DNA from: Pontibacter kalidii
GTDB taxonomy: Bacteria; Bacteroidota; Bacteroidia; Cytophagales; Hymenobacteraceae
Direction: 5' to 3'
Assembly: GCF_026278245.1 (NCBI RefSeq)
Contig: NZ_CP111079.1
Coordinates: 2,048,501-2,112,500, forward strand
DNA: 64,000 nt
Within the stretch, counting starts at the first letter, position 1. Every line of letters begins with the position of its first letter. The position numbers were made by a program, and so were the translations under genes. The notes beneath the pieces are model-generated. The model ran no database searches and was not told the origin of the DNA. It saw only the letters and a program-made list of their open reading frames with translations. Below, piece after piece: positions 1 through 64,000 of this stretch.

Positions 1-597
1 GTTTACCTGACGCGGCGCTACATCGTGGCGGCCATCCCTGAAAACATCTTCTCTATCGGCAACTTAATGGTCACCAAAGACCTGTTGCTGATGCTACTCT
101 TTGCCGGCCTCATGGTCTTTGCCTCCATCAGCATGATCAGGAAGAAAAGATCGCCCGCGCTACCAGTGGACGAGAACATAGACACCGCCCCCGGGGTAAG
201 CAGCCCTAACGGCAAGCACCCGGAGCCCCGCTTCAACTATGGCGGCATTTTAGCCGAAGGCCTGGTGGTAGGCACGCTCACGGGCCTGGTGGGAGCAGGC
301 GGCGGCTTTTTGATCATCCCGGCGCTGGTACTCTTCAGCAAGCTGGACATGAAAATGGCGGTAGGCACATCCTTGCTCATCATCGCAGCAAAATCACTCT
401 TCGGTTTTGTGGGCGATATCTTTAACTATGAGATCGACTGGCTCTTCCTGGTAACCTTTTCCGCCATCTCTATCGCCGGCATCTTCGTTGGCACATTCCT
501 CTCTACCAGGATCCATGCGGATAAGCTGAAGACTTCCTTTGGTTGGTTTGTGTTGGCCATGGGCATTTACATCATCGGCAAGGAGCTTTTCTTTTAG
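1..597 (+). CDS. TauE/SafE (TSUP) family permease, 3' part
   Basis: The frame is open to the left edge, so the start is outside the window; about 198 codons remain. The family exports sulfite, sulfonates or related organic anions across the inner membrane. Visible are hydrophobic segments, a short charged cytoplasmic linker after the first one (around IRKKRSP), and a second half containing the Gly-rich TGLVGAGGGFLIIPAL stretch that is the TSUP signature, followed by AVGTSLLIIAAKS. Length and order fit the C-terminal three quarters of a YfcA-like protein. Substrate cannot be read from sequence. No gene follows for about 260 bp; AGTATA words begin just after the stop. Confidence 0.85.
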   Translation, partial: VYLTRRYIVAAIPENIFSIGNLMVTKDLLLMLLFAGLMVFASISMIRKKRSPALPVDENIDTAPGVSSPNGKHPEPRFNYGGILAEGLVVGTLTGLVGAGGGFLIIPALVLFSKLDMKMAVGTSLLIIAAKSLFGFVGDIFNYEIDWLFLVTFSAISIAGIFVGTFLSTRIHADKLKTSFGWFVLAMGIYIIGKELFF

Positions 598-858
598 CCA
601 CCGGGTTCTGTACCGCCATAGAAGTATAAAAAACCTGAACGGAAGTATAACGTCAGGTAAGCGGAGGTGAGTTACCGCGGCATCCAGAAGCATTTGAGGA
701 ACTGGCCGCATTAACCCGGTGCACGGGCTAGTTGCTCAGGAACTGAATTCTGCTTTCTGCGTGGCTGCCGGAGTTGTCTGTGGTCCGCGCTTGTGTGGTA
801 AGGCGCATGTTCGTAATTTGTTTGCCAACCATACGTTTATACCTGCCAGGTTTATTTT

Positions 859-1221
859 ATGAAAAGCCACCTGCTCCTGTTTCTGAGTGCTGTGCTCCTG
901 CTCTTCACGCTGCCGAAGAGCGGTAATCTTTATGGCATCAGTGGGGTGGAGCAGAGCCAGCAGGTGAAAAAAAACTGCGCGGCGGGGGCACTGAAGCGGC
1001 CTTGTACCCGTAAGTGCCTGAAACACCAGACGCACTCCGGTCAGCGCGGGGCGGGCACCGTGCTAACCGACTGCAGCCAACCTTTTTACGCCCTTGCTCC
1101 CGCACCGCAGCAACAGCCCTCGTTTGTGGCTGAACCCGCGCAGCAAGAGGCGCGACTGCCAAGCGGCAAGCCCCACTCCCCTTTCCTTCAAATAGAACCT
1201 GACCCACCGCGCCTCTTATAG
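859..1221 (+). CDS. Small exported protein with Cys pairs, unknown function
   Basis: 120 residues with a clear N-terminal signal segment (about residues 1-24, MKSHLLLFLSAVLLLFTLPK), then a middle part with spaced cysteines (CAAGALKRPCTRKC) and a Pro-rich tail. The layout resembles small Bacteroidota exported proteins with a CxxKC-like motif and a terminal Pro-Pro-Arg segment, but I do not recognise a named family. It stands alone, 260 bp from the upstream transporter and 160 bp from the TlpA gene. The opposite-strand frame over the same DNA lacks a signal peptide and is less convincing. Confidence 0.45.
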   Translation: MKSHLLLFLSAVLLLFTLPKSGNLYGISGVEQSQQVKKNCAAGALKRPCTRKCLKHQTHSGQRGAGTVLTDCSQPFYALAPAPQQQPSFVAEPAQQEARLPSGKPHSPFLQIEPDPPRLL

Positions 1222-1384
1222 GAAATACACCCGCAGCTTATACTTTTGTATGGGGTGCGGCTAAAGTATGTCCCTACTACCGGACCAATTCTTGCGCACC
1301 TGGCCCCTGGTTAACGGAATTTACCTGCATGCTAAGGTTCGGGTGTGGCACAGTTATCGCATTATTTCAACTTCAAGAATCAAC

Positions 1385-2017
1385 ATGGCTAAAAATAAAT
1401 TTTCTATCAAGAACATACCTGGCTGGGCGGTGATGCTCGGCATATTCGGCATTTTATACCTCACCGGCCTGCACACAGAGGCTATCGGGCAGGTACAGCG
1501 CCTGCTGCTGGCCACCGGCATCCGCAATGCCGATGTGCCGGAGACGCTGCAGAACCCCGACGCAACAGCAGTGGAGGAAGCATCTGCTGCAGCCGGTTCA
1601 TCCATGGCCGGTGCCGGCTTTAAAATGCTAGACCTCAACGGCAAAACAACCAACTTCGAGAGCCTGAAAGGCAAGGTTATTTTCCTGAACATCTGGGCTA
1701 CCTGGTGCCCACCCTGCGTTGCCGAGATGCCGAACATCCAAAGCCTCTATGAAAAGATCGGCTCCGACAAAATCGCCTTCGTAATGCTCTCCGTGGACGA
1801 GGGAGGTATGGAAAAAGTAAAGAAGTACATAGATAAGAAAGGCTATACTTTCCCGGTGTACATGCCGGGCAGCCAGTTCCCCAGAGAGTTCTATTCCAAC
1901 GCCATTCCCACAACCTTCATCATTTCGCCGGAGGGTAAAATAGTGGCCAAACAGGAAGGCATGGCCGACTATGATACCAAGGAAGTGCGCGAGTTCCTGC
2001 AAGGGCTGGCTAAATAA
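1385..2017 (+). CDS. TlpA/ResA-like membrane-anchored thioredoxin
   Basis: Thiol-disulfide oxidoreductase of the TlpA family, expected to reduce or isomerise disulfides in periplasmic proteins, for example during cytochrome c maturation. The chosen ATG gives 210 residues; an upstream non-ATG extension of 39 codons has no membrane character. Residues about 13-28 form one membrane anchor, a linker follows, and the AhpC/TSA-thioredoxin fold starts near residue 78. The redox motif WCPPC is at residues 107-111, and the cis-Pro of the fold is visible in NAIPTTFII. A perfect 13-bp stem lies just after the stop. Redox partner unknown. Confidence 0.88.
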   Translation: MAKNKFSIKNIPGWAVMLGIFGILYLTGLHTEAIGQVQRLLLATGIRNADVPETLQNPDATAVEEASAAAGSSMAGAGFKMLDLNGKTTNFESLKGKVIFLNIWATWCPPCVAEMPNIQSLYEKIGSDKIAFVMLSVDEGGMEKVKKYIDKKGYTFPVYMPGSQFPREFYSNAIPTTFIISPEGKIVAKQEGMADYDTKEVREFLQGLAK

Positions 2018-2024
2018 ACAAGGC

Positions 2025-2064
2025 ATACAGGCTGCCCTGAACAGTGCCGGGGCAGCCTGTATAC
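2025..2064 (+). terminator. Hairpin after TlpA gene
   Basis: Perfect 13-bp inverted repeat, ATACAGGCTGCCC at 2025-2037 with its complement at 2050-2062, eight bases after the stop. The T-run is weak because the TATACTT word continues the arm, so it could also act as an mRNA 3'-end stabiliser. Confidence 0.6.
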
Positions 2065-2254
2065 TTAGCTTTGCGCTTCGGCAATCACACCTTCTGCCAG
2101 TATGCTGCCACGTGCTTTTGCTGTGGGCGTGGTACCTGTAGCCCAGGAGCCGCGAAAATCAGCAGAAGGCTGAACAGGAGGAATTAACCTATAGGCAGGG
2201 GCTTGATAACCTATAAATTCCTATATTTACAACAGTCAACAACTAAACAACAGC

Positions 2255-2692
2255 ATGTATACAGGATTACAGCATTTACACTCGTTCATGACCTATCTGG
2301 TACTGTTAGGTCTGCTCATCAGCTTTGGCGCTGCTGTGGCAGGCTTGTCGGGCAACAAAATCTATACCGACAAAGACAGAAAGCTTGGCTTGCTGGGTCT
2401 TATTCCGACGCACCTGCAGTGGGTGATCGGGGTGATCTTATACTTTGTATCGCCACTAGGCATGGCAAACTTCTCCGGCGAAGCAATGGGAGACTCTGTT
2501 TCCAGGCTTTATATTCTGGAGCACCCGCTTACCATGATCATTGCGGTTATCCTGATCACGGTGGGTTACTCGCGCGCCAAGCGCCAGATCGGCACCGACA
2601 ACAAAGGCTTTAAGAGCATTGCCATCTTCTACGGCATCGGTCTGTTCCTGATACTGCTCCGTATTCCATGGAACGCCTGGCCAGGAAACTAA
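2255..2692 (+). CDS. Four-helix membrane protein, 'cytochrome B'-like family of Bacteroidota
   Basis: 145 residues beginning MYTGLQHLHSFMTYLVLLGL. Four hydrophobic segments are visible, with histidines near the ends of helices (HLHS, PTHLQW, EHPLT) and the charged loop YTDKDRKLGLL. The family is common in Bacteroidota and is often labelled cytochrome B, or wrongly 50S ribosomal protein L27. The histidines could bind haem, but this is an inference. The start is the ATG shortly after CAACAACTAAACAACAGC; an overlapping frame in phase +1 is a shadow. A good terminator follows at 2716. Confidence 0.75.
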   Translation: MYTGLQHLHSFMTYLVLLGLLISFGAAVAGLSGNKIYTDKDRKLGLLGLIPTHLQWVIGVILYFVSPLGMANFSGEAMGDSVSRLYILEHPLTMIIAVILITVGYSRAKRQIGTDNKGFKSIAIFYGIGLFLILLRIPWNAWPGN

Positions 2693-2715
2693 GCCCGCCC
2701 AAGTATAAAAGTATA

Positions 2716-2753
2716 ACAGCCGCTCTGCCTACTGGTGGAGCGGCTGTTTTTTT
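2716..2753 (+). terminator. Rho-independent terminator
   Basis: Perfect 10-bp stem ACAGCCGCTC (2716-2725) and GAGCGGCTGT (2738-2747), 12-base loop, followed directly by a run of T. It ends transcription of the four-helix membrane protein gene. Confidence 0.85.
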
Positions 2754-2754
2754 A

Positions 2755-2930
2755 CCCTCCCCTAAGAACAGGGGAGGGAGTTTGTACTTACAAGTATAAA
2801 CCCACCCCTGGCCCCTCCGAGGAGGGGAATTATACTTACTCCTTTCCCTGTCCTCTCGAGCAGGGCGAGAAATCTAGCGGGAATTCTAAAGAGATCTCTC
2901 CCAAAGGTCGAGATGACAGCAAGGGCGGGA
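2755..2930 (+). repeat. GC-rich palindromic repeat cluster A
   Basis: Contains CCCTCCCCT-aagaac-AGGGGAGGG (2755-2779) and CCCACCCCTGGCCCCTCC-GA-GGAGGGG (about 2801-2826), separated by AAGTATAAA words. The same two units occur near 7.2, 19.0-19.3 and 45.9-46.0 kb, always just upstream of the structured element annotated next. No protein-like frame is convincing here. Confidence 0.75.
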
Positions 2931-3168
2931 GCTATCGAACTGAACCCAGTCCTTGGGTTGAGCGCCTTGTAGATTTACGGTTTCGCTTCAGCGAAATTGC
3001 GGAGACCGTAAGGTCAAGCAAAGGAAATGTACACCGCGCGATGCCAAAGGACGAGCCCTCTCGAGCTGGAGAGCACCAATGTCAGAAATGAAACAATACA
3101 GGTTGTAAAGCCGTGGAGGAACGGAAGCTAGCAAGGATAGCTTGGCTCAGGTTGCGGCAAGTAGAGGC
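2931..3168 (+). repeat. Structured intergenic element, copy A
   Basis: First of five copies of an element of about 245 bp. It runs from GCTATCGAAC to the degenerate end near GTAGAGGC. Landmarks are GTCCTT (2949-2954) complementary to AAGGAC (3047-3052), GCGC at 2962-2965 complementary to GCGC at 3036-3039, an inner arm TGTAgATTT (2968-2976) against AAATgTACA (3025-3033), and the hairpin TTTCGCT-tc-AGCGAAA. An AGCCC/GGGCT-type hairpin follows (one mismatch in this copy). No conserved reading frame is shared between copies. It may be a structured RNA or a non-autonomous mobile element. Confidence 0.75.
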
Positions 3169-3176
3169 TCATAGAA

Positions 3177-3198
3177 GGCACAAGCGGACGCTTGCGCC
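3177..3198. repeat. REP-like palindrome (CAAGCG..CGCTTG type)
   Basis: Near-perfect 22-bp palindrome with core CACAAGCGGACGCTTGCG and GGC/GCC ends. Copies or relatives are at 7732-7754, 19539-19560, 46419-46442, 46499-46522 and 54222-54246. The loop and arm centre vary while the ends (GGC...GCCAG) are kept, as in REP sequences. Confidence 0.65.
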
Positions 3199-3452
3199 AG
3201 GGAAGCAAGTATAGCCCAAGTATAAATCAACAAATTAATATCAAAACAAAGTGGTTTATACTTTTACGAGCAGCTATAAGCTATGACAAACCCTGTTCAG
3301 CCGCCCTACGTCTGTTTACTAAAAAAGGTTTTCGGAATACAATAATAGATTTGTATATAGGTTTTAGTAGATAACTGCGTCGTGCTGCCACATCAACCCG
3401 GGCGATCTTTAGCATGGGGAGGCGGCACTTCTTTAACCATGAGTAGCGTACC

Positions 3453-3701
3453 ATGATCATAACGTTTATACTTACCCTGTTCGGAGTTTTTGGAACACTC
3501 ACCATACTGGCGTACCTGCGGCAGGTAGAGGATAAGATGCCCGAACTGATGAAACAAATGGAGGAGCCTGAGGACCAGGCGTACCACCTCCCACAGCACA
3601 ACAAGACCCGCAGAAAAATGCGCCACAGCCTCATAAAAATGAAGCGCTACTACTGCCGCAAAAGAAGTACCTCCCTGCTGCGCCGCAGGTATACCAAATA
3701 A
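3453..3701 (+). CDS. Possible small single-pass membrane protein
   Basis: 82 residues: a hydrophobic N-terminus (MIITFILTLFGVFGTLTILAY), an acidic middle (QVEDKMPELMKQMEEPEDQ) and a very basic tail rich in Arg and Lys. The order of hydrophobic, acidic and basic parts is plausible for a small membrane protein, but I recognise no family and the gene sits beside repeat DNA. An opposite-strand frame of similar length overlaps it. Treat as uncertain. Confidence 0.35.
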   Translation: MIITFILTLFGVFGTLTILAYLRQVEDKMPELMKQMEEPEDQAYHLPQHNKTRRKMRHSLIKMKRYYCRKRSTSLLRRRYTK

Positions 3702-3750
3702 GGCGCTGCGGTTAGAATGGTTTCAAGACTTTATACTTTCTTGCTAGGTT

Positions 3751-4110
3751 TTAAAACCGGAGCGTAGTTACCACGGGTAAATGGTCGGAGGCGTAGTGCT
3801 CGGGGAGAACCTGCTGCGACACCACCATAAAGCCGGATGCCTTGGTGAAGGCGATAAAATCAATGGCGCGGGTGGGCACGTCTACCTTCTGCAGCGCCAC
3901 CAGGTCCGGGTTCTGCTACTGGATAACACGAGCAATAGCATCCAGGTCAATCACGCCTGCTCGGCTGGGTGGGTTAACGTGGTGGATGTTGTAACTCATG
4001 ACCCGCAGTTCCGCTACCTGTTCTTGTCTAGCAGCCTTTTTACCGGCGCAACTCGACACGGCCACGCTGGCGGCAAGTATAAAAGTAAAAAGTATAGCGA
4101 GTGGCTTCAT
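3751..4110 (-). pseudogene. Decayed endonuclease/exonuclease/phosphatase family lipoprotein
   Basis: The gene starts with a lipoprotein signal (MKPLAILFTFILAASVAVSSC) and the family N-terminus LRVMSYNIHH...DLDAIARVIQ, then meets an in-frame TAG at 3916-3918. Reading through gives QNPDLVALQKVDV, a junction to PTRAIDFIAF, and the family C-terminus HYASDHLPVVTTLRF with a normal stop at 3751-3753. About 118 sense codons remain where intact relatives have roughly 280, so the centre is deleted. The metal-binding Glu of the LQEVD motif is Lys here. Nonsense codon, internal deletion and lost catalytic residue together show an inactive remnant. Confidence 0.85.
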
Positions 4111-4752
4111 GGTAATAGTATAGCTGGTGTTCCTCCCCGTAAGCTAGAAAATATATCAGGCTTTTGCCATGTACTTACCCCATCCCCTTTCCAATCATAG
4201 CGGAAATTCTATGCTTTTATATTTATAGTGCTTTATTTTGGAGTATATTGATTATGATGTGATGGATAAGTACAAGTAAATTTCCAATAATTATACTGAT
4301 GCCGTCAGAGCAGCTATAGGTGTCAGGCCTGTGCTTCCCCGCCGTTGTTGGTGTTATCATCAACAACGGCGGCAAACACTAACACCTCCGGGAACACCCA
4401 CACCGACAACGGCGGGATTCCTTACTCACCCGATCGGCAGGCAAAAGAAAATCACACCAAACAAGAAGCAAACCTGCACTCTCCGGTATTCTACATATCC
4501 CAGATTACGTAAACTAAGATTATTACTTTTACGAGGTTATCTGGGAGATAATATGGGAAGCAAAGCGCAATGGCATCGGATTGGGAGAATGATGCCATAG
4601 GCCAGACGATTATGGGTTGGATTAGGATAAAATAGATACCGGTAGCGGGCTACAATTTCCATTTTCACTACTGTGCTATCAGCAATATAATTCCTATGGA
4701 AGCATGTGGCGGGTTTTAAGGTATTGTATGAATAGCTTTCTAGTATTGTTAT
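4111..4752. other. Intergenic stretch with hairpins, no supported gene
   Basis: 642 bp without a convincing gene. It holds a perfect 12-bp inverted repeat CCGCCGTTGTTG (4339-4350) / CAACAACGGCGG (4361-4372), a third related arm near 4407-4420 (GACAACGGCGGGA), and an imperfect inverted pair around ATCCCAGATTACG (about 4498) and TTACGAGGTTATCTGGGA (about 4529-4551). It may contain the porin promoter; I see no clear consensus. Confidence 0.5.
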
Positions 4753-5979
4753 ATGACTAAATTTTGCCTCTCTTTTAGTGTGTTGCTACTTATAGCACAG
4801 TCTTTATACGCGCAGGAGTCAGAAATCAGAAAAAGTATGATGGATAGCACATACTCCGGTAACAATCCCATCATTCAGGGAGCTACGGCAGAAAAACTCT
4901 TGAATCTGAGAGAAAGATTAGATTTTAACTTTCTTTTTCGAAGCTCGGCAGAGTTTCCAAGCGGTTCTTCCAACCAGGCGTCCATTAAGTTGAACGAGGC
5001 GCGAATCGAGCTGAAGGGAGACATTACGCAGGATTTGAGTTTTCGCATTAGATACAGACTATACAGGAGCTTTGAAGCGAATAGCCTGGATAACGCCCCC
5101 AGCGCGGTAGACCATGCTAGTGTAACGTACCGGTTTGGGCAGGAGAAGAAGTGGCATCTGACGGCAGGAAAACAGGCCGCTAATGTGGGCAGTTGGGAGT
5201 TTGATACGAACCCCACTTTTGAATACCAGTATTCCGATTATGTAGCCAGGCAGCTGAATCTGTTTCTTTTGGCTATGGAGTTGGGTTACGAGGTTACCGA
5301 TAATCACTCCATCCAATTGCAATTGCACAACACGTATAATCAGGGCTTCAACACAGTTTTCACTTCGACGGGCTACGCTAAAAACGGGTTGGAGCCGGCA
5401 AAAGTACCTTTCGGGTTATACGTTACCTGGCTGGGCAACATGTTTGATGACAGATGGCAGGCTTTTTACAGCTATAATGTGTCGCAGTTTGCCGAGGATA
5501 AAACAGACCATGCCGTATCCATTGCCAATAAGGTGGTACTCGACAGGTTTCATGCCTACCTTGATGTACAGAGCACCTACCTCGCCGTAGACTATCCCAA
5601 TATCGGGTCACCCGCTGTCAACGAACTACTGGCATCCTCCCCGGCATTCACACCCACCTTTCTGGAAGACATCAATTACAGGTCTGCCATACTTCGGGTA
5701 GATTATGAGTTTATACCCAAGTGGTTCATAACAGCCAAGGGCTTTTATGAAACGGCCAGCCACCGAAAAGATAACAGTGACATCGGAGACGATTTCAGGG
5801 AGCATTACGGCTATTGGGCGGGTCTGGAATATAAGCCTGTTGCCGATCAGGATATGCGACTGTTTACCTATTATTACTACAATACTTCCCGCTACAACAA
5901 TGCTGTGGAGGGTATAAACGCAGATCAGAAACTACACTTATTCGCCATTGGCGTGCTATATTTTGTAAACATCCTTTAA
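4753..5979 (+). CDS. Outer-membrane porin (phosphate-selective porin O/P-like)
   Basis: 408 residues with a signal peptide ending at about SLYAQ (residue 20), then a beta-barrel pattern: alternating aromatic/polar strands such as ASVTYRFGQEKKWHLTAGKQ, FGLYVTWLGNMF and LFTYYYYNTSRYNN. The segment QDLSFRIRYRLYRSFEAN and the GKQAANVGSWEF region are typical of the Bacteroidota porin family related to OprO/OprP. It should form a channel in the outer membrane; selectivity cannot be read. The protein ends in a hydrophobic strand with a late aromatic (YFVNIL), consistent with outer-membrane insertion. Monocistronic. Confidence 0.8.
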   Translation: MTKFCLSFSVLLLIAQSLYAQESEIRKSMMDSTYSGNNPIIQGATAEKLLNLRERLDFNFLFRSSAEFPSGSSNQASIKLNEARIELKGDITQDLSFRIRYRLYRSFEANSLDNAPSAVDHASVTYRFGQEKKWHLTAGKQAANVGSWEFDTNPTFEYQYSDYVARQLNLFLLAMELGYEVTDNHSIQLQLHNTYNQGFNTVFTSTGYAKNGLEPAKVPFGLYVTWLGNMFDDRWQAFYSYNVSQFAEDKTDHAVSIANKVVLDRFHAYLDVQSTYLAVDYPNIGSPAVNELLASSPAFTPTFLEDINYRSAILRVDYEFIPKWFITAKGFYETASHRKDNSDIGDDFREHYGYWAGLEYKPVADQDMRLFTYYYYNTSRYNNAVEGINADQKLHLFAIGVLYFVNIL

Positions 5980-6365
5980 CCGGCTCCAGGTGTTTCGGCA
6001 TCATAAGGTGACTTTTCCTGCTGTTGTGGGCGGCGTGCCTAGCAGCAGCTCAGGAGGTTTATATGCAGAATGCAGGGGAAGTATGAATAGATAAACGACT
6101 CTCGGGGCGCGAATACAAGCGAGCAGTTCCGGTGCACGGTTCGGCCCGTTCGCTCCCTCTTTCAACGCGAGACCCATATGCTGGCAGGCAATCCTCTTCA
6201 GTTTAGGTCCGGCTACGCCACCAAAGGGGTAAGGCAGCACTGCGGTCAGACCTGAGCAGAACAAAACCTGTCCTGCAAAGTATACATAAAGGACATCCGG
6301 TACGCTCGCTGCGGGGATTGCTGTTGATCTGTACTTGCCCTCACCCAAAACGTTACCCTGGTTCT
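5980..6365. other. Intergenic stretch, nothing recognised
   Basis: 386 bp between the porin and the pcm-like gene. A minus-strand frame of 115 codons covers most of it but has no family resemblance, signal sequence or neighbour logic. I see no terminator or repeat. Confidence 0.4.
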
Positions 6366-7067
6366 ATGTTACTTCCGGCTTCCATTCCGCTACTGCTTTT
6401 GCTGCTTTTTTTTCCTGCGCAGGAGCAGGATGCTTACAAGCAAGAAAGGGAAAAGATGGTGCGCCAGTCTATAGAAGGCAGGGGCATTACGAACAAAGCT
6501 GTGCTAAGAGCCATGCGCACGGTAAAGCGGCATTTGTTTGTGCCCCCGGACCAGATTTCCTACGCCTACGACGACAACCCCTTGCCCATCGGCTCCGGCC
6601 AGACCATTTCCCAGCCCTTTATGGTGGCCTACATGACGGAGGTGATCCAGCCAAAGCCGCACATGAAAGTGCTGGAGGTTGGGACTGGGAACGGCTACCA
6701 GGCGGCTGTGTTGGCTGAGATCGTGCAGAAGGTTTACACTATCGAGATCATACCTGAACTGGGAGAGTCAGCGGCTAAACGGCTGCAGAAGCTGGGCTAT
6801 GAGAACGTGGAAGTGAAAGTTGGCAACGGCTACCACGGCTGGGAAGAGCATGCCCCCTTTGATGCCATTGTGGTTACTGCAGCAGCCGAAGCAGTGCCCC
6901 CGCCACTGGTAGCGCAACTGAAGGACGGTGGCCGCATGGTAATCCCGGTTGGCCCACAGAAGAGGGCTCAAAACCTGCTGCTCCTCGAGAAAAAGAAAGG
7001 CAAAGTTACCACCCAAAAGCTCATGCCCGTGCTGTTTGTGCCTTTTACGGGTGGTGACAAAGAGTAG
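6366..7067 (+). CDS. pcm: Protein-L-isoaspartate O-methyltransferase, apparently exported
   Basis: Methylates L-isoaspartyl residues of damaged proteins using S-adenosylmethionine, starting their repair. The ATG at 6366 gives 233 residues beginning with a strongly hydrophobic segment (MLLPASIPLLLLLLFF) that reads as a signal peptide or anchor; an alternative start 16 codons upstream would make it internal. Family motifs are clear: the substrate-loop GSGQTISQP (about residues 76-84), SAM motif I LEVGTGNGYQ (103-112), and the C-terminal LMPVLFVPFTGG. An exported PCMT is odd because SAM is cytosolic. Confidence 0.88.
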   Translation: MLLPASIPLLLLLLFFPAQEQDAYKQEREKMVRQSIEGRGITNKAVLRAMRTVKRHLFVPPDQISYAYDDNPLPIGSGQTISQPFMVAYMTEVIQPKPHMKVLEVGTGNGYQAAVLAEIVQKVYTIEIIPELGESAAKRLQKLGYENVEVKVGNGYHGWEEHAPFDAIVVTAAAEAVPPPLVAQLKDGGRMVIPVGPQKRAQNLLLLEKKKGKVTTQKLMPVLFVPFTGGDKE

Positions 7068-7144
7068 GCTTATATTTTGGATAAGGGGTTTTCAGTTTTA
7101 GTTGATGGTTTAAGAAATCTCTCTCCGAAATATGATGGCATCAG

Positions 7145-7414
7145 CAGTGCCTGGCCAAGTCCCTACACGTGTAAACCCACCCCTAGCCCCTCCGTGGAGG
7201 GGAACTTAACCTCACCCCAACCCTCTCCTAAAAACAGGAGAGGGAGTTTAACGATACCGGGTCTAACCACCCCTGCCCCTCATTGGCTAAGGAGGGGAGC
7301 TCTGTTGTTACTTTGGCTATAGTATCAGTTTCATAGCAACTAATAGCATCATCAGAGGATCATCATCCCCTTGCCCCCCTTCCAAGGGGGACTTGGCTGA
7401 AGCTGCGTCAACGG
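7145..7414. repeat. GC-rich palindromic repeat cluster B
   Basis: Contains CCCACCCCTAGCCCCTCC/GGAGGGG, CCCTCTCCT-aaaaac-AGGAGAGGG, CCACCCCTGCCCCTC...GGAGGGG, and CCCCCTT-cca-AGGGGG. The left edge (CAAGTCCCTACACGTG) resembles the end of the GGACAGGTCGCGACCTGTCC palindrome seen at 19169 and 45915, truncated. No gene is supported between 7068 and 7790. Confidence 0.7.
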
Positions 7415-7680
7415 AGGTTATCGAACCTGATCCCAGTCCTTGGGTGGGGGTAGGGGCCTTCGTATAAAGAGCGCCTTGTAGATTTCGGGCTTCGCTTTAG
7501 CGAAATTGCGGAGACCGTAGGTCAAGCAAAGGAAATGTACACCGCGCGATGCCAAAGGACGAGCCCTCTCGGGCCTGAGAGCACCAAAGCCAGAGATGTA
7601 ACGATAGGTATGTTAACCTGGAGGATCAGCACAGGTTTGGAAGGATAGCTTGTGTCCAGTTGCAGAAAGCATCGGCTAGG
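7415..7680 (+). repeat. Structured intergenic element, copy B
   Basis: Same element as at 2931. Conserved are CCCAGTCCTTGGG, the TTTCGCT/AGCGAAA-type hairpin, the TGTAgATTT/AAATgTACA arm, GATGCCAAAGGACGAGCCC and the end GCATCGGCTAGG. This copy carries an insertion of about 23 bases (GGGGGTAGGGGCCTTCGTATAAA with slight ambiguity at the edges) between the left GTCCTT helix and GAGCGCC, which would form a side bulge without breaking either helix. Confidence 0.75.
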
Positions 7681-7731
7681 ACAGTATAGCCAAAGTATAA
7701 GCAAAGTATAACCTGGATCTCGGAAATAAAA

Positions 7732-7754
7732 GGCACGGGCTGCAAGCCCGCGCC
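7732..7754. repeat. REP-like palindrome
   Basis: GGC-aCGGGCTgcaAGCCCG-cGCC, followed by AG. It has the same end bases as the palindrome at 3177 with a different arm sequence, and is flanked by AAGTATAAA words on both sides. Confidence 0.6.
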
Positions 7755-7790
7755 AGCGAAAGTATAAACCGGCAAGTATAAAACCTATAC

Positions 7791-8813
7791 CTATACCTTC
7801 ACCACTACCTTCCCCACCGACTGTCCTCGCTGGAAAACCCTGATCGCTTCATGCATCTGGTCAAACCCATACACATGCCCGATGTGCTGTGGCTTCAGGT
7901 GCATTGCCTGGAGTTCGCCGAGCAACTGGTGCATCATGTCCGTTTGCTCGTACAGGTAGATTAAGTTAAAGCCCATCAGCGACTTGTTTTCCGTGGGCAG
8001 GCGCAGCGGGTCTATCTTGGGGCGGCGCAAGAATTTCCAGATCAGGCGGGGATAGTTGGGCTTTGCCCCGTGGCTGGAGAAGCTGGCGTTTCCGTACACC
8101 ACCATCCGGCCCATTGGGGCCATCACCTCCCATCCTTGTTTAAGTACCTTGCCCCCAATGCACTCCATGATCAGGCGCAACGGGCGGTCACCGAGAGCCT
8201 GTTCCAACTGTACACCAAAATCTTTATCACGAAGTATTACCGCATCGTAAGCCTCTTCCTCCCGCAGAAAATCCACTTTACTGGCCCGGCCAACCGTGCC
8301 AATGGTAAAGGCGCCATACTTTTTGCAGATGCGGTTAGCCAATATACCTACCCCTCCTGCCGCACTATGGATCAGTACCGCCATGTCCTGCTGCAGGTTG
8401 CCGAGCTGGGTGAGTGCGTAGTAGGCTGTGAGCCCCTGCACCAGGAATCCGGCCCCTTCCTCAAAGCTCCATTCATCGGCGAGCGGAATAACATAGCGGT
8501 GGTTGATGTTGATGTGGGACACATAGCCGCCAAACCTGGTGGCACCCATTACCCGGTCGCCCACTTTCCATTCCGTCACCGCCTCGCCCACAGCTATTAC
8601 CTTGCCCGAGAATTCCAGTCCCGGAATAAAAGGCCCTTCAGGCGTAGCGCTGTAGAGGCCTTGCATGGCAAAGATATCGGCAAAGTTCAACCCAATGGCT
8701 TTCACCTGCACGCATACCTCACCAGCTTTGGGAGGCGACAGATTTTCCGTTTGTAGCCGGAGATCACGTATGGAACCGGCTTTCGGCATGCGGTATACCT
8801 GGCGTTCGAACAT
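7791..8813 (-). CDS. Zinc-independent MDR oxidoreductase (VAT-1/quinone reductase type)
   Basis: 340 residues of the medium-chain dehydrogenase/reductase superfamily. It has the N-terminal GroES-like domain (VKAIGLNFADIFAMQGLY, PFIPGLEFSGKV, VGDRVMG) and a Rossmann domain with the NAD(P)H motif AAGGVG at about residues 151-156. No structural or catalytic zinc-site cysteines are visible, so it belongs to the quinone-oxidoreductase/VAT-1 side of the family. Likely an NADPH-dependent quinone or enone reductase in the cytosol; the substrate is unknown. Convergent with the pcm-like gene across repeat DNA and divergent from the DACNV gene. Confidence 0.85.
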   Translation of the reverse strand: MFERQVYRMPKAGSIRDLRLQTENLSPPKAGEVCVQVKAIGLNFADIFAMQGLYSATPEGPFIPGLEFSGKVIAVGEAVTEWKVGDRVMGATRFGGYVSHININHRYVIPLADEWSFEEGAGFLVQGLTAYYALTQLGNLQQDMAVLIHSAAGGVGILANRICKKYGAFTIGTVGRASKVDFLREEEAYDAVILRDKDFGVQLEQALGDRPLRLIMECIGGKVLKQGWEVMAPMGRMVVYGNASFSSHGAKPNYPRLIWKFLRRPKIDPLRLPTENKSLMGFNLIYLYEQTDMMHQLLGELQAMHLKPQHIGHVYGFDQMHEAIRVFQRGQSVGKVVVKV

Positions 8814-9050
8814 AGGCCTGACTTTAGTGGTTGTGTTTAAATGATGCTCCTTAAGCGCAATATACTACCCGCTGATTTCATTTTTAGAAAGTATGAACTA
8901 GCCACAGCGCAGGATGTGGCGTTCCCGATCCACTAAATCTGTGCAGCCTGAGCGTGCCTTTTAGACAGCCCGTACTGAGACAGGCGCGTATGTAACTTAA
9001 TCTTTCGCTAAATTAGACTCTTTGCCGGTAAAAACATCATCTTTCAGATA

Positions 9051-10199
9051 ATGCACCTACACCACCAGATAACGTACCAGGCTGCTCTGTCAGTTGCCCC
9101 AAGTATAGAAGAACACTTTTCGCGGCTGCTTGCGTCGGCACAGGAAACCGGTGCTGAGGCGCTGGCCCCTGCCCCACCCCCGCACATCATCGAAGCTTTT
9201 CTAGATACCGCCTTTTGGGCGAGCCTGCGACGGGAAGAGGGGAAATCCCCCAAAATATCCATTGCTTTCCTGCCACCCGACCGTGCCGGGCAACCGCTCC
9301 TGTTTGCCGATCAACTCCCTTTTACACCGGAAGCCCTGAATAAGATTTCACCTGGAGTACAACGGCCGGGCATACACCTGGGGGTGTGGGCAGAGCAGGG
9401 CGAGCTGCGTGTCTGGGGAACCACCCGCCTGGTACCTTCCTACTGTTTCATCGTGGATGTTCCGGAGCCGGGCCTGCTGGTGGTAAAGCACCGCCGCGCT
9501 GACGGGTTCGGGAAGTTTGCTAACGTGGTGGTGCTGAAGGGAGACCAGGTGAAGGTAGTGGACGAGAGCACGGCCAGTCTCCCCGACTGCCCGGAACTCC
9601 TCACCAGCCTGCTTGGCTTAGGCGCCCCAAGCGCTACTGGTGCGCCGTTAAATGTTCTTATCCAGATGGCGGTCTCCATGCGTGCCCACGGGCGCGGCGG
9701 CATTCTGCTGGTAGTGCCCGCCGGTACTACAGCCTGGCGCGAGTCCATTGTGCACCCCACTACCTACTCCCTACAACCGGCCTTCTGCGGACTGGCAAAT
9801 CTGATGAAGCAGCAGGAAGAAGAGAAAAAGCGCAGCCGGTGGCGCGAGTCGCTTCGACTGGAAGTGGATCACATAGCCGGGCTGACGGCCATCGATGGCG
9901 CTACCCTGCTCTCCGACAATTATGAGCTCCTGGCCTTTGGTGTAAAGATTGGCCGTAAGATAGGAAGCGAACCTGTTAGGAGCCTGTTGCTTACAGAATC
10001 GGTAGTGGGCAGTAAACCTGCGGTGATACATCCTTCGCAGCATGGCGGCACCCGGCATCTGGCCGCTGCCCAATTCGTGCACGACCAGCACGATGGCATG
10101 GCCCTGGTGGCCTCACAGGATGGTAGCTTCACTATCTTCGCCTGGTCGCCGTGTGAGGGCATGGTGCAGGCCCACCGCATCGACACACTGCTGCTCTGA
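9051..10199 (+). CDS. DACNV-type sensor / diadenylate cyclase-like protein
   Basis: 382 residues. The C-terminal third carries two hallmarks of the diadenylate cyclase (DisA_N/CdaA) fold: DGA at residues 282-284 inside GLTAIDGATLLSD, and GGTRHLAA at 332-339 (compare DGA and GTRHRAA in active enzymes), plus RGGILLVV near 216-222. The N-terminal part matches what I recall of the DACNV sensor domain described with such proteins. It would make or sense c-di-AMP. Activity is not certain, because the surrounding residues diverge and the basal Bacteroidota c-di-AMP synthase is a different, membrane-bound CdaA. Single gene, divergent from the MDR reductase. Confidence 0.7.
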   Translation: MHLHHQITYQAALSVAPSIEEHFSRLLASAQETGAEALAPAPPPHIIEAFLDTAFWASLRREEGKSPKISIAFLPPDRAGQPLLFADQLPFTPEALNKISPGVQRPGIHLGVWAEQGELRVWGTTRLVPSYCFIVDVPEPGLLVVKHRRADGFGKFANVVVLKGDQVKVVDESTASLPDCPELLTSLLGLGAPSATGAPLNVLIQMAVSMRAHGRGGILLVVPAGTTAWRESIVHPTTYSLQPAFCGLANLMKQQEEEKKRSRWRESLRLEVDHIAGLTAIDGATLLSDNYELLAFGVKIGRKIGSEPVRSLLLTESVVGSKPAVIHPSQHGGTRHLAAAQFVHDQHDGMALVASQDGSFTIFAWSPCEGMVQAHRIDTLLL

Positions 10200-10241
10200 A
10201 CAAAGTTTACCCATCTTCCCGGCTCATACTTTCAGGGCAGC

Positions 10242-11744
10242 CTAGGCACTCAGCGGGATGCTGATTACGAAGCTGTTCCCATCGGGTGTGATGCCATCTA
10301 AACGCACCGCCCCCCTTCCAGAGGCGCTAAAGGCCCTGTTCATATCCGACAGGCTGTTCACGCGCATGCCGTTCACGCTGGTGATGATGGTGCCACGCGG
10401 GATTCCAGCCATATCGAAGAAGCCGCCTTGCTGCACCTCCGTTACGTACACCCCTGACCGGAGCCCGAACCGCTGTTTTACCTGGTCCGGTACCGGTGCA
10501 AAGGTAGCGCCCAGCTTAGCCTGCAGCCCCTTTGCCGCGCCCTCGTCCCCGCTTTCTGCCAACATCGCCTCCTCGCCCTGCAGTACCACGTCAGCGTTAC
10601 GTGCTTTTCCGTTCCGCAGGTAGGTCAGTTCCAGCTTGTCGCCGGGGTATTGACGGGCGATCCGCTCCGAAAGCTCGGTCGAGGAGGCCACATTCACGCC
10701 ATTTATACGTTGGATGATGTCGCCTTCCTCCAGACCGGCGGCAGCGGCGGCACTTCCAGGCTGAACCCCCATAATGTACACGCCCTTCACGGAGGCCGGG
10801 TCTATGCCGCGTTCCTTCAGGATCTGGTCTTCCACGGTAGGGGCCGGAAAGCTCACGCCCAAGTATCCCCGCTTCACCTCTCCGAATTTCTGCAGGTCGT
10901 TTACCACCTTCTGCATCAGGTTAACCGGTATGGCAAAACCATAGCCGGCGTAGCTGCCCGTCTGCGATGCAATGGCGGTGTTGATGCCTATCAGCTGCCC
11001 GTCGGTATTGATCAGGGCCCCGCCACTGTTGCCCGGGTTAATGGCGGCATCTGTCTGGATAAAGGATTCAATGGCCGTGTTGCCAGCAGCCTGGCCTGGC
11101 TCTGCGTAGTTCCCCTGGCTCGGCCGGTTCAGTATGCCGATGCTCCTGCCCTTGGCGCTGATGATACCGGCCGTCACCGTTGAGCTAAGCGAAAGCGGGT
11201 ACCCTACGGCCAGCACCCACTCCCCCACCTGCACACTGTCAGAATTGCCGAGGGTTACAAACGGAAGCTCCTTTGCGTCCACCTTCAGCAAGGCCAGGTC
11301 GGTACTGGGGTCTACCCCGATCAGCTTCGCCTGGAAACTGCGCTTGTCCGGCAGCACCACCTCGATGCCTGATGCGTTCTCTACCACATGGTTGTTCGTG
11401 GCGATGTAGCCGTCCTGCGTGATGAGCACACCGGAGCCGGAGCCGCTGGCCGGAGCAGGAGACTGGGGCAGGCCGAAGAGATCAAGGTACGAGCGGTTTG
11501 CCCCAGCGCCATCGTAGGTAGTTTTAACGTGCACGATCGCGGGCGTAACCGCAGAGGCAGCTAGAACAAAATCTGCGGTGCCAGCCGATGAGATGGCTCG
11601 GGCACCTCTGCTGCTCAGGGTTAGGGGCTGCTCCTGAGTCGTACCTTGCCCGCCCGCATCTTGCTTATCATAGAGCCATATACCAGCCACTACCAAAACA
11701 GCAGTAACAAGGGCGGTAAGTATAACAAGACCAATGCTTTTCAT
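10242..11744 (-). CDS. HtrA/DegP-family periplasmic serine protease
   Basis: 500 residues with an N-terminal signal anchor (residues about 4-24), a trypsin-like domain and two PDZ domains (about 290-375 and 415-495). The catalytic triad is visible: His119 in ATNNHVV, Asp149 in STDLALLK, and Ser240 in NPGNSGGAL. Family members degrade or refold damaged envelope proteins, with the PDZ domains recognising exposed C-termini. It lies alone on the minus strand, divergent from an amino-acid permease. I cannot tell DegP, DegQ and DegS types apart in Bacteroidota from sequence alone, so no symbol is given. Confidence 0.92.
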   Translation of the reverse strand: MKSIGLVILTALVTAVLVVAGIWLYDKQDAGGQGTTQEQPLTLSSRGARAISSAGTADFVLAASAVTPAIVHVKTTYDGAGANRSYLDLFGLPQSPAPASGSGSGVLITQDGYIATNNHVVENASGIEVVLPDKRSFQAKLIGVDPSTDLALLKVDAKELPFVTLGNSDSVQVGEWVLAVGYPLSLSSTVTAGIISAKGRSIGILNRPSQGNYAEPGQAAGNTAIESFIQTDAAINPGNSGGALINTDGQLIGINTAIASQTGSYAGYGFAIPVNLMQKVVNDLQKFGEVKRGYLGVSFPAPTVEDQILKERGIDPASVKGVYIMGVQPGSAAAAAGLEEGDIIQRINGVNVASSTELSERIARQYPGDKLELTYLRNGKARNADVVLQGEEAMLAESGDEGAAKGLQAKLGATFAPVPDQVKQRFGLRSGVYVTEVQQGGFFDMAGIPRGTIITSVNGMRVNSLSDMNRAFSASGRGAVRLDGITPDGNSFVISIPLSA

Positions 11745-12084
11745 AGCTTTTATTCAAGTTTAGGTTTTTAACCTGCGAAGCATAAACGCAGCGCGCAGGC
11801 TCCTTACAACAGTCTCCGGGAAGGTTAACGCGTATGGGCGTATCCCTACAACGCAGGGCTCTTTTGGAATGTTTGGGATTACTGTTGCAGCCACAGCACT
11901 GGCATTACCGGAGTGGTAGAAGCTGGTGGAGGGGCACCATTCTGACCACCACTCCTTGCGTTTTCCTGCCTGCCGATGATGTTCGCTACACAAAAATCCG
12001 GCACATAAACCACTCTACCGCTGCATTTTAGCGTACAAAGGCAATCTACCCAGGGAGCATGTTGCTCTAGTACCGCAAACTGAC
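11745..12084. other. Divergent intergenic region, nothing recognised
   Basis: 340 bp between the start of the HtrA gene and the start of the permease gene. Short frames exist on both strands but none has a signal, motif or family look. It should contain the promoters of both genes; I see no exact TAnnTTTG box. Confidence 0.4.
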
Positions 12085-13539
12085 ATGTGTATGGAAGACT
12101 ATAAAGGCACAGAGGCAAGGCCACAGCGCGTGGAGGCCACACACACGCGTACGAATCCTGAGCCCACGCCAAACGCAAAGCCGCCAGCCGAGCCAAGGCC
12201 TGCTCTGAGCGTGACCGATGCCGTTGCTGTGATTGTGGGAATTGTGGTAGGTGCGGGCATTTTCAGGACGCCCTCCATGGTAGCGGCCAATACCGACGGC
12301 GGCGGCATGTTCCTGATGGCCTGGGGGCTGGGGGGCGTGGTGTCGCTGATCGGGGCGCTTTGCTATGCCGAGCTGACCACCACCTTCCCGAATGCCGGCG
12401 GCGACTACCATTTCCTGACCCGTGCCTTTGGCAGGAAACCTGCCTTTCTGTTTGCCTGGGCCCGTATGAGCGTCATACAGACCGGCTCCATTGCGCTGCT
12501 GGCCTTTATTATCGGCGATTATGTCGCGCAGATCTATAGCATGGGAGAGTTATCCTCGGTATTCTACGCGGCTTTGGTGGTCATCTTGCTCACGGGCATC
12601 AACCTGATCGGCATCAGCGTGGGAGCTGGAACGCAGAAGCTGCTGACGGCGCTGGAGATACTTGGTATCCTAATCGTGATCGTGGCCGGCCTGTTCTTCG
12701 CCCCTGCCGAGGCTGCCGTTTCCGCACCTGCCGCCGCCGCATCAGGCAACTCGCTGGGGCTGGCGATGGTGTTTGTGCTTCTCACCTTTGGCGGCTGGAA
12801 TGAGGCAGCCTACATCTCCGCCGAACTGCGCTCGGGGCGCAGCGGCATGGCCCGCGTCATGATCATGAGCATCCTCCTCATCACCGGCATTTATGTATTG
12901 GTTAACCTATCCTACTTGAACATACTGGGTATGAATGGTATATCGCAGTCAGATGCCGTAGCAGGAGACCTGATGCGCCTCACCTTTGGGGAAGGGGGCC
13001 TGGTGCTAATCGGGGTTATCGTGGCCCTTTCGGCCCTTACCTCCGCTAACGCCACTATTTTTACGGGCGCCCGCACCAACTACGCTCTTGGCCGCGACTT
13101 CCCGGTTTTCAGCTTCCTGGGCAGATGGAATCCCCGGACCTCCACGCCGGTAAACGCTTTCCTGGTGCAGGGGGGCATTGCGCTGGCGCTGATCGGGCTG
13201 GGCTACATCACCCGCAACGGCTTTGAGACGATCGTGGAGTATACGGCGCCGGTTTTCTGGTTCTTCCTGCTGCTGGTAGGCATTTCCCTGTTCGTGCTGC
13301 GGCGCAAAGAGCCCCACCTGCACCGTCCGTTCCGCGTGCCACTTTACCCCCTCACGCCGCTTATCTTTTGCTGCACCAGCGCCTACCTTCTTTACTCCAG
13401 CTTAGTGTATACTGGCCTGGGTGCCCTGGTGGGTGTGGCGGTCCTGCTGATCGGCGTGCTGCTGTTACTGGCCCTGCCTACCCTCCATAGGCTCCAGGGC
13501 AGAAGTAAGGCTGTAAAGGGCGACGGCAAAACCCTATAA
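12085..13539 (+). CDS. APC-family amino acid permease
   Basis: 484 residues. After a Pro-rich cytoplasmic N-terminus of about 45 residues, the first helix carries VGIVVGAGIFRTPS, the G-x-G-x-G-I-F substrate-binding signature of the amino acid-polyamine-organocation superfamily. About twelve membrane segments follow, including FAWARMSVIQTGSIALLAF and the conserved FGGWNEAAYISAELR. It resembles LAT/SteT-like exchangers of neutral amino acids, but the substrate is inferred only at family level. Start chosen at the first ATG; a second ATG two codons later is equally possible. Confidence 0.85.
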   Translation: MCMEDYKGTEARPQRVEATHTRTNPEPTPNAKPPAEPRPALSVTDAVAVIVGIVVGAGIFRTPSMVAANTDGGGMFLMAWGLGGVVSLIGALCYAELTTTFPNAGGDYHFLTRAFGRKPAFLFAWARMSVIQTGSIALLAFIIGDYVAQIYSMGELSSVFYAALVVILLTGINLIGISVGAGTQKLLTALEILGILIVIVAGLFFAPAEAAVSAPAAAASGNSLGLAMVFVLLTFGGWNEAAYISAELRSGRSGMARVMIMSILLITGIYVLVNLSYLNILGMNGISQSDAVAGDLMRLTFGEGGLVLIGVIVALSALTSANATIFTGARTNYALGRDFPVFSFLGRWNPRTSTPVNAFLVQGGIALALIGLGYITRNGFETIVEYTAPVFWFFLLLVGISLFVLRRKEPHLHRPFRVPLYPLTPLIFCCTSAYLLYSSLVYTGLGALVGVAVLLIGVLLLLALPTLHRLQGRSKAVKGDGKTL

Positions 13540-13715
13540 AGTGACACCCAACTGTAATTCAATCCTATCCGTAGAAGTATGACTTATGCCTTGCACCCAC
13601 CACTGCTACACCCGGTTACCCCACCCGCTACCGGAACAACCGCTGCCACAGCACTTTATAACGAGTATTACCTTCTACTTTACTAATACTTTAACTATAC
13701 TTTAACTCGAAATCT

Positions 13716-14267
13716 ATGAAAATGCTTAAAAACTCCCTGCTCACGTTGTTGCTCCTTCTTTGTGCCACGGCATTTGTGCAGGCGCAGGAAGCGGTTATGA
13801 AACGTACCCCGGATGTACCTTACGTACCAACCCGGCAGCCTGTGGTGGATGCCATGCTGGAATTGGCAAAAGTTACGGAAGACGATGTGATTTATGACCT
13901 GGGATGCGGCGACGGCCGGATTGTGATTACGGCAGCTAAGAAGTATGGCGCCACCGGCACGGGCATCGACATAAACCCGGATCGCATAGCGGAGGCCAAT
14001 GAGAACGCCCGCGAGGCGGGTGTTACCGACAAGGTGCGGTTTATAGAGGGCGACCTGTTTGAGGAGGACTTCAGCCAGGCTTCGGTGGTGACGTTATACT
14101 TGCTGCCTGCCGTGAACCAGAAGCTCCGCCCAAAGTTGCTCAGCCAACTCAAGCCAGGAACGCGCATTGTATCGCACGCTTTTGACATGGGGGACTGGGA
14201 ACCGGAGCAAACCATTGAAGTGGATGGATCCAAGATTTATTTCTGGACTGTTCCCGAAAAGGAATAA
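13716..14267 (+). CDS. Class I SAM-dependent methyltransferase with signal peptide
   Basis: 183 residues. The N-terminus MLKNSLLTLLLLLCATAFVQAQ is a textbook Sec signal with a cleavage site near residue 24. The mature part is a Rossmann methyltransferase: motif I VIYDLGCGDGR (DLGCGDGR at 61-68), an acidic motif II GTGIDINPDR, and IEGDLFEED. The substrate is unknown. This is the second methyltransferase in the window with an export signal (see 6366). The 3' end of the gene is followed by a short hairpin and T-run. Confidence 0.85.
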   Translation: MKMLKNSLLTLLLLLCATAFVQAQEAVMKRTPDVPYVPTRQPVVDAMLELAKVTEDDVIYDLGCGDGRIVITAAKKYGATGTGIDINPDRIAEANENAREAGVTDKVRFIEGDLFEEDFSQASVVTLYLLPAVNQKLRPKLLSQLKPGTRIVSHAFDMGDWEPEQTIEVDGSKIYFWTVPEKE

Positions 14268-14283
14268 ACTGTCGTTATACTTT

Positions 14284-14308
14284 CCCGTGTCACACGGGTT
14301 TTCTTTTT
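14284..14308 (+). terminator. Rho-independent terminator
   Basis: CCCGTG (14284-14289), loop TCA, CACGGG (14293-14298), then TTTTCTTTTT. It directly follows the exported methyltransferase gene. Confidence 0.75.
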
Positions 14309-14415
14309 CCGAAAACAAAAGCGGTAATTAGTTGTCCTAAACAGATGTAGCCCTTGTGACAGTTTTCCAAAGGCTACCTTATTACCTATACCGTTAAAAT
14401 TGAAAAAAGAAAGAT

Positions 14416-15426
14416 ATGAGCAGCAACAACAAAAAGTTGTCTGAAATACCTTTGTCCGTACTGGACCTGGTGCCGATACTGACCGGAAAGACAGCCGCGG
14501 ATTCGTTTAAGACCAGCCTGGACCTGGCCCGCCACGTGGAGGACTGGGGCTATAAGCGCTACTGGCTGGCAGAGCACCACAACATGCCCGGCATTGCCAG
14601 CTCAGCCACCGTTTTGCTGATAGGCCACATTGCGGGCGGCACCAAGAGCATACGCGTGGGCTCCGGTGGCATTATGCTGCCAAACCATGCGCCGCTGGTG
14701 GTGGCCGAGCAGTTCGGCACGCTGGAGTCGCTTTACCCCGGCCGCATAGACCTGGGTCTGGGCCGTGCGCCGGGTACGGACGGGCTGACGGCCATGGCCC
14801 TGCGGCGCGACCTGCGCGGCGATGTGGACGACTTCCCGAAAAACGTACAGGAACTGCAGTACTATCTTGGTCCGGCAGATCCGTCTGCCAAGGTGCGGGC
14901 CATACCTGGCCAGGGGCTGGAGGTACCGATCTGGCTGCTGGGCTCCAGCACCTACAGCGCCCAATTGGCTGCCATGCTGGGCCTGCCCTTTGCCTTTGCC
15001 AGCCACTTTGCACCGGCTGCCCTGCAGGCTGCCCTCAAAATCTACCGCGAAACGTTTCAACCCTCGGAACACCTGAAGGAACCATACGCCATAGCCTGTG
15101 TGAACGGCGTGGCTGCCAACACCGACGCAGAAGCTGAGAAACTGGCTACCACCCTTTACCAGGCGTTCCTGAACGTGATAAGAAGCACAGGTAACCCACA
15201 GCAACCGCCAGTGGAAAGTATGGAAGACCTGTGGAGCCCGGCCGAGAAGTATGCCGTACAACAGATGCTGCGCTATACATTCATCGGCTCACCGGCCACC
15301 GTGAAAGAAGAACTGAATGCTTTCCTGGAAGAGACGCAGGTGGATGAGCTGATGTTTGCCTCGCATATTTACGACCACCAGGCCAGGCTGCGGTCCTATG
15401 AGCTTCTAGCCGAGCTTGCAAAATAG
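14416..15426 (+). CDS. LLM-class flavin-dependent oxidoreductase
   Basis: 336 residues of the bacterial luciferase-like monooxygenase superfamily, TIM-barrel fold, using FMN or F420; Bacteroidota members are presumed FMNH2-dependent. Typical segments are [59 protein letters not shown] and the C-terminal [12 protein letters not shown]. It matches the group often compared with YhbW. Substrate unknown. It is monocistronic between two strong hairpins. Confidence 0.88.
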
Positions 15427-15434
15427 TAACACTC

Positions 15435-15482
15435 CCCCTGCCCCGGCGGTTGCCCTGCAAGCAGATGGCCGGGGCAGGGGAC
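15435..15482 (+). terminator. Strong GC-rich hairpin
   Basis: Perfect 13-bp stem, CCCCTGCCCCGGC at 15435-15447 and GCCGGGGCAGGGG at 15468-15480, with a 20-base loop, right after the LLM gene. There is no T-run, so it may protect the mRNA end rather than terminate by itself. Confidence 0.6.
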
Positions 15483-15539
15483 TAATTACTGCGGTGCTCG
15501 TATAAGAGCTTTTATACTGATTTATACTTCGACGCTGCT

Positions 15540-15992
15540 ATGGAAACCAAAGTAATCGAAAACCTGCAACTCAGCAGTCCGGTCCTCAGGTCCGGAGATA
15601 CCATCCCTGAAAAATATACCTGCGACGGGGAGAACATCAACCCGGCCCTGGCGATCGGGGACATCCCGAAAGGCGCGCAGAGCCTTGTATTGATCATAAA
15701 TGACCCCGACGCACCCCGCGGTAATTGGACCCACTGGCTGGTATATGACATGCCGCTTATTCATACGATTGAGGAGAACAGCGTACCGGGAACAGTAGGC
15801 CTGAACGACTTTGGCAACACCGCCTACGATGGCCCCTGCCCCCCTATCGGTACGCACCGCTATTTTTTCAGGCTTTATGCGCTCGATACCCGCCTGGGCC
15901 TGCCGGCAGGCAGCACCAAGGAAGCGGTTTTCCTGAAGATGGAGAATCACATCATCGGCACGGGCGAGTTGATGGGCTTTTATAGCCATTGA
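15540..15992 (+). CDS. YbhB/YbcL family PEBP (Raf kinase inhibitor-like) protein
   Basis: 150 residues of the phosphatidylethanolamine-binding protein fold. Hallmarks are IPEKYTCDGENINPAL near the start, DPDAPRGNWTHWLVYDMP (ligand-binding pocket DPDxP and the GxxHW-like region), and YDGPCPPIGTHRYFFRLYALD. No signal peptide, so cytosolic. The biochemical role of bacterial members is unclear. The start ATG is preceded by two TATACTT-type words within 40 bases. Confidence 0.9.
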   Translation: METKVIENLQLSSPVLRSGDTIPEKYTCDGENINPALAIGDIPKGAQSLVLIINDPDAPRGNWTHWLVYDMPLIHTIEENSVPGTVGLNDFGNTAYDGPCPPIGTHRYFFRLYALDTRLGLPAGSTKEAVFLKMENHIIGTGELMGFYSH

Positions 15993-16070
15993 TTCCGAAA
16001 GTATAGAATTTCTAAAGTATAGCCCCTCCACCGGGTTTGACAGTGCCCTGAAAAGCGCTATCTTCCCCCT

Positions 16071-17327
16071 ATGAAACAACGTTTTACCCTCCTGCTGTTA
16101 TGGCTGGCCCTGAGCTTGCCCTGCTATACTTTTGCCCAGGCATCCGCTTCGCGCGTCATCATTGGAGCTGAGCGCCTGCTTACGACCGACTACCTGCCCC
16201 TGGTGAAGGGCAAGCGCATTGGCCTGGTAACCAACCACACCGGGCTTCTGCCCGATGGTCGTCACCTGGTAGATGTGCTGCACGAAAGCAAGGATGTAAC
16301 GCTGACGACCCTTTTCGGCCCCGAGCACGGCATTCGCGGTGACCAGGATACCCACGTAGCCAGCGGCACCGACACTAAAACGGGGCTGCCGGTGATCTCG
16401 CTCTACGGCAAAACCAGAAAACCCACTGCTGAAATGCTGCAAAACGTGGATGTGCTGATCTTCGACATACAGGACATCGGCGCGCGTTTTTATACGTATA
16501 TCGCCACCATGAACCACGTACTGGAAGCCGCTGCCGAGCAAAGTATCCCGTACCTGGTGCTGGACCGACCGAATGCTATTGGCGGCACGTATGTAGATGG
16601 CCCTATAGGGGGTGAGCCACAGGAGCCGGTGAGCGGGGTTGGCCAGTTACCCGTTACGCATGGCATGACGGTGGGCGAGCTGGCCCGGATGTTTAACGGC
16701 GAACGCGCCAAGCGCAACCTGCCCCAGGCAAAACTGACGGTGATTCCCATGCAGCGCTACAACCGCCAGCAGTGGTACGACGATACCCGGCTGCCCTGGA
16801 TCAAGCCATCGCCCAACATGCTTACCCTTACCACCGCCGCCGTTTACCCGGCCACCTGCCTGCTGGAGGGCACCAACATCTCCGAAGCGCGGGGCACCCT
16901 GCACCCCTTTGAGCGCATTGCCGCACCCTGGATAGACGGCCAGATACTATCGGACCAGTTGAATAGCTACAAACTGAAAGGTGTAACCTTCCGCCCCGTT
17001 TCCTTTGTACCGGATAGTATGGTGGATGGCATCAAAATATACCCACCAAAGTTTATGGGTGAGCAGTGCTCGGGGGCAGAGATGGTGATAACAGATCGTA
17101 AAGCTTTCGAATCGGCCAGGGCAGGCGTTTACATCCTGCACGCGCTGAAGACCTTGTACCCGGAACAACTGGAGTGGCGTGAAGGCCGCATGGACAGGCT
17201 TTGGGGCACTCCGAAGGTAAGGGAGCAGTTACAGGCAGGGCTTTCGCCGCAGGAAATCGTAGAACAGTGGGATAAGGAGCAGGCGCATTTCCGGAAAGTG
17301 CGGAAGAGGTACCTGCTCTATAAATAA
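16071..17327 (+). CDS. Exo-beta-N-acetylmuramidase NamZ family (DUF1343)
   Basis: 418 residues with a Sec signal (about 1-23, ending TFAQA). The DUF1343 motifs are plain: KRIGLVTNHTG, TLFGPEHGIRG, LIFDIQDIGARFYTY, LDRPNAIGG, and YPATCLLEGTNISEARGT. NamZ enzymes remove terminal MurNAc from peptidoglycan fragments, linking to cell-wall recycling. It is followed after 28 bp by the M1 peptidase gene, and an AmpD-like amidase gene lies at the far end of the window. Likely exported to the periplasm. Confidence 0.9.
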   Translation: MKQRFTLLLLWLALSLPCYTFAQASASRVIIGAERLLTTDYLPLVKGKRIGLVTNHTGLLPDGRHLVDVLHESKDVTLTTLFGPEHGIRGDQDTHVASGTDTKTGLPVISLYGKTRKPTAEMLQNVDVLIFDIQDIGARFYTYIATMNHVLEAAAEQSIPYLVLDRPNAIGGTYVDGPIGGEPQEPVSGVGQLPVTHGMTVGELARMFNGERAKRNLPQAKLTVIPMQRYNRQQWYDDTRLPWIKPSPNMLTLTTAAVYPATCLLEGTNISEARGTLHPFERIAAPWIDGQILSDQLNSYKLKGVTFRPVSFVPDSMVDGIKIYPPKFMGEQCSGAEMVITDRKAFESARAGVYILHALKTLYPEQLEWREGRMDRLWGTPKVREQLQAGLSPQEIVEQWDKEQAHFRKVRKRYLLYK

Positions 17328-17355
17328 CGCGTAAGTATAAAAAAGAAGCCATCTT

Positions 17356-18972
17356 ATGAAAAAGCACCTCCTCCTCTCGCTCTTCAGCGCCCTCTGCCTC
17401 AGCACGCAGGCGCAGGACAATAACTGGGCCTGGGGCGGCTCCCTGCACCCTGCACAGGCTACCTTCGACGTAAAGCACTACACACTGCGGCTGGAGGTGG
17501 CCCCCGAAGCGCGCACCATCGGCGGCTCCGTGGATGCTGTGGTGGAGATGGTGGCTCCGGCCGATAAGATCAGGCTGAACCTGATTGATGCCTATACGGT
17601 GCGGGGCGTGAAGGTGGATGGGAAGAAAGCAGCGTATACACGAAGCACAGACGCCCTGGAGGTACAGCTGAAGCAGACATACCAACCGGGCCGGCGCGTT
17701 ACGGTTACGGTAGTGTATGCCGGTACGCCACCGGAGGCTGTAAACCCTCCCTGGCAGGGCGGATTTACCTTCACCAAAGACGGAAACGGCAAGCACTGGA
17801 TCGGTCTTTCCTCACAGAACGAGGGTGCCAAGATCTTTATGCCCTGCAAAGACCATCCCTCCGACGAGCCGGACGAGGGCGTGGAGCAGTTCATCTCGGT
17901 ACCGGCCCCTTACCAGGTAGCTGCCAACGGTATACTTGTGTCGGAGAAGAAAAAGGGAAACCAGATCACCTATCACTGGAAAACTGACTATAGCATTAAC
18001 AACTACGGCATCAATTTTACGGTGGGAGATTTTGCCGTGACGCGCCGCGATTATACTACCGTGGAGGGAAACACGGTACCGATGGTCATGTACCTGCTGC
18101 GCGAGAACGAAAAGAAGGCGCCGGAACTGATGGAGATTCTGGAGATCAGCCTGAAGACGCAGGAGAAATACTTCGGGGAGTACCCGTTCCGGAAAGAGAA
18201 AGTAGGCATTGTGGAAACGCCATACTTAGGGATGGAGCATCAGACCATTAACGCCTATGGCAATAAGTTCCGGTTCACTAAAGTTGGGGACGCACCCTAC
18301 GACCACCTGCTGCACCACGAGCTGGGCCACGAGTGGTGGGGCAACAAGGTAAGCGTGAAAGATTGGGCTGATTTCTGGGTACAGGAAGGCTTAACCACCT
18401 ACGGCGACTGGCTTTTTGTGGAGGAGCACGCTGGCCACGAGGCTTATTTGAGGCATGTAAAGCTGGTTGCCCGAAACATCCAGCATAAAAACCCGATCAT
18501 CATGCGGGAGGAAAATGTGGATTCTGATGAAGCTTACCATGGTGAAATCTATTCCAAAGGGGCTTACGTCATGCACTCGCTCCGCTACCTGCTCGGCGAC
18601 GAAGCCTTTTTCCGGGCCCTCAAGAAGTTTATCCTCGACCCTGCTTATACTTATGGGAACCAGGTAACGACAGCCGACCTGCAGGAGCACTTTACCCGGG
18701 AGACCGGGCAGGACATCAAGCCTTTCTTCGACCTGTACCTGCGCACCACGGAGGTGCCGGAGGTAGTGGTAGAGCAAACCGCTGCAAGCACCTACTCCAT
18801 CCGCATTCCCAATATCACCTTTACTTTGCCCATGGAAGTCAGAACTGACGCCGGTACCCAGCGAATAGAGCTGTCGAGCAAGCCGGTGGAGGTAACGTCC
18901 CGAACTGCTCCGGTAATTGATGAAAACGGCTGGTACCTGAAGAATGTAAGTACAGGAGAAAGTACGTTGTAG
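17356..18972 (+). CDS. M1 family metallopeptidase
   Basis: 538 residues with a signal peptide (about 1-20). An N-terminal beta-sandwich is followed by the gluzincin catalytic domain: GMEHQ at about 292-296 (the GxMEN-type exopeptidase motif), HELGH at 321-325 with the third zinc ligand Glu344 in WVQEGLTTY. It should be a periplasmic or secreted aminopeptidase removing N-terminal residues. It lacks the long C-terminal helical domain of PepN, so it is the short Bacteroidota form. It lies 28 bp after the NamZ gene and is probably co-transcribed. Confidence 0.9.
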   Translation: MKKHLLLSLFSALCLSTQAQDNNWAWGGSLHPAQATFDVKHYTLRLEVAPEARTIGGSVDAVVEMVAPADKIRLNLIDAYTVRGVKVDGKKAAYTRSTDALEVQLKQTYQPGRRVTVTVVYAGTPPEAVNPPWQGGFTFTKDGNGKHWIGLSSQNEGAKIFMPCKDHPSDEPDEGVEQFISVPAPYQVAANGILVSEKKKGNQITYHWKTDYSINNYGINFTVGDFAVTRRDYTTVEGNTVPMVMYLLRENEKKAPELMEILEISLKTQEKYFGEYPFRKEKVGIVETPYLGMEHQTINAYGNKFRFTKVGDAPYDHLLHHELGHEWWGNKVSVKDWADFWVQEGLTTYGDWLFVEEHAGHEAYLRHVKLVARNIQHKNPIIMREENVDSDEAYHGEIYSKGAYVMHSLRYLLGDEAFFRALKKFILDPAYTYGNQVTTADLQEHFTRETGQDIKPFFDLYLRTTEVPEVVVEQTAASTYSIRIPNITFTLPMEVRTDAGTQRIELSSKPVEVTSRTAPVIDENGWYLKNVSTGESTL

Positions 18973-18989
18973 TGTGGTTGGCACTGGGG

Positions 18990-19290
18990 GCAAACCACCC
19001 TTCATTACCCCTCCCCAGCCCTCTCCTTTTCTCGAGGGCCCCTACCCCAAAAACAGGAGCGGGAGCTGCCGTTATGTGATCCAACCACCCCTACCCCTCC
19101 TTAGCTAAGGAGGGGAGCCCGTAACTACTTTGGCTAAAGTATAAGTTTTATAGCTGCTGGTATTGCGCGGACAGGTCGCGACCTGTCCCTACACAAGTAT
19201 GAACCCACCCCTGGCCCCTCCGAGGAGGGGAATCAGCAGTTGATTAACATCCCCCTGCCCCCTTCAAAGGGGGCAGGGGGATGTTGCATT
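18990..19290. repeat. GC-rich palindromic repeat cluster C
   Basis: Contains CCCCTCCCC..., ACCCCTCCTTAGCTAAGGAGGGG-type palindromes near 19093-19115, the 20-bp palindrome at 19169, CCCACCCCTGGCCCCTCC-GA-GGAGGGG near 19204-19230, and a long perfect arm CATCCCCCTGCCCCCTT with its complement around 19247-19284. It is the fullest example of the cluster that precedes the structured element. No gene is supported. Confidence 0.75.
19169..19188. repeat. Perfect 20-bp palindrome GGACAGGTCGCGACCTGTCC
   Basis: Perfectly self-complementary, preceded by GCGC and followed by CTACACAAGTAT. A second copy with one change is at 45915-45934 with the same flanks, so the repeat unit is longer than the palindrome. 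Confidence 0.8.
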
Positions 19291-19535
19291 AGCAGCGGCT
19301 ATCGAAATGTTACCCAGTCCTTGGGTTGAGCGCCTTGTAGATTTACGGTTTCGCTTTAGCGAAATTGCGCAGACCGCAGGTCAAGCAAAGGAAATGTACA
19401 CCGCGCGATGCCAAAGGACGAGCCCTCTCGGGCTGGAGAGCACCACAGTCAGAGATGAAACAATGCAGGTTGTAAAGCCGTGGATGAACGGGAGCTAGCA
19501 AGTTTAGCTTAGCTCAAGATGCAGTAAGCAGCAGC
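19291..19535 (+). repeat. Structured intergenic element, copy C
   Basis: Begins AGCAGCGGCTATCG and ends near AAGCAGCAGC, so the word AGCAGCRGC sits at both ends in direct orientation. Inside are GTCCTTGGG...CCAAAGGAC, the TTTCGCT-tt-AGCGAAA hairpin and the CTCTCGGGCTGGAGAG segment. Nearly identical to copy A; the two differ by scattered changes, for example CGGAGACCGTAA against CGCAGACCGCA. Confidence 0.78.
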
Positions 19536-19538
19536 AAA

Positions 19539-19560
19539 GGCACAAGCGGACGCTTGCGCC
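19539..19560. repeat. REP-like palindrome
   Basis: Identical to the palindrome at 3177-3198 and, as there, placed within about ten bases of the right end of the structured element, so the two units travel together. Confidence 0.65.
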
Positions 19561-19671
19561 AGCAAGCAATTACGGCTGCCGCTTTTCTCCACCTAAAACA
19601 AACCTCTAACCCTACCCCTCCTGCTCCCGTTTCTGATGAGCTGAAAGTATAAATCATCAAACGAAACTACT

Positions 19672-20163
19672 TTGGAAAGTATAAAAACAACACACACAGC
19701 CAAACAGATAGACAGCCTGGTGAGGGAGCAGCTGGTGGAGCTGCTGGAAGGCGGATTTGCCCCTAACGTGATCCTCCTGCGCGAGTTCGACTATAAAAAA
19801 GCGGGCATCATGCTCGACGGACTGCACTTCTCCGGCTGGATCCTGCTGGGCCATATCCGGGCACGGCAGCAGACACTGCTACAGTTTATGAAGCACCCGG
19901 AGCTGGACACGGATGTGTGGCCCGATGCCCATTGGCCGGAAAACCACCAACCGGAAAGCGAGCAGGAATGGTACAAGGCCATAGACGCCTATGCACAAGA
20001 ATTAGATGAAATGATCTCGCTTGTAAAAGACCCGGCTACAGACCTGTTTGCCGTGCATCCAAACGGCAAAACCCTCTCCTGGGCCGCCATGACTACGCTG
20101 CACCACACCGGCTACCACATCGGGCAGCTAAAAACAATTGGCCGCCAGCTGGGCGTGTGGTAG
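19672..20163 (+). CDS. DinB-family protein
   Basis: 163 residues with the four-helix DinB/YfiT fold. The metal-site histidines are seen in LHFSGWILLGHIRARQ and in the C-terminal MTTLHHTGYHIGQLKTIGRQLGVW, which is a strong family signature. Members include bacillithiol/mycothiol-type S-transferases and proteins of unknown function. No in-frame ATG lies upstream; TTG at 19672 is the best start and falls inside an AAGTATAAAA context. The stop codon abuts the stop of the convergent sulfotransferase gene without a gap. Confidence 0.82.
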   Translation: MESIKTTHTAKQIDSLVREQLVELLEGGFAPNVILLREFDYKKAGIMLDGLHFSGWILLGHIRARQQTLLQFMKHPELDTDVWPDAHWPENHQPESEQEWYKAIDAYAQELDEMISLVKDPATDLFAVHPNGKTLSWAAMTTLHHTGYHIGQLKTIGRQLGVW

Positions 20164-21060
20164 CTATACTTGGTACAGCGGCTGTTGCGAGGCAATGATC
20201 TCCTCCTTCAACGCCTCAAAGTTCTGGTGCGGCGGCTCGGTAGTATAGCGCATGGGTTGGCCTTTTGATGTAGGATAACCCAGGAAACGTATCAGCGGCC
20301 CTGCGATCATATCGGCCTGTGCTGCCTGCCTATCCGTCAGCTGGTCCATCCAATAGCCCGACTGCCCCTTTTTCAGGTGCTTCGGGTTTTTGCTTTTGAG
20401 GGTGGCAAAGCTCATGGCCTCCTGCAGCTCCGCCCGTTCCGCCTCGCTCAGCTCCAAGCCCAAATACTCGAGCAGCCTACCCAGCTCCCGCTGAAAATCG
20501 AGCAGAAAGCCTTCGTAAAAGGCAATGTGGATGTTATGCTCCCGGCTCAGCCGCAGGTGGTCATACACGTGCCACACCCACTCCACCAGCAACTCCTCAA
20601 AATGCTTCTCCAGGTAGCGCCTCGCATCTGTTTCTTCTTGCGAATAATACTTGAGCATGTACTCCGAAGTATAATATTTAGCGGCGGAGATGGCGCGATC
20701 GCGGGGGTCGCGGAGGATGTATACTTTCTTGTCGAAGAGGCGGAACAACTCACTGCTGCGCTTGCATACCGGCGAGTGTGTCCAGACATGGTCGGTCTGG
20801 GCCACGTAGCCTTCTATACTTTCCACCGGCATCCGGAAAATGCTGCTGATGCGGTAGCTGTACTGCAGATCGGTCACGTCCAGCACGTCTATACTTGCCT
20901 GGCTCGGGTAGTTCAGGTCCCAGGTTTTGGCGAGCTCGTAGATGGGGTGCCGCTGGATAAAGCTGTTCACTGGCTGGCCGCTGCGGTGCATGAGCTGCTG
21001 TAGGATCTGGTAGAGCCAGAAATTGCCGCATTTGGGTGCCCCGCCCTGCAGTATTTTCAT
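20164..21060 (-). CDS. PAPS-dependent sulfotransferase domain protein
   Basis: 298 residues. Transfers sulfate from 3'-phosphoadenosine-5'-phosphosulfate to a hydroxyl or amine. The 5'-phosphosulfate-binding loop is at residues about 6-16 (GGAPKCGNFWL) and the 3'-phosphate site is visible as YILRDPRDRAISA. No signal peptide, so cytosolic. The last codons CAA GTA TAG lie in the AAGTATAG word. Divergent from the APS kinase gene and near cysQ, so the three form a PAPS synthesis, use and PAP-clearance group. The acceptor is unknown; lipids, glycans and small molecules are possible. Confidence 0.85.
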   Translation of the reverse strand: MKILQGGAPKCGNFWLYQILQQLMHRSGQPVNSFIQRHPIYELAKTWDLNYPSQASIDVLDVTDLQYSYRISSIFRMPVESIEGYVAQTDHVWTHSPVCKRSSELFRLFDKKVYILRDPRDRAISAAKYYTSEYMLKYYSQEETDARRYLEKHFEELLVEWVWHVYDHLRLSREHNIHIAFYEGFLLDFQRELGRLLEYLGLELSEAERAELQEAMSFATLKSKNPKHLKKGQSGYWMDQLTDRQAAQADMIAGPLIRFLGYPTSKGQPMRYTTEPPHQNFEALKEEIIASQQPLYQV

Positions 21061-21182
21061 AGGTATAAAGGTTTAAAAGTGTAGGATCAGGCTGCTATAC
21101 GACTTTAACTAATTTATTGCCGTACAAGGTGGGCAGAAGTATAACGAATCATACGTTACGCAACCACAGTCTCTCAGAAACT

Positions 21183-21797
21183 ATGAAAAACATCTATCCC
21201 TTTAAATCCAAAGTAGGCTATGAACAGCGCAGGTACCAAATGCAGCAGGAGCCGCGCCTGGTATGGCTCACCGGCCTCTCCGGCTCCGGCAAAAGCACCC
21301 TGGCACTGCGGCTGGAGCACCACCTGTTTCACCAGGGCTACAAGGTTTTTTTACTGGATGGCGATAATATCCGCAACGGCCTGTGCCGGGACCTGAGCTT
21401 TACCCAGCAGGACCGGAAGGAGAACATGCGGCGCGTGGCGGAGGTGGCAAACCTGATGCTGGAAGCTGGGATGGTGGTGATTTGTGCGTTTATCTCGCCT
21501 TACGAAGAGGAACGGGAGTTGGCCAGGCATATCGTGGGACCGGAGCGGTTTACGGAAGTATACATTAACTGCAGCCTGCGGGTATGTGAGCAGCGTGACA
21601 CCAAAGGACTGTACGCCAAAGCGCGGCAGGGACTTATAAAAGAATTCACTGGCATCAGCGCTCCTTACGAAGTTCCGCAAAACCCGCACCTTATACTTAA
21701 TACCGATCAGGAAAAGATAGACGACTCACTGCAGAAACTCGTTACTTTGGTGGAGCCGCAGCTAAGGCTTCAGCAACGCATGAAAGCCGCCATGTAA
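21183..21797 (+). CDS. cysC: Adenylyl-sulfate kinase
   Basis: Phosphorylates adenosine 5'-phosphosulfate at the 3' position to give PAPS. The ATG at 21183 gives 204 residues; an upstream TTG would add 22 residues without family resemblance. Walker A is GLSGSGKST (31-39), followed by LDGDNIRNGLCRDLSF and NMRRVAEVANLMLEAG, then ICAFISPYEEER and KGLYAKAR, all canonical. No sulfate adenylyltransferase genes lie in the window, so APS must come from elsewhere. Divergent from the sulfotransferase gene, which suggests PAPS is made for sulfation, not only for assimilation. Confidence 0.93.
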   Translation: MKNIYPFKSKVGYEQRRYQMQQEPRLVWLTGLSGSGKSTLALRLEHHLFHQGYKVFLLDGDNIRNGLCRDLSFTQQDRKENMRRVAEVANLMLEAGMVVICAFISPYEEERELARHIVGPERFTEVYINCSLRVCEQRDTKGLYAKARQGLIKEFTGISAPYEVPQNPHLILNTDQEKIDDSLQKLVTLVEPQLRLQQRMKAAM

Positions 21798-21927
21798 GTA
21801 TAAAACTTAAGCTGTGGCTGACCCACCACTCTGAGGAGGCAGGGGTGAGTTTATACTTGTACAGTATTAGTAAATCGCTACCTGGGTTATAACGTATACT
21901 TCATCAACCTGATAAAACCTGAGCACC

Positions 21928-22716
21928 GTGAACATCACTTTAAGTATAACCGACTTGCTGCAGATAGCCCGTACGGCAGCACTGGAGGCAGGTAGTGCTA
22001 TCATGCAGATTTATACTTCCGGTGTTTTTGATGTAAGTATCAAAGCCGACGACTCCCCGCTGACCAAAGCTGACCGCGCCGCACATGAGATCATCAGCAA
22101 CGCCTTAGCTGCCACAGGCCTGCCCATACTTTCGGAAGAGGGAAAGCAGTTACCCTTTGAGCAGCGGCAGCAGTGGGAATGGTACTGGCTCGTAGACCCG
22201 CTGGATGGCACCAAGGAGTTTGTGAAGCGCAACGGGGAATTTACTGTGAATATCGCCCTGATGCACCACAACAAACCCATTGCGGGTGTTATTTATGCAC
22301 CTGTGCTGGATACCCTATACTTTGGCTCGGCAGTAACAGGCGTATTTAAAGAGGCCGGGGAAAAGAGAACACAGCTGATGCCGCTGCCGGAGAAGCGTAC
22401 TTTGCAGGAATTGCAGCAGCTGCCAAAACTTACCCTTATCGCCTCCCGCACCCACTTAAGCCCCGAAACAGCGGATTTCATACGCCACTTCCCCACGGCC
22501 GACATCATTAGCATGGGCAGTTCACTAAAGTTCATGCTGCTAGCCGAGGGCAAGGCCGACCTTTACCCCCGCTTCGCCCCCACTATGGAGTGGGACACCG
22601 CTGCCGCTCACGCTATCCTTAACGCGCTGAATAAAGGTGTTTACCGGCAGGAGCTACAGCAGGAGCTGGAGTACAACAAGCCCGACCTGCTTAACCCGGA
22701 TTTCATCGCCTTTTAG
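21928..22716 (+). CDS. cysQ: 3'(2'),5'-bisphosphate nucleotidase CysQ
   Basis: 262 residues of the inositol monophosphatase fold. Hydrolyses PAP to AMP, relieving product inhibition of sulfotransferases. Metal-site motifs are LSEEG (69-73), DPLDGTKEF (90-98) and the C-terminal EWDTAAAHAIL. Start is GTG at 21928; the first codons contain a TAAGTATAAC word. It lies 130 bp after cysC on the same strand and completes a PAPS/PAP module with the sulfotransferase. Confidence 0.92.
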   Translation: MNITLSITDLLQIARTAALEAGSAIMQIYTSGVFDVSIKADDSPLTKADRAAHEIISNALAATGLPILSEEGKQLPFEQRQQWEWYWLVDPLDGTKEFVKRNGEFTVNIALMHHNKPIAGVIYAPVLDTLYFGSAVTGVFKEAGEKRTQLMPLPEKRTLQELQQLPKLTLIASRTHLSPETADFIRHFPTADIISMGSSLKFMLLAEGKADLYPRFAPTMEWDTAAAHAILNALNKGVYRQELQQELEYNKPDLLNPDFIAF

Positions 22717-22845
22717 CCCCGCCAGGTACAGGCACTGTGTACTTTCCATACTTCTGCGTAACTTATACTTTATTTGAAAGCTGAGGCACGTATGGCTGGC
22801 AAAAGTATAAGCACAAAAACGGCAGCCAAAGTATAAACACCAACT

Positions 22846-24417
22846 ATGACAAAGGATACACCCTTCACTAAACTTCTTGCAGCTCTCGTGGCGACGGCTG
22901 TGTTCACCTCCTGCCAAAGCACCAGCCAGCAGGAACAACAGGAGAACGAGGCCCGCAACCTGACTTACGACCTGCTGCTGGAGAAAGCCACCGTGGTGGA
23001 CGGCACCGGCTCCGAACCTTACACAGCCAACATACTCATCGGTGCCGATACCATTGCCGTGATCGACAAAGACACCTCCGCCACTTACAAGGCCTTGAAA
23101 ACCATACCGGCAGCGGGCATGGTGGTAACGCCCGGATTCATTGATGCCCACGCCCACGGCGATCCGCTGAAAGAGCCGGAATTCAGGAATTTCCTGGCGA
23201 TGGGCGTCACTACCATCTGCCTGGGGCAGGATGGTTTCAGCCACAACAACAAAGACATGGGCGCCTGGATGGACTCAGTGGACGCCGCGCGGCCGGGTGT
23301 GAACATTGCCATGTTTGCCGGACACAACTCCCTGCGGGTACTCTCGGGAGCGATGTATGAGAAACAGCCTGCTGAAGAGTACATGAAAGCCATGGAGAAT
23401 CTGTTGGCCGAGGCCATGGAGGCCGGCTGCTACGGCCTTACCACCGGCCTGGAGTATAATCCCGGCTACTACGCCACCAGCAACGAACTGAACCGGTTAG
23501 CCAAAGTGGTGGGGGCTAAAAACGGGTTAGTCATGAGCCACATGCGCAACGAGGACGACGCACTGGTAGAGGCCTCCATTAAGGAGCTGCTGGCGCAGGG
23601 AGCCTATTGCCCGGTGCATGTATCGCATATAAAAGTGGTGTACGGCAAAGGCAGGGAGCGGGCACAACAGGTGCTGCAGGTACTCGACAGCGCGCGCCAA
23701 AGCGGCACCAGGGTAACGGCAGACTTCTACCCTTACACGGCTAGTTTCACGGGCATCGCCATACTTTTCCCGGACTGGGCCAAATCGCCGCATGATTATA
23801 AAGAGGTACTGAAAACGCGCAAGGAGGAGCTGCAGGATTACCTGAGGAAAAAGATTATGCAGCGCAACGGTCCTGAGGCAACACTGATTGGCACCGGCCG
23901 CTACACCGGCAAAAACCTGGCGCAGATAGCCACGGAACTGAACAAGCCTTACGAGGATGTGCTGGTGGAAAACATTGGCCCGTACGGTGCCAGCGGCGCC
24001 TACTTTATCATGGATGAAGAACTGCAGGAAACCCTGCTGCAGGCCCCGTACGTGATGATCGGCTCAGACGGAAGCCCCAGCATGCACCACCCAAGGGGCT
24101 ATGGTTCCTTCGCCAAGGTTATAGAGACCTACGTGGAAGACAAAAAGCTGCTGACACTGCAGGAAGCCGTACGCAAAATGACCAGCCTTCCGGCAGAAAC
24201 CATCGGCTTGCAGAAGCGCGGCCAGCTAAAGCCCGGCTACAAAGCCGATCTGCTCATCTTCAACCCGTCTGAGGTAAAGGAAAACGCCACCTACGCAAAG
24301 CCCGACCAGCTAGCCACCGGTTTCAAGTATGTGCTGATTGGCGGGAAGGTGGTGAAGGAAGATGAAAACTACAGCAGCGAGCGCACAGGCAAGGTGTTGC
24401 GAAAGCAGGTGAAATAA
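22846..24417 (+). CDS. N-acyl-D-amino-acid deacylase family amidohydrolase, lipoprotein
   Basis: 523 residues. A lipobox-like VFTSC places the lipidated cysteine at residue 23, so the enzyme is membrane-anchored outside the cytoplasm. The amidohydrolase fold starts near residue 42; the metal motif FIDAHAHGD gives His102 and His104, and HMRNEDD, CPVHVSHIK and MIGSDGSPSMHHPRGYGSF are typical of D-aminoacylases and dihydroorotase-like relatives. It would cleave N-acyl groups from D-amino acids or related amides; the substrate is inferred at family level. Single gene. Confidence 0.85.
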   Translation: MTKDTPFTKLLAALVATAVFTSCQSTSQQEQQENEARNLTYDLLLEKATVVDGTGSEPYTANILIGADTIAVIDKDTSATYKALKTIPAAGMVVTPGFIDAHAHGDPLKEPEFRNFLAMGVTTICLGQDGFSHNNKDMGAWMDSVDAARPGVNIAMFAGHNSLRVLSGAMYEKQPAEEYMKAMENLLAEAMEAGCYGLTTGLEYNPGYYATSNELNRLAKVVGAKNGLVMSHMRNEDDALVEASIKELLAQGAYCPVHVSHIKVVYGKGRERAQQVLQVLDSARQSGTRVTADFYPYTASFTGIAILFPDWAKSPHDYKEVLKTRKEELQDYLRKKIMQRNGPEATLIGTGRYTGKNLAQIATELNKPYEDVLVENIGPYGASGAYFIMDEELQETLLQAPYVMIGSDGSPSMHHPRGYGSFAKVIETYVEDKKLLTLQEAVRKMTSLPAETIGLQKRGQLKPGYKADLLIFNPSEVKENATYAKPDQLATGFKYVLIGGKVVKEDENYSSERTGKVLRKQVK

Positions 24418-24712
24418 GCCCGCCCGAATGATGACTAAGGGCAGCGGCAGGATGCACCGCATCGTTAGCGGTTCGTATTTGTTTTTGGATTTATGCTTGC
24501 TTAGCTGATGAACAAACTTTTGCAAGGCCTTATAAAGCAGTTCCTCAACACCTACAGGCAAAGAGTTTACAGGGAGTATGGGCTGAATATTCATATAAAT
24601 AAAACCCTAATCACACCATCCCCCGTAAAACCTAACAGATTTATAAAATGGTAAATCAAGCCTGCTGTAAAAGGCGGGATTTTATCAGATGTTGAAACAA
24701 AATAAAACTAAC

Positions 24713-24931
24713 ATGAAAAAGCTATTATTTGCCTTTGCTATAACTTTTGGTTCCTTTGGTCTTTACTCCTGCGGGGGTGATGGAGGTGTAACAAACGAGG
24801 AGGCAGATGGTACTGTCATAGATACAGACACTACGGTATCTGAACTTGAGGTTGAAAGAACGGTACGAGACATTGATACTACCGTAGAAACAGAAACCGA
24901 AACCATCGATACAGACACCTCTAATAACTAA
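24713..24931 (+). CDS. Small acidic Thr/Asp-rich lipoprotein
   Basis: 72 residues: a lipoprotein signal MKKLLFAFAITFGSFGLYSC with lipidation at Cys20, then a low-complexity tail of Asp, Glu, Thr and Val (repeats like TVIDTDTTVSELEVERTVRDIDTT). No cysteines or known domain in the tail; it is very acidic and probably unstructured. An upstream ATG eight codons earlier is less likely because the signal would be displaced. A clear terminator follows. No family recognised. Confidence 0.7.
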   Translation: MKKLLFAFAITFGSFGLYSCGGDGGVTNEEADGTVIDTDTTVSELEVERTVRDIDTTVETETETIDTDTSNN

Positions 24932-24959
24932 TAATAGAGAAGAAAACGTTAATTAATAA

Positions 24960-25012
24960 CGGCAGGGCAGCTGGAGCTACATGAAGCACCGGCTGCCCTG
25001 CCGATTTTATTG
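24960..25012 (+). terminator. Rho-independent terminator
   Basis: Perfect 12-bp stem CGGCAGGGCAGC (24960-24971) and GCTGCCCTGCCG (24992-25003), 20-base loop, followed by ATTTTATT. Ends the acidic lipoprotein transcript. Confidence 0.75.
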
Positions 25013-25203
25013 CACCTCATGTAGAACCCATCCCTATACCAGCCTACTTTTTTAAGGGATACTTCCTACTTATACTTCCTGATCCGGGCGAGGCCCCAAA
25101 AACGGAAGCCGCTTTTCTCCTGCAACAACCAAATATCCATTAAAAGGGCAGTTGCGCACCTGCTGCCTTACGTATATGTACTTCACTACAAATAGAAGGG
25201 ATC

Positions 25204-25827
25204 ATGGCTAACAGCGGGGAAGAGGTAAAGTTGGTCGTTTTTGACCTGAACGGCACGTTTTATAGCAAGAGTTCGAAAGATGAATTCTACAAGTTCGTAG
25301 TGAGCAAGCGGCCGCAACGGCTCCGGTTTGTGTTTGAAATGTATTACTATAAGCTTTTGAATAAGCTCAACCAGATCCGCCAAACGGAGTTTAAGGAGAA
25401 CTTTTTTAACTACCTGGATGAGCTGCCGCCGGAGCAGGTAGAGCAGCTGGCCAGAGAGTTCTGGCAGAAAGAGTATCCGGAGAACTTCAACAAAGAGCTG
25501 AGGCAGCGCTTTGAGCAGATGCGGCAGGAAGGCGTGCAGCTTTTCTGTGCTACCGGTGGCCTGGAGCTGTACGTGAAGCCACTTTTTGATCTTTTCCCGG
25601 TGGATGGCTTTGCCGGGACGGAAGTGAAGTATGAAGGCGGCACCTATAAGGTGGTGGGCGAGGCCTGCAAAGAGGAAGAGAAGCTTCGCCGTATCTCCAG
25701 CCATTTCCAGAAGAGGAAGTTCAGGATCGTGGAGGCCTACTCCGACAGCAAAGAAGCCATACTAGACGAGGCAGACAAAGCCTTTCTGGTAGCTGATGAC
25801 GGGAAGGTTTCGCCCTACCAAAAATGA
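25204..25827 (+). CDS. HAD-superfamily protein with DxN in motif I
   Basis: 207 residues. The N-terminal motif VVFDLNGTFY is HAD motif I, with the nucleophile Asp14 present but the usual second Asp replaced by Asn16. A helical cap follows (about 25-100), then CATGGLELYVKPLF (motif II region, Thr in CATG), a basic region, and AYSDSKEAILDEADKAFLV (motif IV region). It resembles HAD-IB phosphatases such as SerB relatives. Loss of the general acid/base Asp suggests altered or weak phosphatase activity. Convergent with the next gene across a perfect palindrome. Confidence 0.75.
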   Translation: MANSGEEVKLVVFDLNGTFYSKSSKDEFYKFVVSKRPQRLRFVFEMYYYKLLNKLNQIRQTEFKENFFNYLDELPPEQVEQLAREFWQKEYPENFNKELRQRFEQMRQEGVQLFCATGGLELYVKPLFDLFPVDGFAGTEVKYEGGTYKVVGEACKEEEKLRRISSHFQKRKFRIVEAYSDSKEAILDEADKAFLVADDGKVSPYQK

Positions 25828-25835
25828 GGCTTTAT

Positions 25836-25877
25836 AACGTACAAGGGGTAGCATGCGCATGCTACCCCTTGTACGTT
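25836..25877. terminator. Perfect 42-bp palindrome, likely bidirectional terminator
   Basis: Two arms of 21 bases, centred on GCATGC|GCATGC between 25856 and 25857, with no unpaired centre. It sits exactly between the convergent HAD and MDR genes. As RNA it folds the same way from either strand. T-rich DNA (TATATACTTATCTTTTT) follows on the plus side. Confidence 0.75.
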
Positions 25878-25898
25878 GTATATACTTATCTTTTTCAG

Positions 25899-26849
25899 TT
25901 ACGGCAGGATCACGATCTTGCCTGTAGTATGTGAGGTCTGTATCTGCTTCATTGCTTCCATTGTTTCATCCAGCGTATAGGTCCTGCTTACCGGCACCCG
26001 CAGCTTTCCAGCCTCAGCCAGCTCCCGCAGGTGATCCAACTGGCGCGAGTTGGGTTCCACAAACACGTAGGTGAAATCGATATCGGGATTCAGGTCAGTA
26101 CCGTGGTTAAGGATGGAGACAAGCTTGCCCGAAGGCTTCAGCGCCTGCAGGCTTTGCTGCAGGGTTTCGCCGCTGGCACAGTCAAATATCAGGTCAACGC
26201 CGTCTGGTACAAGCTGCTGCACGGCTTCCCCTACATGGTTGCTTTTGTAATCCACCGTGTGATCCGCTCCTAGATCGCGCATGTGGGAGTGATTTTTCTC
26301 GCTGGCTACCCCAATTACTTTGGCTCCTTTGGCTTTTGCCAATTGTATCCCCAGGCTGCCCACGCCACCCGAGGCTCCCAGTATCAGCACCGTCTGCCCC
26401 TCCTGCAGATGGCCTGCATCAAACAGCGATTGATAGGCCGTGAGGCCCACCAGCGGTATGCCCGCGGCTTCCTCCCACGAGCTATTTTTTGGCTTTAAAG
26501 CCAGGTAGCTCTCCGGTAGCACGATGTATTCGGCAAAGGTGCCATGCTGCACCACAGGCCTGCGCGCATAGGCGTATACCTCGTCTCCCACATCAAACCT
26601 TCTGGCACTAAAGCCCCTATCCACCACTTCGCCGGCTAGGTCCCAACCAGGTATAACCGGAAACTTTGTGGGGAGGTTTTCTTTAAGGTACCCCTCCCGC
26701 ACGGCGTAATCCACCGGGTTTACACCAGCCGCCCTTACACGAACCAGCACCTCGCCCTCTCCTATCTCAGGTATTTCTACGGTGTTTATACTTACTTTCT
26801 CCGGACCTCCAAACTCGCTGTAAGTCGCTGCTCTCATTTGTTTTGTCAT
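25899..26849 (-). CDS. NADP-dependent MDR oxidoreductase
   Basis: 316 residues from the ATG at 26849 (MTKQMRAATYSEFGGPEKV); the longer frame upstream adds 49 unrelated residues. GroES-like domain with AAGVNPVDYAVREGYL and FPVIPGWDLAGEV, then a Rossmann domain with GASGGVGSLGIQLAKAKG. Zinc ligands are absent. Typical of the quinone/alkenal reductase group. Its paralogue at 7791 shares only the fold. It lies 110 bp downstream of the Mug gene on the same strand, possibly a single transcript. Confidence 0.85.
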   Translation of the reverse strand: MTKQMRAATYSEFGGPEKVSINTVEIPEIGEGEVLVRVRAAGVNPVDYAVREGYLKENLPTKFPVIPGWDLAGEVVDRGFSARRFDVGDEVYAYARRPVVQHGTFAEYIVLPESYLALKPKNSSWEEAAGIPLVGLTAYQSLFDAGHLQEGQTVLILGASGGVGSLGIQLAKAKGAKVIGVASEKNHSHMRDLGADHTVDYKSNHVGEAVQQLVPDGVDLIFDCASGETLQQSLQALKPSGKLVSILNHGTDLNPDIDFTYVFVEPNSRQLDHLRELAEAGKLRVPVSRTYTLDETMEAMKQIQTSHTTGKIVILP

Positions 26850-26958
26850 AGCTTTGATTATGTGTTTGCTTTTACGTTGCAGGCAAGCACCAACACCTGT
26901 TTGCCTGCTCCCTATAAAAGATACAGGTAAAAGGAGCGTGAAGTTTATAAATAGAAAC

Positions 26959-27522
26959 TTACCCTTCCTGTTGCGCCACAAATTCGCGCAGCTCACGATA
27001 AACAGTGGTGAGCTTTTTGGGCGGGAAATGCGCGTTCAGGCCACTGGGGTTTGGCAATACCCATAACCTGGTCTGCCCTATCGTTTGCTCCTGCAGGCCT
27101 ATGGCGGCAGTGGCCTTGCCGAAGGCAACGCGGTAAGCGCTGAGGCCCAGCAGCGCCAGCACCTGCGGCTGGTATAAAATCACCTTCTCCACCAGCGTAA
27201 TGCCTCCCTCAATCAACTCAGCCTTGCTCAACTCTGCCGCGTTGGCTGTGGCCCTGCCTACCACATTGGTGATGCCATAACCGAGTTGCAACAATTCGTT
27301 CTCCTGGTGTGGCTGGTATTTCTCTGGGGTAAAGCCGGCCGAATGAAGGGTGGGCCAGAAGCGGTTGCCGGGCCGGGCAAAGTGGTGGCCCTTAATAGCT
27401 GTATACAAGCCGGGGTTGATGCCGCAGAAAAGTACTTTCAAGTCCGGGGCAATAATGTCAGGAACAGTTTTTCCGGAAGCAGCGGCCAGTTCTTCTTTGG
27501 TTGGGCTTTTAGTAGATAGCAT
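26959..27522 (-). CDS. mug: Mismatch-specific uracil/thymine DNA glycosylase
   Basis: 187 residues. Removes U or T opposite G, and ethenocytosine, by base flipping. Motif I is LFCGINPGLYTA with the catalytic Asn in GINPG; motif II is VLPNPSGLNAHF, where Mug proteins insert the NPSGLN loop into the helix. HFARPGNRFWPTLHSAGFTP is also characteristic. Cytosolic. The start ATG is the only one that fits the family N-terminus. Confidence 0.92.
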   Translation of the reverse strand: MLSTKSPTKEELAAASGKTVPDIIAPDLKVLFCGINPGLYTAIKGHHFARPGNRFWPTLHSAGFTPEKYQPHQENELLQLGYGITNVVGRATANAAELSKAELIEGGITLVEKVILYQPQVLALLGLSAYRVAFGKATAAIGLQEQTIGQTRLWVLPNPSGLNAHFPPKKLTTVYRELREFVAQQEG

Positions 27523-27735
27523 ACCTGTCTTTTACTACAGGCTACACCCTATGGTTTTATTTTCCACTACTATTTCACTGGTATTCAAAGAGAAGAATCG
27601 CTAGTCAGAGAGTATAGGATAGTATGAATTTATACTTATCTTGGATACGTGATATAAAGAAAGCTCCGCACATAGTGCAGATAAGCGTATGTTTACGCTT
27701 AGCCGATAGTTAGCATAAATATAAACCAAATAAGG

Positions 27736-28452
27736 ATGTTTAATTTTTTCAAGAAAAAAAAACCAACTCATACCGAAAGTAAGAACCAATTTGAAATACC
27801 TTCAAACTGGGAGCATCACTACATATACGGATTTATTGGAGGAAATCCATTCCAGACAATAAGTGATTTGAATGCTGTAGCTGTAATAATAAAGAATACA
27901 GTTGGGCATAAAGGATTCATAGCTTTAGACTCCATTCTTCACCCATATAATTTAGTAAACCAAAAAGGAGCAACAGCTTGGGATTTGGCTTGGTTTAGAG
28001 TTTACACACAAGATGACGGGAGATTTATCCAGGAGATTGGAGAGAATAAAAATGCGACTGTGGTAAAGGTGGAAACATTAAACTTAAAGGACAATTTCAG
28101 GATATGGCCTAATGATGACCTCAACCCAGAAAAGAATAAGCAATACTCAAAGTATGTTCCATTTGTCTTCCCTTATTTAATCTATAAGCACGGAGAAGAG
28201 CCTCACTGGTCTAAAATGATTAATGCTGAGTTAGAATTACAAGGACATGCCCAAACTTATATTGAGAACTTTAATTCTATCTTATCAAAATTTGTTGATG
28301 GACATGTAATGACCTTAGGGTTTGGAGAATTTGATAGAGAAAATCTAGATGATTTGATTGAAAAGTTCACAAGCTTCTATGAAGAAAATATAAAAAAAAA
28401 TGCTAACAAGAGCTCATACCCAATGTGGATTTTAATGTTTAGCCAAGTTTAA
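27736..28452 (+). CDS. Hypothetical protein in AT-rich patch
   Basis: 238 residues beginning MFNFFKKKKPTHTESKNQF. It is rich in aromatic and Asn/Lys residues, has no signal peptide or membrane span, and I recognise no family. The gene is distinctly more AT-rich than its neighbours in codon use (many AAT, AAA, TTA), and DNA on both sides is also AT-rich, which suggests recent transfer. The frame is long and the codon pattern coherent, so it is very likely a real gene. Function unknown. Confidence 0.65.
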   Translation: MFNFFKKKKPTHTESKNQFEIPSNWEHHYIYGFIGGNPFQTISDLNAVAVIIKNTVGHKGFIALDSILHPYNLVNQKGATAWDLAWFRVYTQDDGRFIQEIGENKNATVVKVETLNLKDNFRIWPNDDLNPEKNKQYSKYVPFVFPYLIYKHGEEPHWSKMINAELELQGHAQTYIENFNSILSKFVDGHVMTLGFGEFDRENLDDLIEKFTSFYEENIKKNANKSSYPMWILMFSQV

Positions 28453-28543
28453 CCCCATTGGTAACATTCCATACGTGTGTTACATACACAGCCATGTAAT
28501 CCCACACTGGGTATAGCCTAGCACGTTAGCTTCAATATCAACG

Positions 28544-28786
28544 ATGAAAACTAGTTATACTCTCCTATTTCTTGCAGTAATATCCTCTTTCAGTAGCGAA
28601 AAGCTAAAAGTTGGTAGCGTTGACTTAACTGCAAATGCTGCTGGATTACCACTAGAAACTATCAAAAAGAATTCAGATGAAAGGAAAAGCTATTTTAGCT
28701 TAGATTCTGTAGACCCAACTTTACTTAAGGCAATTGATAGTGCTTTTTACGCCCGATACTTTTTGGATTTACCTGTAAGGCTATAA
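28544..28786 (+). CDS. Short exported hypothetical protein, possibly truncated
   Basis: 80 residues with an N-terminal signal-like segment (MKTSYTLLFLAVISSFSSEK) followed by a polar region ending YARYFLDLPVRL. It shares the AT-rich composition of the preceding gene. No family recognised; the abrupt end and the short length would fit a fragment of a larger exported protein. Confidence 0.4.
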   Translation: MKTSYTLLFLAVISSFSSEKLKVGSVDLTANAAGLPLETIKKNSDERKSYFSLDSVDPTLLKAIDSAFYARYFLDLPVRL

Positions 28787-28881
28787 GATAGAATTTGCCC
28801 CATACTCCAGCTATTACTCGTGCTATGCTGGGTACACACCAGACCTTTACTGTACCTCCGCCACAGCAAAGCCAAGTAACG

Positions 28882-29715
28882 TTACACAGGAAAAATCCGC
28901 TCTTTTGCCTGTTTCTGGAACTGCTCTGGCGTCTGTCCGGTCATTTTTTTGAAGAACCTGCTGAAATACGACCTGTCTTCAAAACCAAGGCTGTAACCAA
29001 TTTCCTGTATCGTCTTTGCGCTGATAACGAGTTCCTGTTTAGCCTCCACTACGATGCGCTCCTGCAGCAGCTGCGTAATTGTTTTCCTAGTCTTCTCCTT
29101 CAGGATCTGGTTCAGGCGCTTGGGTGTGATGTTCAGTTTATCGGAGTAAAATGTTACTGATTTCTCTTCCCTGAAGTGGTGCTCCAGCAGCAGCAGGAAA
29201 TGATACACCCGCTTCTCATTCAGCCCCTGGCCGGTTATAGTCAGTGTTTTATACTGCATCAGTTTCAGTAGAAATGCCTTCAGCAGCGTTTTGAGCACCA
29301 GGAAATTCTGTTGCTGCTGTTCATATTCGACTTTTATGATCCGAAGGAAGTTCTCCAGCGTAACAGCCATGTCTTCGTCCAGCAGGATGGTGGAGAAACT
29401 ACCAGCACCTTTGCCGAGGAAAAGCCTGATCACATCCAACATAAATTCTTTGGCCTCATAGTCCAGCACCGATTTATGAAAGGCGAGCAAGGTCCCTTTT
29501 TTGTCGGATTTTCTGGGACGGGGAGAGCGGTTAGGCGGGATCAGGTACATCCAGTCACCTTTGATGCGAAGAGTATCCTCTTTTATAAAATGAATGGGCT
29601 CTTCATCCTTCAGCCAGGCAATCTCAAAGTAGTCCTCCCGCGCGGGGTTTTCAAAAAACATCTGCAACGGGGCGTCGAGAGGGCTTATAAAAAACAGGTC
29701 ACTTTCCGGGTTCAT
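28882..29715 (-). CDS. AraC-family transcriptional regulator
   Basis: 277 residues. The C-terminal about 100 residues hold two helix-turn-helix motifs: VTFYSDKLNITPKRLNQILKE and IQEIGYSLGFEDRSYFSRFFKKMTGQTPEQFQKQ, the AraC/XylS signature. The N-terminal part (about 1-140) is a cupin-like sensor of unknown ligand. Divergent from the aldehyde dehydrogenase gene, 225 bp apart, so it probably controls that gene in response to an aldehyde or alcohol; this is inferred from position. Confidence 0.88.
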   Translation of the reverse strand: MNPESDLFFISPLDAPLQMFFENPAREDYFEIAWLKDEEPIHFIKEDTLRIKGDWMYLIPPNRSPRPRKSDKKGTLLAFHKSVLDYEAKEFMLDVIRLFLGKGAGSFSTILLDEDMAVTLENFLRIIKVEYEQQQQNFLVLKTLLKAFLLKLMQYKTLTITGQGLNEKRVYHFLLLLEHHFREEKSVTFYSDKLNITPKRLNQILKEKTRKTITQLLQERIVVEAKQELVISAKTIQEIGYSLGFEDRSYFSRFFKKMTGQTPEQFQKQAKERIFPV

Positions 29716-29874
29716 AGGCTATCAGTTGTTAAGCAAAATTTTATTGTCAGCCCGGCATCCACTACCTCTTCCTCTCACGCCTGCTCCTAAGCTACACCTT
29801 GCTATTTCCTGGTAATTTCCTTTTTGTCCTACCTTATGGGAAGTCTGTACTACCGCTCACACTAAGGTTATTTG

Positions 29875-29882
29875 TAAATTTG
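29875..29882 (+). promoter_or_regulatory. Candidate -7 box TAAATTTG upstream of aldehyde dehydrogenase
   Basis: Exact match to the Bacteroidota -7 consensus TAnnTTTG, 58 bases before the ATG. I see no good TTTG -33 box at the usual spacing, which would fit a promoter that needs an activator such as the divergent AraC protein. A palindromic AAATGTAACATTT lies just downstream (about 29904-29916). Confidence 0.4.
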
Positions 29883-29940
29883 TAACAGTTGCACAGACGA
29901 TCGAAATGTAACATTTAAATTCATTTAAAGATATAAAATT

Positions 29941-31500
29941 ATGAGCACTACAGCATTAGAATCCAGAATAGAAAACGGTAAAGCCGAGAAGAAACTATAT
30001 AAATTCCCACAGCTCAAAGACAAAGAGCTACCTCGCGATAACTTTATCGGTGGACAATTTGTCCCACCAGTGAAGGGAGAATACTTCGATAACATTTCAC
30101 CCATCAACGGAAAAGTGTTTGCGCAGGCAGCACGCTCTACCAAAGAAGACGTGGAGTTGGCGCTGGACGCGGCCCACAAAGCCTTTCAGACGTGGAGCAA
30201 AACATCTGCAAAAGAACGCAGTAACACGTTGCTTCGGGTAGCCCAGACCATTGAGGACAACCTGGAGTACCTGGCTACAGTCGATTCCATCGACAACGGT
30301 AAGCCGATTCGTGAGACGCGTGCGGCAGACCTTCCGCTTGTGGTCGACCACTTCCGCTATTTTGCCGGTGTGATCCGCGCAGAGGAAGGTGGCATTTCGG
30401 AGCACGATGCCAACACAGTGAGTATCGTGTTGCACGAGCCGATTGGGGTGGTAGGGCAGATCATTCCCTGGAACTTCCCGCTGCTGATGGCCGCCTGGAA
30501 AATTGCCCCGGCACTGGCTGCCGGTAACACGATTGTCTTAAAACCGGCGGAGCAGACCCCAACAAGTATCCTGGCCCTGATGGAGCTGATCGGTGACATT
30601 CTACCAGACGGTGTACTGAACGTGGTGAACGGTTTTGGAGCCGAAGTGGGTAAAGCACTGGGTACTTCCCCAAGAATCAGCAAGCTTGCGTTTACCGGCT
30701 CTACGGCAACAGGTAAACTGATCATGCAGTACGCCTCCGAAAACATCATTCCTTCTACCATGGAGTTGGGCGGTAAATCGCCGAACGTCTTCTTCCCTTC
30801 CGTGATGGATGCCGACGACGAATTCTTTGACAAAGCCCTGGAAGGAGCCGCCTTCTTTGCCCTGAACCAAGGGGAGGTCTGTAGTGCACCAACCCGAATC
30901 CTGGTGCACGAAAGTATAGCCGACGCCTTTACGGCCCGCGTGATCGAACGCGTGAAAGCCATTAAAGCCGGTAACCCGCTGGACGGCGAGACCATGATTG
31001 GGGCGCAGGTATCGAAACCACAGTACGACAAGATCCTGAACTACATCAAGATTGGTAAAGAAGAAGGAGCCGAAGTACTGCTGGGTGGCGAACCGCAGGA
31101 GCTCGAGGGCGACTTGGCGGATGGGTATTATATCCAGCCGACCATCCTGAAGGGCCACAACAAAATGCGTGTGTTCCAGGAAGAGATCTTTGGTCCGGTG
31201 GTGGCACTGACTACTTTTAAAACGACCGAAGAAGCCATCGAGATCGCTAACGATACGATTTACGGACTGGGTGCCGGCGTCTGGACACGTGATGCACACG
31301 AGATGTACCAGGTGCCGAGAGCCATACAGGCTGGCCGTGTCTGGGTGAACCAGTACCATACCTATCCGGCGCACGCTCCGTTTGGTGGTTACAAACAGTC
31401 GGGCTACGGTAGAGAGAACCACAAGATGATGCTCGACCATTACCGCCAGACCAAGAACATGCTGATATCTTACGACAAGAAGAAGCAAGGTTTCTTTTAA
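29941..31500 (+). CDS. Aldehyde dehydrogenase (ExaC/AldA type)
   Basis: 519 residues. Oxidises aldehydes, probably acetaldehyde or similar, to acids with NAD(P)+. Key features: [27 protein letters not shown], catalytic Glu275 in MELGGKS, nucleophile Cys314 in GEVCSAPTR, and [10 protein letters not shown]. The family has a strong association with a DUF779 gene directly downstream, as here. Expression is probably controlled by the divergent AraC gene. Codon use is GC-rich, unlike the AT-rich patches on both sides. Confidence 0.93.
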
Positions 31501-31521
31501 TCTGATTTTTTCATGAACCTG

Positions 31522-31552
31522 AAATCACCTGGGGCCACCTCAGGTGATTTTT
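31522..31552 (+). terminator. Intercistronic hairpin
   Basis: Stem AAATCACCT (31522-31530) and AGGTGATTT (31542-31550), then TTATTT. It lies between the aldehyde dehydrogenase and DUF779 genes and may terminate part of the transcripts, lowering DUF779 expression. Confidence 0.55.
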
Positions 31553-31572
31553 ATTTATACCTAAACAGAAAC

Positions 31573-31923
31573 ATGGAAAAGATACTAGCAACAGAAAAAG
31601 CAAAAGAAGTGATCAGCCAGCTGAAGGAGCGCTACGGTGAGTTGATGTTTTACATGAGTGGCGGCTGCTGCGAAGGCTCGCAGCCCATGTGCTATGAGAA
31701 AGGCGAGTATAAGCCAGGCTCCCGCGACTTGCTCATCGGCGAGGTGGAAGGCTGTGAATTTTACCTGTCAGAAGAGCAGAACCAATACTACAAGTATTCC
31801 CAACTGCTTTTAGATGCGGCACCCGGTATGGGCGGTGGCTTTTCGCTTGAAAGTGTACTGGGCATGGCGTTTAGTGTAACAATACATACGTTGGTTGCGA
31901 AAGAGGATGCCGAGATCGTATAG
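31573..31923 (+). CDS. DUF779 domain protein
   Basis: 116 residues from the ATG at 31573; the upstream frame crosses the hairpin and is unlikely to be translated. The family core SGGCCEGSQPMCYEKGE shows conserved cysteines (30-33 and 40), then EVEGCEFYLSEEQNQYY and the C-terminal GRG-like GMGGGFSLE. The Cys pattern suggests metal or Fe-S binding or a thiol role. Found next to aldehyde dehydrogenases in many bacteria; exact function unknown. Confidence 0.85.
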   Translation: MEKILATEKAKEVISQLKERYGELMFYMSGGCCEGSQPMCYEKGEYKPGSRDLLIGEVEGCEFYLSEEQNQYYKYSQLLLDAAPGMGGGFSLESVLGMAFSVTIHTLVAKEDAEIV

Positions 31924-31997
31924 CCAGCTCCATTAGCTATGCGTATTCAAAGGGCTTCCGGGAAGGATTTGAGGAGTTCCAGTATAGCTTATACGTG

Positions 31998-32036
31998 AAA
32001 AGAGCCCGTAGGCGAAAAGCTTACGGGCTCTTTTCG
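31998..32036 (+). terminator. Rho-independent terminator
   Basis: Perfect 13-bp stem AAAAGAGCCCGTA (31998-32010) and TACGGGCTCTTTT (32022-32034). Ends the aldehyde dehydrogenase - DUF779 transcript. Confidence 0.85.
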
Positions 32037-32368
32037 GTTTACCTATACCTGTAGACTGACCAGGTAAGGTTTTCATTGCAAGGTCAAACAAATTCCCTTA
32101 AGCTCACATATGCCCAGGATACCTTGGATAAAATCATGAGTCCGTCTGACTATCTCAGGAAAATAGTTATATTAGTAGAACACTATGGATGTAATTGTGC
32201 CAGGTAGCAACCCCGCACAATTACTATTAGGTTCTGGACCTCACCTACTCCACATATAGTGCAGCTAGTGGGAGTCGGTACTCCTGCTAGTAAGTAGTTG
32301 GCATGTAGGCATAACTATAAAGTGGCACTAAAATTTATTGTTCAGAACCAACATCTGATAAATCAAGA
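32037..32368. other. Intergenic stretch with one hairpin
   Basis: 332 bp with no gene. One interrupted palindrome is visible at 32265-32290: CTAG-tg-GGAGT-cggt-ACTCC-tg-CTAG. Composition becomes AT-rich to the right. Nothing else recognised. Confidence 0.4.
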
Positions 32369-32683
32369 GTGAAAAATAAATGGAAATTGGCTTTTTGGAT
32401 TTGTCTGGCGATTCTATTGGCAACCGTACTTTTGGGATTCTATCGAATTCTTGACCAAGGAGTAACAGTAACTCATATGCGTGAAGGCTACTCTGGTACG
32501 GAAAACGATTTGGAAACCTTAGCCGAATTAATAAATAAGACTGACTTAACTAAAATAGAAGCAGAAAGAGTGCTCAAAAGCCATAGACTTTACGAATACA
32601 TGGACTTCAATTCTGACACAGTAGCACTTGAGAGAGTGAATGTGATTTTTAAAGACAGCAGGTTGAGCAGAATTGAAAAGTAG
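32369..32683 (+). CDS. Small single-pass membrane protein, unknown
   Basis: 104 residues from a GTG start (GTGAAAAATAAATGG). One membrane span (about residues 6-26, WKLAFWICLAILLATVLLGFY), then a soluble part rich in Asp, Glu and Leu ending RLSRIEK. Composition is AT-rich like its neighbours. No family recognised. Confidence 0.55.
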   Translation: MKNKWKLAFWICLAILLATVLLGFYRILDQGVTVTHMREGYSGTENDLETLAELINKTDLTKIEAERVLKSHRLYEYMDFNSDTVALERVNVIFKDSRLSRIEK

Positions 32684-32825
32684 TGGTAATAAAAGGAAAA
32701 AGTACGACAAGCCAACAAGATTTATACACTATGCTTCGGCTTACTGCCTCCGCCACCGTTTACACGAAGCCATTTAAGCAGGAGTAACTAAAACTTCGCA
32801 AATAATAGTTAACGCTAAGCGACCC

Positions 32826-33269
32826 TTGAAAATAAAACCTCTGTTTTTAGCCATCTTCTTAGGAATGATTTCTTGTAACAACCATAACCAACACAACTTG
32901 GACAACTCAAACGTGGATTTAGTAAATCAATATTTTACATACTTCAACAACCACGACTGGGAGAAGATGGCAGAAATGTACACAGAAACGGCAGCGTTCA
33001 AAGACCCCTCCCTCGGTATGGGAACTGTAACACAGACACGTGAACAGGTTGTCCAGAAGTATTGCGCACTGAACGAGGTTTTTCCTGACTTGCATGATAA
33101 GGTTATACAGGTATATCCTTCAGGAGAGCAGCATGTTATTGTGGAATTCATATCGAGCGGAACTGCACCAGACAGTTCAGAGTTTGAGCTCCCGATCTGC
33201 ACTATTTTCACTATTGAAAATGGAAAAATAGTGAAGGACTTCACCTATTACGACAATTTTGAAGAATAA
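32826..33269 (+). CDS. SnoaL/NTF2-like lipoprotein
   Basis: 147 residues. Signal with lipobox-like GMISC (Cys17), then an NTF2-like domain: VNQYFTYFNNHDWEKMAEMYTETAAFKDPSLG and IVEFISSGTAPDSSEFELPICTIFTIENGKIVKDFTYYDNF, the SnoaL-type polyketide cyclase/ketosteroid-isomerase fold. Start TTG at 32826; no ATG fits the signal. Ligand unknown. The DNA is AT-rich compared with the genes that follow. Confidence 0.78.
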   Translation: MKIKPLFLAIFLGMISCNNHNQHNLDNSNVDLVNQYFTYFNNHDWEKMAEMYTETAAFKDPSLGMGTVTQTREQVVQKYCALNEVFPDLHDKVIQVYPSGEQHVIVEFISSGTAPDSSEFELPICTIFTIENGKIVKDFTYYDNFEE

Positions 33270-33410
33270 AAAGGCTGCACACAACTCGGGACAGTCTCCA
33301 GACTCGGCTGCGCCTAGTTCGCAACCTTTACTCAACATTCATATCCATCTCCTACCTCTTATCAAACATTAAATATCACTTTAATCTAATATCTTCCGTA
33401 CTATACTACC

Positions 33411-34262
33411 ATGGAAGAAACGAAGGAGATCCTGGTTAAAAATGAGGAGACCAGGCTGTACACGGTAACGTATCCGAGCATCGGAAAAGAGACCGTTATA
33501 CTGCTGCACGGCGGCCCCGGTGTGCCGGACGGGTTAACTCCGGTAGCCGAATTCCTGAGCCGCCATTTCCAGGTGATCACCTTCCACCAGCGCGGCACCC
33601 TCAGTTCCCCCTGCTACGTTAGTAATTACTCTATCGGCGCCTACCTGAGTGATATCGATAAAATTGCCGAGCGCTTCAACCTGGAGCAGTTTCATCTTTT
33701 TGGGCACTCCTGGGGCGGGCTGTATGCCCAAATATACGCCTACCAAAACCCGCACCGCCTGCAGAGCCTGTTTTTATGTAGTCCCGCCTCCGGCACCGGC
33801 AGGCAATGGAAGGAAATGGGGATAGAAGTGGCCAGGTACAACAAGAGCAAATGCACCCAGAAAGAATGGATGGGCATGCTAAAGGATGCCGCCCTGGGCT
33901 TCCTGGGGAACGACAAAGCCTACGAAAGGCTTTTTACCCAGTTCTGCCTGAATTGCAACAAAGGCTATGAAGTACGTGATCCGGTTCCCGTACAGGTGGA
34001 TCACATCTACGCCAAGCCCATAAACCGCACCAACCTCGCCCTATTGAAAGAGCCTGAACTGGAGCCAATGATGGACCAGGGCTTTAACTTTACCGTCACC
34101 TACGGAGACGATGACATTTACGGCGAGAGCAAAAAGTATGTGCGGGAGCGTTACCCTTACGCGGATTTCATCACCGTACCCGGCACCAGCCACTTCCCGT
34201 GGCTGCAAAATGAGCAGGTGTTTTACGGTATCCTTTCGTCGCATTACAGCCTTATTGTTTAG
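33411..34262 (+). CDS. Alpha/beta hydrolase, prolyl-aminopeptidase-like
   Basis: 283 residues. The oxyanion motif HGGPG is at 33-37 and the nucleophile elbow GHSWGG has Ser100; the acid Asp is probably in TYGDDDIYGE and the catalytic His in PGTSHFPWLQ. HGGPG with GxSWGG is the pattern of proline iminopeptidases and related S33 hydrolases. No signal peptide; cytosolic. Substrate not determinable. Confidence 0.85.
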   Translation: MEETKEILVKNEETRLYTVTYPSIGKETVILLHGGPGVPDGLTPVAEFLSRHFQVITFHQRGTLSSPCYVSNYSIGAYLSDIDKIAERFNLEQFHLFGHSWGGLYAQIYAYQNPHRLQSLFLCSPASGTGRQWKEMGIEVARYNKSKCTQKEWMGMLKDAALGFLGNDKAYERLFTQFCLNCNKGYEVRDPVPVQVDHIYAKPINRTNLALLKEPELEPMMDQGFNFTVTYGDDDIYGESKKYVRERYPYADFITVPGTSHFPWLQNEQVFYGILSSHYSLIV

Positions 34263-34375
34263 GAGGATTTATACGTTGCTAGAACCAAAGTATAAGCAAG
34301 CGGTTTAGTACTTGTTACCTTTTCGCTGTCTTTCACCGTACTAAGCTACATACCCCCTAACCAAAATTTCGACCT

Positions 34376-34879
34376 ATGACCTTCTACTCAGCCCACCCCG
34401 AAGACCTATTCTTAGACGCCGCACGCAAAGGAGATGTTGCTTACTTAAAGCAGGCCATAGACTCCGGAATAGATTTGGAAGCCCGGGACGGCAGAGGCTA
34501 CACGGCCCTGATTCTGGCCAGCTATAACGGAAATATGGAGGCGGTGAAAGTGCTGCTGGAGGCTGGCGCAGAGGTAAATGCAGGTGATGCAGGCGGAAAT
34601 ACAGCTTTGATGGGGGTGAGCTTTAAAGGCTACGACGAGATAGCACGGCTACTGATTGCCAAAGGGGCCGACCTGAACCTGCAAACCGGCAACGGGGGTA
34701 CCGCCCTGATGTTCGCCTCTCTGTTCGGCCGAAACGTGCTGGTAAAAACGTTGTTAGAAAGTGGGGCCGATGCCACCAAGCGCGACATACGCGGCCTCAC
34801 CGCCTTCGACCTGGCCATACAGCAGGGAAACGAGGAAGCCTTGGAGCTGTTTAAGCAGCACGCAAAACAAATAGGCTAA
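34376..34879 (+). CDS. Ankyrin-repeat protein
   Basis: 167 residues made of about four to five ankyrin repeats: LFLDAARKGDVAYLKQAIDSG, RDGRGYTALILASYNGNMEAVKVLLEAGAE, GNTALMGVSFKGYDEIARLLIAKGADL, GGTALMFASLFGRNVLVKTLLESGAD and RGLTAFDLAIQQGNEEALELF. No signal sequence. Such proteins bind other proteins; in bacteria small ones often sit beside catalases or toxins, but no such partner is here. Convergent with hemA. Confidence 0.88.
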   Translation: MTFYSAHPEDLFLDAARKGDVAYLKQAIDSGIDLEARDGRGYTALILASYNGNMEAVKVLLEAGAEVNAGDAGGNTALMGVSFKGYDEIARLLIAKGADLNLQTGNGGTALMFASLFGRNVLVKTLLESGADATKRDIRGLTAFDLAIQQGNEEALELFKQHAKQIG

Positions 34880-34913
34880 TCAAATCCCTCCAGCGTACGG
34901 CTCCAAAGTATAC

Positions 34914-36197
34914 TTAGGCCTCCTGCTTCTGCTCCAGCTGGAACAGCGCGCTCAGGCCATGTAGCAGCTCCTCCGACTCACCACGCAGGCAGGCGGCTTT
35001 CAGCTCAATGGCCGGCAGCTTCACGATCTTGTTCAGCATACTTTTGGTAATGGCCTCCACTGCAGCTTTCTCTGCCTCGCCCAGGTTCTTTAGGTAGCGG
35101 GCAAGCTCCTGCTGGCGGATCTCCTCCAGGCGGTTTTTAAACTGCTGCAGCGCCGGCGACATCGCCATCTCCTTTGTCCATACTTTAAACTCCGCCATAG
35201 CCTCCACCACGATCTGCTGCACGGCGGGTACAGAAGCCAGGCGCATTTCCAGGGCGGCAGTGGCCCGGTTGCGGATATTGTCAATGTTCAGCACGCGTAC
35301 GCCTTCCAGCGTCTCCAACTCCGCATCAATGCTACGCGGCATGGATAGGTCGATGAAAAACTTTGGCGTGCGCAGACCTTTGCCTTTCAAGGCGTCTTTG
35401 CTGATGAAAAAGCAGTCGCCGGGCACAGATGATACCACTACATCGGCAATCTTGATCTCCTCCCATACCTGCTCCCAGTACACGGCGGTGGCGCCGGTTT
35501 TCTGCGCCAGTTCCAACGCCTTATGGTGGGTTCTGTTAGCGATCACAATATTTCTAACCTGGGATTTCTGGAAGTTGTCGCACACGTCGGCGCCAATCTC
35601 CCCTACCCCGATCATGAGCACGCGCGGGTTTTCCATTCCTTTGGTCAGCTCCTCTACCAGCTCCACTGTGGCATATGATACTGAGGCGGCGCCATCATGG
35701 AAAGCTGTCTCGTTCACGGCCTGTTTGTTGGCGGCGAAAATGGTATGCATCAGGCGGTGCAGGAACGGGCCGGCCATGCTGGCGTCTGCCGCCCACTGAT
35801 ACGCCTTCTTTACCTGGTTCAGAATCTGCATATCGCCTACCACCTGCGACTCCAGCCCCAGCGACACATAAAACAGGTGCTTCACCGCCTTCTCGTGATC
35901 AGTTATATTTGTAAAGTATGGCGACACCTCTTTTGTGGCAATAAAGCCCTTCTCCAAAGCGATCAGCTTGATCAGTTCGCGGGAAAGGTCCTGCTCGGAG
36001 GCATAGTATACTTCGGTGCGGTTGCAGGTAGAGAGTACCAGCACATCACGGGCATCTGTGAATTCATTGATCTTATCGAGCAGGTTCTTACAGGCTATCT
36101 CGTTCAACGATACTGCCTCGCGTACGGCAATAGGAGCTATTTTGTAGGATAATGTAAGGGCCTTAAACGTGTGCTGCATGATTTGTTTGTCTCTCAT
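34914..36197 (-). CDS. hemA: Glutamyl-tRNA reductase
   Basis: 427 residues. Reduces Glu-tRNA(Glu) to glutamate-1-semialdehyde, the first committed step of C5-pathway haem synthesis. The active-site motif LSTCNRTEVY gives the nucleophile Cys58; the NADPH-binding domain has LMIGVGEIGADV, and a C-terminal helical dimerisation domain follows. Start taken at 36197; an ATG six codons later (MQHTF) fits the family equally well. The other haem genes are not adjacent. A TGA-N6-TCA palindrome 39 bases upstream suggests control by a CRP/FNR-type protein, encoded next door. Confidence 0.93.
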   Translation of the reverse strand: MRDKQIMQHTFKALTLSYKIAPIAVREAVSLNEIACKNLLDKINEFTDARDVLVLSTCNRTEVYYASEQDLSRELIKLIALEKGFIATKEVSPYFTNITDHEKAVKHLFYVSLGLESQVVGDMQILNQVKKAYQWAADASMAGPFLHRLMHTIFAANKQAVNETAFHDGAASVSYATVELVEELTKGMENPRVLMIGVGEIGADVCDNFQKSQVRNIVIANRTHHKALELAQKTGATAVYWEQVWEEIKIADVVVSSVPGDCFFISKDALKGKGLRTPKFFIDLSMPRSIDAELETLEGVRVLNIDNIRNRATAALEMRLASVPAVQQIVVEAMAEFKVWTKEMAMSPALQQFKNRLEEIRQQELARYLKNLGEAEKAAVEAITKSMLNKIVKLPAIELKAACLRGESEELLHGLSALFQLEQKQEA

Positions 36198-36235
36198 TTA
36201 CCTTGCAAATTTCTACATTCCCTGCTGCAGGTAAT

Positions 36236-36249
36236 ATGACAAATATCAT
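36236..36249. promoter_or_regulatory. Candidate CRP/FNR-type operator upstream of hemA
   Basis: ATGACAAATATCAT: two TGA/TCA half-sites six bases apart, the spacing used by the CRP/FNR family, in AT-rich flanks, 39 bases upstream of the hemA start. It matches the perfect version near 41148-41167. The receiver-CRP fusion gene at 36635 lies between the two sites. Confidence 0.55.
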
Positions 36250-36384
36250 TTATTCAGGCGTTTTATATCAGTTATAGCAAGAAAGAGGCGGAATTTATAC
36301 TTTGTTGAGCACAACTGCCCTGCCTGTTTAAGGCTGTGATCAGGACACAAGTATAAAATGCCAGTTGCTCGCAGTTGCGCTTCG

Positions 36385-36521
36385 GGATTTGTAATCCAGA
36401 AGCACGTACTATGAGGATTTGTAATCCGACTCAGCTTTTAGCCGCAGCTCTACGTCTGGCAAAGTATAAAACAGGATTACAAATCCTGATGACACCATAC
36501 TTCCGGATTGCAAATCCGGAA
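36385..36521. repeat. Cluster of four GGATTTGTAATCC-type short palindromes
   Basis: Units at 36385-36397, 36415-36427, 36474-36486 and 36505-36517, each GGATT-(TGT, TGC or complement)-AATCC. The last one extends to a 21-bp perfect palindrome (36501-36521). The first two and last two are in opposite orientation. More copies occur at 54369 and 54399. They look like REP-type hairpins. Confidence 0.7.
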
Positions 36522-36577
36522 GAGCGAAGTCAGCTATACGACACCGCTCTTTTCTCCAAAAGAAGGGTTGCTACAAA

Positions 36578-36607
36578 AAGAAAAGAGACGCAATGGCTTG
36601 CGTCTCT
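36578..36607 (-). terminator. Rho-independent terminator of signalling operon
   Basis: Stem AGAGACGCAA / TTGCGTCTCT (36584-36593 with 36598-36607), loop of four; on the minus strand it is followed by TTTTCTTTTT. Located 28 bases after the end of the receiver-CRP gene. Confidence 0.85.
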
Positions 36608-36634
36608 ACTGATACTTTTACACTTCGCTGAGTC

Positions 36635-37696
36635 CTAATTCCGCATGCGCTCCAGCTTGCTCAGGTTCAATATGGTGATGCGGCTTCCCTGGCTGTCGAT
36701 GAGTTTTTCATCTTTAAAATCGGCGAGGGTGCGGATAACGGTTTCTTTGGAGGCGCCTACTATACTTGCCAGGTCCTCGCGGGAAATGGCGATCTGTTTC
36801 GTGCTTCCCTCCTCCCGCTGGTACTGCTTCTCCACCAACAACAGGGCCTCTGCCACGCGCTTGCGCACCGAGTTGTAAGCCAGTTTCAGCAGGCGCTCCT
36901 CACGGTCGGCCAGGTTATCCGAAAGAATTTTGATGAACTTGCTGGCTACATCGCGGTTGCGGTGCAGCAGCGAGAAAAAATCCTCTTTCGGGATGATGTA
37001 CACTTCCGACTCCTCCAGCGCCATGGCCGATTCGCGGTAATGGCTTTCCTCCAGCAGGTCGAGGTAGCCGATAAAGTCACCTTCTTTGTAAAGGTGGGTG
37101 ATATACTCGCGTCCCTCCTCATTGGATTTAAATGTTTTTACGCGGCCCTTGTTCAGCAGGTATAGTGAGTTAGGCCTGTTGCCCTCCATAAACAGGTACT
37201 GCTTTTTCTTCAGCACCGAAAGGCGGCGCTCTGCCGAGATGAGCTGTTCCAACTCTTCGTAGCCCTTGGCCTCCTCAATAAACTCCTCCAGGCCCTCCGC
37301 GCTCTTCTTGAAATTAGCCTGCAGGATCTCGTTCTTCTTCAGGCGCATCTCAATAGCATCCAGCAACTCCACATCGTCGAAAGGCTTGGTCAGGTAATCA
37401 TCGGCCCCCAGGTTCATACCTTTCCTGAAATCCTCCTTCTCGGTTTTCGCTGTCAGGAAGATAAAGGGTATACTTGCCGTAGAAGGATCCTTGCTGAGCA
37501 GGTGCAGTACGCCATAGCCATCCAGCTGGGGCATCATGATATCGCAGATGATCAAATCGGGCTGCTCTTTCCGGGCCAGGTCCACGCCTACCCTGCCATT
37601 CTCGGCCTCCACCACAGTGTAATTAGCCAGCGACAGGATCTCAGCCGTGTTTTCCCTGATCTCAGGGTTGTCTTCTATCAATAATATCTTTTTCAT
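36635..37696 (-). CDS. Response regulator with CRP/FNR-type output (receiver-cNMP-HTH fusion)
   Basis: 353 residues. Receiver domain at 1-120 with acidic pocket LIEDN, phospho-acceptor Asp in LIICDIMMPQLDG and Lys in DDYLTKPF. Then a linker helix, a cNMP-binding-like beta-roll (about 145-265, KKKQYLFMEGNRPNSLYLLNKGRVKTF) and a Crp-type winged helix (about 270-350, ISREDLASIVGASKETVIRTLADFKDEKLI). It should bind TGA-N6-TCA-type DNA when phosphorylated. It overlaps the upstream receiver-kinase gene by four bases. The fusion replaces the FixJ plus FixK pair of rhizobial oxygen control, by inference. Confidence 0.93.
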   Translation of the reverse strand: MKKILLIEDNPEIRENTAEILSLANYTVVEAENGRVGVDLARKEQPDLIICDIMMPQLDGYGVLHLLSKDPSTASIPFIFLTAKTEKEDFRKGMNLGADDYLTKPFDDVELLDAIEMRLKKNEILQANFKKSAEGLEEFIEEAKGYEELEQLISAERRLSVLKKKQYLFMEGNRPNSLYLLNKGRVKTFKSNEEGREYITHLYKEGDFIGYLDLLEESHYRESAMALEESEVYIIPKEDFFSLLHRNRDVASKFIKILSDNLADREERLLKLAYNSVRKRVAEALLLVEKQYQREEGSTKQIAISREDLASIVGASKETVIRTLADFKDEKLIDSQGSRITILNLSKLERMRN

Positions 37697-38925
37697 GCTT
37701 CAGCGATGTTTGGAAAAGTTATGGTGAAGGTAGTGCCTTTGTCAAGCTCACTGTCATAGGCCATGGTACCGTTCATGATCTCCACATACCTTTTTACAAT
37801 GTTCAGCCCCAGGCCAGTGCCCTGTATGTTGGTAACATTCTGGGCCCTGAAGAACGGGGTGAACAGATGCACCTGATCCACCTTCGGTATGCCGATGCCC
37901 TGGTCCTGAATGGTTATAGTTAAGGTATCCTGCTCCAGGGCAGTGGTAAAAAGTACCGTTTTGCCCTCTGCCGAGTACTTGCTGCCGTTCGAGAGCAGGT
38001 TGAGCAGAATATTCTTCAGCAGCTGCTTGTCAATGGTCACGGTGTCGTGGTCGCCGGTGTGGCGGTAGTCTATCCGCTGCCCCTTTTTCAGGTAGCCTTT
38101 CATCTCTTCCACAATCTCCCGCACAAATGGCTTCAGGTTAAAGGTGGTGGGTACATTGTAAATACGCCCTTCCTCTATGCGGCTGATAGACAGGAAATCG
38201 TTCAAGATCGTGGTCAGGTTGCTGACTGCCGACTTTATCCGGTCTACGTGCTTCTGCCGTTTCTCATCGTCCTGCTCGGTTTTATACTTGCTGACCAGGG
38301 AGGCAGAGGAAAGGACCGTACTCAACGGCGTTCTGAACTCATGCGAGGCAATGGTCACAAACCGGGACTTCAGCTCGTTGAGCTCCCGCTCCTTCTGCAG
38401 TGCTTTCTGGATTTCCTGTTGCGCCTCCTCCAGGCTGCGGTTGGTGTGCTCCAACTTGGTTATGGCCTCAGCCAGTTCCTGCGTCCGCGCTTCCACCCGC
38501 TGCTCCAGCTCCGCATTGAGCTTCTGTATCTCTCCCAGGCTCTTGGCATGCTCCAGACTATACCGTATGGATCGCTCCAGGTCGAAGGGGTTGAAGGTGC
38601 CTTTCACGAGGTAATCCATCGCGCCTACCTTCATGGCTCTTTCATCCGTCTCGCGGTCGCTTTGGCCGGTAAGAAGTATAAAGGGGGCTTTGGTACCTTC
38701 CTCCACGGCCTTGGTGATCAGTTCCAGGCCATCGTGTGCGCCCAGGTAATAATCCACCAGGTACACATCATACGTATCCTGCCGTATCAGCTCCTGCGCT
38801 TCCTCAAACGACGAAGACCAATCGAGCACGAAGCTACGCCCGGGGATATCATCCATAATATCCCGGGTGATGATGTAGTCATCCTCATCGTCGTCTACCA
38901 GCAGAACTTTGATCTTATCAGGCAT
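37693..38925 (-). CDS. Receiver-histidine kinase hybrid
   Basis: 410 residues. An N-terminal receiver (1-125; phospho-acceptor Asp in VYLVDYYLGAHDG) is followed by a long coiled coil (about 130-195, rich in Glu, Gln and Leu), a HisKA domain with ASHEFRTPLSTVLSS, and an ATP-binding domain with LLNLLSNGSKYS, DQGIGIP and GTGLGLNIVKRYV. Receiver at the N-terminus and kinase at the C-terminus suit a relay intermediate. No membrane segments, so cytosolic. It overlaps the receiver-CRP gene (ATGA) and is preceded by a tandem/inverted repeat. Confidence 0.92.
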   Translation of the reverse strand: MPDKIKVLLVDDDEDDYIITRDIMDDIPGRSFVLDWSSSFEEAQELIRQDTYDVYLVDYYLGAHDGLELITKAVEEGTKAPFILLTGQSDRETDERAMKVGAMDYLVKGTFNPFDLERSIRYSLEHAKSLGEIQKLNAELEQRVEARTQELAEAITKLEHTNRSLEEAQQEIQKALQKERELNELKSRFVTIASHEFRTPLSTVLSSASLVSKYKTEQDDEKRQKHVDRIKSAVSNLTTILNDFLSISRIEEGRIYNVPTTFNLKPFVREIVEEMKGYLKKGQRIDYRHTGDHDTVTIDKQLLKNILLNLLSNGSKYSAEGKTVLFTTALEQDTLTITIQDQGIGIPKVDQVHLFTPFFRAQNVTNIQGTGLGLNIVKRYVEIMNGTMAYDSELDKGTTFTITFPNIAEA

Positions 38926-39071
38926 AGTTGGGAGTTAGAGAGTTAGAGAGTTGGGGAGTTAGAGAGTTAAAGAGTTAAAACGTGATGCTGTTAAGGTGCT
39001 AATGTAGCAGCTATTAGTGGCGGCTTTCTTCCTCAACTCCCCAACTCCTAAACGCCTAAACTCTCTAACTC
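38926..39071. repeat. Tandem GAGTTAGAG words with inverted copies
   Basis: The left part (38930-38978) repeats GAGTTAGAGAGTTAGAGAGTT in tandem; the right part (39031-39072) carries the complement, AACTCCCCAACTCC...AACTCTCTAACTCC. A transcript would fold into a long stem between the receiver and receiver-kinase genes. The spacer between the arms is about 50 bases. Confidence 0.7.
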
Positions 39072-39524
39072 CTACGGTTTTGGCAGTTCTACGATCTCGA
39101 ACCAGTACTTGCTCAGGGTCTTCATCACATCCACCAGCGAGGCGAAGGTAACCGGCTTGGTAATAAAGGAGCTCACGCCCAGGTCGTAGGTGCGCAGAAT
39201 GTCTTCCTCGGCTTTGGAGGTGGTCAGCACCACCACCGGGATCACGCGCAGGTAGTCGTCGGACTTTATCTCCTTCAGTGCCTCGCGACCATCCTTCTTC
39301 GGCATGTTCAGGTCCAGCAGGATCAGGCCCGGCGTCGGGAATTTTTCCTTGTCGGCAAACTTGCCACGGTTGTGCAGGTAGTCTAATAACTCCTCCCCGT
39401 TCTCTACAAACTGCACATGATTTTTAAGGCGGCTCTCGTCGAGGGCCTCTTTCACCAGCATGCGGTCTTCTGCGTCGTCGTCGGCAATAAGTATCACTAT
39501 CGTTCTTCTGTTGTTGGCGCTCAT
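39072..39524 (-). CDS. Single-domain response regulator
   Basis: 150 residues, a stand-alone receiver: ADDDAEDRMLVKEAL, phospho-acceptor Asp in GLILLDLNMPKKDG, VVVLTTSKAEED and the Lys in FITKPVTF. It has no output domain, so it is probably a phosphate shuttle or works by protein contact. It begins six bases after the stop of the PAS kinase gene and should be translated with it. Confidence 0.92.
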   Translation of the reverse strand: MSANNRRTIVILIADDDAEDRMLVKEALDESRLKNHVQFVENGEELLDYLHNRGKFADKEKFPTPGLILLDLNMPKKDGREALKEIKSDDYLRVIPVVVLTTSKAEEDILRTYDLGVSSFITKPVTFASLVDVMKTLSKYWFEIVELPKP

Positions 39525-39530
39525 AAAACT

Positions 39531-41072
39531 TTACTGTACGTGCTTTTTGGCTAAGGTAATGATAAAAGTGGTGCCTACCCCTGCCTGGCTGCGGGCCGTA
39601 ATGTCGCCGCCATGGCGCACGGCAATCTTGCGGCAAATGGCAAGCCCTATACCCGAGCCCTCGTACTTCTGCCCTTCCAGGCGCTGGAAAATGTTAAAGA
39701 TACGGTCGAGGTACTTTTCATCAAAGCCGATGCCGTTGTCCTGTATCCTGATCTCCACCAGCTCGTCGCCAGGCGTGGAAGTTAAGTGTGCCTTCGGCTG
39801 CAGCTCCCTTGCTGTTATGTTTATCTCCGGGGTAACTCCCTCCTTGCGGAATTTAATGGCGTTGCTGACCAGGTTCTGGAACAGTTGGCGCATTTGCGTG
39901 GGGTCGCCCTCTATCGAAGGCAGGTGCATATGCGTAATTTTGGCTCCTGTCTTCTCTATCATGATCTCCAGGTCCGAAAGCACCTCTTCCAGCACTTTCT
40001 CCAGGTCTACCATGACATACGGTTTCGTTTTGGAGGTAACCCTTGAGAAGTCCAGCAGGTCGTTTATCAGGTTCTGCATGCGCGAGGCAGCGTTCAGCAT
40101 ACGGTCCACGTAATCCTTGCCCTGGTCGCTCAGCTTTTCATATTCCTTCGTCTTCAGCCTGTCGCCGAAGGCCTGTATCTTACGCAGCGGCTCCTGCAAA
40201 TCATGCGACGATACGTAGGCGAAATCCTGCAGCTCGCGGTTGCTGCGCTCCAGCTCGGCGGCGTAGCGTCGCAGGCGCTCCTCGCTCAGTTTCTGCTGGG
40301 TAATGTCATGGATAAAGCCGGTGTATACTTTGCGGTCGGTCAGGTATACTTCGCTGATGCTCAGGTAGAGCGGAAAAACCATCCCGTTCTTCTTCAAGCC
40401 TGACACCTCGCGGCCAATGCCGATGATGCGCTTCTCACCGGTTTCGTGGTAGTGCTGCATGTAGTTATCGTGCAGGCTGCGGTCTGGCTCGGGCATCAGC
40501 ATGTTTATCTTCTGCCCGATCAGCTCACGCTCCTCGTATTGGAAGAGCCTGGCGGCAGCCGGGTTTACCATCTCGATCACCCCACGCGTATCGATGGTGA
40601 TAATGCCATCCACCGCCGTTTGTATAATCGAATTGATGCGGCTCTCGCTCTCGCGCAGGCGCTCCTCAGTTTTCTTAAGGTCCGTGATGTCGTGCACGAT
40701 GCCCGTGAAAATGGTCTTGTCCTCCAGCTTCACTTCGGCTATGCTCAGGAAAAAAGGGAAAAGCTTGCCTGTCTTTTTCTTGCCCAGCACCTCGCGCCCC
40801 TTGCCTATTATCTGGCCAACGCCTGTTTTTCTGTAGCGGGCAATGTAGCCGTCGTGCAGGCTATGGTCGGGTTCCGGCATCAGCATGCTCACGTTCTGGC
40901 CGATCATCTCCTCCGGCTCATAGCCGAAGATGCGGGCAGCGGCCGGGTTGGCGCTTTCCATAATGCCACGGGCGTCGATGGTGATGATGCCGTCCACGGC
41001 TGTGTCGATAATAGCCTTAAGCCTGGTCCGGCTCTCTTTGTTCTCCTTATTTAGATGCTTCTTTTCTTCCAA
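39531..41072 (-). CDS. Histidine kinase with two FixL-like haem-PAS domains
   Basis: 513 residues, no membrane segments. Two PAS domains (about 15-130 and 143-258) resemble each other closely and the oxygen-sensing PAS of FixL. Each keeps the histidine that binds haem in FixL (His73 in LHDGYIARY, His201 in LHDNYMQHY) and, exactly 20 residues later, the oxygen-pocket arginine (Arg93, Arg221) within IIGxGRE. The kinase core has YVSSHDLQEPLRKI (His290), LVSNAIKFRK, DNGIGFD and GSGIGLAICRKI. It should sense oxygen or another haem ligand and phosphorylate the adjacent receivers. The haem assignment is from motifs, not measured. Confidence 0.88.
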   Translation of the reverse strand: MEEKKHLNKENKESRTRLKAIIDTAVDGIITIDARGIMESANPAAARIFGYEPEEMIGQNVSMLMPEPDHSLHDGYIARYRKTGVGQIIGKGREVLGKKKTGKLFPFFLSIAEVKLEDKTIFTGIVHDITDLKKTEERLRESESRINSIIQTAVDGIITIDTRGVIEMVNPAAARLFQYEERELIGQKINMLMPEPDRSLHDNYMQHYHETGEKRIIGIGREVSGLKKNGMVFPLYLSISEVYLTDRKVYTGFIHDITQQKLSEERLRRYAAELERSNRELQDFAYVSSHDLQEPLRKIQAFGDRLKTKEYEKLSDQGKDYVDRMLNAASRMQNLINDLLDFSRVTSKTKPYVMVDLEKVLEEVLSDLEIMIEKTGAKITHMHLPSIEGDPTQMRQLFQNLVSNAIKFRKEGVTPEINITARELQPKAHLTSTPGDELVEIRIQDNGIGFDEKYLDRIFNIFQRLEGQKYEGSGIGLAICRKIAVRHGGDITARSQAGVGTTFIITLAKKHVQ

Positions 41073-41147
41073 AGGGATGAGTTTTTTATAAAGATAAAGA
41101 CTACGTCCGCAACAAACAAAGCTCCATAGGCCATTTTAAATATATAA

Positions 41148-41167
41148 AAAATGACAGATGTCATTCT
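41148..41167. promoter_or_regulatory. Candidate CRP/FNR-type operator in divergent control region
   Basis: Perfect palindrome AATGACA-GA-TGTCATT, containing TGA-N6-TCA, in an A/T-rich setting; position accurate to a few bases. It lies about 80-95 bp before the start of the PAS kinase gene and about 195 bp before the divergent 604-residue gene. Paired with the hemA site at 36236. Confidence 0.6.
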
Positions 41168-41360
41168 GTACGCTGACGCTACTCATATTAACCCGCCCGC
41201 CTCCGCCGTACCTTGTGTTGCATTATTGCTGCCGCTTTTCAGCAGGGCTTATACGTTGTCTGACACCCATTTACACTGTATGTATACTTTGTGAAAAGGC
41301 TGTCGGACCACCTAAAATACGATAAAAATTCATTTTCATACTTAGTACATTTCAGCCACC

Positions 41361-43175
41361 ATGGTACAATCATCACCGCACATGTTCCACATCCCAGTAA
41401 TGGGTCTGGCCTTTTCAATTGATTCACCCCTTAAGGTTGCCCGGTTCGGCATCTCCTCCGTAGCCTCGCTCAGCGACGACGCCCTGATGGAGTATACCCG
41501 CGAGCACTACAGCCAGCTGTACCAAAGGCCTTATCAGCTTATTACGACAAAGGAAGAGGATTACAGGGCCAGGCGCGTAACTGCTTTCCTGAACCTGACG
41601 GATGAACTGGTGAAGCTGCAGGTAGAAGACATCCGCCGGCAGGAGTTTGCTCCCGAAACTGAACTGACCAAGTATTTTACAATGCTGCCGGGCAACTCCC
41701 CGCTGAGGGCAAAGTATGAACTGATGCTGCAGACAGAGAATCCGGCGCAGAAAGAGGCACTACAACTGGAACTGCGCGGGGCCGTGGTGGCCGGAAGTAT
41801 AGATGTGAACATCATGACCAAGCTGGACCGCGTGAACTACGATAAAGAAGGAATGCCGCTGCCGCAGGAGTACTCCGATGCCCTTGCCGCCTTGCGTGGT
41901 TTTGCCCAAAGTACCGTGAAATCCTCCGTCATCTTCTCGGCTGGCATGAACATGCGCCTCTACGGTTACCTGGATCAGTTTCCGTGCTTTTTACCGAATG
42001 CCGCAGGAGAATTTGAGAAAAAAGTGATCATAAAAGTGAGCGACTACCGCTCTGCCATGGTGCAGGGTAAGATCCTGGCCAAGAAAGGCATCTGGGTGTC
42101 GGAATTCCGTATTGAGTCGGGCCTGAATTGCGGGGGCCATGCCTTTGCCACCGACGGCTACCTGATCGGCCCGATCCTGGAAGAGTTCAGGCAGAACCGC
42201 GCGGCGCTGCGCGAGGAGCTCTACAGCCTCTTGAGCTCTGCCCTGGCCGCCAAGGGCCTTCAGGTGCCTCACGTAGTACCAGCCCAGCGCCTGACAGTGC
42301 AGGGGGGCATCGGCACTGCGCAGGAAGACGCTTTCCTGAAGCAGCACTACGGCGTGGATGCCACCGGCTGGGGCACCCCGTTCCTACTCGTACCGGAAGC
42401 CACCACCGTGGATGAGCCTACCTTGCAGCAACTGGTAAAAGCCACCCATGATGATTTATACTTAAGCCCGATATCGCCGCTTGGCGTGCCCTTTAATGCC
42501 CTACGTGGCACCTCCAGCGAGCTGCAGAAGCAGCAGCGCATAAACCGCAACAAGCCCGGCAGCCCCTGCGAGAAAAAGCACCTGGTGTCTAACACAGAAT
42601 TCACGGAGGAGCCTATCTGCACAGCCTCACGCAAGTACCAGCGCCGCAAGCTGGAGCAGCTGCAGGCCCAGCAGCTGGCACCCGAAGTATACAAAGCCGA
42701 GGAGGCAAAGGTGCTGGAAAAAGAGTGCCTCTGCGATGGGCTGGCCACCTCTGCCCTGCTGCTGTTCAACATGACTAAAAAAGCGGCCACCAAAGCCGTG
42801 ATTATTTGCCCCGGTCCTAATCTGGCCTACTTCTCCGGCATCTTTAAGCTGCACGAGATGGTGGGCCACATCTACGGCCGCTTTAACGCCCTGAACCATA
42901 CCTACCGCCCGCACATGTTCGTCAACGAGCTGAAGATGTACGTAGACTATTGGAAAAAGAAAAAGGACGAGCAGCTGGAAGAACTGACAGACAAGCAGCA
43001 GAAGTACCTGCAAAACTTCCGCAGCAACCTGCAGGAGGGCATCACCTACTATAAACAGCTCTTGCCAACCCTTTTCAAGGATCAGCTGGAGCGGCAGGTG
43101 ATCATGCTGGAGGAGCTGCTGGAGTATGAGGACCAACTGCTGTCCGGCAGCGTGGAGAAGGCCGTGGCGGTGTAG
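41361..43175 (+). CDS. Conserved-looking 604-residue protein of unknown function with Cys motifs
   Basis: 604 residues; no signal peptide or membrane span. The start resembles a TIM-barrel or nitronate-monooxygenase-like N-terminus (HIPVMGLAFSIDSPLKVARFGISSVASL), but no standard family is recognised. Distinct cysteine motifs are SGLNCGGHAFAT, GSPCEKKHLV, EEPICTASRKY and KECLCDGLATSALL, which could hold a metal or Fe-S centre. The C-terminal 120 residues are helical with charged coiled-coil character. It is divergent from the haem-PAS operon and shares its CRP-like site, so it may belong to the oxygen response. The function is not assigned. Confidence 0.75.
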   Translation: MVQSSPHMFHIPVMGLAFSIDSPLKVARFGISSVASLSDDALMEYTREHYSQLYQRPYQLITTKEEDYRARRVTAFLNLTDELVKLQVEDIRRQEFAPETELTKYFTMLPGNSPLRAKYELMLQTENPAQKEALQLELRGAVVAGSIDVNIMTKLDRVNYDKEGMPLPQEYSDALAALRGFAQSTVKSSVIFSAGMNMRLYGYLDQFPCFLPNAAGEFEKKVIIKVSDYRSAMVQGKILAKKGIWVSEFRIESGLNCGGHAFATDGYLIGPILEEFRQNRAALREELYSLLSSALAAKGLQVPHVVPAQRLTVQGGIGTAQEDAFLKQHYGVDATGWGTPFLLVPEATTVDEPTLQQLVKATHDDLYLSPISPLGVPFNALRGTSSELQKQQRINRNKPGSPCEKKHLVSNTEFTEEPICTASRKYQRRKLEQLQAQQLAPEVYKAEEAKVLEKECLCDGLATSALLLFNMTKKAATKAVIICPGPNLAYFSGIFKLHEMVGHIYGRFNALNHTYRPHMFVNELKMYVDYWKKKKDEQLEELTDKQQKYLQNFRSNLQEGITYYKQLLPTLFKDQLERQVIMLEELLEYEDQLLSGSVEKAVAV

Positions 43176-43198
43176 GTGCAGCATCAAAGTATAAAACT

Positions 43199-43281
43199 TA
43201 AGTTGCGATTTACTTATGCAGTGCAGGTGTTAACCCACCCTTAACCCCTCCGAGGAGGGGCAGGGATGGGTTAATCGCAAA
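43199..43281. repeat. Long inverted-repeat element, copy 1
   Basis: Outer arms TTGCGATT and AATCGCAA, middle arms TAACCCA and TGGGTTA, and a core CCCCTCC-GA-GGAGGGG. A second copy with the same order is at 54024-54131. Both lie directly downstream of a plus-strand gene. Confidence 0.7.
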
Positions 43282-43290
43282 TGGGGTTAT

Positions 43291-43330
43291 AAAGTATAAA
43301 GGCCGGCAAAATTGCCGGCCTTTATACTTT
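43291..43330. terminator. Palindromic bidirectional terminator built from AAAGTATAAA arms
   Basis: Two 19-base arms (43291-43309 and 43312-43330) with outer sequence AAAGTATAAA / TTTATACTTT and GC-rich core GGCCGGC. It separates the convergent 604-residue and glgX genes. The A/T-rich outer arms give a poly-A/poly-T-like edge in both directions. Confidence 0.85.
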
Positions 43331-43354
43331 ATACTTTAGCGCCTTCCTAGTGAC

Positions 43355-45490
43355 CTAAGGGGCTGATTTCTTCGGCTGCTGCAGCACTACAACCGAGCGG
43401 GCGGCTACCTCTATCGTTTTACCGTAGGCGAACTGCTCTCCCTGCTCCTCTATCATGCTGGCATCCGTATCAATTACCTTGTGCCAGCTCTCGCCATACT
43501 TCCTGGGCGGGAGTTTATACCTGAGCGGCTCATAGTGGGCGTTAAAGATCACATAAAAGCTGTCGTCGGTAATCTGTTCGTTCTTAGGCCCTCTGGCACG
43601 CAGCCCCTTGCCGTTGAGGTAAACGCCCAGCGACTTGGCATAGTCGTGATTCCAGTTCTCCTCTGTCATCTCGCGTCCTTCCGGCAGGAACCAGGCGATG
43701 TCCTTTAGATTGTTACCTTTGATAGGTTGGCCCTTAAACCAGCCGCGGCGGTTGAATACGGGGTGCTTCCTGCTAAACCTTATCAGGCGTCTGGTGAATT
43801 CCAGCAGCTCCTCATCCGCCTCCTGCCAGTTCAGCCACGAAACCTCGTTATCCTGGCAGTAGGCGTTGTTGTTACCATGCTGGGTTCTGCTTATTTCATC
43901 GCCAGCCACCAGCATCGGCACCCCCTGCGAGAGGAAGAGCGTGGTCAGGAAGTTGCGTTTCTGCTTTTCCCGCAGCGCCAGCACTTCGACATTTTTCGTG
44001 GTCCCTTCTACGCCGCAGTTCCAGGAGCGGTTGTGGCTCTCCCCGTCGTTATTGTCCTCGCCGTTAGCCATGTTATGCTTCTCATTGTAGGAAACCAGAT
44101 CGTTGAGCGTAAAGCCATCGTGGGCAGTGATGAAGTTTATACTTGCCGTAGGGCTCCGGTAATCATCCCTGTACAGATCGGAGCTGCCCGTGAAGCGCTC
44201 CGCGAACTCGGCTAGCATACTGTCGGCGCCGCGCCAGTAATCGCGGATGCTGTCGCGGTACTTGCCGTTCCACTCGGCCCAGCCCGGGGGAAACTCCCCT
44301 ACCTGGTATCCCCCTTCGCCAATGTCCCAGGGCTCTGCGATCAGCTTCACCTGCGAGATAACCGGGTCTTGGTGGATGATATCGAAAAAGGCGCTCAGGC
44401 GGTCCACCTCGTGCAGCTCGCGGGCCAGCGTAGCCGCCAGGTCAAAGCGGAAACCGTCCACCCGCATCTCCTCTATCCAGTAGCGCAGGCTGTCCATGAT
44501 AAGGCGCAGCACGTTAGGCAGGTTTGCGTTGAGCGTGTTGCCGGTGCCGGTGTAGTCCATGTAGTAGCGCTGTTCTTCTGTCAGGCGGTAATAGGCGGCA
44601 TTGTCAATTCCCCGAAATGAAAGGGTCGGGCCCATGTGGTTGCCCTCAGCGGTATGGTTATACACCACGTCCAGGATGACCTCAATACCGGCCTTGTGCA
44701 GCGCCTTGACCATTTGCTTAAACTCCACCACCTGCTCGCCGTGGGTGCCGCTGCTGGAGTAGCGTACATCGGGCGCAAAGAACCCGATGGTGTTATAGCC
44801 CCAGTAGTTCGATAGCCCCTTCTCCGCCAGGTGCCGGTCGTTAATGAAGTGGTGCACCGGCATCAGCTCGATGGCCGTAATACCCAGCTCCTTCAGGTAC
44901 TTGATGGTAACCGGATGCGCCAGTGCCGCATACGTACCCCGGATCTCTTCCGGGATATCGGGGTGCAGCTTGGTAAAGCCCTTGACATGGGTTTCGTAGA
45001 TGATGGTCTTGTGGTAAGGGATCTTCGGCTTTCTGTCGCCCTCCCAATCAAATGAGGGATCAATGACCACACACTTTGGAATATACGGCGCACTATCTGC
45101 TTTGCTGAAGCTAAGGTCCTCATCGGGGTGGCCCAATTCGTAGCCGAAGAGCGAGTCATGCCACTCAATGGTACGGGTAATGGCTTTGGCGTAAGGGTCT
45201 AGCAACACCTTATAGGGGTTGAACCGGTGCCCTTGCTGTGGCTCGTAGGGCCCGTGGACGCGGTAGCCGTACAGTTGCCCCGGCCTGGCACCAGGCAGGT
45301 ACGTATGCCAGATGTGGTGCGTACGCTCCGACATGTTGATCCGGGCATACTCCGCCTCATCATCCGATCCTTTAAAAAGGCAAAGCTCCACCTGCGTGGC
45401 ATTCTCAGCAAAAAGTGCAAAGTTCACTCCCTCTCCATCCCAGGTGGCACCTAAGGGGTATGGGCTGCCGGGATAACTTTCTATGTTCAT
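43355..45490 (-). CDS. glgX: Glycogen debranching enzyme
   Basis: 711 residues of GH13 (isoamylase/GlgX group), hydrolysing alpha-1,6 branches of glycogen limit dextrins. An N-terminal CBM48-like domain (PLGATWDGEGVNFALFAENATQVELCLF) precedes the TIM barrel. Catalytic regions are visible: VDGFRFDLAATL (nucleophile Asp), LIAEPWDIGEGGYQVG (acid Glu) and NFITAHDGFTLNDL (third Asp). DVVYNHTAEG and the Asn-rich GEDNNDGESHNRSWNCG loop are typical. No other glycogen genes are in the window. Cytosolic. Confidence 0.94.
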   Translation of the reverse strand: MNIESYPGSPYPLGATWDGEGVNFALFAENATQVELCLFKGSDDEAEYARINMSERTHHIWHTYLPGARPGQLYGYRVHGPYEPQQGHRFNPYKVLLDPYAKAITRTIEWHDSLFGYELGHPDEDLSFSKADSAPYIPKCVVIDPSFDWEGDRKPKIPYHKTIIYETHVKGFTKLHPDIPEEIRGTYAALAHPVTIKYLKELGITAIELMPVHHFINDRHLAEKGLSNYWGYNTIGFFAPDVRYSSSGTHGEQVVEFKQMVKALHKAGIEVILDVVYNHTAEGNHMGPTLSFRGIDNAAYYRLTEEQRYYMDYTGTGNTLNANLPNVLRLIMDSLRYWIEEMRVDGFRFDLAATLARELHEVDRLSAFFDIIHQDPVISQVKLIAEPWDIGEGGYQVGEFPPGWAEWNGKYRDSIRDYWRGADSMLAEFAERFTGSSDLYRDDYRSPTASINFITAHDGFTLNDLVSYNEKHNMANGEDNNDGESHNRSWNCGVEGTTKNVEVLALREKQKRNFLTTLFLSQGVPMLVAGDEISRTQHGNNNAYCQDNEVSWLNWQEADEELLEFTRRLIRFSRKHPVFNRRGWFKGQPIKGNNLKDIAWFLPEGREMTEENWNHDYAKSLGVYLNGKGLRARGPKNEQITDDSFYVIFNAHYEPLRYKLPPRKYGESWHKVIDTDASMIEEQGEQFAYGKTIEVAARSVVVLQQPKKSAP

Positions 45491-45779
45491 AGCAATGGGT
45501 TTAAAGTATGGGTTGTTGTAGTTGCCGAGAAGTATGTTGGATTTTGTTTATACTTCTCTCGTACCGGCATCTACAATTAGTAAAACGGTTATACTTTAAA
45601 GGCTGTAATTTGTTTTTAGGGAGTTTATACTTGTAAGGCCGTTCTGCAAGTGCGGTTATTATACGGTCGGGGCAGAAGCAAACGGCATAGGCAGGACCCG
45701 AACTGGCTCTACAAAGCATGATTTAAATTTGATGCCAGCCCTCTCTTTTTATTGAGCAGCCTCTAATTCCCTTACAGGA
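45491..45779. other. Upstream region of glgX, nothing recognised
   Basis: About 290 bp upstream of the minus-strand glgX start. It holds several TATACTT words (for example near 45549, 45591 and 45626) but no gene, repeat or terminator that I can support. Confidence 0.4.
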
Positions 45780-46086
45780 GACTTTAGTGAAACGGGTCTA
45801 ACTGCCCCTCAGAGCTGCGCTCGCTACCTTCGTACTCCCGTTCTCGCGTGGCTAAGCTGGGGACCATTAACTGCCCTGACTGAAGCATGATTTTCATAGT
45901 TGCTGCCGTTGCGCGGACAGGTCGCGACCTGTGCCTACAAGTATAAACCCACCCCTGGCCCCTCCAAGGAGGGGAATTCACCCCTCCCCGACCCTCCCCT
46001 AAAAACAGGGGAGGGAGCTTTTCTGCAGACGATTACATCCCCCTACCCCCTTCAAAGGGGGACTTGGTTCTAGTTCCATAGCAAAG
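45780..46086. repeat. GC-rich palindromic repeat cluster D
   Basis: Contains the 20-bp palindrome GGACAGGTCGCGACCTGTGC (45915-45934; one base from perfect) with GCGC before and CTACAAGTAT after, CCCACCCCTGGCCCCTCC-AA-GGAGGGG, CCCTCCCCT-aaaaac-AGGGGAGGG and CCCCCTACCCCCTT-caa-AGGGGG. Same order as cluster C at 18990. Confidence 0.75.
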
Positions 46087-46333
46087 GTAGCGGCTATCGA
46101 ACCTGTTCCCAGTCCTTGGGTTGAGCGCCTTCTATTGTTGCGGTGCTGAGCTTGCTCAGCAGCCCGGAGCGGCAGCGAGGAGCAGCTTCAATAGACAGCG
46201 CGATGCCAAAGGACGAGCCCGCTCGGGCTGGAGAGCACCAAAGCCAGAAATGAAACGAGCAGCTTGTAAAGCCAAGGATGAACGGCAGCTAGTAAGTATA
46301 GCTTGTGTCGAGTTGTAGGAAGCAGCGGCTAGG
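46087..46333 (+). repeat. Structured intergenic element, copy D (variant arm)
   Basis: Flanks match copies A-C (AGTCCTTGGGTTGAGCGCC on the left; GCGCGATGCCAAAGGACGAG on the right; AGCAGCGGCTAGGG at the end), but the central arm is a different sequence that still pairs: TCTATTG (46131-46137) with CAATAGA (46189-46195), and GCTGAGC-tt-GCTCAGC (46145-46160). Pairing kept with new sequence is the best evidence that structure matters. Confidence 0.78.
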
Positions 46334-46600
46334 GAAGTATCGCTAAAGTATAAAAGTATAGCCAATGCAAGTATAGCTTTTTAAGCCAGCCAAGTCAGAG
46401 ACTCGGCTTCATCCGAAGGACACAAATCAGAAGGCTTGCGCCAGAAACAGCAAGTATAAAGTACAGCTTCAAGTATAGAAGTATAGCCCAAGTATAAAAG
46501 GCAGAAGTTGCAAGCCCGCGCCAGCAAGGGAGTAACTATATGCACCTACCCCTTCTCAAAAAAGATTCATCAGAAAGTATAGACCAACACTACTTAACAT
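46334..46600. repeat. AAGTATA-rich tract with REP-like palindromes
   Basis: At least eight AGTATA words in under 270 bp, interspersed with two REP-like units (46419-46442 and 46499-46522, both with TGCGCCAG or CGCGCCAG right ends) and a unit AAGCCAGCCAAGTCAGAGACTC that recurs, inverted, near 54260-54290. No gene. Confidence 0.7.
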
Positions 46601-46610
46601 AACAATCACA

Positions 46611-47375
46611 CTACACACTCACCACATCCAGTTCCCGTATCTCGGCTTTGTAGGCAGGTGGAAGTATAAGCTCCTTCAGCAGCCACTCGGCCCGAAAGAT
46701 ACGGCTGACTTTGTAGGCTGCCAGCACGGGTTGCAGCACAGGCACCCGCCAGAGCCGCAGTTGCTCCCGCACCCGCTGCGGCACCACGAGCACCTGCGCA
46801 TGCCGCAGCAGCCAGTAGCGCATGCCCCCTAGGTGTTTTCTATACTGCCGGTACAGGTCCGATGTATACATGCTTTTCTCCAGGTTTTGCCGCAGGTGCT
46901 CTGCCCGCGCCAGCTGCCAATCGGGGTAGGTTTGCGGCAGGCCCTGTATGCCCATGCGCAAGCCAACGCGATTAAATACCTCAAACACCTCCGCCTGTTC
47001 CTGCTCCGATAGCTTTCGCTCCAGCAGCTCAAACGAGCGGATGGAGTAATCGATCAGCATAAAAAGCACGTCGCGGTACGCCCAATCGGGAATGGCGTAG
47101 CCGCGCTTGGCCTCTACAGTGGCATGTATGGCTGCCATGCTATCAATGGCGCGATGAGCAGCGGCCTCTTCCGAGAAAACGATGCGGCGGGCATAGCCTA
47201 CCGTAGAGAAAAGCCTGCCCAGCGGGTCGGCGGGCAGGCGGCCGGTAAAGTAAAGCCAGTCCACGGCCTTATTCAGGGCGAACTCGGCCGAGGCTCCGGC
47301 AAAAATGAAAAGGATGGTATCACTCTTGCCCCAGATTTGACGCACCACCGAATCTTGCTGCACAAAATATTTCAT
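46611..47375 (-). CDS. DUF2236 / MpaB-family oxygenase-like protein
   Basis: 254 residues of the DUF2236 family (relatives of latex-clearing protein and MpaB, b-type haem oxygenases). Typical segments are VRQIWGKSDTILFIFAGASAEFALNKAVDW, PADPLGRLFSTVGYARRIVF, AHRAIDSMAAIHATVEAKRGYAIPDWAYRDVLFMLIDYSIRSFELL. The conserved His of AAHRA and of AAIHATV may contact haem, by analogy. No signal peptide. Monocistronic, divergent from the PBP gene. Confidence 0.8.
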   Translation of the reverse strand: MKYFVQQDSVVRQIWGKSDTILFIFAGASAEFALNKAVDWLYFTGRLPADPLGRLFSTVGYARRIVFSEEAAAHRAIDSMAAIHATVEAKRGYAIPDWAYRDVLFMLIDYSIRSFELLERKLSEQEQAEVFEVFNRVGLRMGIQGLPQTYPDWQLARAEHLRQNLEKSMYTSDLYRQYRKHLGGMRYWLLRHAQVLVVPQRVREQLRLWRVPVLQPVLAAYKVSRIFRAEWLLKELILPPAYKAEIRELDVVSV

Positions 47376-47610
47376 ACCTGCTAAACAAGCGGCAAGTATA
47401 AATCGTGCTGCGGGATTAAAGTATAAACTGCCCTACGGACCCCGTAGCCGCCCCTTATTACACATTATACTTTGCAGCTATTGCAAAGGCAGCTATATCT
47501 GACTGGCGCAATCTTTGCTAAACTTCTGCTGTTGCACCAAAAGCCGTACTTTTGCGTTTCAAAGCAGCACGGCAAAACAGGGCCGCAGCAAAACAGCACC
47601 AGAACAACAC

Positions 47611-50085
47611 ATGAGGGCTACGCTCAAGAAGATAATCAAATTCATAGTGACGAAGATCATGGCGCCGTTCGTGCGCCTGGTACACGGCGAGCTTTCTGCC
47701 TTCTGGAAGAGCCTGAAGCCAAAGTTTACCCGGGCTTACTGGCAGCAGAAACGGGCGGAATGGCAGGAGAGCCGCAGCCGCTCCGACTACCGCTTCCTCT
47801 ACCGCATCTTCCTGAAGCTCTCCCTGTTCGGTATTCTGTTCCTGGTGCTTTTCTACTTTGCCGTGTATTCGGGTTTCCTGGGGGGAATGCCATCCACCAA
47901 AGAGCTCAAGTCGGTGCGCAACAACACGGCCTCGGAAGTATATTCTGCCGATGGCGTGCTGCTGGGCCGCTACTACATCCAGGACCGCACCAATGTGAAG
48001 TTCTCCGACATCTCCCCCGCCGCCATTCACGCCCTGATAGCTACCGAGGATGCCCGCTTTTACGACCACAGCGGGGTGGATGCGCGCAGCCTGGCCAGGG
48101 TATTCCTTAAAACGCTGCTGCTGCAGAACGAAAGCTCCGGCGGCGGCAGCACGCTCAGCCAGCAGCTGGCCAAAAATTTGTACCCGCGCAAAAATTACAT
48201 GCTCTGGGACATGCCCATCAACAAGCTGCGCGAGATGATCATCGCCCGTAAGTTAGAAAGCATTTACTCGAAGGAGGAGCTGCTGGAGCTGTACCTGAAC
48301 ACCGTGCCGATGGGCGGAAATTTGTATGGCATCGAGCGCGCCTCGCGCCGTTTCTTCAACACCTCGGCCGATTCGCTTAAAACGGAAGAGGCCGCCGTGC
48401 TGATCGGGATGTTGAAAGCCACCACCACCTATAATCCGCGCCTGGACCTGGAGCGTTCCACCCAGCGCCGCAACGTGGTACTGGGGCAGATGGCTAAGTA
48501 TGAATACCTCTCTGCACGGGAGGCTGACTCGCTCAGGCAGCTGCCGCTCAAGCTAAAGTATAACTACACTACCCACAACGACGGCATCGCCCCCTACTTC
48601 CGGGAACACCTGCGGCAGGAGTTGGTAAGCTGGGCAGCGGGCAAAAAGAAGAAAAACGGAGAGCCCTACAACCTCTACAAGGATGGCCTGAAGATCTACA
48701 CCACCATCGATGCCGGTATGCAGCGCCACGCCGAGGCAGCAGTGCGCAAACACATGACGCAGCTCCAAAAGCAGTTCGACGCCCATTGGCGTGGCCGCAC
48801 CCCCTGGGGCCGTAACTCCGATGTGCTACAGGTGGCCATGCAGCGCTCCGACAGGTATAAAAAGATGAGGGATGCGGGTAAGTCAGAGGCGGATATTCTG
48901 GAGGCCTTCCGGCAGCCCGTACCCATGCAGGTATACGCCTGGGGCGGCAACGACAAAAAGGAGATGAGCCCCATGGACTCGCTGGCCTACTACTCCCGCT
49001 TCCTGAACACGGGCCTGTTCTCGGTAGAGCCGCACTCAGGCTATGTGCGGGCCTGGGTGGGCGGCATCAACCACCATGTATTCAAGTATGACCACGTGAA
49101 AGCCAAGCGGCAGGTGGGCTCCACCTTTAAACCAATCGTTTACGCTGCTGCGCTGGAGCAAGGCCTTAAACCCTGCGACTACTTCCCGAACGAGCGCCAG
49201 GTATACCCGGAGTACGACAACTGGTCGCCGCGCAACGCCTCGGAGCAGTATGGCGGGGAGTACAGCATGCGCGGCGCGCTGGCCCATTCCGTCAACACCA
49301 TCTCGGCGCAGATGATCATGAAGGCGGGGGTGGGCAGAACGGTTGCCATGGCGCACCGCCTGGGCATCGACTCCAAGCTTCCGGAGGTGCCTTCACTGGC
49401 GCTGGGCACGGCCGACCTCTCGCTGCAGGAAATGGTGACGGCTTACGCCACGTTCGCCAACCGCGGGATGCAGGTGGAGCCGGTGTACATCACTAAAATC
49501 GAGGACCGCGAGGGCCGAGTGCTCCGGGAGCACCGACAGGGCGAGGGTGCTAAAAAGGTGCTGGATGAGGAAACGGCGGCCATTATGCTGCACCTGATGC
49601 AGGGCGTGGTAGAGGAAGGCAGCGCGGGCAGGCTGCGCTCCGGTTACGGACTTAAGATGGACATTGCCGGCAAGACCGGAACCACCCAGAATCATACCGA
49701 TGGCTGGTTTATTGGCATAACGCCGCAGTTGGTGACAGGTGTATGGGTAGGCGGAGAAAGCCCCGAGGTGCGCTTCCGTACCCTGGAACTGGGCCAGGGT
49801 TCCCGCACGGCATTGCCCATCTGGGGCGAGTACATCCGTCGCATCGCCATCGATCCGGCCTACAAAGGCTACTACAACAGCCGCTTCGACCCGCTCCCGC
49901 CTCGCGTGCTGGAGGCGCTCAACTGCGAGTCGTTCCGGGCGGAGCCGCCGCGCGAGAACTTCCTGGAGCGCCTACTGGATAACGTGGGCAAGAAAGCCGC
50001 GCAGAGCTATGAGGAGTGGAAAGAGAACTGGAAGGAGCGCCGCAAGCAGCAGCGGGAGGAGCGTAAAAGAAAGCGGGGGAACTGA
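47611..50085 (+). CDS. Class A penicillin-binding protein (PBP1-type)
   Basis: 824 residues from the ATG at 47611; the longer frame starts at TTG and adds 32 unlikely residues. A cytoplasmic basic N-terminus, one membrane span (about 72-92), a GT51 glycosyltransferase domain (IATEDARFYDHSGVDARSLAR, GGSTLSQQLAKNLY) and a transpeptidase domain with the catalytic STFKPIVYAAALE (SxxK), SVN in LAHSVNTISAQM and KTGTT. It polymerises and cross-links peptidoglycan. A basic C-terminal tail (KERRKQQREERKRKRGN) follows. Divergent from the DUF2236 gene. Confidence 0.94.
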   Translation: MRATLKKIIKFIVTKIMAPFVRLVHGELSAFWKSLKPKFTRAYWQQKRAEWQESRSRSDYRFLYRIFLKLSLFGILFLVLFYFAVYSGFLGGMPSTKELKSVRNNTASEVYSADGVLLGRYYIQDRTNVKFSDISPAAIHALIATEDARFYDHSGVDARSLARVFLKTLLLQNESSGGGSTLSQQLAKNLYPRKNYMLWDMPINKLREMIIARKLESIYSKEELLELYLNTVPMGGNLYGIERASRRFFNTSADSLKTEEAAVLIGMLKATTTYNPRLDLERSTQRRNVVLGQMAKYEYLSAREADSLRQLPLKLKYNYTTHNDGIAPYFREHLRQELVSWAAGKKKKNGEPYNLYKDGLKIYTTIDAGMQRHAEAAVRKHMTQLQKQFDAHWRGRTPWGRNSDVLQVAMQRSDRYKKMRDAGKSEADILEAFRQPVPMQVYAWGGNDKKEMSPMDSLAYYSRFLNTGLFSVEPHSGYVRAWVGGINHHVFKYDHVKAKRQVGSTFKPIVYAAALEQGLKPCDYFPNERQVYPEYDNWSPRNASEQYGGEYSMRGALAHSVNTISAQMIMKAGVGRTVAMAHRLGIDSKLPEVPSLALGTADLSLQEMVTAYATFANRGMQVEPVYITKIEDREGRVLREHRQGEGAKKVLDEETAAIMLHLMQGVVEEGSAGRLRSGYGLKMDIAGKTGTTQNHTDGWFIGITPQLVTGVWVGGESPEVRFRTLELGQGSRTALPIWGEYIRRIAIDPAYKGYYNSRFDPLPPRVLEALNCESFRAEPPRENFLERLLDNVGKKAAQSYEEWKENWKERRKQQREERKRKRGN

Positions 50086-50091
50086 TGCCCC

Positions 50092-50523
50092 CTACTCCTC
50101 CTGGTAATCCTGGCTCCGGTTCAGCCGTTTAAACAGCTCCACCAGTTCCTCCGGCAGGGCTGTCAGTTTGCGCTTGTGCAGGTCCAGCCAGGCTCCATCC
50201 ACATTAATAATGGCGGCCTTCACCCCATCCTCCCGGAAAATCTCGTGGCGGATGGACCAGCGGGAGCTATCGGCGCGGCTTTTGGTCAGTTCCACCGTTA
50301 CGGTCAGCTGTTCGTTGATGCCTACCTCCCGCAGGTACACCGACTCCTCCCTGAAAAGGATAGGGCCAATGTGCAGCCGCTGAAAAGCCTTCAGGTCCAG
50401 GCCCAGCCTTTCCAGCACCACGATACGGGCCTGTGCGGCAAAATCGGCGTAAGCGGAGTGGCGCATGTGCCTATTGGCGTCCAGGTGAGACCACATCACC
50501 CTGCCCTCGTATTTGTTGTTCAT
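50092..50523 (-). CDS. Acyl-CoA thioesterase (4HBT/YbgC type)
   Basis: 143 residues with a hotdog fold. The active-site region GRVMWSHLDANRHMRHSAYADFAAQAR matches 4-hydroxybenzoyl-CoA thioesterase-like enzymes (Asp in HLDANRHM, where family members have a D-x-x-x-H-x-N-N type motif). Hydrolyses acyl-CoA; chain preference unknown. Its end lies six bases from the end of the convergent PBP gene. Confidence 0.82.
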   Translation of the reverse strand: MNNKYEGRVMWSHLDANRHMRHSAYADFAAQARIVVLERLGLDLKAFQRLHIGPILFREESVYLREVGINEQLTVTVELTKSRADSSRWSIRHEIFREDGVKAAIINVDGAWLDLHKRKLTALPEELVELFKRLNRSQDYQEE

Positions 50524-50722
50524 TGTCTTCTACTTTTCTGCAAAGTTACGAAATGCAGGCCCTAAATATAAACCCGAACTCACCTACCAGTTTCCACCGT
50601 GGTGCGAATGACGGCCAGGCGGCTCTTTATGAGGAAATTAACTTAAAATTTTCTGGCACGCTCCTTCATTCAGCATAATTTTTGTTGTTTTGCACCCGGA
50701 TTTATACTTCATCAACACAGTC

Positions 50723-51490
50723 ATGAAAAAATTAACGAGCATATTCTTCCTATGCCTGCTGTTTACAGGCCAGGCCTTCGCCTGGGGCCAGAACGGGCAC
50801 CGCGCCGTGGGCCAGGTGGCCGAGCACCATCTGAGCAAGAAGACAAAGAAGAAAGTGATGCAACTGCTGGAGGATAACACGCTGGCCGAGGTTTCGGTGT
50901 GGATGGACGATATCAAGAGCGACAAAGCCTATGACCACACGCACGACTGGCACTGGGTAACGATCCAGGACGGCGAAACCTATGAGCAGAGTGAGAAAAA
51001 CCCGAACGGCGACATCTTGGGCAAGATCGAGGAGATCACTAAAACGCTGAAAGCCGGGAACCTGGAGAAAGCCAAGGAGCAGGAGCTACTCAAGTACCTG
51101 GTGCACCTGGTAGGCGACATTCACCAGCCGCTGCACGTGGGCACCGGCGACGACCAGGGCGGCAACCAGGTGAAGGTGCAGTGGTTCTACCAGCCATCGA
51201 ACCTGCACCGCGTGTGGGACAGCGACATGATAGACGGCAAAAACCTGAGCTTCACGGAGATCGTGCGCTTCCTGGGCGAGCCGGACAAGGCACAGGTAAA
51301 GCAGTGGCAGTCTGACTCGGTAAGGGATTGGGCTAAGGAGTCGATAAGCTACCGCCCACAGGTATACAACCTGCCGGAAGACAAGAAGCTGGGTTATCGC
51401 TACGCCTACGAGAACTACAGTCTCGTGGAGCAGCGCCTGCTGCAGGCCGGCATTCGCCTGGCGGGCCTCCTGAATGAGATTTACGGCTAA
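50723..51490 (+). CDS. S1/P1 family zinc nuclease
   Basis: 255 residues. Signal peptide MKKLTSIFFLCLLFTGQAFA is followed by Trp-Gly, so the mature protein begins with the conserved Trp whose amino group binds zinc. Further zinc ligands appear in NGHRAVG, WMDDIKS, HTHDWHWV, LVHLVGDIHQPLHVG and GGNQVKVQW. Degrades single-stranded nucleic acids outside the cytoplasm. The start used is the ATG that gives the signal peptide; a longer frame begins 11 codons earlier. A hairpin follows the stop. Confidence 0.92.
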   Translation: MKKLTSIFFLCLLFTGQAFAWGQNGHRAVGQVAEHHLSKKTKKKVMQLLEDNTLAEVSVWMDDIKSDKAYDHTHDWHWVTIQDGETYEQSEKNPNGDILGKIEEITKTLKAGNLEKAKEQELLKYLVHLVGDIHQPLHVGTGDDQGGNQVKVQWFYQPSNLHRVWDSDMIDGKNLSFTEIVRFLGEPDKAQVKQWQSDSVRDWAKESISYRPQVYNLPEDKKLGYRYAYENYSLVEQRLLQAGIRLAGLLNEIYG

Positions 51491-51508
51491 ACGATTTCCC
51501 AACCCAAG

Positions 51509-51556
51509 TTTAAACAGCCACAGCACACTCCTTATGAGTCGCTGTGGCTGTTTAAA
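51509..51556 (+). terminator. Hairpin after nuclease gene
   Basis: TTTAAACAGCCACAGC (51509-51524) pairs perfectly with GCTGTGGCTGTTTAAA (51541-51556). The arms end in A/T runs, giving a bidirectional terminator shape. Confidence 0.8.
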
Positions 51557-51719
51557 TTCTGACCAATCTCTTCTTTAGATCGGCTACCAAGCTCTTGCAC
51601 AGCTGCCCTAAAGTATAAAACGCTGGCAGACCTGATCCAAAGAATAGATTTTTTCTTAATCTGAGTTAGGTTAACTTTACTCCCTTCACTTACAAACCCC
51701 TACCCAACACCGATCGCGC

Positions 51720-53021
51720 ATGGAGTCATACTTCCAACTGAAGCAAAATAACACCAACATCAAAACGGAGTTAATTGCAGGCATTTCCTCCTTCCTGGCC
51801 ACCGCTTACATCATCGTCGTAAACCCCACCATTCTGGCGCAGGCCGGGATGCCGTTTTCCGGAGTGCTGACGGCCACGGTGCTGGTGTCGTTTTTCAGCA
51901 GTGTGATGATGGGCTTATATGCCCGAAACCCGGTTTTGGTGGCTCCTGGCATGGGGCTTAACGCTTTCTTTACCTTCTCGGCAGTGCTGGGAATGGGTGT
52001 AACGTGGCAGGTGGCGCTGGGAGCGGTTTTCTGGTCAGGCGTGGTGTTCCTCATCCTGTCCTTGTTCAACATCCGAACCATGATCGTACGGGCGATACCA
52101 CGGCCGTTGCGTTTCGCTATTGCCGCCGGCATTGGTCTTTTTATCACCCTGGTAGGCCTTATTAATGCCAAATTTATCGTTGCCAACCCAGCTACAGTCA
52201 TCGGTGTGAGCGCCATCACGCCTGCGCTGCTCACGTTCCTGGCCGGACTACTGGTAACCTCCATTCTGATTGTGCGCAACGTGAAAGGCGGCATCTTGCT
52301 CGGAATTTTGTTCACCACCCTGCTCTCCTACCCGCTGGGCCGCTGGTGGGCCACCGATCTGGACCCGCTCATTTCCTGGCAAGGCGTGCTCTCCGCCCCG
52401 GACTTCAGCCTGATCCTGGAGCTGGACCTGGTTAACTCCTTTCAACTCTCGATCGTGCCGGTCATCTTTGCCTTCGTGTTCACAGATATGTTTGACAGTA
52501 TCTCCACCTTCGTGGGCCTGGCCGAAGCGGCAGACCTGATGGATGAGCGCGGGGAGCCGCGTAACATCCAGCGCTCCCTCACAACGGATGCCGTGGCCAC
52601 AACGCTGGCCGGTTTGGTTGGCTCCAGCCCGGGCACGGCTTACGTAGAGTCGGCGGTAGGCATTGAGGCAGGCGGGCGCACCGGCCTGACGGCGGTGGTA
52701 GGCGGTTTGCTGTTCCTGCCCTTCCTGTTCCTGGCCCCGCTGCTATCGATGATCCCAGCCATTGCCACGGCCCCGGCCCTGGTGCTGGTGGGCGCCTTCA
52801 TGATTCGCCCGGTAACCAAGATAGACTGGTTTGAGATGGATGACGCCATACCGGCTTTCCTGGCCATGGTACTGATTCCGTTCACTTATTCCATCACTCA
52901 GGGCATCATCTGGGGTTTCCTGAGCTGGACGGCGCTGAAGGTGGTAACCGGCAAGCGAAAAGAGGTAAGCCTTGCCCTCTGGGTGATTAACTTCTTTGCC
53001 ATACTTGCGCTGATGCTTTAG
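51720..53021 (+). CDS. NCS2-family nucleobase permease (AzgA type)
   Basis: 433 residues, about 12-14 membrane segments. Family signatures: ISSFLATAYIIVVNPTILAQAGMPF, LVAPGMGLNAFFTF, FTDMFDSISTFVGLAEAADLMDERGEPRN, and GLVGSSPGTAYVESAVGIEAGGRTGLTAVVGG. AzgA-like members import adenine, guanine or hypoxanthine by proton symport. The exact purine cannot be read. Monocistronic. Confidence 0.93.
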   Translation: MESYFQLKQNNTNIKTELIAGISSFLATAYIIVVNPTILAQAGMPFSGVLTATVLVSFFSSVMMGLYARNPVLVAPGMGLNAFFTFSAVLGMGVTWQVALGAVFWSGVVFLILSLFNIRTMIVRAIPRPLRFAIAAGIGLFITLVGLINAKFIVANPATVIGVSAITPALLTFLAGLLVTSILIVRNVKGGILLGILFTTLLSYPLGRWWATDLDPLISWQGVLSAPDFSLILELDLVNSFQLSIVPVIFAFVFTDMFDSISTFVGLAEAADLMDERGEPRNIQRSLTTDAVATTLAGLVGSSPGTAYVESAVGIEAGGRTGLTAVVGGLLFLPFLFLAPLLSMIPAIATAPALVLVGAFMIRPVTKIDWFEMDDAIPAFLAMVLIPFTYSITQGIIWGFLSWTALKVVTGKRKEVSLALWVINFFAILALML

Positions 53022-53267
53022 AGGTAAAATAGCCTGCGGGGGCGGAAAAGTGTGGAATGTTTCCCCAGAGTGAACTTGAATTTACCATATTTCTGTTCGT
53101 AGTTGTATTGCTGTATCGGATTTTTTAGTAATCTTAAACAATATTTGAAACGCAGTAGGGTTAAGCCTGTAACTAATGGTGCTCAAAAAGCTATAATTCT
53201 TTAACTTCACCTGCCGGACGGCCCATAGCAGAAATACAAATTTTAGTAAAAACCAAAACCTTAAATT

Positions 53268-53936
53268 ATGAAGGCACTCTTTTTCTCCCTCGCTCTCGCG
53301 TGTTCTGTCTCTTTTGTACAGGCACAGGGCAACAAAGCAGAAAAAGCACCTGCAGCCAACGCAAAACTTGAAAAGCAATTCGAGAGCCTGAAAAGCGGCT
53401 CCAACACCTGGCAGGGCTACAAAGTAGTAAAGATCACCACACTGGAATCTTTCTGGAAAACAGTACAGGAGACAGTGGCTGCCAAAGACAAAAAACTGGA
53501 TAACTTTGAGGCGGAGGCCGATGCCAAGCTGCAGGAGGCACGCAAAGACGTAGCCGCCCAGGAGCAACAGCTGCAGGCCATGCAGGAAGAGATGAAGAAG
53601 AAAGAGGCCGAGGTACAGCAGAGCATACACGACATAACGCATATTACTGTCCTGGGCATTGACGTGCCCAAGCAGTTCTACGTGCTGCTGAACAGCGGCA
53701 TTATCATCGCCCTGCTGATTGCCCTTGGCGTGATGGCTGTGCAGCACAAGAGCAGCAAGAGTGTCGCCAGCGAGAAGCGCAGAGCTTTTGACGAAATGGA
53801 GCTGGAACTGAATGAGTATAAAAAGAGCGCCCGTGAGCGTGAGCTGAAGATAAAGCGTGAGCTGCAAACGGAGCTTAACCGCGTGGAGGAACTCAAGCAG
53901 CAGCTTGCCAGTGTTAAGAAGCAGCCGCAACTGTAA
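53268..53936 (+). CDS. Exported coiled-coil, membrane-spanning protein
   Basis: 222 residues: signal peptide (about 1-19), an N-terminal domain with SGSNTWQGYKVVKITTLESFWKTVQETV, a coiled coil (about 70-118, heptads rich in Ala, Glu, Lys and Gln), one membrane span (about 140-160, VLLNSGIIIALLIALGVMAV) and a second basic coiled coil to the C-terminus. Similar Bacteroidota proteins are often mislabelled tRNA (guanine-N1)-methyltransferase; nothing here supports methyltransferase activity. Probably a periplasm-inner membrane structural protein. Strong terminator follows. Confidence 0.75.
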   Translation: MKALFFSLALACSVSFVQAQGNKAEKAPAANAKLEKQFESLKSGSNTWQGYKVVKITTLESFWKTVQETVAAKDKKLDNFEAEADAKLQEARKDVAAQEQQLQAMQEEMKKKEAEVQQSIHDITHITVLGIDVPKQFYVLLNSGIIIALLIALGVMAVQHKSSKSVASEKRRAFDEMELELNEYKKSARERELKIKRELQTELNRVEELKQQLASVKKQPQL

Positions 53937-53955
53937 TCCACCCCCGACATAACAT

Positions 53956-54000
53956 ATAGCCCCGGTAGCTTTTTAAGAAGTTACCGGGGCTATGTGTTTT
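53956..54000 (+). terminator. Rho-independent terminator
   Basis: ATAGCCCCGGTA (53956-53967) and TACCGGGGCTAT (53982-53993), then TTTTTCT after GTG. Ends the coiled-coil protein gene. Confidence 0.82.
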
Positions 54001-54023
54001 TCTGGGTTATACTTTATAACCCA

Positions 54024-54131
54024 AGTTGCGATTTATCTATGCCGTGTAGGTGTAAACCCACCCCGAACCTCTCCGAGGAGGGGAACCATCTATTCCTCCT
54101 CGGAGGGGCAGGGGTGGGTTAATCGAAACTT
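54024..54131. repeat. Long inverted-repeat element, copy 2
   Basis: Same order as 43199-43281 (AAGTTGCGATTTA...GTGTAGGTGTAAACCCACCC...CTCCGAGGAGGGG...GGTGGGTTAATCG). This copy is duplicated in its core: a second GAGGAGGGG/CCTCCTCGGAGGGG segment makes it about 25 bp longer. Confidence 0.7.
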
Positions 54132-54221
54132 GAGTTTTATACTCGTACTAACCGGGATTTATGGGATGTGTGGATGAACAGGTTGTTATAGTTGGGCTAT
54201 ACTTTTATTCTTCCTCCTCCT

Positions 54222-54246
54222 GGCGCAAGTCTTCAGACTTGTGTCC
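54222..54246. repeat. REP-like palindrome
   Basis: GGCGCAAGTCT-tc-AGACTTGTGTCC, inverted relative to the copies at 3177 and 19539 and with a new arm sequence that still pairs. Confidence 0.6.
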
Positions 54247-54368
54247 TACCAATGATGTTGAGTCTGTGACTTGACTGGCTTGAAAAGCCATACTTGCACT
54301 GGCTATACTTAATTACATGAGCCATACTTTATACTTTGGCCATACTTTAATCATACTTCCGCTCTTTC

Positions 54369-54414
54369 GGATTTGCAATCCGGAAGTATAATAGCCGCGG
54401 ATTTGTAATCCGCG
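54369..54414. repeat. Two GGATTTGYAATCC palindromes
   Basis: GGATTTGCAATCC (54369-54381) and CCGCGGATTTGTAATCCGCG (54396-54414 region). They belong to the family seen at 36385-36521, here separated by an AAGTATAATA word. Confidence 0.65.
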
Positions 54415-54453
54415 TGAGCCATACTGTTATACTTTAATCATATTTATACTTCT

Positions 54454-54700
54454 CCAGCCGCTGCTTCCTTCCAATTGAAACAGGCTATCCCTACTAGCTT
54501 CTGTTCATCCTCCAGCCTTACAGACCCATCGTTGCATCTCCTGCTTTGGCTCCCTCTAGCCCGGGAGGGCTCGTCTTCGGGCATCGCGCTGGTAGCTTTT
54601 CCTTTGCTCCTGACGTCGCAATGCCTCACTTCGTTCAGCACCGGAAAAACTCGCATAGGCGCTCAACCCAAAGACTGGGATCAGTTCGATAGCCGCTGCT
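54454..54700 (-). repeat. Structured intergenic element, copy E (variant arm, covarying)
   Basis: Read on the minus strand: GCTATCGAACTGATCCCAGT, GTCTTTGGG, GAGCGCC, a new arm (AGTTTTTCC paired with GGAAAAGCT), GCGCGATGCC and CCCGAAGAC. The helix GTCCTT/AAGGAC of copies A-D is GTCTTT/GAAGAC here, so one C-G pair became T-A in aligned columns. It ends GGAAGCAGCGGCTGG. This is the most diverged copy. Confidence 0.75.
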
Positions 54701-54816
54701 TTAGCGATGCCACAAGTAAAAGTGGTTTTATACTTTGCCTCATTTGTCCTTTGTCACACAGTCTTTTGTCCAAAACTCTCACTATATCCCTTGAACAGAA
54801 GCTTGGATAGCCCCCA

Positions 54817-55542
54817 CTACAATTCCACTTCCCCGTGGGTATAATGGTGGTAGTCTTTTACCACGGTTTGCAGAAAATCCCACTCCGATAGCTCGCCGGG
54901 CTGTATACCGGTGATTTCCCGGACACGCAGCGCCATCTTCTCCAGCAACTCATAGTTATTATACTTCTGCGCCTTGTAAAGGAGCTTGCGAATGATCGCC
55001 ACGTCCTGATCGGTCAGCAGATGCACCTCCGGGAATCGCACCTGATACCCTTCCTCCGTCGTGACCATGGCCGACTCTCTTTTTCGGACTGCGCGGGTAC
55101 GGATGACACAGGTGCCGGCGGCCATGTCGCCGAGGCGCTGTCCTTTGTTGCTGGCGGCTATGGTTATCAGCGCCACAAACCCCTGCGAGGCTGCCGTATC
55201 CACCAGCCTGAACAGCCAGCGCAGCAGATAATCGCCCAAGGACGGTGCTCCGCCGGAAAGCTTTACCACTTTCAGGTCGCGGGCTTTCTTTCCGACACTT
55301 TGCCCGTTCAGGAAGATCTCGCATAACAAATGGTAAAACACCATCGGCACCATAATCAAGAAGCCGAGGATCGCTCCTCCGTCCAGGCCTGTTGCCGCAA
55401 AAAAAGCGGCCCACCCTATCAGCCATACGCCCATCACCACCATGTCGATAATATGCGCTACGATACGGTCGCCCACGCTGGCCAACGGATACTCTACCTC
55501 CACATGCTGCGTAGTCCGGATTTTAATGGTATTCATCTTCAA
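54817..55542 (-). CDS. RDD-family membrane protein
   Basis: 241 residues. The RDD hallmark is near the start: VGDRIVAHIIDMVVMGVWLIGW (Arg-x4-Asp), then GQSVGKKARDLKVVKL and a third hydrophobic region ending IAASNKGQRLGDMAAGTCVI, where the late Asp completes the signature. About three membrane spans and a long C-terminal cytoplasmic tail of about 90 residues. RDD proteins include ion/proton antiporters and accessory factors. Divergent from the SpoIIM-MoxR-DUF58 operon, an association typical for the phylum. Confidence 0.88.
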   Translation of the reverse strand: MKMNTIKIRTTQHVEVEYPLASVGDRIVAHIIDMVVMGVWLIGWAAFFAATGLDGGAILGFLIMVPMVFYHLLCEIFLNGQSVGKKARDLKVVKLSGGAPSLGDYLLRWLFRLVDTAASQGFVALITIAASNKGQRLGDMAAGTCVIRTRAVRKRESAMVTTEEGYQVRFPEVHLLTDQDVAIIRKLLYKAQKYNNYELLEKMALRVREITGIQPGELSEWDFLQTVVKDYHHYTHGEVEL

Positions 55543-55615
55543 TAAAATAAGTTTGCTTTCATTTTTTTTACATCACAATATACATATATTTGGTTGAGTA
55601 TAAAACACAGTACCC

Positions 55616-56578
55616 GTGCGCGAAGCAGCCTTTATCCGAAAAAACAAACTGAAGTGGAAAGCATACGAGCAGCAGAAAGCCTCCGGTCCCGACTCACTGG
55701 CCGACAGCTTTATTGAACTGACCGATGACCTGGCTTACGCGCGCACCTTCTACCCTGCGTCGGACACCACCTCCTACCTGAACGCCCTGGCCGGCAAGAC
55801 GCACCAGGCCATCTATAAAAACAAAAAAGAGAAAAGTAACCGCTTCGTCAGCTTCTGGAAGTATGAGTTGCCCTTCCTGTTCCGGCAGCACCACCGCCAG
55901 CTGGGTTACGCCTTCTTGATCTTTGCGGTAGCCTGCGGCATTGGCGCCCTCTCTGCCGCCCTGGACGATACCTTTGTGCGACTCATACTGGGCGACCGCT
56001 ACGTGAACATGACCCTGGAGAACATCCGGAACGGCGACCCAATGGCTGTGTACAAAAGCCACGGCGAGGCGGAGATGTTCCTCTACATCACCTTTAACAA
56101 CATCAAAGTTTCCTTTCTGGCCTTTGTGCTGGGTGTATTTTTTTCCGTCGGCACGTTCTGGGTGCTGTTTCAGAACGGGGTGATGCTGGGGGCTTTTCAG
56201 TACTTCTTCTACAAGCAGGGGCTGCTTTTTACCTCCTTCCTCACCATCTGGATACACGGCACGCTGGAGATATCGGCCATTGTGATTGCGGGCTGCGCCG
56301 GCTTTGTGATGGGCAACAGCCTTCTCTTCCCCAAGACCCACTCCCGCCTGCACTCTTTTAAGCAGGGGGCCCGCAGGGGGCTCAAAATTGTAGTGGGGCT
56401 GGTACCGGTCTTCCTCACGGCAGGTTTCCTGGAGGGCTTCGTGACGCGCCACACCGACATGCCGCTGGCTCTGAGCTTGTTCATCATCCTCTTTTCCGCC
56501 GCCTTTATACTTTACTACTTTATACTCTACCCACGTTCACTGCACAGAAACAATGCTACACGCAACACAGAAAATTAA
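55616..56578 (+). CDS. Stage II sporulation protein M (SpoIIM)-like membrane protein
   Basis: 320 residues from a GTG start. A helical cytosolic N-terminus of about 95 residues (RKNKLKWKAYEQQ, SFIELTDDLAYARTFYP) precedes five to six membrane segments, with TFNNIKVSFLAFVLGVFFSVGT and WIHGTLEISAIVIAGCAGFVMG, the SpoIIM core. In Bacteroidota it pairs with RDD and DUF58/MoxR genes outside any sporulation context. It overlaps the next gene by 26 bases, so translation is coupled. Confidence 0.88.
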   Translation: MREAAFIRKNKLKWKAYEQQKASGPDSLADSFIELTDDLAYARTFYPASDTTSYLNALAGKTHQAIYKNKKEKSNRFVSFWKYELPFLFRQHHRQLGYAFLIFAVACGIGALSAALDDTFVRLILGDRYVNMTLENIRNGDPMAVYKSHGEAEMFLYITFNNIKVSFLAFVLGVFFSVGTFWVLFQNGVMLGAFQYFFYKQGLLFTSFLTIWIHGTLEISAIVIAGCAGFVMGNSLLFPKTHSRLHSFKQGARRGLKIVVGLVPVFLTAGFLEGFVTRHTDMPLALSLFIILFSAAFILYYFILYPRSLHRNNATRNTEN

Positions 56579-57443
56579 CTTAAGGCAAGAAAGGGATTTC
56601 GGCGAAAAACTGAATGCCACCTTCGCCTTCCTGAAAACAAACTTTAAACCACTATCGAAGGCCATGCTGCTGTATGTGTCGCCGGTGGCACTCATAGGCG
56701 GTATTTTCTCGGGGATGCACCAATCGCGCATGTTCCAGCAGCTTACCGGCGAGGGGCCTTACAGCACCATGGGCGAGTATACTTTCTTCAACCAGGTCAC
56801 CTCGCTCAATTACCTGTTTTCGCTCTTCTTCACCGTGATGGCCCTAGTGATTGTCGCCCTGACGGTGTATGGGTACATGGTAGCCTATATGGATGAAGAG
56901 GGGGAGGTGACACCGGCTGCCGTGTGGGAGCATATCAAACGAAACCTGATCCAGGCCATTTACTCCAGTATTGCCATTGGGGTGGTCTGCTTTCTGAGCT
57001 TTTTCCTGCTGGGCCTGGGCATTTACCTGGCGGTGGTGCTCTCCCTCTTCCTGGTGGTGATGGTACGCGAGGAGACGGGTTTTATAGAAAGTATAGAACG
57101 TTGCTTTTACCTGATCAAGGGAAACTGGTGGGCTACTTTTGGCCTTATATTCATCGCCAGTATCATTCAAAGTATGATTGCCTGGCTGGCAGCCGTGCCC
57201 CTGGGAGCAGTTATGATGATGCGCCTGCTACAGGTGCCGGGGGCCGAAAGCGAGTTACTGCTGGTCGCCTCCAACACGATTGCCACCATGCTCACCACGT
57301 TTACCTACTGCATCTCCACGCTGGCGCTGGGCTTCCAGTACTTTAACCTGGTAGAGCAGAAAGACGGCCTGGGCCTGATGGAGCAGGTAGAGTTAATCGG
57401 CGGCCACAACCAGAGCCTTACCACCAATGAGGGAGAGTTTTAA
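56553..57443 (+). CDS. Multi-pass membrane protein of MoxR operon
   Basis: 296 residues with about six to seven membrane spans. The pattern RCFYLIKGNWWATFGLIFIASIIQSMIAWLA resembles the membrane domain linked to glycerophosphodiester phosphodiesterases, but no catalytic domain is present. The function is unknown; the position inside this operon is well kept in the phylum as I recall it. It overlaps both neighbours (26 and 17 bases), which supports co-expression. Confidence 0.72.
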   Translation: MLHATQKINLRQERDFGEKLNATFAFLKTNFKPLSKAMLLYVSPVALIGGIFSGMHQSRMFQQLTGEGPYSTMGEYTFFNQVTSLNYLFSLFFTVMALVIVALTVYGYMVAYMDEEGEVTPAAVWEHIKRNLIQAIYSSIAIGVVCFLSFFLLGLGIYLAVVLSLFLVVMVREETGFIESIERCFYLIKGNWWATFGLIFIASIIQSMIAWLAAVPLGAVMMMRLLQVPGAESELLLVASNTIATMLTTFTYCISTLALGFQYFNLVEQKDGLGLMEQVELIGGHNQSLTTNEGEF

Positions 57444-58164
57444 GTACCTTCACTCCTTTATACTTATACTTTGCCTGCTGCTCGGTTCTGGCCCCATCGC
57501 GCATGCCCAGTTGCAGGATAGTATTCCGGCCGCGCGCCAGCCGGTGATGGTCCGTCCGCTGGACGCGGAACAGCTGGAGGCCATGCGCGCTTCCGAGGAT
57601 TTCCAGTATTACGAGGAGGTAAACACGGGCGCCACCTTCTGGGAGCGGCTCAAGCACCGCCTGCAGCGGTGGCTGCAGGATGTCTTCTACGAGGGACAGG
57701 CGAGCGGCTTCTGGGAAGTGCTGCTTTACCTGGCCCTAGCGGCGGCGATCGTTTTCATCATTATTAAAATGCAAAACGTGGAAACGGGCGGCCTGTTTGG
57801 CAGAAAGGCTGTAAGTATGAGCATGCCGTATGAGGTGCTCGAGGAAAATATCCATGAGATGGACATGAAAGCCCTGATAGCCGAGGCCACCGCGCAGCGC
57901 GACTACCGCAAGGCCGTGCGGCTCCACTACCTGCAAAGCCTGAAGCTCCTAACTGACAGGACCTTGATCGAGTGGAAAGCAGGCAAAACTAACCGCAGCT
58001 ACATCTCCGAAATTAAACCGGGACCCATACGCCAGGAGTTTGAGCAGCTTACGGGCATGTTCGAGTACGTGTGGTATGGCGGTGCCGCCCTTGGCGATGA
58101 AGTATATACTTCCGCACAGGCGGAGTTTAACCAGTTCGATAACCTTGTAAAGCAGCACGCATGA
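57427..58164 (+). CDS. DUF4129 domain protein
   Basis: 245 residues. A signal peptide (about 1-28), a periplasmic segment, a membrane span (about 97-116, VLLYLALAAAIVFIIIKM), and a cytosolic DUF4129 part: LIAEATAQRDYRKAVRLHYLQSLKLLTDRTLIEWKAGKTNRSYI. DUF4129 proteins accompany transglutaminase and MoxR/DUF58 gene sets. Overlaps the next gene by ATGA. Confidence 0.85.
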   Translation: MRESFKYLHSFILILCLLLGSGPIAHAQLQDSIPAARQPVMVRPLDAEQLEAMRASEDFQYYEEVNTGATFWERLKHRLQRWLQDVFYEGQASGFWEVLLYLALAAAIVFIIIKMQNVETGGLFGRKAVSMSMPYEVLEENIHEMDMKALIAEATAQRDYRKAVRLHYLQSLKLLTDRTLIEWKAGKTNRSYISEIKPGPIRQEFEQLTGMFEYVWYGGAALGDEVYTSAQAEFNQFDNLVKQHA

Positions 58165-59348
58165 AAGGCTACCGCAGGTATATGGCGATAATTTTGCTGC
58201 TCTTCGGGTCCCTGGTGCTGCTGGAGTATTTCCGGCCAAAGGCGGTGGACTGGTCGCAGACCTTTTCCAGGGAAGATAAGATCCCCTACGGCACCTACGC
58301 ACTTTATGAGTTGCTGCCGGGCCTCTTCCCCGGCCAGCGGGTAGAGCAGGTGCGCGAGCCGATTTACAACCAACTGCAGGACTCCACCCTCAGCGGCAGC
58401 TATGTGTTCATCCAGAAATTCTTTGCCGCCGACAGCCTGGATACTAACCTGCTGCTCGATTTCGTGCACCGGGGAAACCAGGTATTTATAGCAGCTGATG
58501 AGTATAGCCAGGCCCTGGAGGACACGTTATACTTTGATACTGTTTACCTGAACACCACCTCCCCCGACTCCACGGGCTTTTATTTTACCAGCCAGCCGGA
58601 GCAGCAGGTGTATACGTTTCCGCCCAACAATAACAGCCGCTACATTCGGGTAAAAAAGCAGGTGGGGCACGAGGCGCTGGGGCGAAACAAGGCGGGGATG
58701 CTTAACTTTATGAAGGTGCCCTTCGGCGAGGGGCATTTCTATATCAGCTCGGTACCGCTGGCTTTCACCAATTACCAGCTCCTGACCCTGCAGCAGCCCG
58801 ACTATGCCGCCACCGCCCTCTCCCATCTGCCCGTGCAACCGGTGCTATGGGACGAATACCAGAACCAGGGCCGGGAGGAGGACCAGTCGGTGCTACGGGT
58901 GCTGATGCGGCACGAGCCGCTGACCTGGGCCTATTACGTGGCGCTAGCGGGCATGGTGCTGTTCCTGCTGTTTAAGAGCAAGCGCACACAACGCATTATC
59001 CCGGTGCTGGAGCCGCCGCGCAACACCACCCTGGATTTCGTAAAAACGATCGGCAGTTTATACTTTAACCACGGCGACCACAAAAACATCGCCGAGAAAA
59101 AGATAACCTATTTCCTGGAGTACCTGCGCCGGCACTTCCACCTCACCACCCATACACTGGACGAGGAGCTGCGCGAGCGGGTAGTGGCAAAGTCAGGCGC
59201 CGACGCTGCGTTGGTGAGCGATATTTTCGGGCTCATTCGCTCCATCGCTCAAAGCAAGGCCATCAGTGCGCAAACGCTGCTGCTGCTCAACTCCCATTTA
59301 GAAGATTTCTACAAACAAACCTCCCCGGGGGCAAAGTATAAAGTATAG
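58161..59348 (+). CDS. DUF4350 domain protein
   Basis: 395 residues, one N-terminal membrane span (about 7-22) and a second near 253-270 (WAYYVALAGMVLFLLF). Between them is the soluble DUF4350 domain (SREDKIPYGTYALYELLPGLF ... GNQVFIAADEYS), a glutamine-amidotransferase-like fold with no obvious catalytic Cys. The last codons AAG TAT AAA GTA TAG are two AGTATA words, the second supplying the stop. Function is thought to be regulatory to MoxR; this is an inference. Confidence 0.85.
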   Translation: MKGYRRYMAIILLLFGSLVLLEYFRPKAVDWSQTFSREDKIPYGTYALYELLPGLFPGQRVEQVREPIYNQLQDSTLSGSYVFIQKFFAADSLDTNLLLDFVHRGNQVFIAADEYSQALEDTLYFDTVYLNTTSPDSTGFYFTSQPEQQVYTFPPNNNSRYIRVKKQVGHEALGRNKAGMLNFMKVPFGEGHFYISSVPLAFTNYQLLTLQQPDYAATALSHLPVQPVLWDEYQNQGREEDQSVLRVLMRHEPLTWAYYVALAGMVLFLLFKSKRTQRIIPVLEPPRNTTLDFVKTIGSLYFNHGDHKNIAEKKITYFLEYLRRHFHLTTHTLDEELRERVVAKSGADAALVSDIFGLIRSIAQSKAISAQTLLLLNSHLEDFYKQTSPGAKYKV

Positions 59349-59350
59349 TT

Positions 59351-60343
59351 ATGCAAGAAGACATACTCATCACCACACAGGAAAACAAGACGGATTACAG
59401 CGCCCTGCGCGGCGCCACAGAAAGTATAAAGCAGGAGCTCCGCCAGATCATAGTCGGTCAGGAGAAATTGATCGAGCTGCTGTTGGTAGCCCTGCTTGCC
59501 GACGGCCACGTGCTGATAGAGGGGGTGCCGGGCATTGCCAAAACCCTGACGGCAAAGCTGCTGGCCCGCACCGTGCAGGTTGACTTCAGCCGCATCCAGT
59601 TCACCCCGGACCTGATGCCCTCGGATGTGCTGGGAACCTCGGTTTTCCACCCCGGCTCGGCCACGTTTGAGTACAAGCAGGGGCCCATCTTCGCCAACAT
59701 TGTGCTGATAGACGAGATAAACCGTGCACCGGCCAAGACACAGGCCTCGCTGTTCGAGGTGATGGAGGAGCAGCACATCACCCATGACGGCAGAGTTTAC
59801 CCGCTGGAGGCCCCTTTTGTGGTGTTGGCCACCCAAAACCCGATTGAGCAGGAAGGAACCTACCGCCTGCCCGAGGCGCAACTAGACCGCTTTATGTTTA
59901 AGGTGCTGGTGGATTACCCCAGCCTGGAGGAGGAAGTGCAGATACTGGAGCTGCAGCACAAGGGCCCGCAGCTTAAGAAGGAGCTGGACCAGGTACAGCC
60001 GGTGCTCTCGGCGGAGCAGTTGCTGGCGCTGCGCCAGGCGGTGCAGGCCGTGCACCTGGACAAAAAACTGCTGGAGTACATCGCCCAGATCGTGGCAGAG
60101 ACCAGGGTGAACAAGTCTTTATACTTAGGGGCCTCGCCGCGCGCCTCCATTGCCCTGCTCAACAGCTCTAAAGCCCTGGCTGCCCTGCGTGGCCGTGGCT
60201 TCGTGACGCCGGAGGATGTGCAGGAACTGGCCCCAGTAGTGCTGCGCCACCGCATCCTGCTCACCCCTGAGCGCGAAATGGAAGGCATCACCCCTGATGA
60301 GGTGATTAAACTGATCGTTCAGAAAATTGACGTGCCGCGCTAG
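59351..60343 (+). CDS. MoxR-family AAA+ ATPase
   Basis: 330 residues. Walker A GVPGIAKT (about 57-64), Walker B VLIDEINRAPAK, sensor 1 VVLATQNPIEQEGTYRLPEAQLDRF, and LGASPRASIALLNSSKALA. It acts as a chaperone-like ATPase with the DUF58/VWA-type partner encoded next. Begins three bases after the DUF4350 stop and its stop overlaps the GTG start of the DUF58 gene. Confidence 0.93.
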   Translation: MQEDILITTQENKTDYSALRGATESIKQELRQIIVGQEKLIELLLVALLADGHVLIEGVPGIAKTLTAKLLARTVQVDFSRIQFTPDLMPSDVLGTSVFHPGSATFEYKQGPIFANIVLIDEINRAPAKTQASLFEVMEEQHITHDGRVYPLEAPFVVLATQNPIEQEGTYRLPEAQLDRFMFKVLVDYPSLEEEVQILELQHKGPQLKKELDQVQPVLSAEQLLALRQAVQAVHLDKKLLEYIAQIVAETRVNKSLYLGASPRASIALLNSSKALAALRGRGFVTPEDVQELAPVVLRHRILLTPEREMEGITPDEVIKLIVQKIDVPR

Positions 60344-61674
60344 TGCAATTTATCCGTAGTTTATACTTTACCAACCGCCTCTATCAGAGCCTGGCTGCCC
60401 TGGCGTGCCTGTTCGTGCTGGCCTTCTTTGTGCCGGTGCTGCTGGTGCTTGCCAAGGTGGCCCTGGCGGTGCTGGTGCTGCTCACGCTGCTGGACCTGCT
60501 CCTGCTCTACAGCAACCGGGCCGGCGTATACGCCAGCCGCAGCATGCAGGAGAAGCTCTCCAATGGCAGCGACAACGATGTTTACTTATACCTGGAGAAC
60601 AAGTATAACTTTACCCTGCATTCCGAGGTGATCGATGAGCTGCCGTTCCAGTTTCAGAAGCGCGACAGCTTGTTCAGAGCGGTCGTACCGCACGGGCGCA
60701 CCCACATCATCCACTATATATTGCGGCCCACCAAGCGCGGCAGCTACAGCTTTGGCGCCATCAACGTGTTTGCCATGAGTGTGCTGCAACTGGTAAAGCG
60801 CCGCTACAAATTTGCCCAAAATCAGGAGGTGCCGGTATACCCGTCGTTTATCGAGATGCAGCAGTATGAGCTGCTGGCAGTGTCTAACAGGCTGCACGAA
60901 ATGGGCCTCAAGAAGATCCGTCGTATTGGGCAGAGCACCGAGTTCGAGCAAATCAGGAATTACGTTGCCGGCGATGACCAGCGCACCATCAACTGGAAAG
61001 CCTCGGCCCGCAGAGCAGAGCTGATGGTCAACAGTTTCCAGGACGAGAAGTCGCAGCAGGTGTACAGCCTCATCGACAAGGGCCGCGCGATGCAGATGCC
61101 ATTCGAGGGACTAACCTTGCTGGATTATGCCATCAACGCCTCCCTGGTCATCTCCAGCATCTCCATGAAAAAGCAGGACAAAGCAGGAGTCATCACCTTC
61201 TCAAACAAGATAAGCAACATCTTGCCCGCACAGCGCAAGTCGGATCAGCTGCGCCGTATCCTGGAGCTGCTCTACAACCAGAAAACGCTGTTCCAGGAAA
61301 CCGACTTCGAGCGGCTTTACGCCACTGTGCGCCATACGATAAAACAACGCAGCCTGCTTCTGCTCTTCACCAACTTCGAGACGCTGAACGGCGCGCAGCG
61401 CCAGCTGCCCTACCTGCGGGCGCTGGCTAAGAATCACCTGCTGGTGGTGATCTTCTTCGAGAACACGGAGCTGCACAGCCTGCTGCACCAACCCGCCACC
61501 AGCACCGAGGAAGTATACACCAAAGCCATCGCCCAAAAGTTCAGCCACGACAAAAGGCAGATCGTGAAGGAGCTGCAACTGCATGGTATTCACGCCATCC
61601 TCACCCCGCCAAAAGACCTGACGGCGAACACGATTAACAAATACCTGGAGCTGAAGGCCCGCGGTTTGATATAA
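60343..61674 (+). CDS. DUF58 domain protein
   Basis: 443 residues from GTG at 60343, overlapping the MoxR stop by one base. Two N-terminal membrane spans (about 20-52), a beta-rich extracellular-type segment and the DUF58 core STEFEQIRNYVAGDDQRTINWKASARR (about 199-225), followed by a VWA-like fold with MVNSFQDEKSQQVYSLIDKGRAM. It is the usual partner of MoxR. A strong terminator overlaps the stop codon. Confidence 0.92.
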   Translation: MQFIRSLYFTNRLYQSLAALACLFVLAFFVPVLLVLAKVALAVLVLLTLLDLLLLYSNRAGVYASRSMQEKLSNGSDNDVYLYLENKYNFTLHSEVIDELPFQFQKRDSLFRAVVPHGRTHIIHYILRPTKRGSYSFGAINVFAMSVLQLVKRRYKFAQNQEVPVYPSFIEMQQYELLAVSNRLHEMGLKKIRRIGQSTEFEQIRNYVAGDDQRTINWKASARRAELMVNSFQDEKSQQVYSLIDKGRAMQMPFEGLTLLDYAINASLVISSISMKKQDKAGVITFSNKISNILPAQRKSDQLRRILELLYNQKTLFQETDFERLYATVRHTIKQRSLLLLFTNFETLNGAQRQLPYLRALAKNHLLVVIFFENTELHSLLHQPATSTEEVYTKAIAQKFSHDKRQIVKELQLHGIHAILTPPKDLTANTINKYLELKARGLI

Positions 61675-61705
61675 AAAAGGGAGACAAAGCTTGTCTCCCT
61701 TTTTT
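61673..61705 (+). terminator. Rho-independent terminator of MoxR operon
   Basis: AAAAAAGGGAGACAA (61673-61687) pairs with TTGTCTCCCTTTTTT (61691-61705), loop of three. The first A overlaps the stop codon TAA of the DUF58 gene, so termination is immediate. Confidence 0.9.
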
Positions 61706-61822
61706 GGTTAGGTTAGTAAAGTTAGAATAGTGGCGTGTATAAAGGTGAGAGTAAAAATTTTTCGATAGCGTTAGTTTTCGTTATACTTTTTAAAATGGAG
61801 TACTGATACTTAGCTCCTGTAC

Positions 61823-63163
61823 TTACACCGCCACAGCCTGCTCTGCCGCAGGCTGCTTTTGCAGGTACTTATCTACGAAAGGCGTATAGATGGCCAGCAG
61901 GCTGAACAGCAGCAACAAGTACAGGTACCAGGCCGAGGACCAGAGGTCCAGGAAGTTCAGCTGCCCGTTCGAAAAGCTGACCAGCATCAGGATCTGGGCA
62001 CCATAAGGCAGCAGCCCCTGCACCACACAGGAGGCAATATCGAGCAGCGCGGCGGTTTTGCGTTTATCTATACTATACTCCTGGCTGATCTCCTTCACCA
62101 CCTGCCCCGTCACGACGATAGAAACCGTGTTATTGGCAATGGCCGTGTTCGTGCCCCCTACCAGCGACAGGATGCCGACCTGTGCCGAGCGAAACCCGCT
62201 GGCGGCCTTGCTAACTTTTTTCAGCAGGAAGGCAATGCCGCCCGCCTCGCTGACCATCCGGGCCAGCCCGCCCGTGAGCATGGAGAGCAGGAAGATCTCG
62301 GTCATACCCGTGAAGCCCTCGTAGACGCTTTTGCCAAAAGCCAGCACCTCCAGTTGGCCCTGCCACAGCCCTACAGCTCCGGAAGCCAAAGTACCCAGAA
62401 TGAGGACCACAAACACATTTATGCCTGATACAGCCAAGGCGATGACCAACAGGTAAGGCACGATCTGCCAGAAATTAGCCGCCTGCAGTTCCGGGAGCTG
62501 CGCCTCCACCGCTCCTGCCGTGTTCCAGCCTGTGAGGAGCAACAGCACCACCGTAACCAGGGCAGCAGGGCCAGCGATCAGGATGTTTACCCTAAACTTG
62601 TCGCGCATGCTGCAACCCTGTGTTTGCGTGGCGGCAATAGTGGTATCGGAAATAAAGGAGAGGTTATCGCCAAACATGGCGCCTCCCAACAGCGCGCCCA
62701 GCAGCAAGGGCATAGACGTTTGACTTTGCTCGGCGAGCCCCACCGCGATAGGCGCTAGAGCCACAATAGCCCCCACCGATGTTCCCGTGGCCGTTGACAG
62801 GAAGGCCGCCAGCAGAAATACGCCAAGGCCCAGGTACTGTACCGGCAGCACGCTCAGTCCCAGGTTTACGGTAGCATCCACACCGCCCACAGCCTTTGTT
62901 ACCGTGGCAAAAGCCCCGGCAAGCAGGTAGATCAGGCACATGGTGATGATCTTGGAATCGCCGCAGCCCCTGATAAGCGCTGCTACCTTGGCCTCTGTGG
63001 AGCCCCGAAGTAGAAAGAAGGCGGAGATGATGCCCAATACCACCGCCACCGGTGCAGGCAGGGCATAAAAATCGTTTAAGAAAATGCCTGCGCCTAGAAA
63101 GGTGAGCACAAACACCAGGAAAGGCACCAGGGCCCAACCGCCAGTTTTTTGAATATGTTGCAT
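61823..63163 (-). CDS. NhaC-family Na+/H+ antiporter
   Basis: 446 residues (ATG form MQHIQKTGGWALVPF; a GTG nine codons upstream also fits). About 11-12 membrane segments with NhaC/AbrT-like motifs: FLSTATGTSVGAIVALAPIAVGLAEQ, LLGALLGGAMFGDNLSFISDTTIAATQTQGC, and GGTNTAIANNTVSIVVTGQVVKEI. Exchanges sodium (or a metabolite such as malate/lactate in MleN-like members) for protons. Convergent with the DUF58 operon. Confidence 0.9.
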   Translation of the reverse strand: MQHIQKTGGWALVPFLVFVLTFLGAGIFLNDFYALPAPVAVVLGIISAFFLLRGSTEAKVAALIRGCGDSKIITMCLIYLLAGAFATVTKAVGGVDATVNLGLSVLPVQYLGLGVFLLAAFLSTATGTSVGAIVALAPIAVGLAEQSQTSMPLLLGALLGGAMFGDNLSFISDTTIAATQTQGCSMRDKFRVNILIAGPAALVTVVLLLLTGWNTAGAVEAQLPELQAANFWQIVPYLLVIALAVSGINVFVVLILGTLASGAVGLWQGQLEVLAFGKSVYEGFTGMTEIFLLSMLTGGLARMVSEAGGIAFLLKKVSKAASGFRSAQVGILSLVGGTNTAIANNTVSIVVTGQVVKEISQEYSIDKRKTAALLDIASCVVQGLLPYGAQILMLVSFSNGQLNFLDLWSSAWYLYLLLLFSLLAIYTPFVDKYLQKQPAAEQAVAV

Positions 63164-63684
63164 GTAAACGATAGAGCGGGAAGCAGGCACGAAATGCTTA
63201 ACGGCGACTTTGGCTTCTTACGCCCCTAAAATGGAAATCTTAATGTCTTTGTTAGTGTGGAAGCCCCTGCGGTTTGCGCCAAGGCAGTTGTAGAGGAGTA
63301 TAGCCTTTAACAACAACAATAACAACAACAAGCAGGCTTAGGCGCTGCTAGTGCGGTAAAGACACGGGATATAAAAACGGGAAGCTGTTGTAGTAAGCGC
63401 ATGAAGTTAAATTTATAGGTCCCAAATTGGGCAGGTGTTAGCACCTTTACGGCCGGGGCCGTGGTTGCTAGAGGTTCGCTGAGCCTGCTCTCTCCCCTCT
63501 TCTTTATAAATCTTGCATAAAGATACTGCAAAGGTAAAGCCAGCACGGCTAGAAAATCAAACCCGGAGGGGAAGTTCTCCTAAAGTTTATACTTCTAATC
63601 CTGATAGTTCAGTGTTAGAACTTGCATCTAAAGTTAATTTCCCACAAGTTTATACTTCAGAACACACTATCCCTGACAATTCAC
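63164..63684. other. Divergent intergenic region, nothing recognised
   Basis: About 520 bp between the antiporter start and the amidase gene. It contains CAACAACAATAACAACAACA (63310-63329) and several TATACTT words, but no gene, hairpin or promoter I can support. A minus-strand frame of 79 codons covers part of it and lacks any family feature. Confidence 0.4.
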
Positions 63685-64000
63685 ATGAAATTCACCTCTA
63701 CGGCCCTTTTCGCGCTGCTCCTGGCCAGCGCCAGCCTCTACAGTTGCTCCCCCAACCCTTACGCCAGCACCAACCGTGCGCATAAGAAACAGCTGAAAGC
63801 CTATACGAAACAGCTGCGCACCGTGCCCGCCATCAACCCAAAGGAGTCGACGCTGCCACTTGGCGAGCACTGGGTAGGTACTACCAACTTCAGCATGCGA
63901 AAGGCTAACTATGTCGTGATCCACCACACGGCCCAGAACTCAACGGAGCATACGCTGAAGACCTTTACCATGCCAAAAACGCAGGTTAGCGCACATTACG
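63685..64000 (+). CDS. N-acetylmuramoyl-L-alanine amidase (AmpD-like) lipoprotein, 5' part
   Basis: 105 codons up to the window edge; the 3' part is missing. Signal peptide with lipobox-like LYSC (Cys21), then the amidase_2 domain: NYVVIHHTAQNS supplies the zinc His and the IHHTA motif, and KTQVSAHY the next conserved stretch. Cleaves the amide between MurNAc and L-Ala in peptidoglycan or its fragments. With the NamZ enzyme at 16071 and the PBP at 47611 it is one of three cell-wall enzymes in the window. Confidence 0.88.
   Translation, partial: MKFTSTALFALLLASASLYSCSPNPYASTNRAHKKQLKAYTKQLRTVPAINPKESTLPLGEHWVGTTNFSMRKANYVVIHHTAQNSTEHTLKTFTMPKTQVSAHY

Follow-up and report, generated by a model that had tools for sequence, protein, structure and literature searches.

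A predicted FixL-like double-PAS phosphorelay with a receiver-CRP output and a paired-operator regulon in Pontibacter kalidii

Introduction

Which signal is read by a FixL-like double-PAS kinase encoded in the genome of Pontibacter kalidii, and which genes are controlled by it? The kinase gene lies in the window analyzed here, a stretch of 64,000 nucleotides, together with genes for a lone receiver, a receiver-kinase and a receiver-CRP protein and close to a gene for glutamyl-tRNA reductase (hemA). A sequence-only reading had proposed an oxygen or NO/CO circuit with its own haem-supply target, wired differently from FixLJ-FixK. After computational analysis of the sensor, the relay and the promoters we consider a low-oxygen (possibly also NO) phosphorelay with a paired-operator regulon to be the probable explanation, at roughly 80%. 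In literature searches restricted to openly licensed PMC papers we did not find this FixL-like/receiver-CRP relay described.

Results and Discussion

Organization of the locus

All gene positions claimed by the sequence-only reading were reproduced, with the relay genes and hemA on the minus strand. The locus contains the following features:

34914..36197, minus strand: hemA2, second glutamyl-tRNA reductase, predicted target (TIGR01035, 310.6 bits, cut-off 209.55)
36236..36249, minus strand: hemA2 operator TGAY-N4-RTCA, ATGATATTTGTCAT (motif score)
36635..37696, minus strand: receiver-CRP output, receiver (aa 4-116) and CRP/FNR-type cNMP fold and HTH (aa 162-351) (Pfam)
37693..38925, minus strand: receiver-HisKA-HATPase protein (receiver-kinase; Pfam), stop codon overlapping the receiver-CRP start
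39072..39524, minus strand: lone receiver, CheY-like (Pfam Response_reg)
39531..41072, minus strand: FixL-like cytoplasmic sensor kinase with PAS1, PAS2, HisKA and HATPase (Pfam)
40302..40637, minus strand: PAS2 of the kinase (aa 146-257; His201 at 40470-40472, Arg221 at 40410-40412)
40680..41030, minus strand: PAS1 of the kinase (aa 15-131; His73 at 40854-40856, Arg93 at 40794-40796)
41152..41185, no strand: paired operators, 22 bp centre to centre (motif scan, one mismatch), 80 bp from the kinase gene and 175 bp from the gene at 41361
41361..43175, plus strand: divergent 604-aa gene, function without family assignment, possible further regulon member

The region 34914..43175 had been presented as one circuit. 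This holds for the relay genes, but the open reading frame at 41361-43175 is divergent and stands outside the four of them. At E≤0.001 its product gives no match in Pfam or NCBIfam. We rejected the gene as a relay member, as only 12 of the 62 four-gene loci, plus one further locus, contain it in the fetched stretch. In L063 and L079 its homologues are directly preceded by paired operators with one mismatch; the gene is at most a target of the circuit.

Near-full-length matches to the receiver-CRP protein at E≤1e-60 were obtained in at least 56 of 395 sampled Bacteroidota genomes, with up to five candidates scored per genome. Of the 80 loci compared, 62 have the complete four-gene unit, in which the gene of the FixL-like kinase is followed by those of the lone receiver, the receiver-kinase and the receiver-CRP protein. 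One locus in which the contig ends (L056) is placed with the other loci in this count and with the four-gene group in the pair count below, for which the groups were assigned by hand. In distant Bacteroidota the kinase and receiver-CRP genes often adjoin cbb3 or hemN genes. Genes of the cbb3 cluster lie within the fetched stretch of 8/62 four-gene loci and 7/18 other loci (a weak ccoP match in L088 being left out), and 4 more of the 18 have copA or hemN only. This synteny with cbb3, copA and hemN in part of the relatives supports the proposed O2/NO-type circuit.

The sensor kinase carries two FixL-like PAS domains

The two PAS domains with His73/Arg93 and His201/Arg221, each pair exactly 20 residues apart, are indeed present, and in a gap-free alignment both pairs fall on His200/Arg220 of Bradyrhizobium FixL. 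The distal Ile/Leu/Ile residues of FixL (I215, L236, I238) are likewise matched in both domains. Identity to the Bradyrhizobium FixL haem domain amounts to 56/118 residues for PAS1 and 55/118 for PAS2 (each about 47%), and the two domains share 72/118 residues with each other. FixL haem domains are the closest PDB matches of the sensor domains by sequence and also the top PDB matches of the AlphaFold models, in which confidence is low exactly around the haem histidines (blocks of 44-61 pLDDT); the PAS2 model overlays single FixL domains at about 3.3 Å and the FixL tandem structure only at 6.8-6.9 Å. The kinase scores below the cut-off of the NCBIfam model sens_FixL_Rhizob (341.6 vs 850).

In PAS2 the residues H, D, Y, I216, R221 and L237 are kept in 61/61 aligned orthologues, and position 239 is I in 53 and V in 8 of them. 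H, D and Y of PAS1 are kept in 57 of the 58 orthologues having this domain; in 45/58 a Lys replaces FixL Ile218, and the PAS1 pocket is lost in L066. Because the pocket residues are conserved across the aligned orthologues they are not due to chance.

The full FixL pocket set is found in 61/62 four-gene loci. The exception, L087 from Flammeovirga, is the 62nd four-gene locus, lies outside the 61-row alignment and was examined separately; its first kinase has the His without the Arg or the triad, so the four-gene unit can run on another sensor. Among 141 homologous PAS domains surveyed in the fetched loci (the kinase of the Pontibacter kalidii stretch being counted twice, from two overlapping loci), 123 have His, Asp, Arg and the I/L/[IV] triad and 16 have the His but neither the Arg nor the full triad. 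His spacing alone was rejected as proof of haem: besides L087, 15 receiver-CRP-adjacent kinases outside four-gene units have the His without Arg or triad, and therefore only the full pocket set counts. In L080 a FixL-like PAS is fused straight onto the kinase preceding the receiver-CRP gene. From the residues it carries, the FixL-like PAS pair is predicted to bind haem, with O2, NO or CO as the ligand.

A receiver-kinase probably stands between sensor and output

The output gene had been described as FixJ and FixK in one polypeptide. The receiver-CRP fusion is real, but that description left out the intervening receiver-kinase. A homologue of the latter lies at most 150 bp upstream of the receiver-CRP gene in 78/80 loci, and at a greater upstream distance in the remaining two. 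Since the receiver-kinase gene precedes the output gene so regularly, the receiver-CRP protein probably receives its phosphate directly from the receiver-kinase rather than from the FixL-like kinase. No FixJ-type partner (receiver and LuxR-type HTH) is encoded beside the FixL-like kinase in the operon.

The receiver-CRP protein is not a stand-alone FixK: it has a fused receiver and reaches 67.2 against a cut-off of 300 for TransRegFixKCaul. It also stays below the CRP equivalog cut-off (PRK11753, 98.1 vs 266). Its single cysteine, C51, is in the receiver beside the phospho-acceptor Asp, and the N-terminal and central cysteines of an FNR-type [4Fe-4S] cluster are therefore not present. Some homologues carry the source label "polysaccharide utilization system transcription regulator", which finds no support in the operator targets or neighbours. 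Caulobacter FixT is an Fe-S feedback receiver; the lone receiver at 39072..39524 contains no cysteine, and we rejected such a role for it.

A second hemA gene has its own conserved operator

Two hemA genes of Pontibacter kalidii score above the TIGR01035 cut-off. The product of hemA2 is 52% identical to that of hemA1 and belongs to a separate, well-supported clade. The earlier statement that hemA flanks the operon stands insofar as the gene is on the same strand and downstream; it is separated from the receiver-CRP stop codon by 437 bp and has its own promoter.

The hemA2-side operator scores at least 7 in 50/50 related loci and at least 7.5 in 47/50, compared with 1.2% of shuffles, and TTTG is centred 35 bp from the operator centre in all 50 promoters. 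We take the -7 element as promoter landmark and -41.5 as the position of an activator. The operator is present at hemA2 in 11/11 cases and at Pontibacter hemA1 in 0/13. Thus hemA2 is not an accidental neighbour, the site being found in 50/50 loci and absent at 13/13 hemA1 promoters, and the claim of a haem-synthesis target belonging to the circuit is supported by the conserved operator, of CRP/FNR type, before this second hemA. In Pontibacter kalidii hemA2 has one clear site and no second site of score ≥6.5.

Paired operators mark the predicted regulon

The new result is a promoter code in which TGAY-N4-RTCA sites are paired with their centres 22 bp apart. Paired operators precede the circuit itself, ccoN, ccoG, copA, nirK and nrdJ in Pontibacter kalidii, again in line with an O2/NO-type circuit. 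Altogether 41 Pontibacter genomes contain 291 pairs, compared with 21 for the reversed control, and 39 of the genomes lie above their control. Of the other two, G416 lacks pairs altogether and G421 stays below the control (in genome G000 eight pairs were counted and seven located). In the 80 loci the 22-bp spacing occurs 84 times, and each other spacing between 14 and 45 bp at most 6 times. In 17 two-gene and other loci of distant Bacteroidota 11 exact 22-bp pairs are found, with none for the reversed motif.

Individual promoters were scored with ccoN identified by TIGR00780. NirK, NrdJ, TrhO, CtaA and QueD have NCBIfam matches, which stay below the cut-off for CtaA, QueD and NrdJ (the last over part of the protein); NosZ, NorB, globin, cytochrome c, the cco genes, usp and D-lactate dehydrogenase were named by eye. 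A site of score ≥7.5 precedes ccoN in 13/15 promoters (reversed motif 0/15); at the looser threshold of 7.0 the counts are 14/15 vs 8/15. TTTG lies at 35 bp in 13 of the 14 ccoN promoters having a site. With L186 and L192 left out, sites ≥7.5 occur in 6/6 readable nirK and 7/12 readable nrdJ promoters, the reversed motif giving 0 for both; TTTG at 35 bp accompanies the site in 2/6 and 3/9, respectively. Pairing at nrdJ is confined to Pontibacter kalidii (0/11 other readable relatives). The promoter of the four-gene operon has a site ≥7.5 in 27/61 loci with no fixed TTTG distance. Among the 37 kinase promoters with a site, one has its partner position beyond the stretch examined.

A genome scan for the single site TGAC-N4-GTCAT gave 21 matches vs 25 in the reversed control, that is no enrichment, and several matches fall inside genes. 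Operator signal and chance are thus separable by position, conservation and pairing only. A perfect single site stands beside nos-like and norB-like genes.

The sites at nirK, paired in Pontibacter kalidii, raise the question of whether the PAS domains might bind no haem, or report NO or redox state, the circuit being chiefly a nitrosative or denitrification switch. The single site by the nos-like and norB-like genes (names given by eye) would fit, and the FixL haem also binds NO and CO according to PDB titles. Against this reading, which we judge unlikely, stand the full FixL pocket including the Arg and the non-denitrification targets ccoN, ccoG, copA and hemA2. Moreover G401, an assembly 87% complete, shows no nirK at E≤1e-60 and no ccoN above the cut-off, yet keeps the receiver-CRP gene and the hemA2 site.

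Which regulator binds the operators?

Next to ccoN Pontibacter kalidii encodes a receiver-less FNR paralogue, which could bind the same sites as its recognition helix is similar to that of the receiver-CRP protein. The paired operators might then belong to this paralogue while the four-gene relay controls something else. The paralogue adjoins the ccoN cluster, is 48% identical over the CRP half, has Cys 8, 11, 21, 22 and 110 and finds Fnr as its top model, though below the cut-off (101.5 vs 228); one operator common to FnrN and FixK is described for Rhizobium leguminosarum (PMC7888657). However, the paralogue is missing in 6 of 13 Pontibacter genomes, and there the ccoN pair is kept in 5/5 genomes with fetched ccoN and the hemA2 site in 4/4 with fetched hemA2. 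Conversely G409 and G412, which have an FNR homologue and no receiver-CRP protein, lack a pair at ccoN, and G409 has none at hemA either. Pairs also precede kinase/receiver-CRP operons in some distant Bacteroidota. We therefore regard ownership by the paralogue as quite improbable. As genomes without a close FNR homologue keep their ccoN pairs, the receiver-CRP protein is the likely binder. G408, with a pair at hemA, does not separate the candidates because both regulators are present, and in G410 the receiver-CRP protein is accompanied by only a weak partner site at ccoN.

Comparison with known systems

The closest known systems are rhizobial FixL/FixK and Myxococcus NmpRSTU. With FixL/FixJ/FixK the Pontibacter relay shares the haem-PAS pocket residues at about 47% domain identity, the CRP/FNR-fold output and an anaerobox-type operator before cbb3 genes. 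It differs in that two FixL-like PAS domains, an extra receiver and a receiver-kinase are present and FixJ is absent, the CRP protein carries a fused receiver, the operators are paired and hemA2 is a predicted target. Rhodobacter hemA encodes 5-aminolevulinate synthase, whereas the Pontibacter gene encodes glutamyl-tRNA reductase; unlike FNR/FnrL, the receiver-CRP protein has no Fe-S cysteines. The operator core is the same as that of FNR/FnrL, and FnrL controls hemA in Rhodobacter sphaeroides, FNR sites being located at hemA, cco and hemN genes (PMC2908626).

A FixL-type relay and a one-component FNR with shared anaeroboxes are also combined in the hFixL-FxkR-FixK and FnrN network of Rhizobium leguminosarum, where FxkR works by inducing fixK (PMC7888657). 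Pontibacter has receiver and CRP in a single polypeptide, and almost half of the genomes examined do, as noted, without the FNR paralogue. NmpRSTU of Myxococcus xanthus consists of a haem sensor kinase, a receiver protein, a receiver-HisKA kinase and a DNA-binding response regulator; besides its own operon it governs cbb3, hemN and a P-type ATPase (PMC11841059). The same set, with haem predicted, is present in Pontibacter and kept in the 62 four-gene loci. The modules at the ends differ: NmpRSTU uses a globin sensor, NmpT with two receivers and an NtrC-like output with sigma-54 (same source), in place of the PAS sensor and CRP output found here.

Proposed mechanism

In the low-oxygen relay that we favour, the FixL-like kinase would bind O2 through haem in PAS2 and probably also in PAS1. 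Its departure would alter kinase activity, and phosphate would pass to the lone receiver and to the receiver of the receiver-kinase, which would then phosphorylate the receiver-CRP protein. Two neighbouring dimers of the latter, in its phosphorylated form, could occupy a TGAY-N4-RTCA pair, 22 bp corresponding to two helical turns, with the promoter-proximal operator near -40 to -42, an activator position. Expression of ccoN, ccoG and copA (the cbb3 oxidase genes), nirK, the B12-dependent ribonucleotide reductase, the operon itself and hemA2 would be turned on, and hemA2 would supply haem for cbb3, other cytochromes and the sensor. The sensor pocket, the gene order and the operator code with its conservation and its targets come directly from the computation. 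We infer haem binding, the ligand, the order and sign of phosphotransfer, operator binding by the receiver-CRP protein and the activation of these targets.

The sign could also be double-negative, an O2-active haem kinase keeping the receiver-kinase off until low O2 releases it. The sensor here is a FixL-type PAS and not a globin, and a FixL-type PAS kinase is active without O2. On the other hand the receiver-kinase is the same kind of intermediate as NmpS, which has been proposed to work with this sign (PMC11841059). We hold the double-negative wiring to be rather doubtful; it is a variant of the low-oxygen relay and does not exclude it.

More broadly, and tentatively at somewhat less than even odds, the receiver-CRP protein may be a master low-oxygen regulator in part of the Bacteroidota. 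It would represent a new switch in which receiver phosphorylation takes the place of an Fe-S cluster or cyclic nucleotide and brings two CRP-type dimers together side by side on operators exactly two helical turns apart, the 22-bp code distinguishing its genes from single-site FNR targets. The same kinase/receiver-CRP core would have been equipped with various sensors, among them a FixL-like double haem-PAS, a single haem-PAS and other PAS domains.

Low-oxygen control in Bacteroidota outside the gut seems to be little described, and the operator pair offers a simple genome-wide test for membership in the regulon. In the relay proposed here FixL-type sensing would feed a chain with parts as in the myxobacterial relay and with other modules at both ends, and the operator would couple haem synthesis, at its first step, to oxygen sensing via a dedicated second gene.

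Gene order and distribution of the relay

The window is part of a 5.05 Mb, Pontibacter-like genome (G000), whose receiver-CRP has its closest named locus in P. flavimaris (96%). Gene calls and domain families define the relay as follows:

41072 to 36635, minus strand: four-gene unit of double-PAS FixL-like kinase, lone receiver, receiver-kinase, and receiver-CRP (a receiver fused to a CRP/FNR-type protein)

The same strand continues into hemA, the glutamyl-tRNA reductase gene, which starts 437 bp past this unit. All four relay genes lie together in 62 of the 80 receiver-CRP loci surveyed, and the fetched stretch includes hemA in 49 of these 62. A receiver-kinase homologue is located at most 150 bp 5′ of receiver-CRP in 78 of the 80 loci, the gap being 594 bp in L065 and 1,027 bp in L071. 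The relay follows ccoP-ccoG-ccoH in the Pontibacter loci L055, L057, and L059-L063. More distant Bacteroidota have a PAS domain replacing the receiver in the kinase that precedes receiver-CRP, and this gene pair often adjoins a cbb3 cluster (e.g., L070 and, from Dyadobacter luticola, L075); at locus L080 a FixL-like PAS is joined directly onto this kinase. Near-full-length matches to the receiver-CRP (E ≤ 1e-60) are present in at least 56 of 395 sampled Bacteroidota genomes, with scoring limited to five candidates per genome. We did not find the relay arrangement in the literature searched (openly licensed PMC papers).

An inverted repeat made of AACTC/GAGTT runs, with 43-nt arms which are 77% complementary and 56 nt apart, lies in the stretch that separates the lone receiver gene from the receiver-kinase gene (38931-39072). 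By eye, similar runs are also seen upstream of ccoN.

The predicted haem-PAS sensor

The histidine–arginine pairs proposed in the sequence-only reading, His73/Arg93 and His201/Arg221, are numbered correctly when checked on the FixL alignment. A PDB sequence search with the whole kinase gave the FixL haem domains of Bradyrhizobium and Rhizobium as top sensor-domain matches, PAS1 alone gave the same result, and FixL haem domains were again the top matches in a PDB fold search with AlphaFold models of PAS1 and PAS2 (mean pLDDT 71.7 and 75.2, the His segment being of low confidence). Both domains match FixL His200, Asp201, Tyr203, Ile215, Ile216, Arg220, Leu236, and Ile238, which we take to have roles in the haem pocket. 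Departures from FixL are Ile218 to Lys and His214 to Gln in PAS1 and Arg206 to His and His214 to Arg in PAS2. Although the pocket is alike, the kinase is set apart from FixL by the family model cut-off and by its partner.

The key PAS2 positions are unchanged across 61 orthologues, and H, D, and Y of PAS1 are kept in 57 of the 58 orthologues possessing this domain. Since the kinases of L072, L073, and L077 have a single PAS and PAS1 is degenerate in L066, PAS2 looks like the essential sensor.

As a control for the motif we collected the homologous PAS stretches of the fetched loci, 145 in all; 4 were too short and 141 were scored. His, Asp, Arg, and the I/L/[IV] triad occur together in 123, His without Arg or the full triad in 16, and neither His nor Arg in 2. 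His alone is therefore not diagnostic, and the full pocket set moves as a block. Sixty-one four-gene loci and L080 account for the 123 stretches together with the window's kinase, which is counted twice (overlapping loci L106 and L107). Of the 16 His-only stretches, 15 lie in loci that do not belong to the four-gene group. The remaining one is in Flammeovirga aprica (L087, 5361-6851, plus strand), where it is part of the first kinase of a four-gene unit, so that this relay has another type of sensor.

A second hemA gene

G000 has two hemA genes above the family cut-off (52% identical), and the 13 Pontibacter genomes examined carry two or three each. The relay-linked copies (hemA2) form one well-supported group in the tree, separate from hemA1. 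A predicted operator (TGAY-N4-RTCA) precedes hemA in 47 of 50 related loci at a score ≥7.5, which 1.2% of shuffles reach, and in all 50 at ≥7.0. Among whole-genome relatives the site is predicted for hemA2 in 11 of 11 cases and for Pontibacter hemA1 in 0 of 13. Three of five non-Pontibacter genes filed as hemA1 also have it (L124, L133, and L142); of these, the L142 gene sits on a long branch that groups with hemA2 in the tree. PMC2908626 describes an FNR site at hemA of Rhodobacter, which is a precedent for hemA as a target.

Paired operators and promoter code

Similar palindromes were spotted by eye 5′ of the kinase operon, hemA2, ccoN, and copA. At a score ≥7.5 the site is found in the kinase-gene promoter of 27 of 61 loci and before ccoN in 13 of 15 relatives (reversed motif, 0/15); at the looser ≥7.0 the ccoN count is 14/15 (reversed motif, 8/15). 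TTTG is present at 35 bp from the centre of the site in all 50 hemA promoters and in 13 of 14 site-bearing ccoN promoters, and is mostly absent at this distance from site-aligned kinase, nirK (2/6), and nrdJ (3/9) promoters. TTTG could be the Bacteroidota −7 element (TAnnTTTG); if so, the site would fall around −40 to −42, a position typical of CRP/FNR activators.

A partner site 22 bp upstream (score ≥6) accompanies the site in 31/50 hemA, 29/36 kinase, 12/14 ccoN, and 5/6 nirK promoters, the expectation at one fixed offset being 0.4%. None of nine nrdJ promoters with a site has this upstream partner. That of G000 has one 22 bp downstream, and none of the 11 other readable nrdJ promoters has a partner in either direction. 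Over the 80 loci, with one mismatch or none allowed, 84 pairs have a spacing of 22 bp and 6 a spacing of 23 bp; no other spacing from 14 to 45 bp has more than 2. Across 41 Pontibacter genomes 291 pairs were counted versus 21 of the reversed pattern, with more in 39 genomes, equal numbers in 1, and fewer in 1; G416 has zero 22-bp pairs and G421 has 2 versus 3 in the control.

The predicted pairs in G000 (7 located of 8 counted) are:

before the kinase operon
before ccoN
before ccoG
before copA
before a usp gene
before nirK
before nrdJ

Here nirK is above the TIGR02376 cut-off, and the top family matches of nrdJ are B12-dependent ribonucleotide reductases, below cut-off. A perfect single site lies by nos-like and norB-like genes, and further single sites precede ctaA, queD, trhO, and a globin-like gene. 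Readable relatives have sites at nirK in 6/6 and at nrdJ in 7/12 cases, and a pair in G401 precedes a gene resembling, by eye, D-lactate dehydrogenase.

In G395, G397, G399, G403, G404, and G405 the distance from nrdJ to receiver-CRP is about 9-12 kb. The divergent neighbour of the relay (41361-43175, plus strand) encodes a 604-aa protein, called 'nitronate monooxygenase family protein' in some records, for which no Pfam or NCBIfam family was matched; in L063 and L079 its homologues are immediately preceded by paired 22-bp operators (one mismatch). A conserved 126-131-aa protein is encoded divergently from the PAS-kinase/receiver-CRP operon in L078, L081, L083, and L085, and the intergenic region between them contains a paired operator; L085 has a pair before this gene next to a different neighbour.

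Which regulator binds

The operator core is that of FNR and FixK, but receiver-CRP is without Fe-S ligands and fused to a receiver. G000 also encodes a receiver-less paralogue by the ccoN cluster:

L095 14908-15612, minus strand (G000:C1:1633907-1634611): FNR-like protein with Cys 8, 11, 21, 22, and 110

Seven of 13 Pontibacter genomes have this paralogue; it is missing from G395, G396, G398, G401, G402, and G406. Where a locus was fetched, the hemA2 site is kept without it (G395, G398, G401, G402), as is the ccoN pair (G395, G396, G398, G402, G406). Conversely, G409 and G412, which have an FNR homologue and no receiver-CRP, show no ccoN pair, and G409 has none at hemA either. We therefore assigned the predicted pairs, from these few genomes, to receiver-CRP. 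G408, with homologues of both regulators, has a 7.0+7.0 pair at hemA, and in G410, which has receiver-CRP, the ccoN partner site is weak only.

Proposed mechanism

We propose that the deoxy-haem kinase would shift its activity and that phosphate would pass to the receiver-kinase and on to receiver-CRP, which would bind the paired operators as an activator. The middle modules are the same set as in NmpRSTU, but sensor and output are different. A double-negative sign, as proposed for NmpRSTU in PMC11841059, would be a possible though less probable alternative for the relay; we favour a positive, FixL-like sign, with a probability of about 0.55. The 22-bp spacing would line up two CRP dimers next to each other on the same face of the DNA, and the fused receivers could join them.
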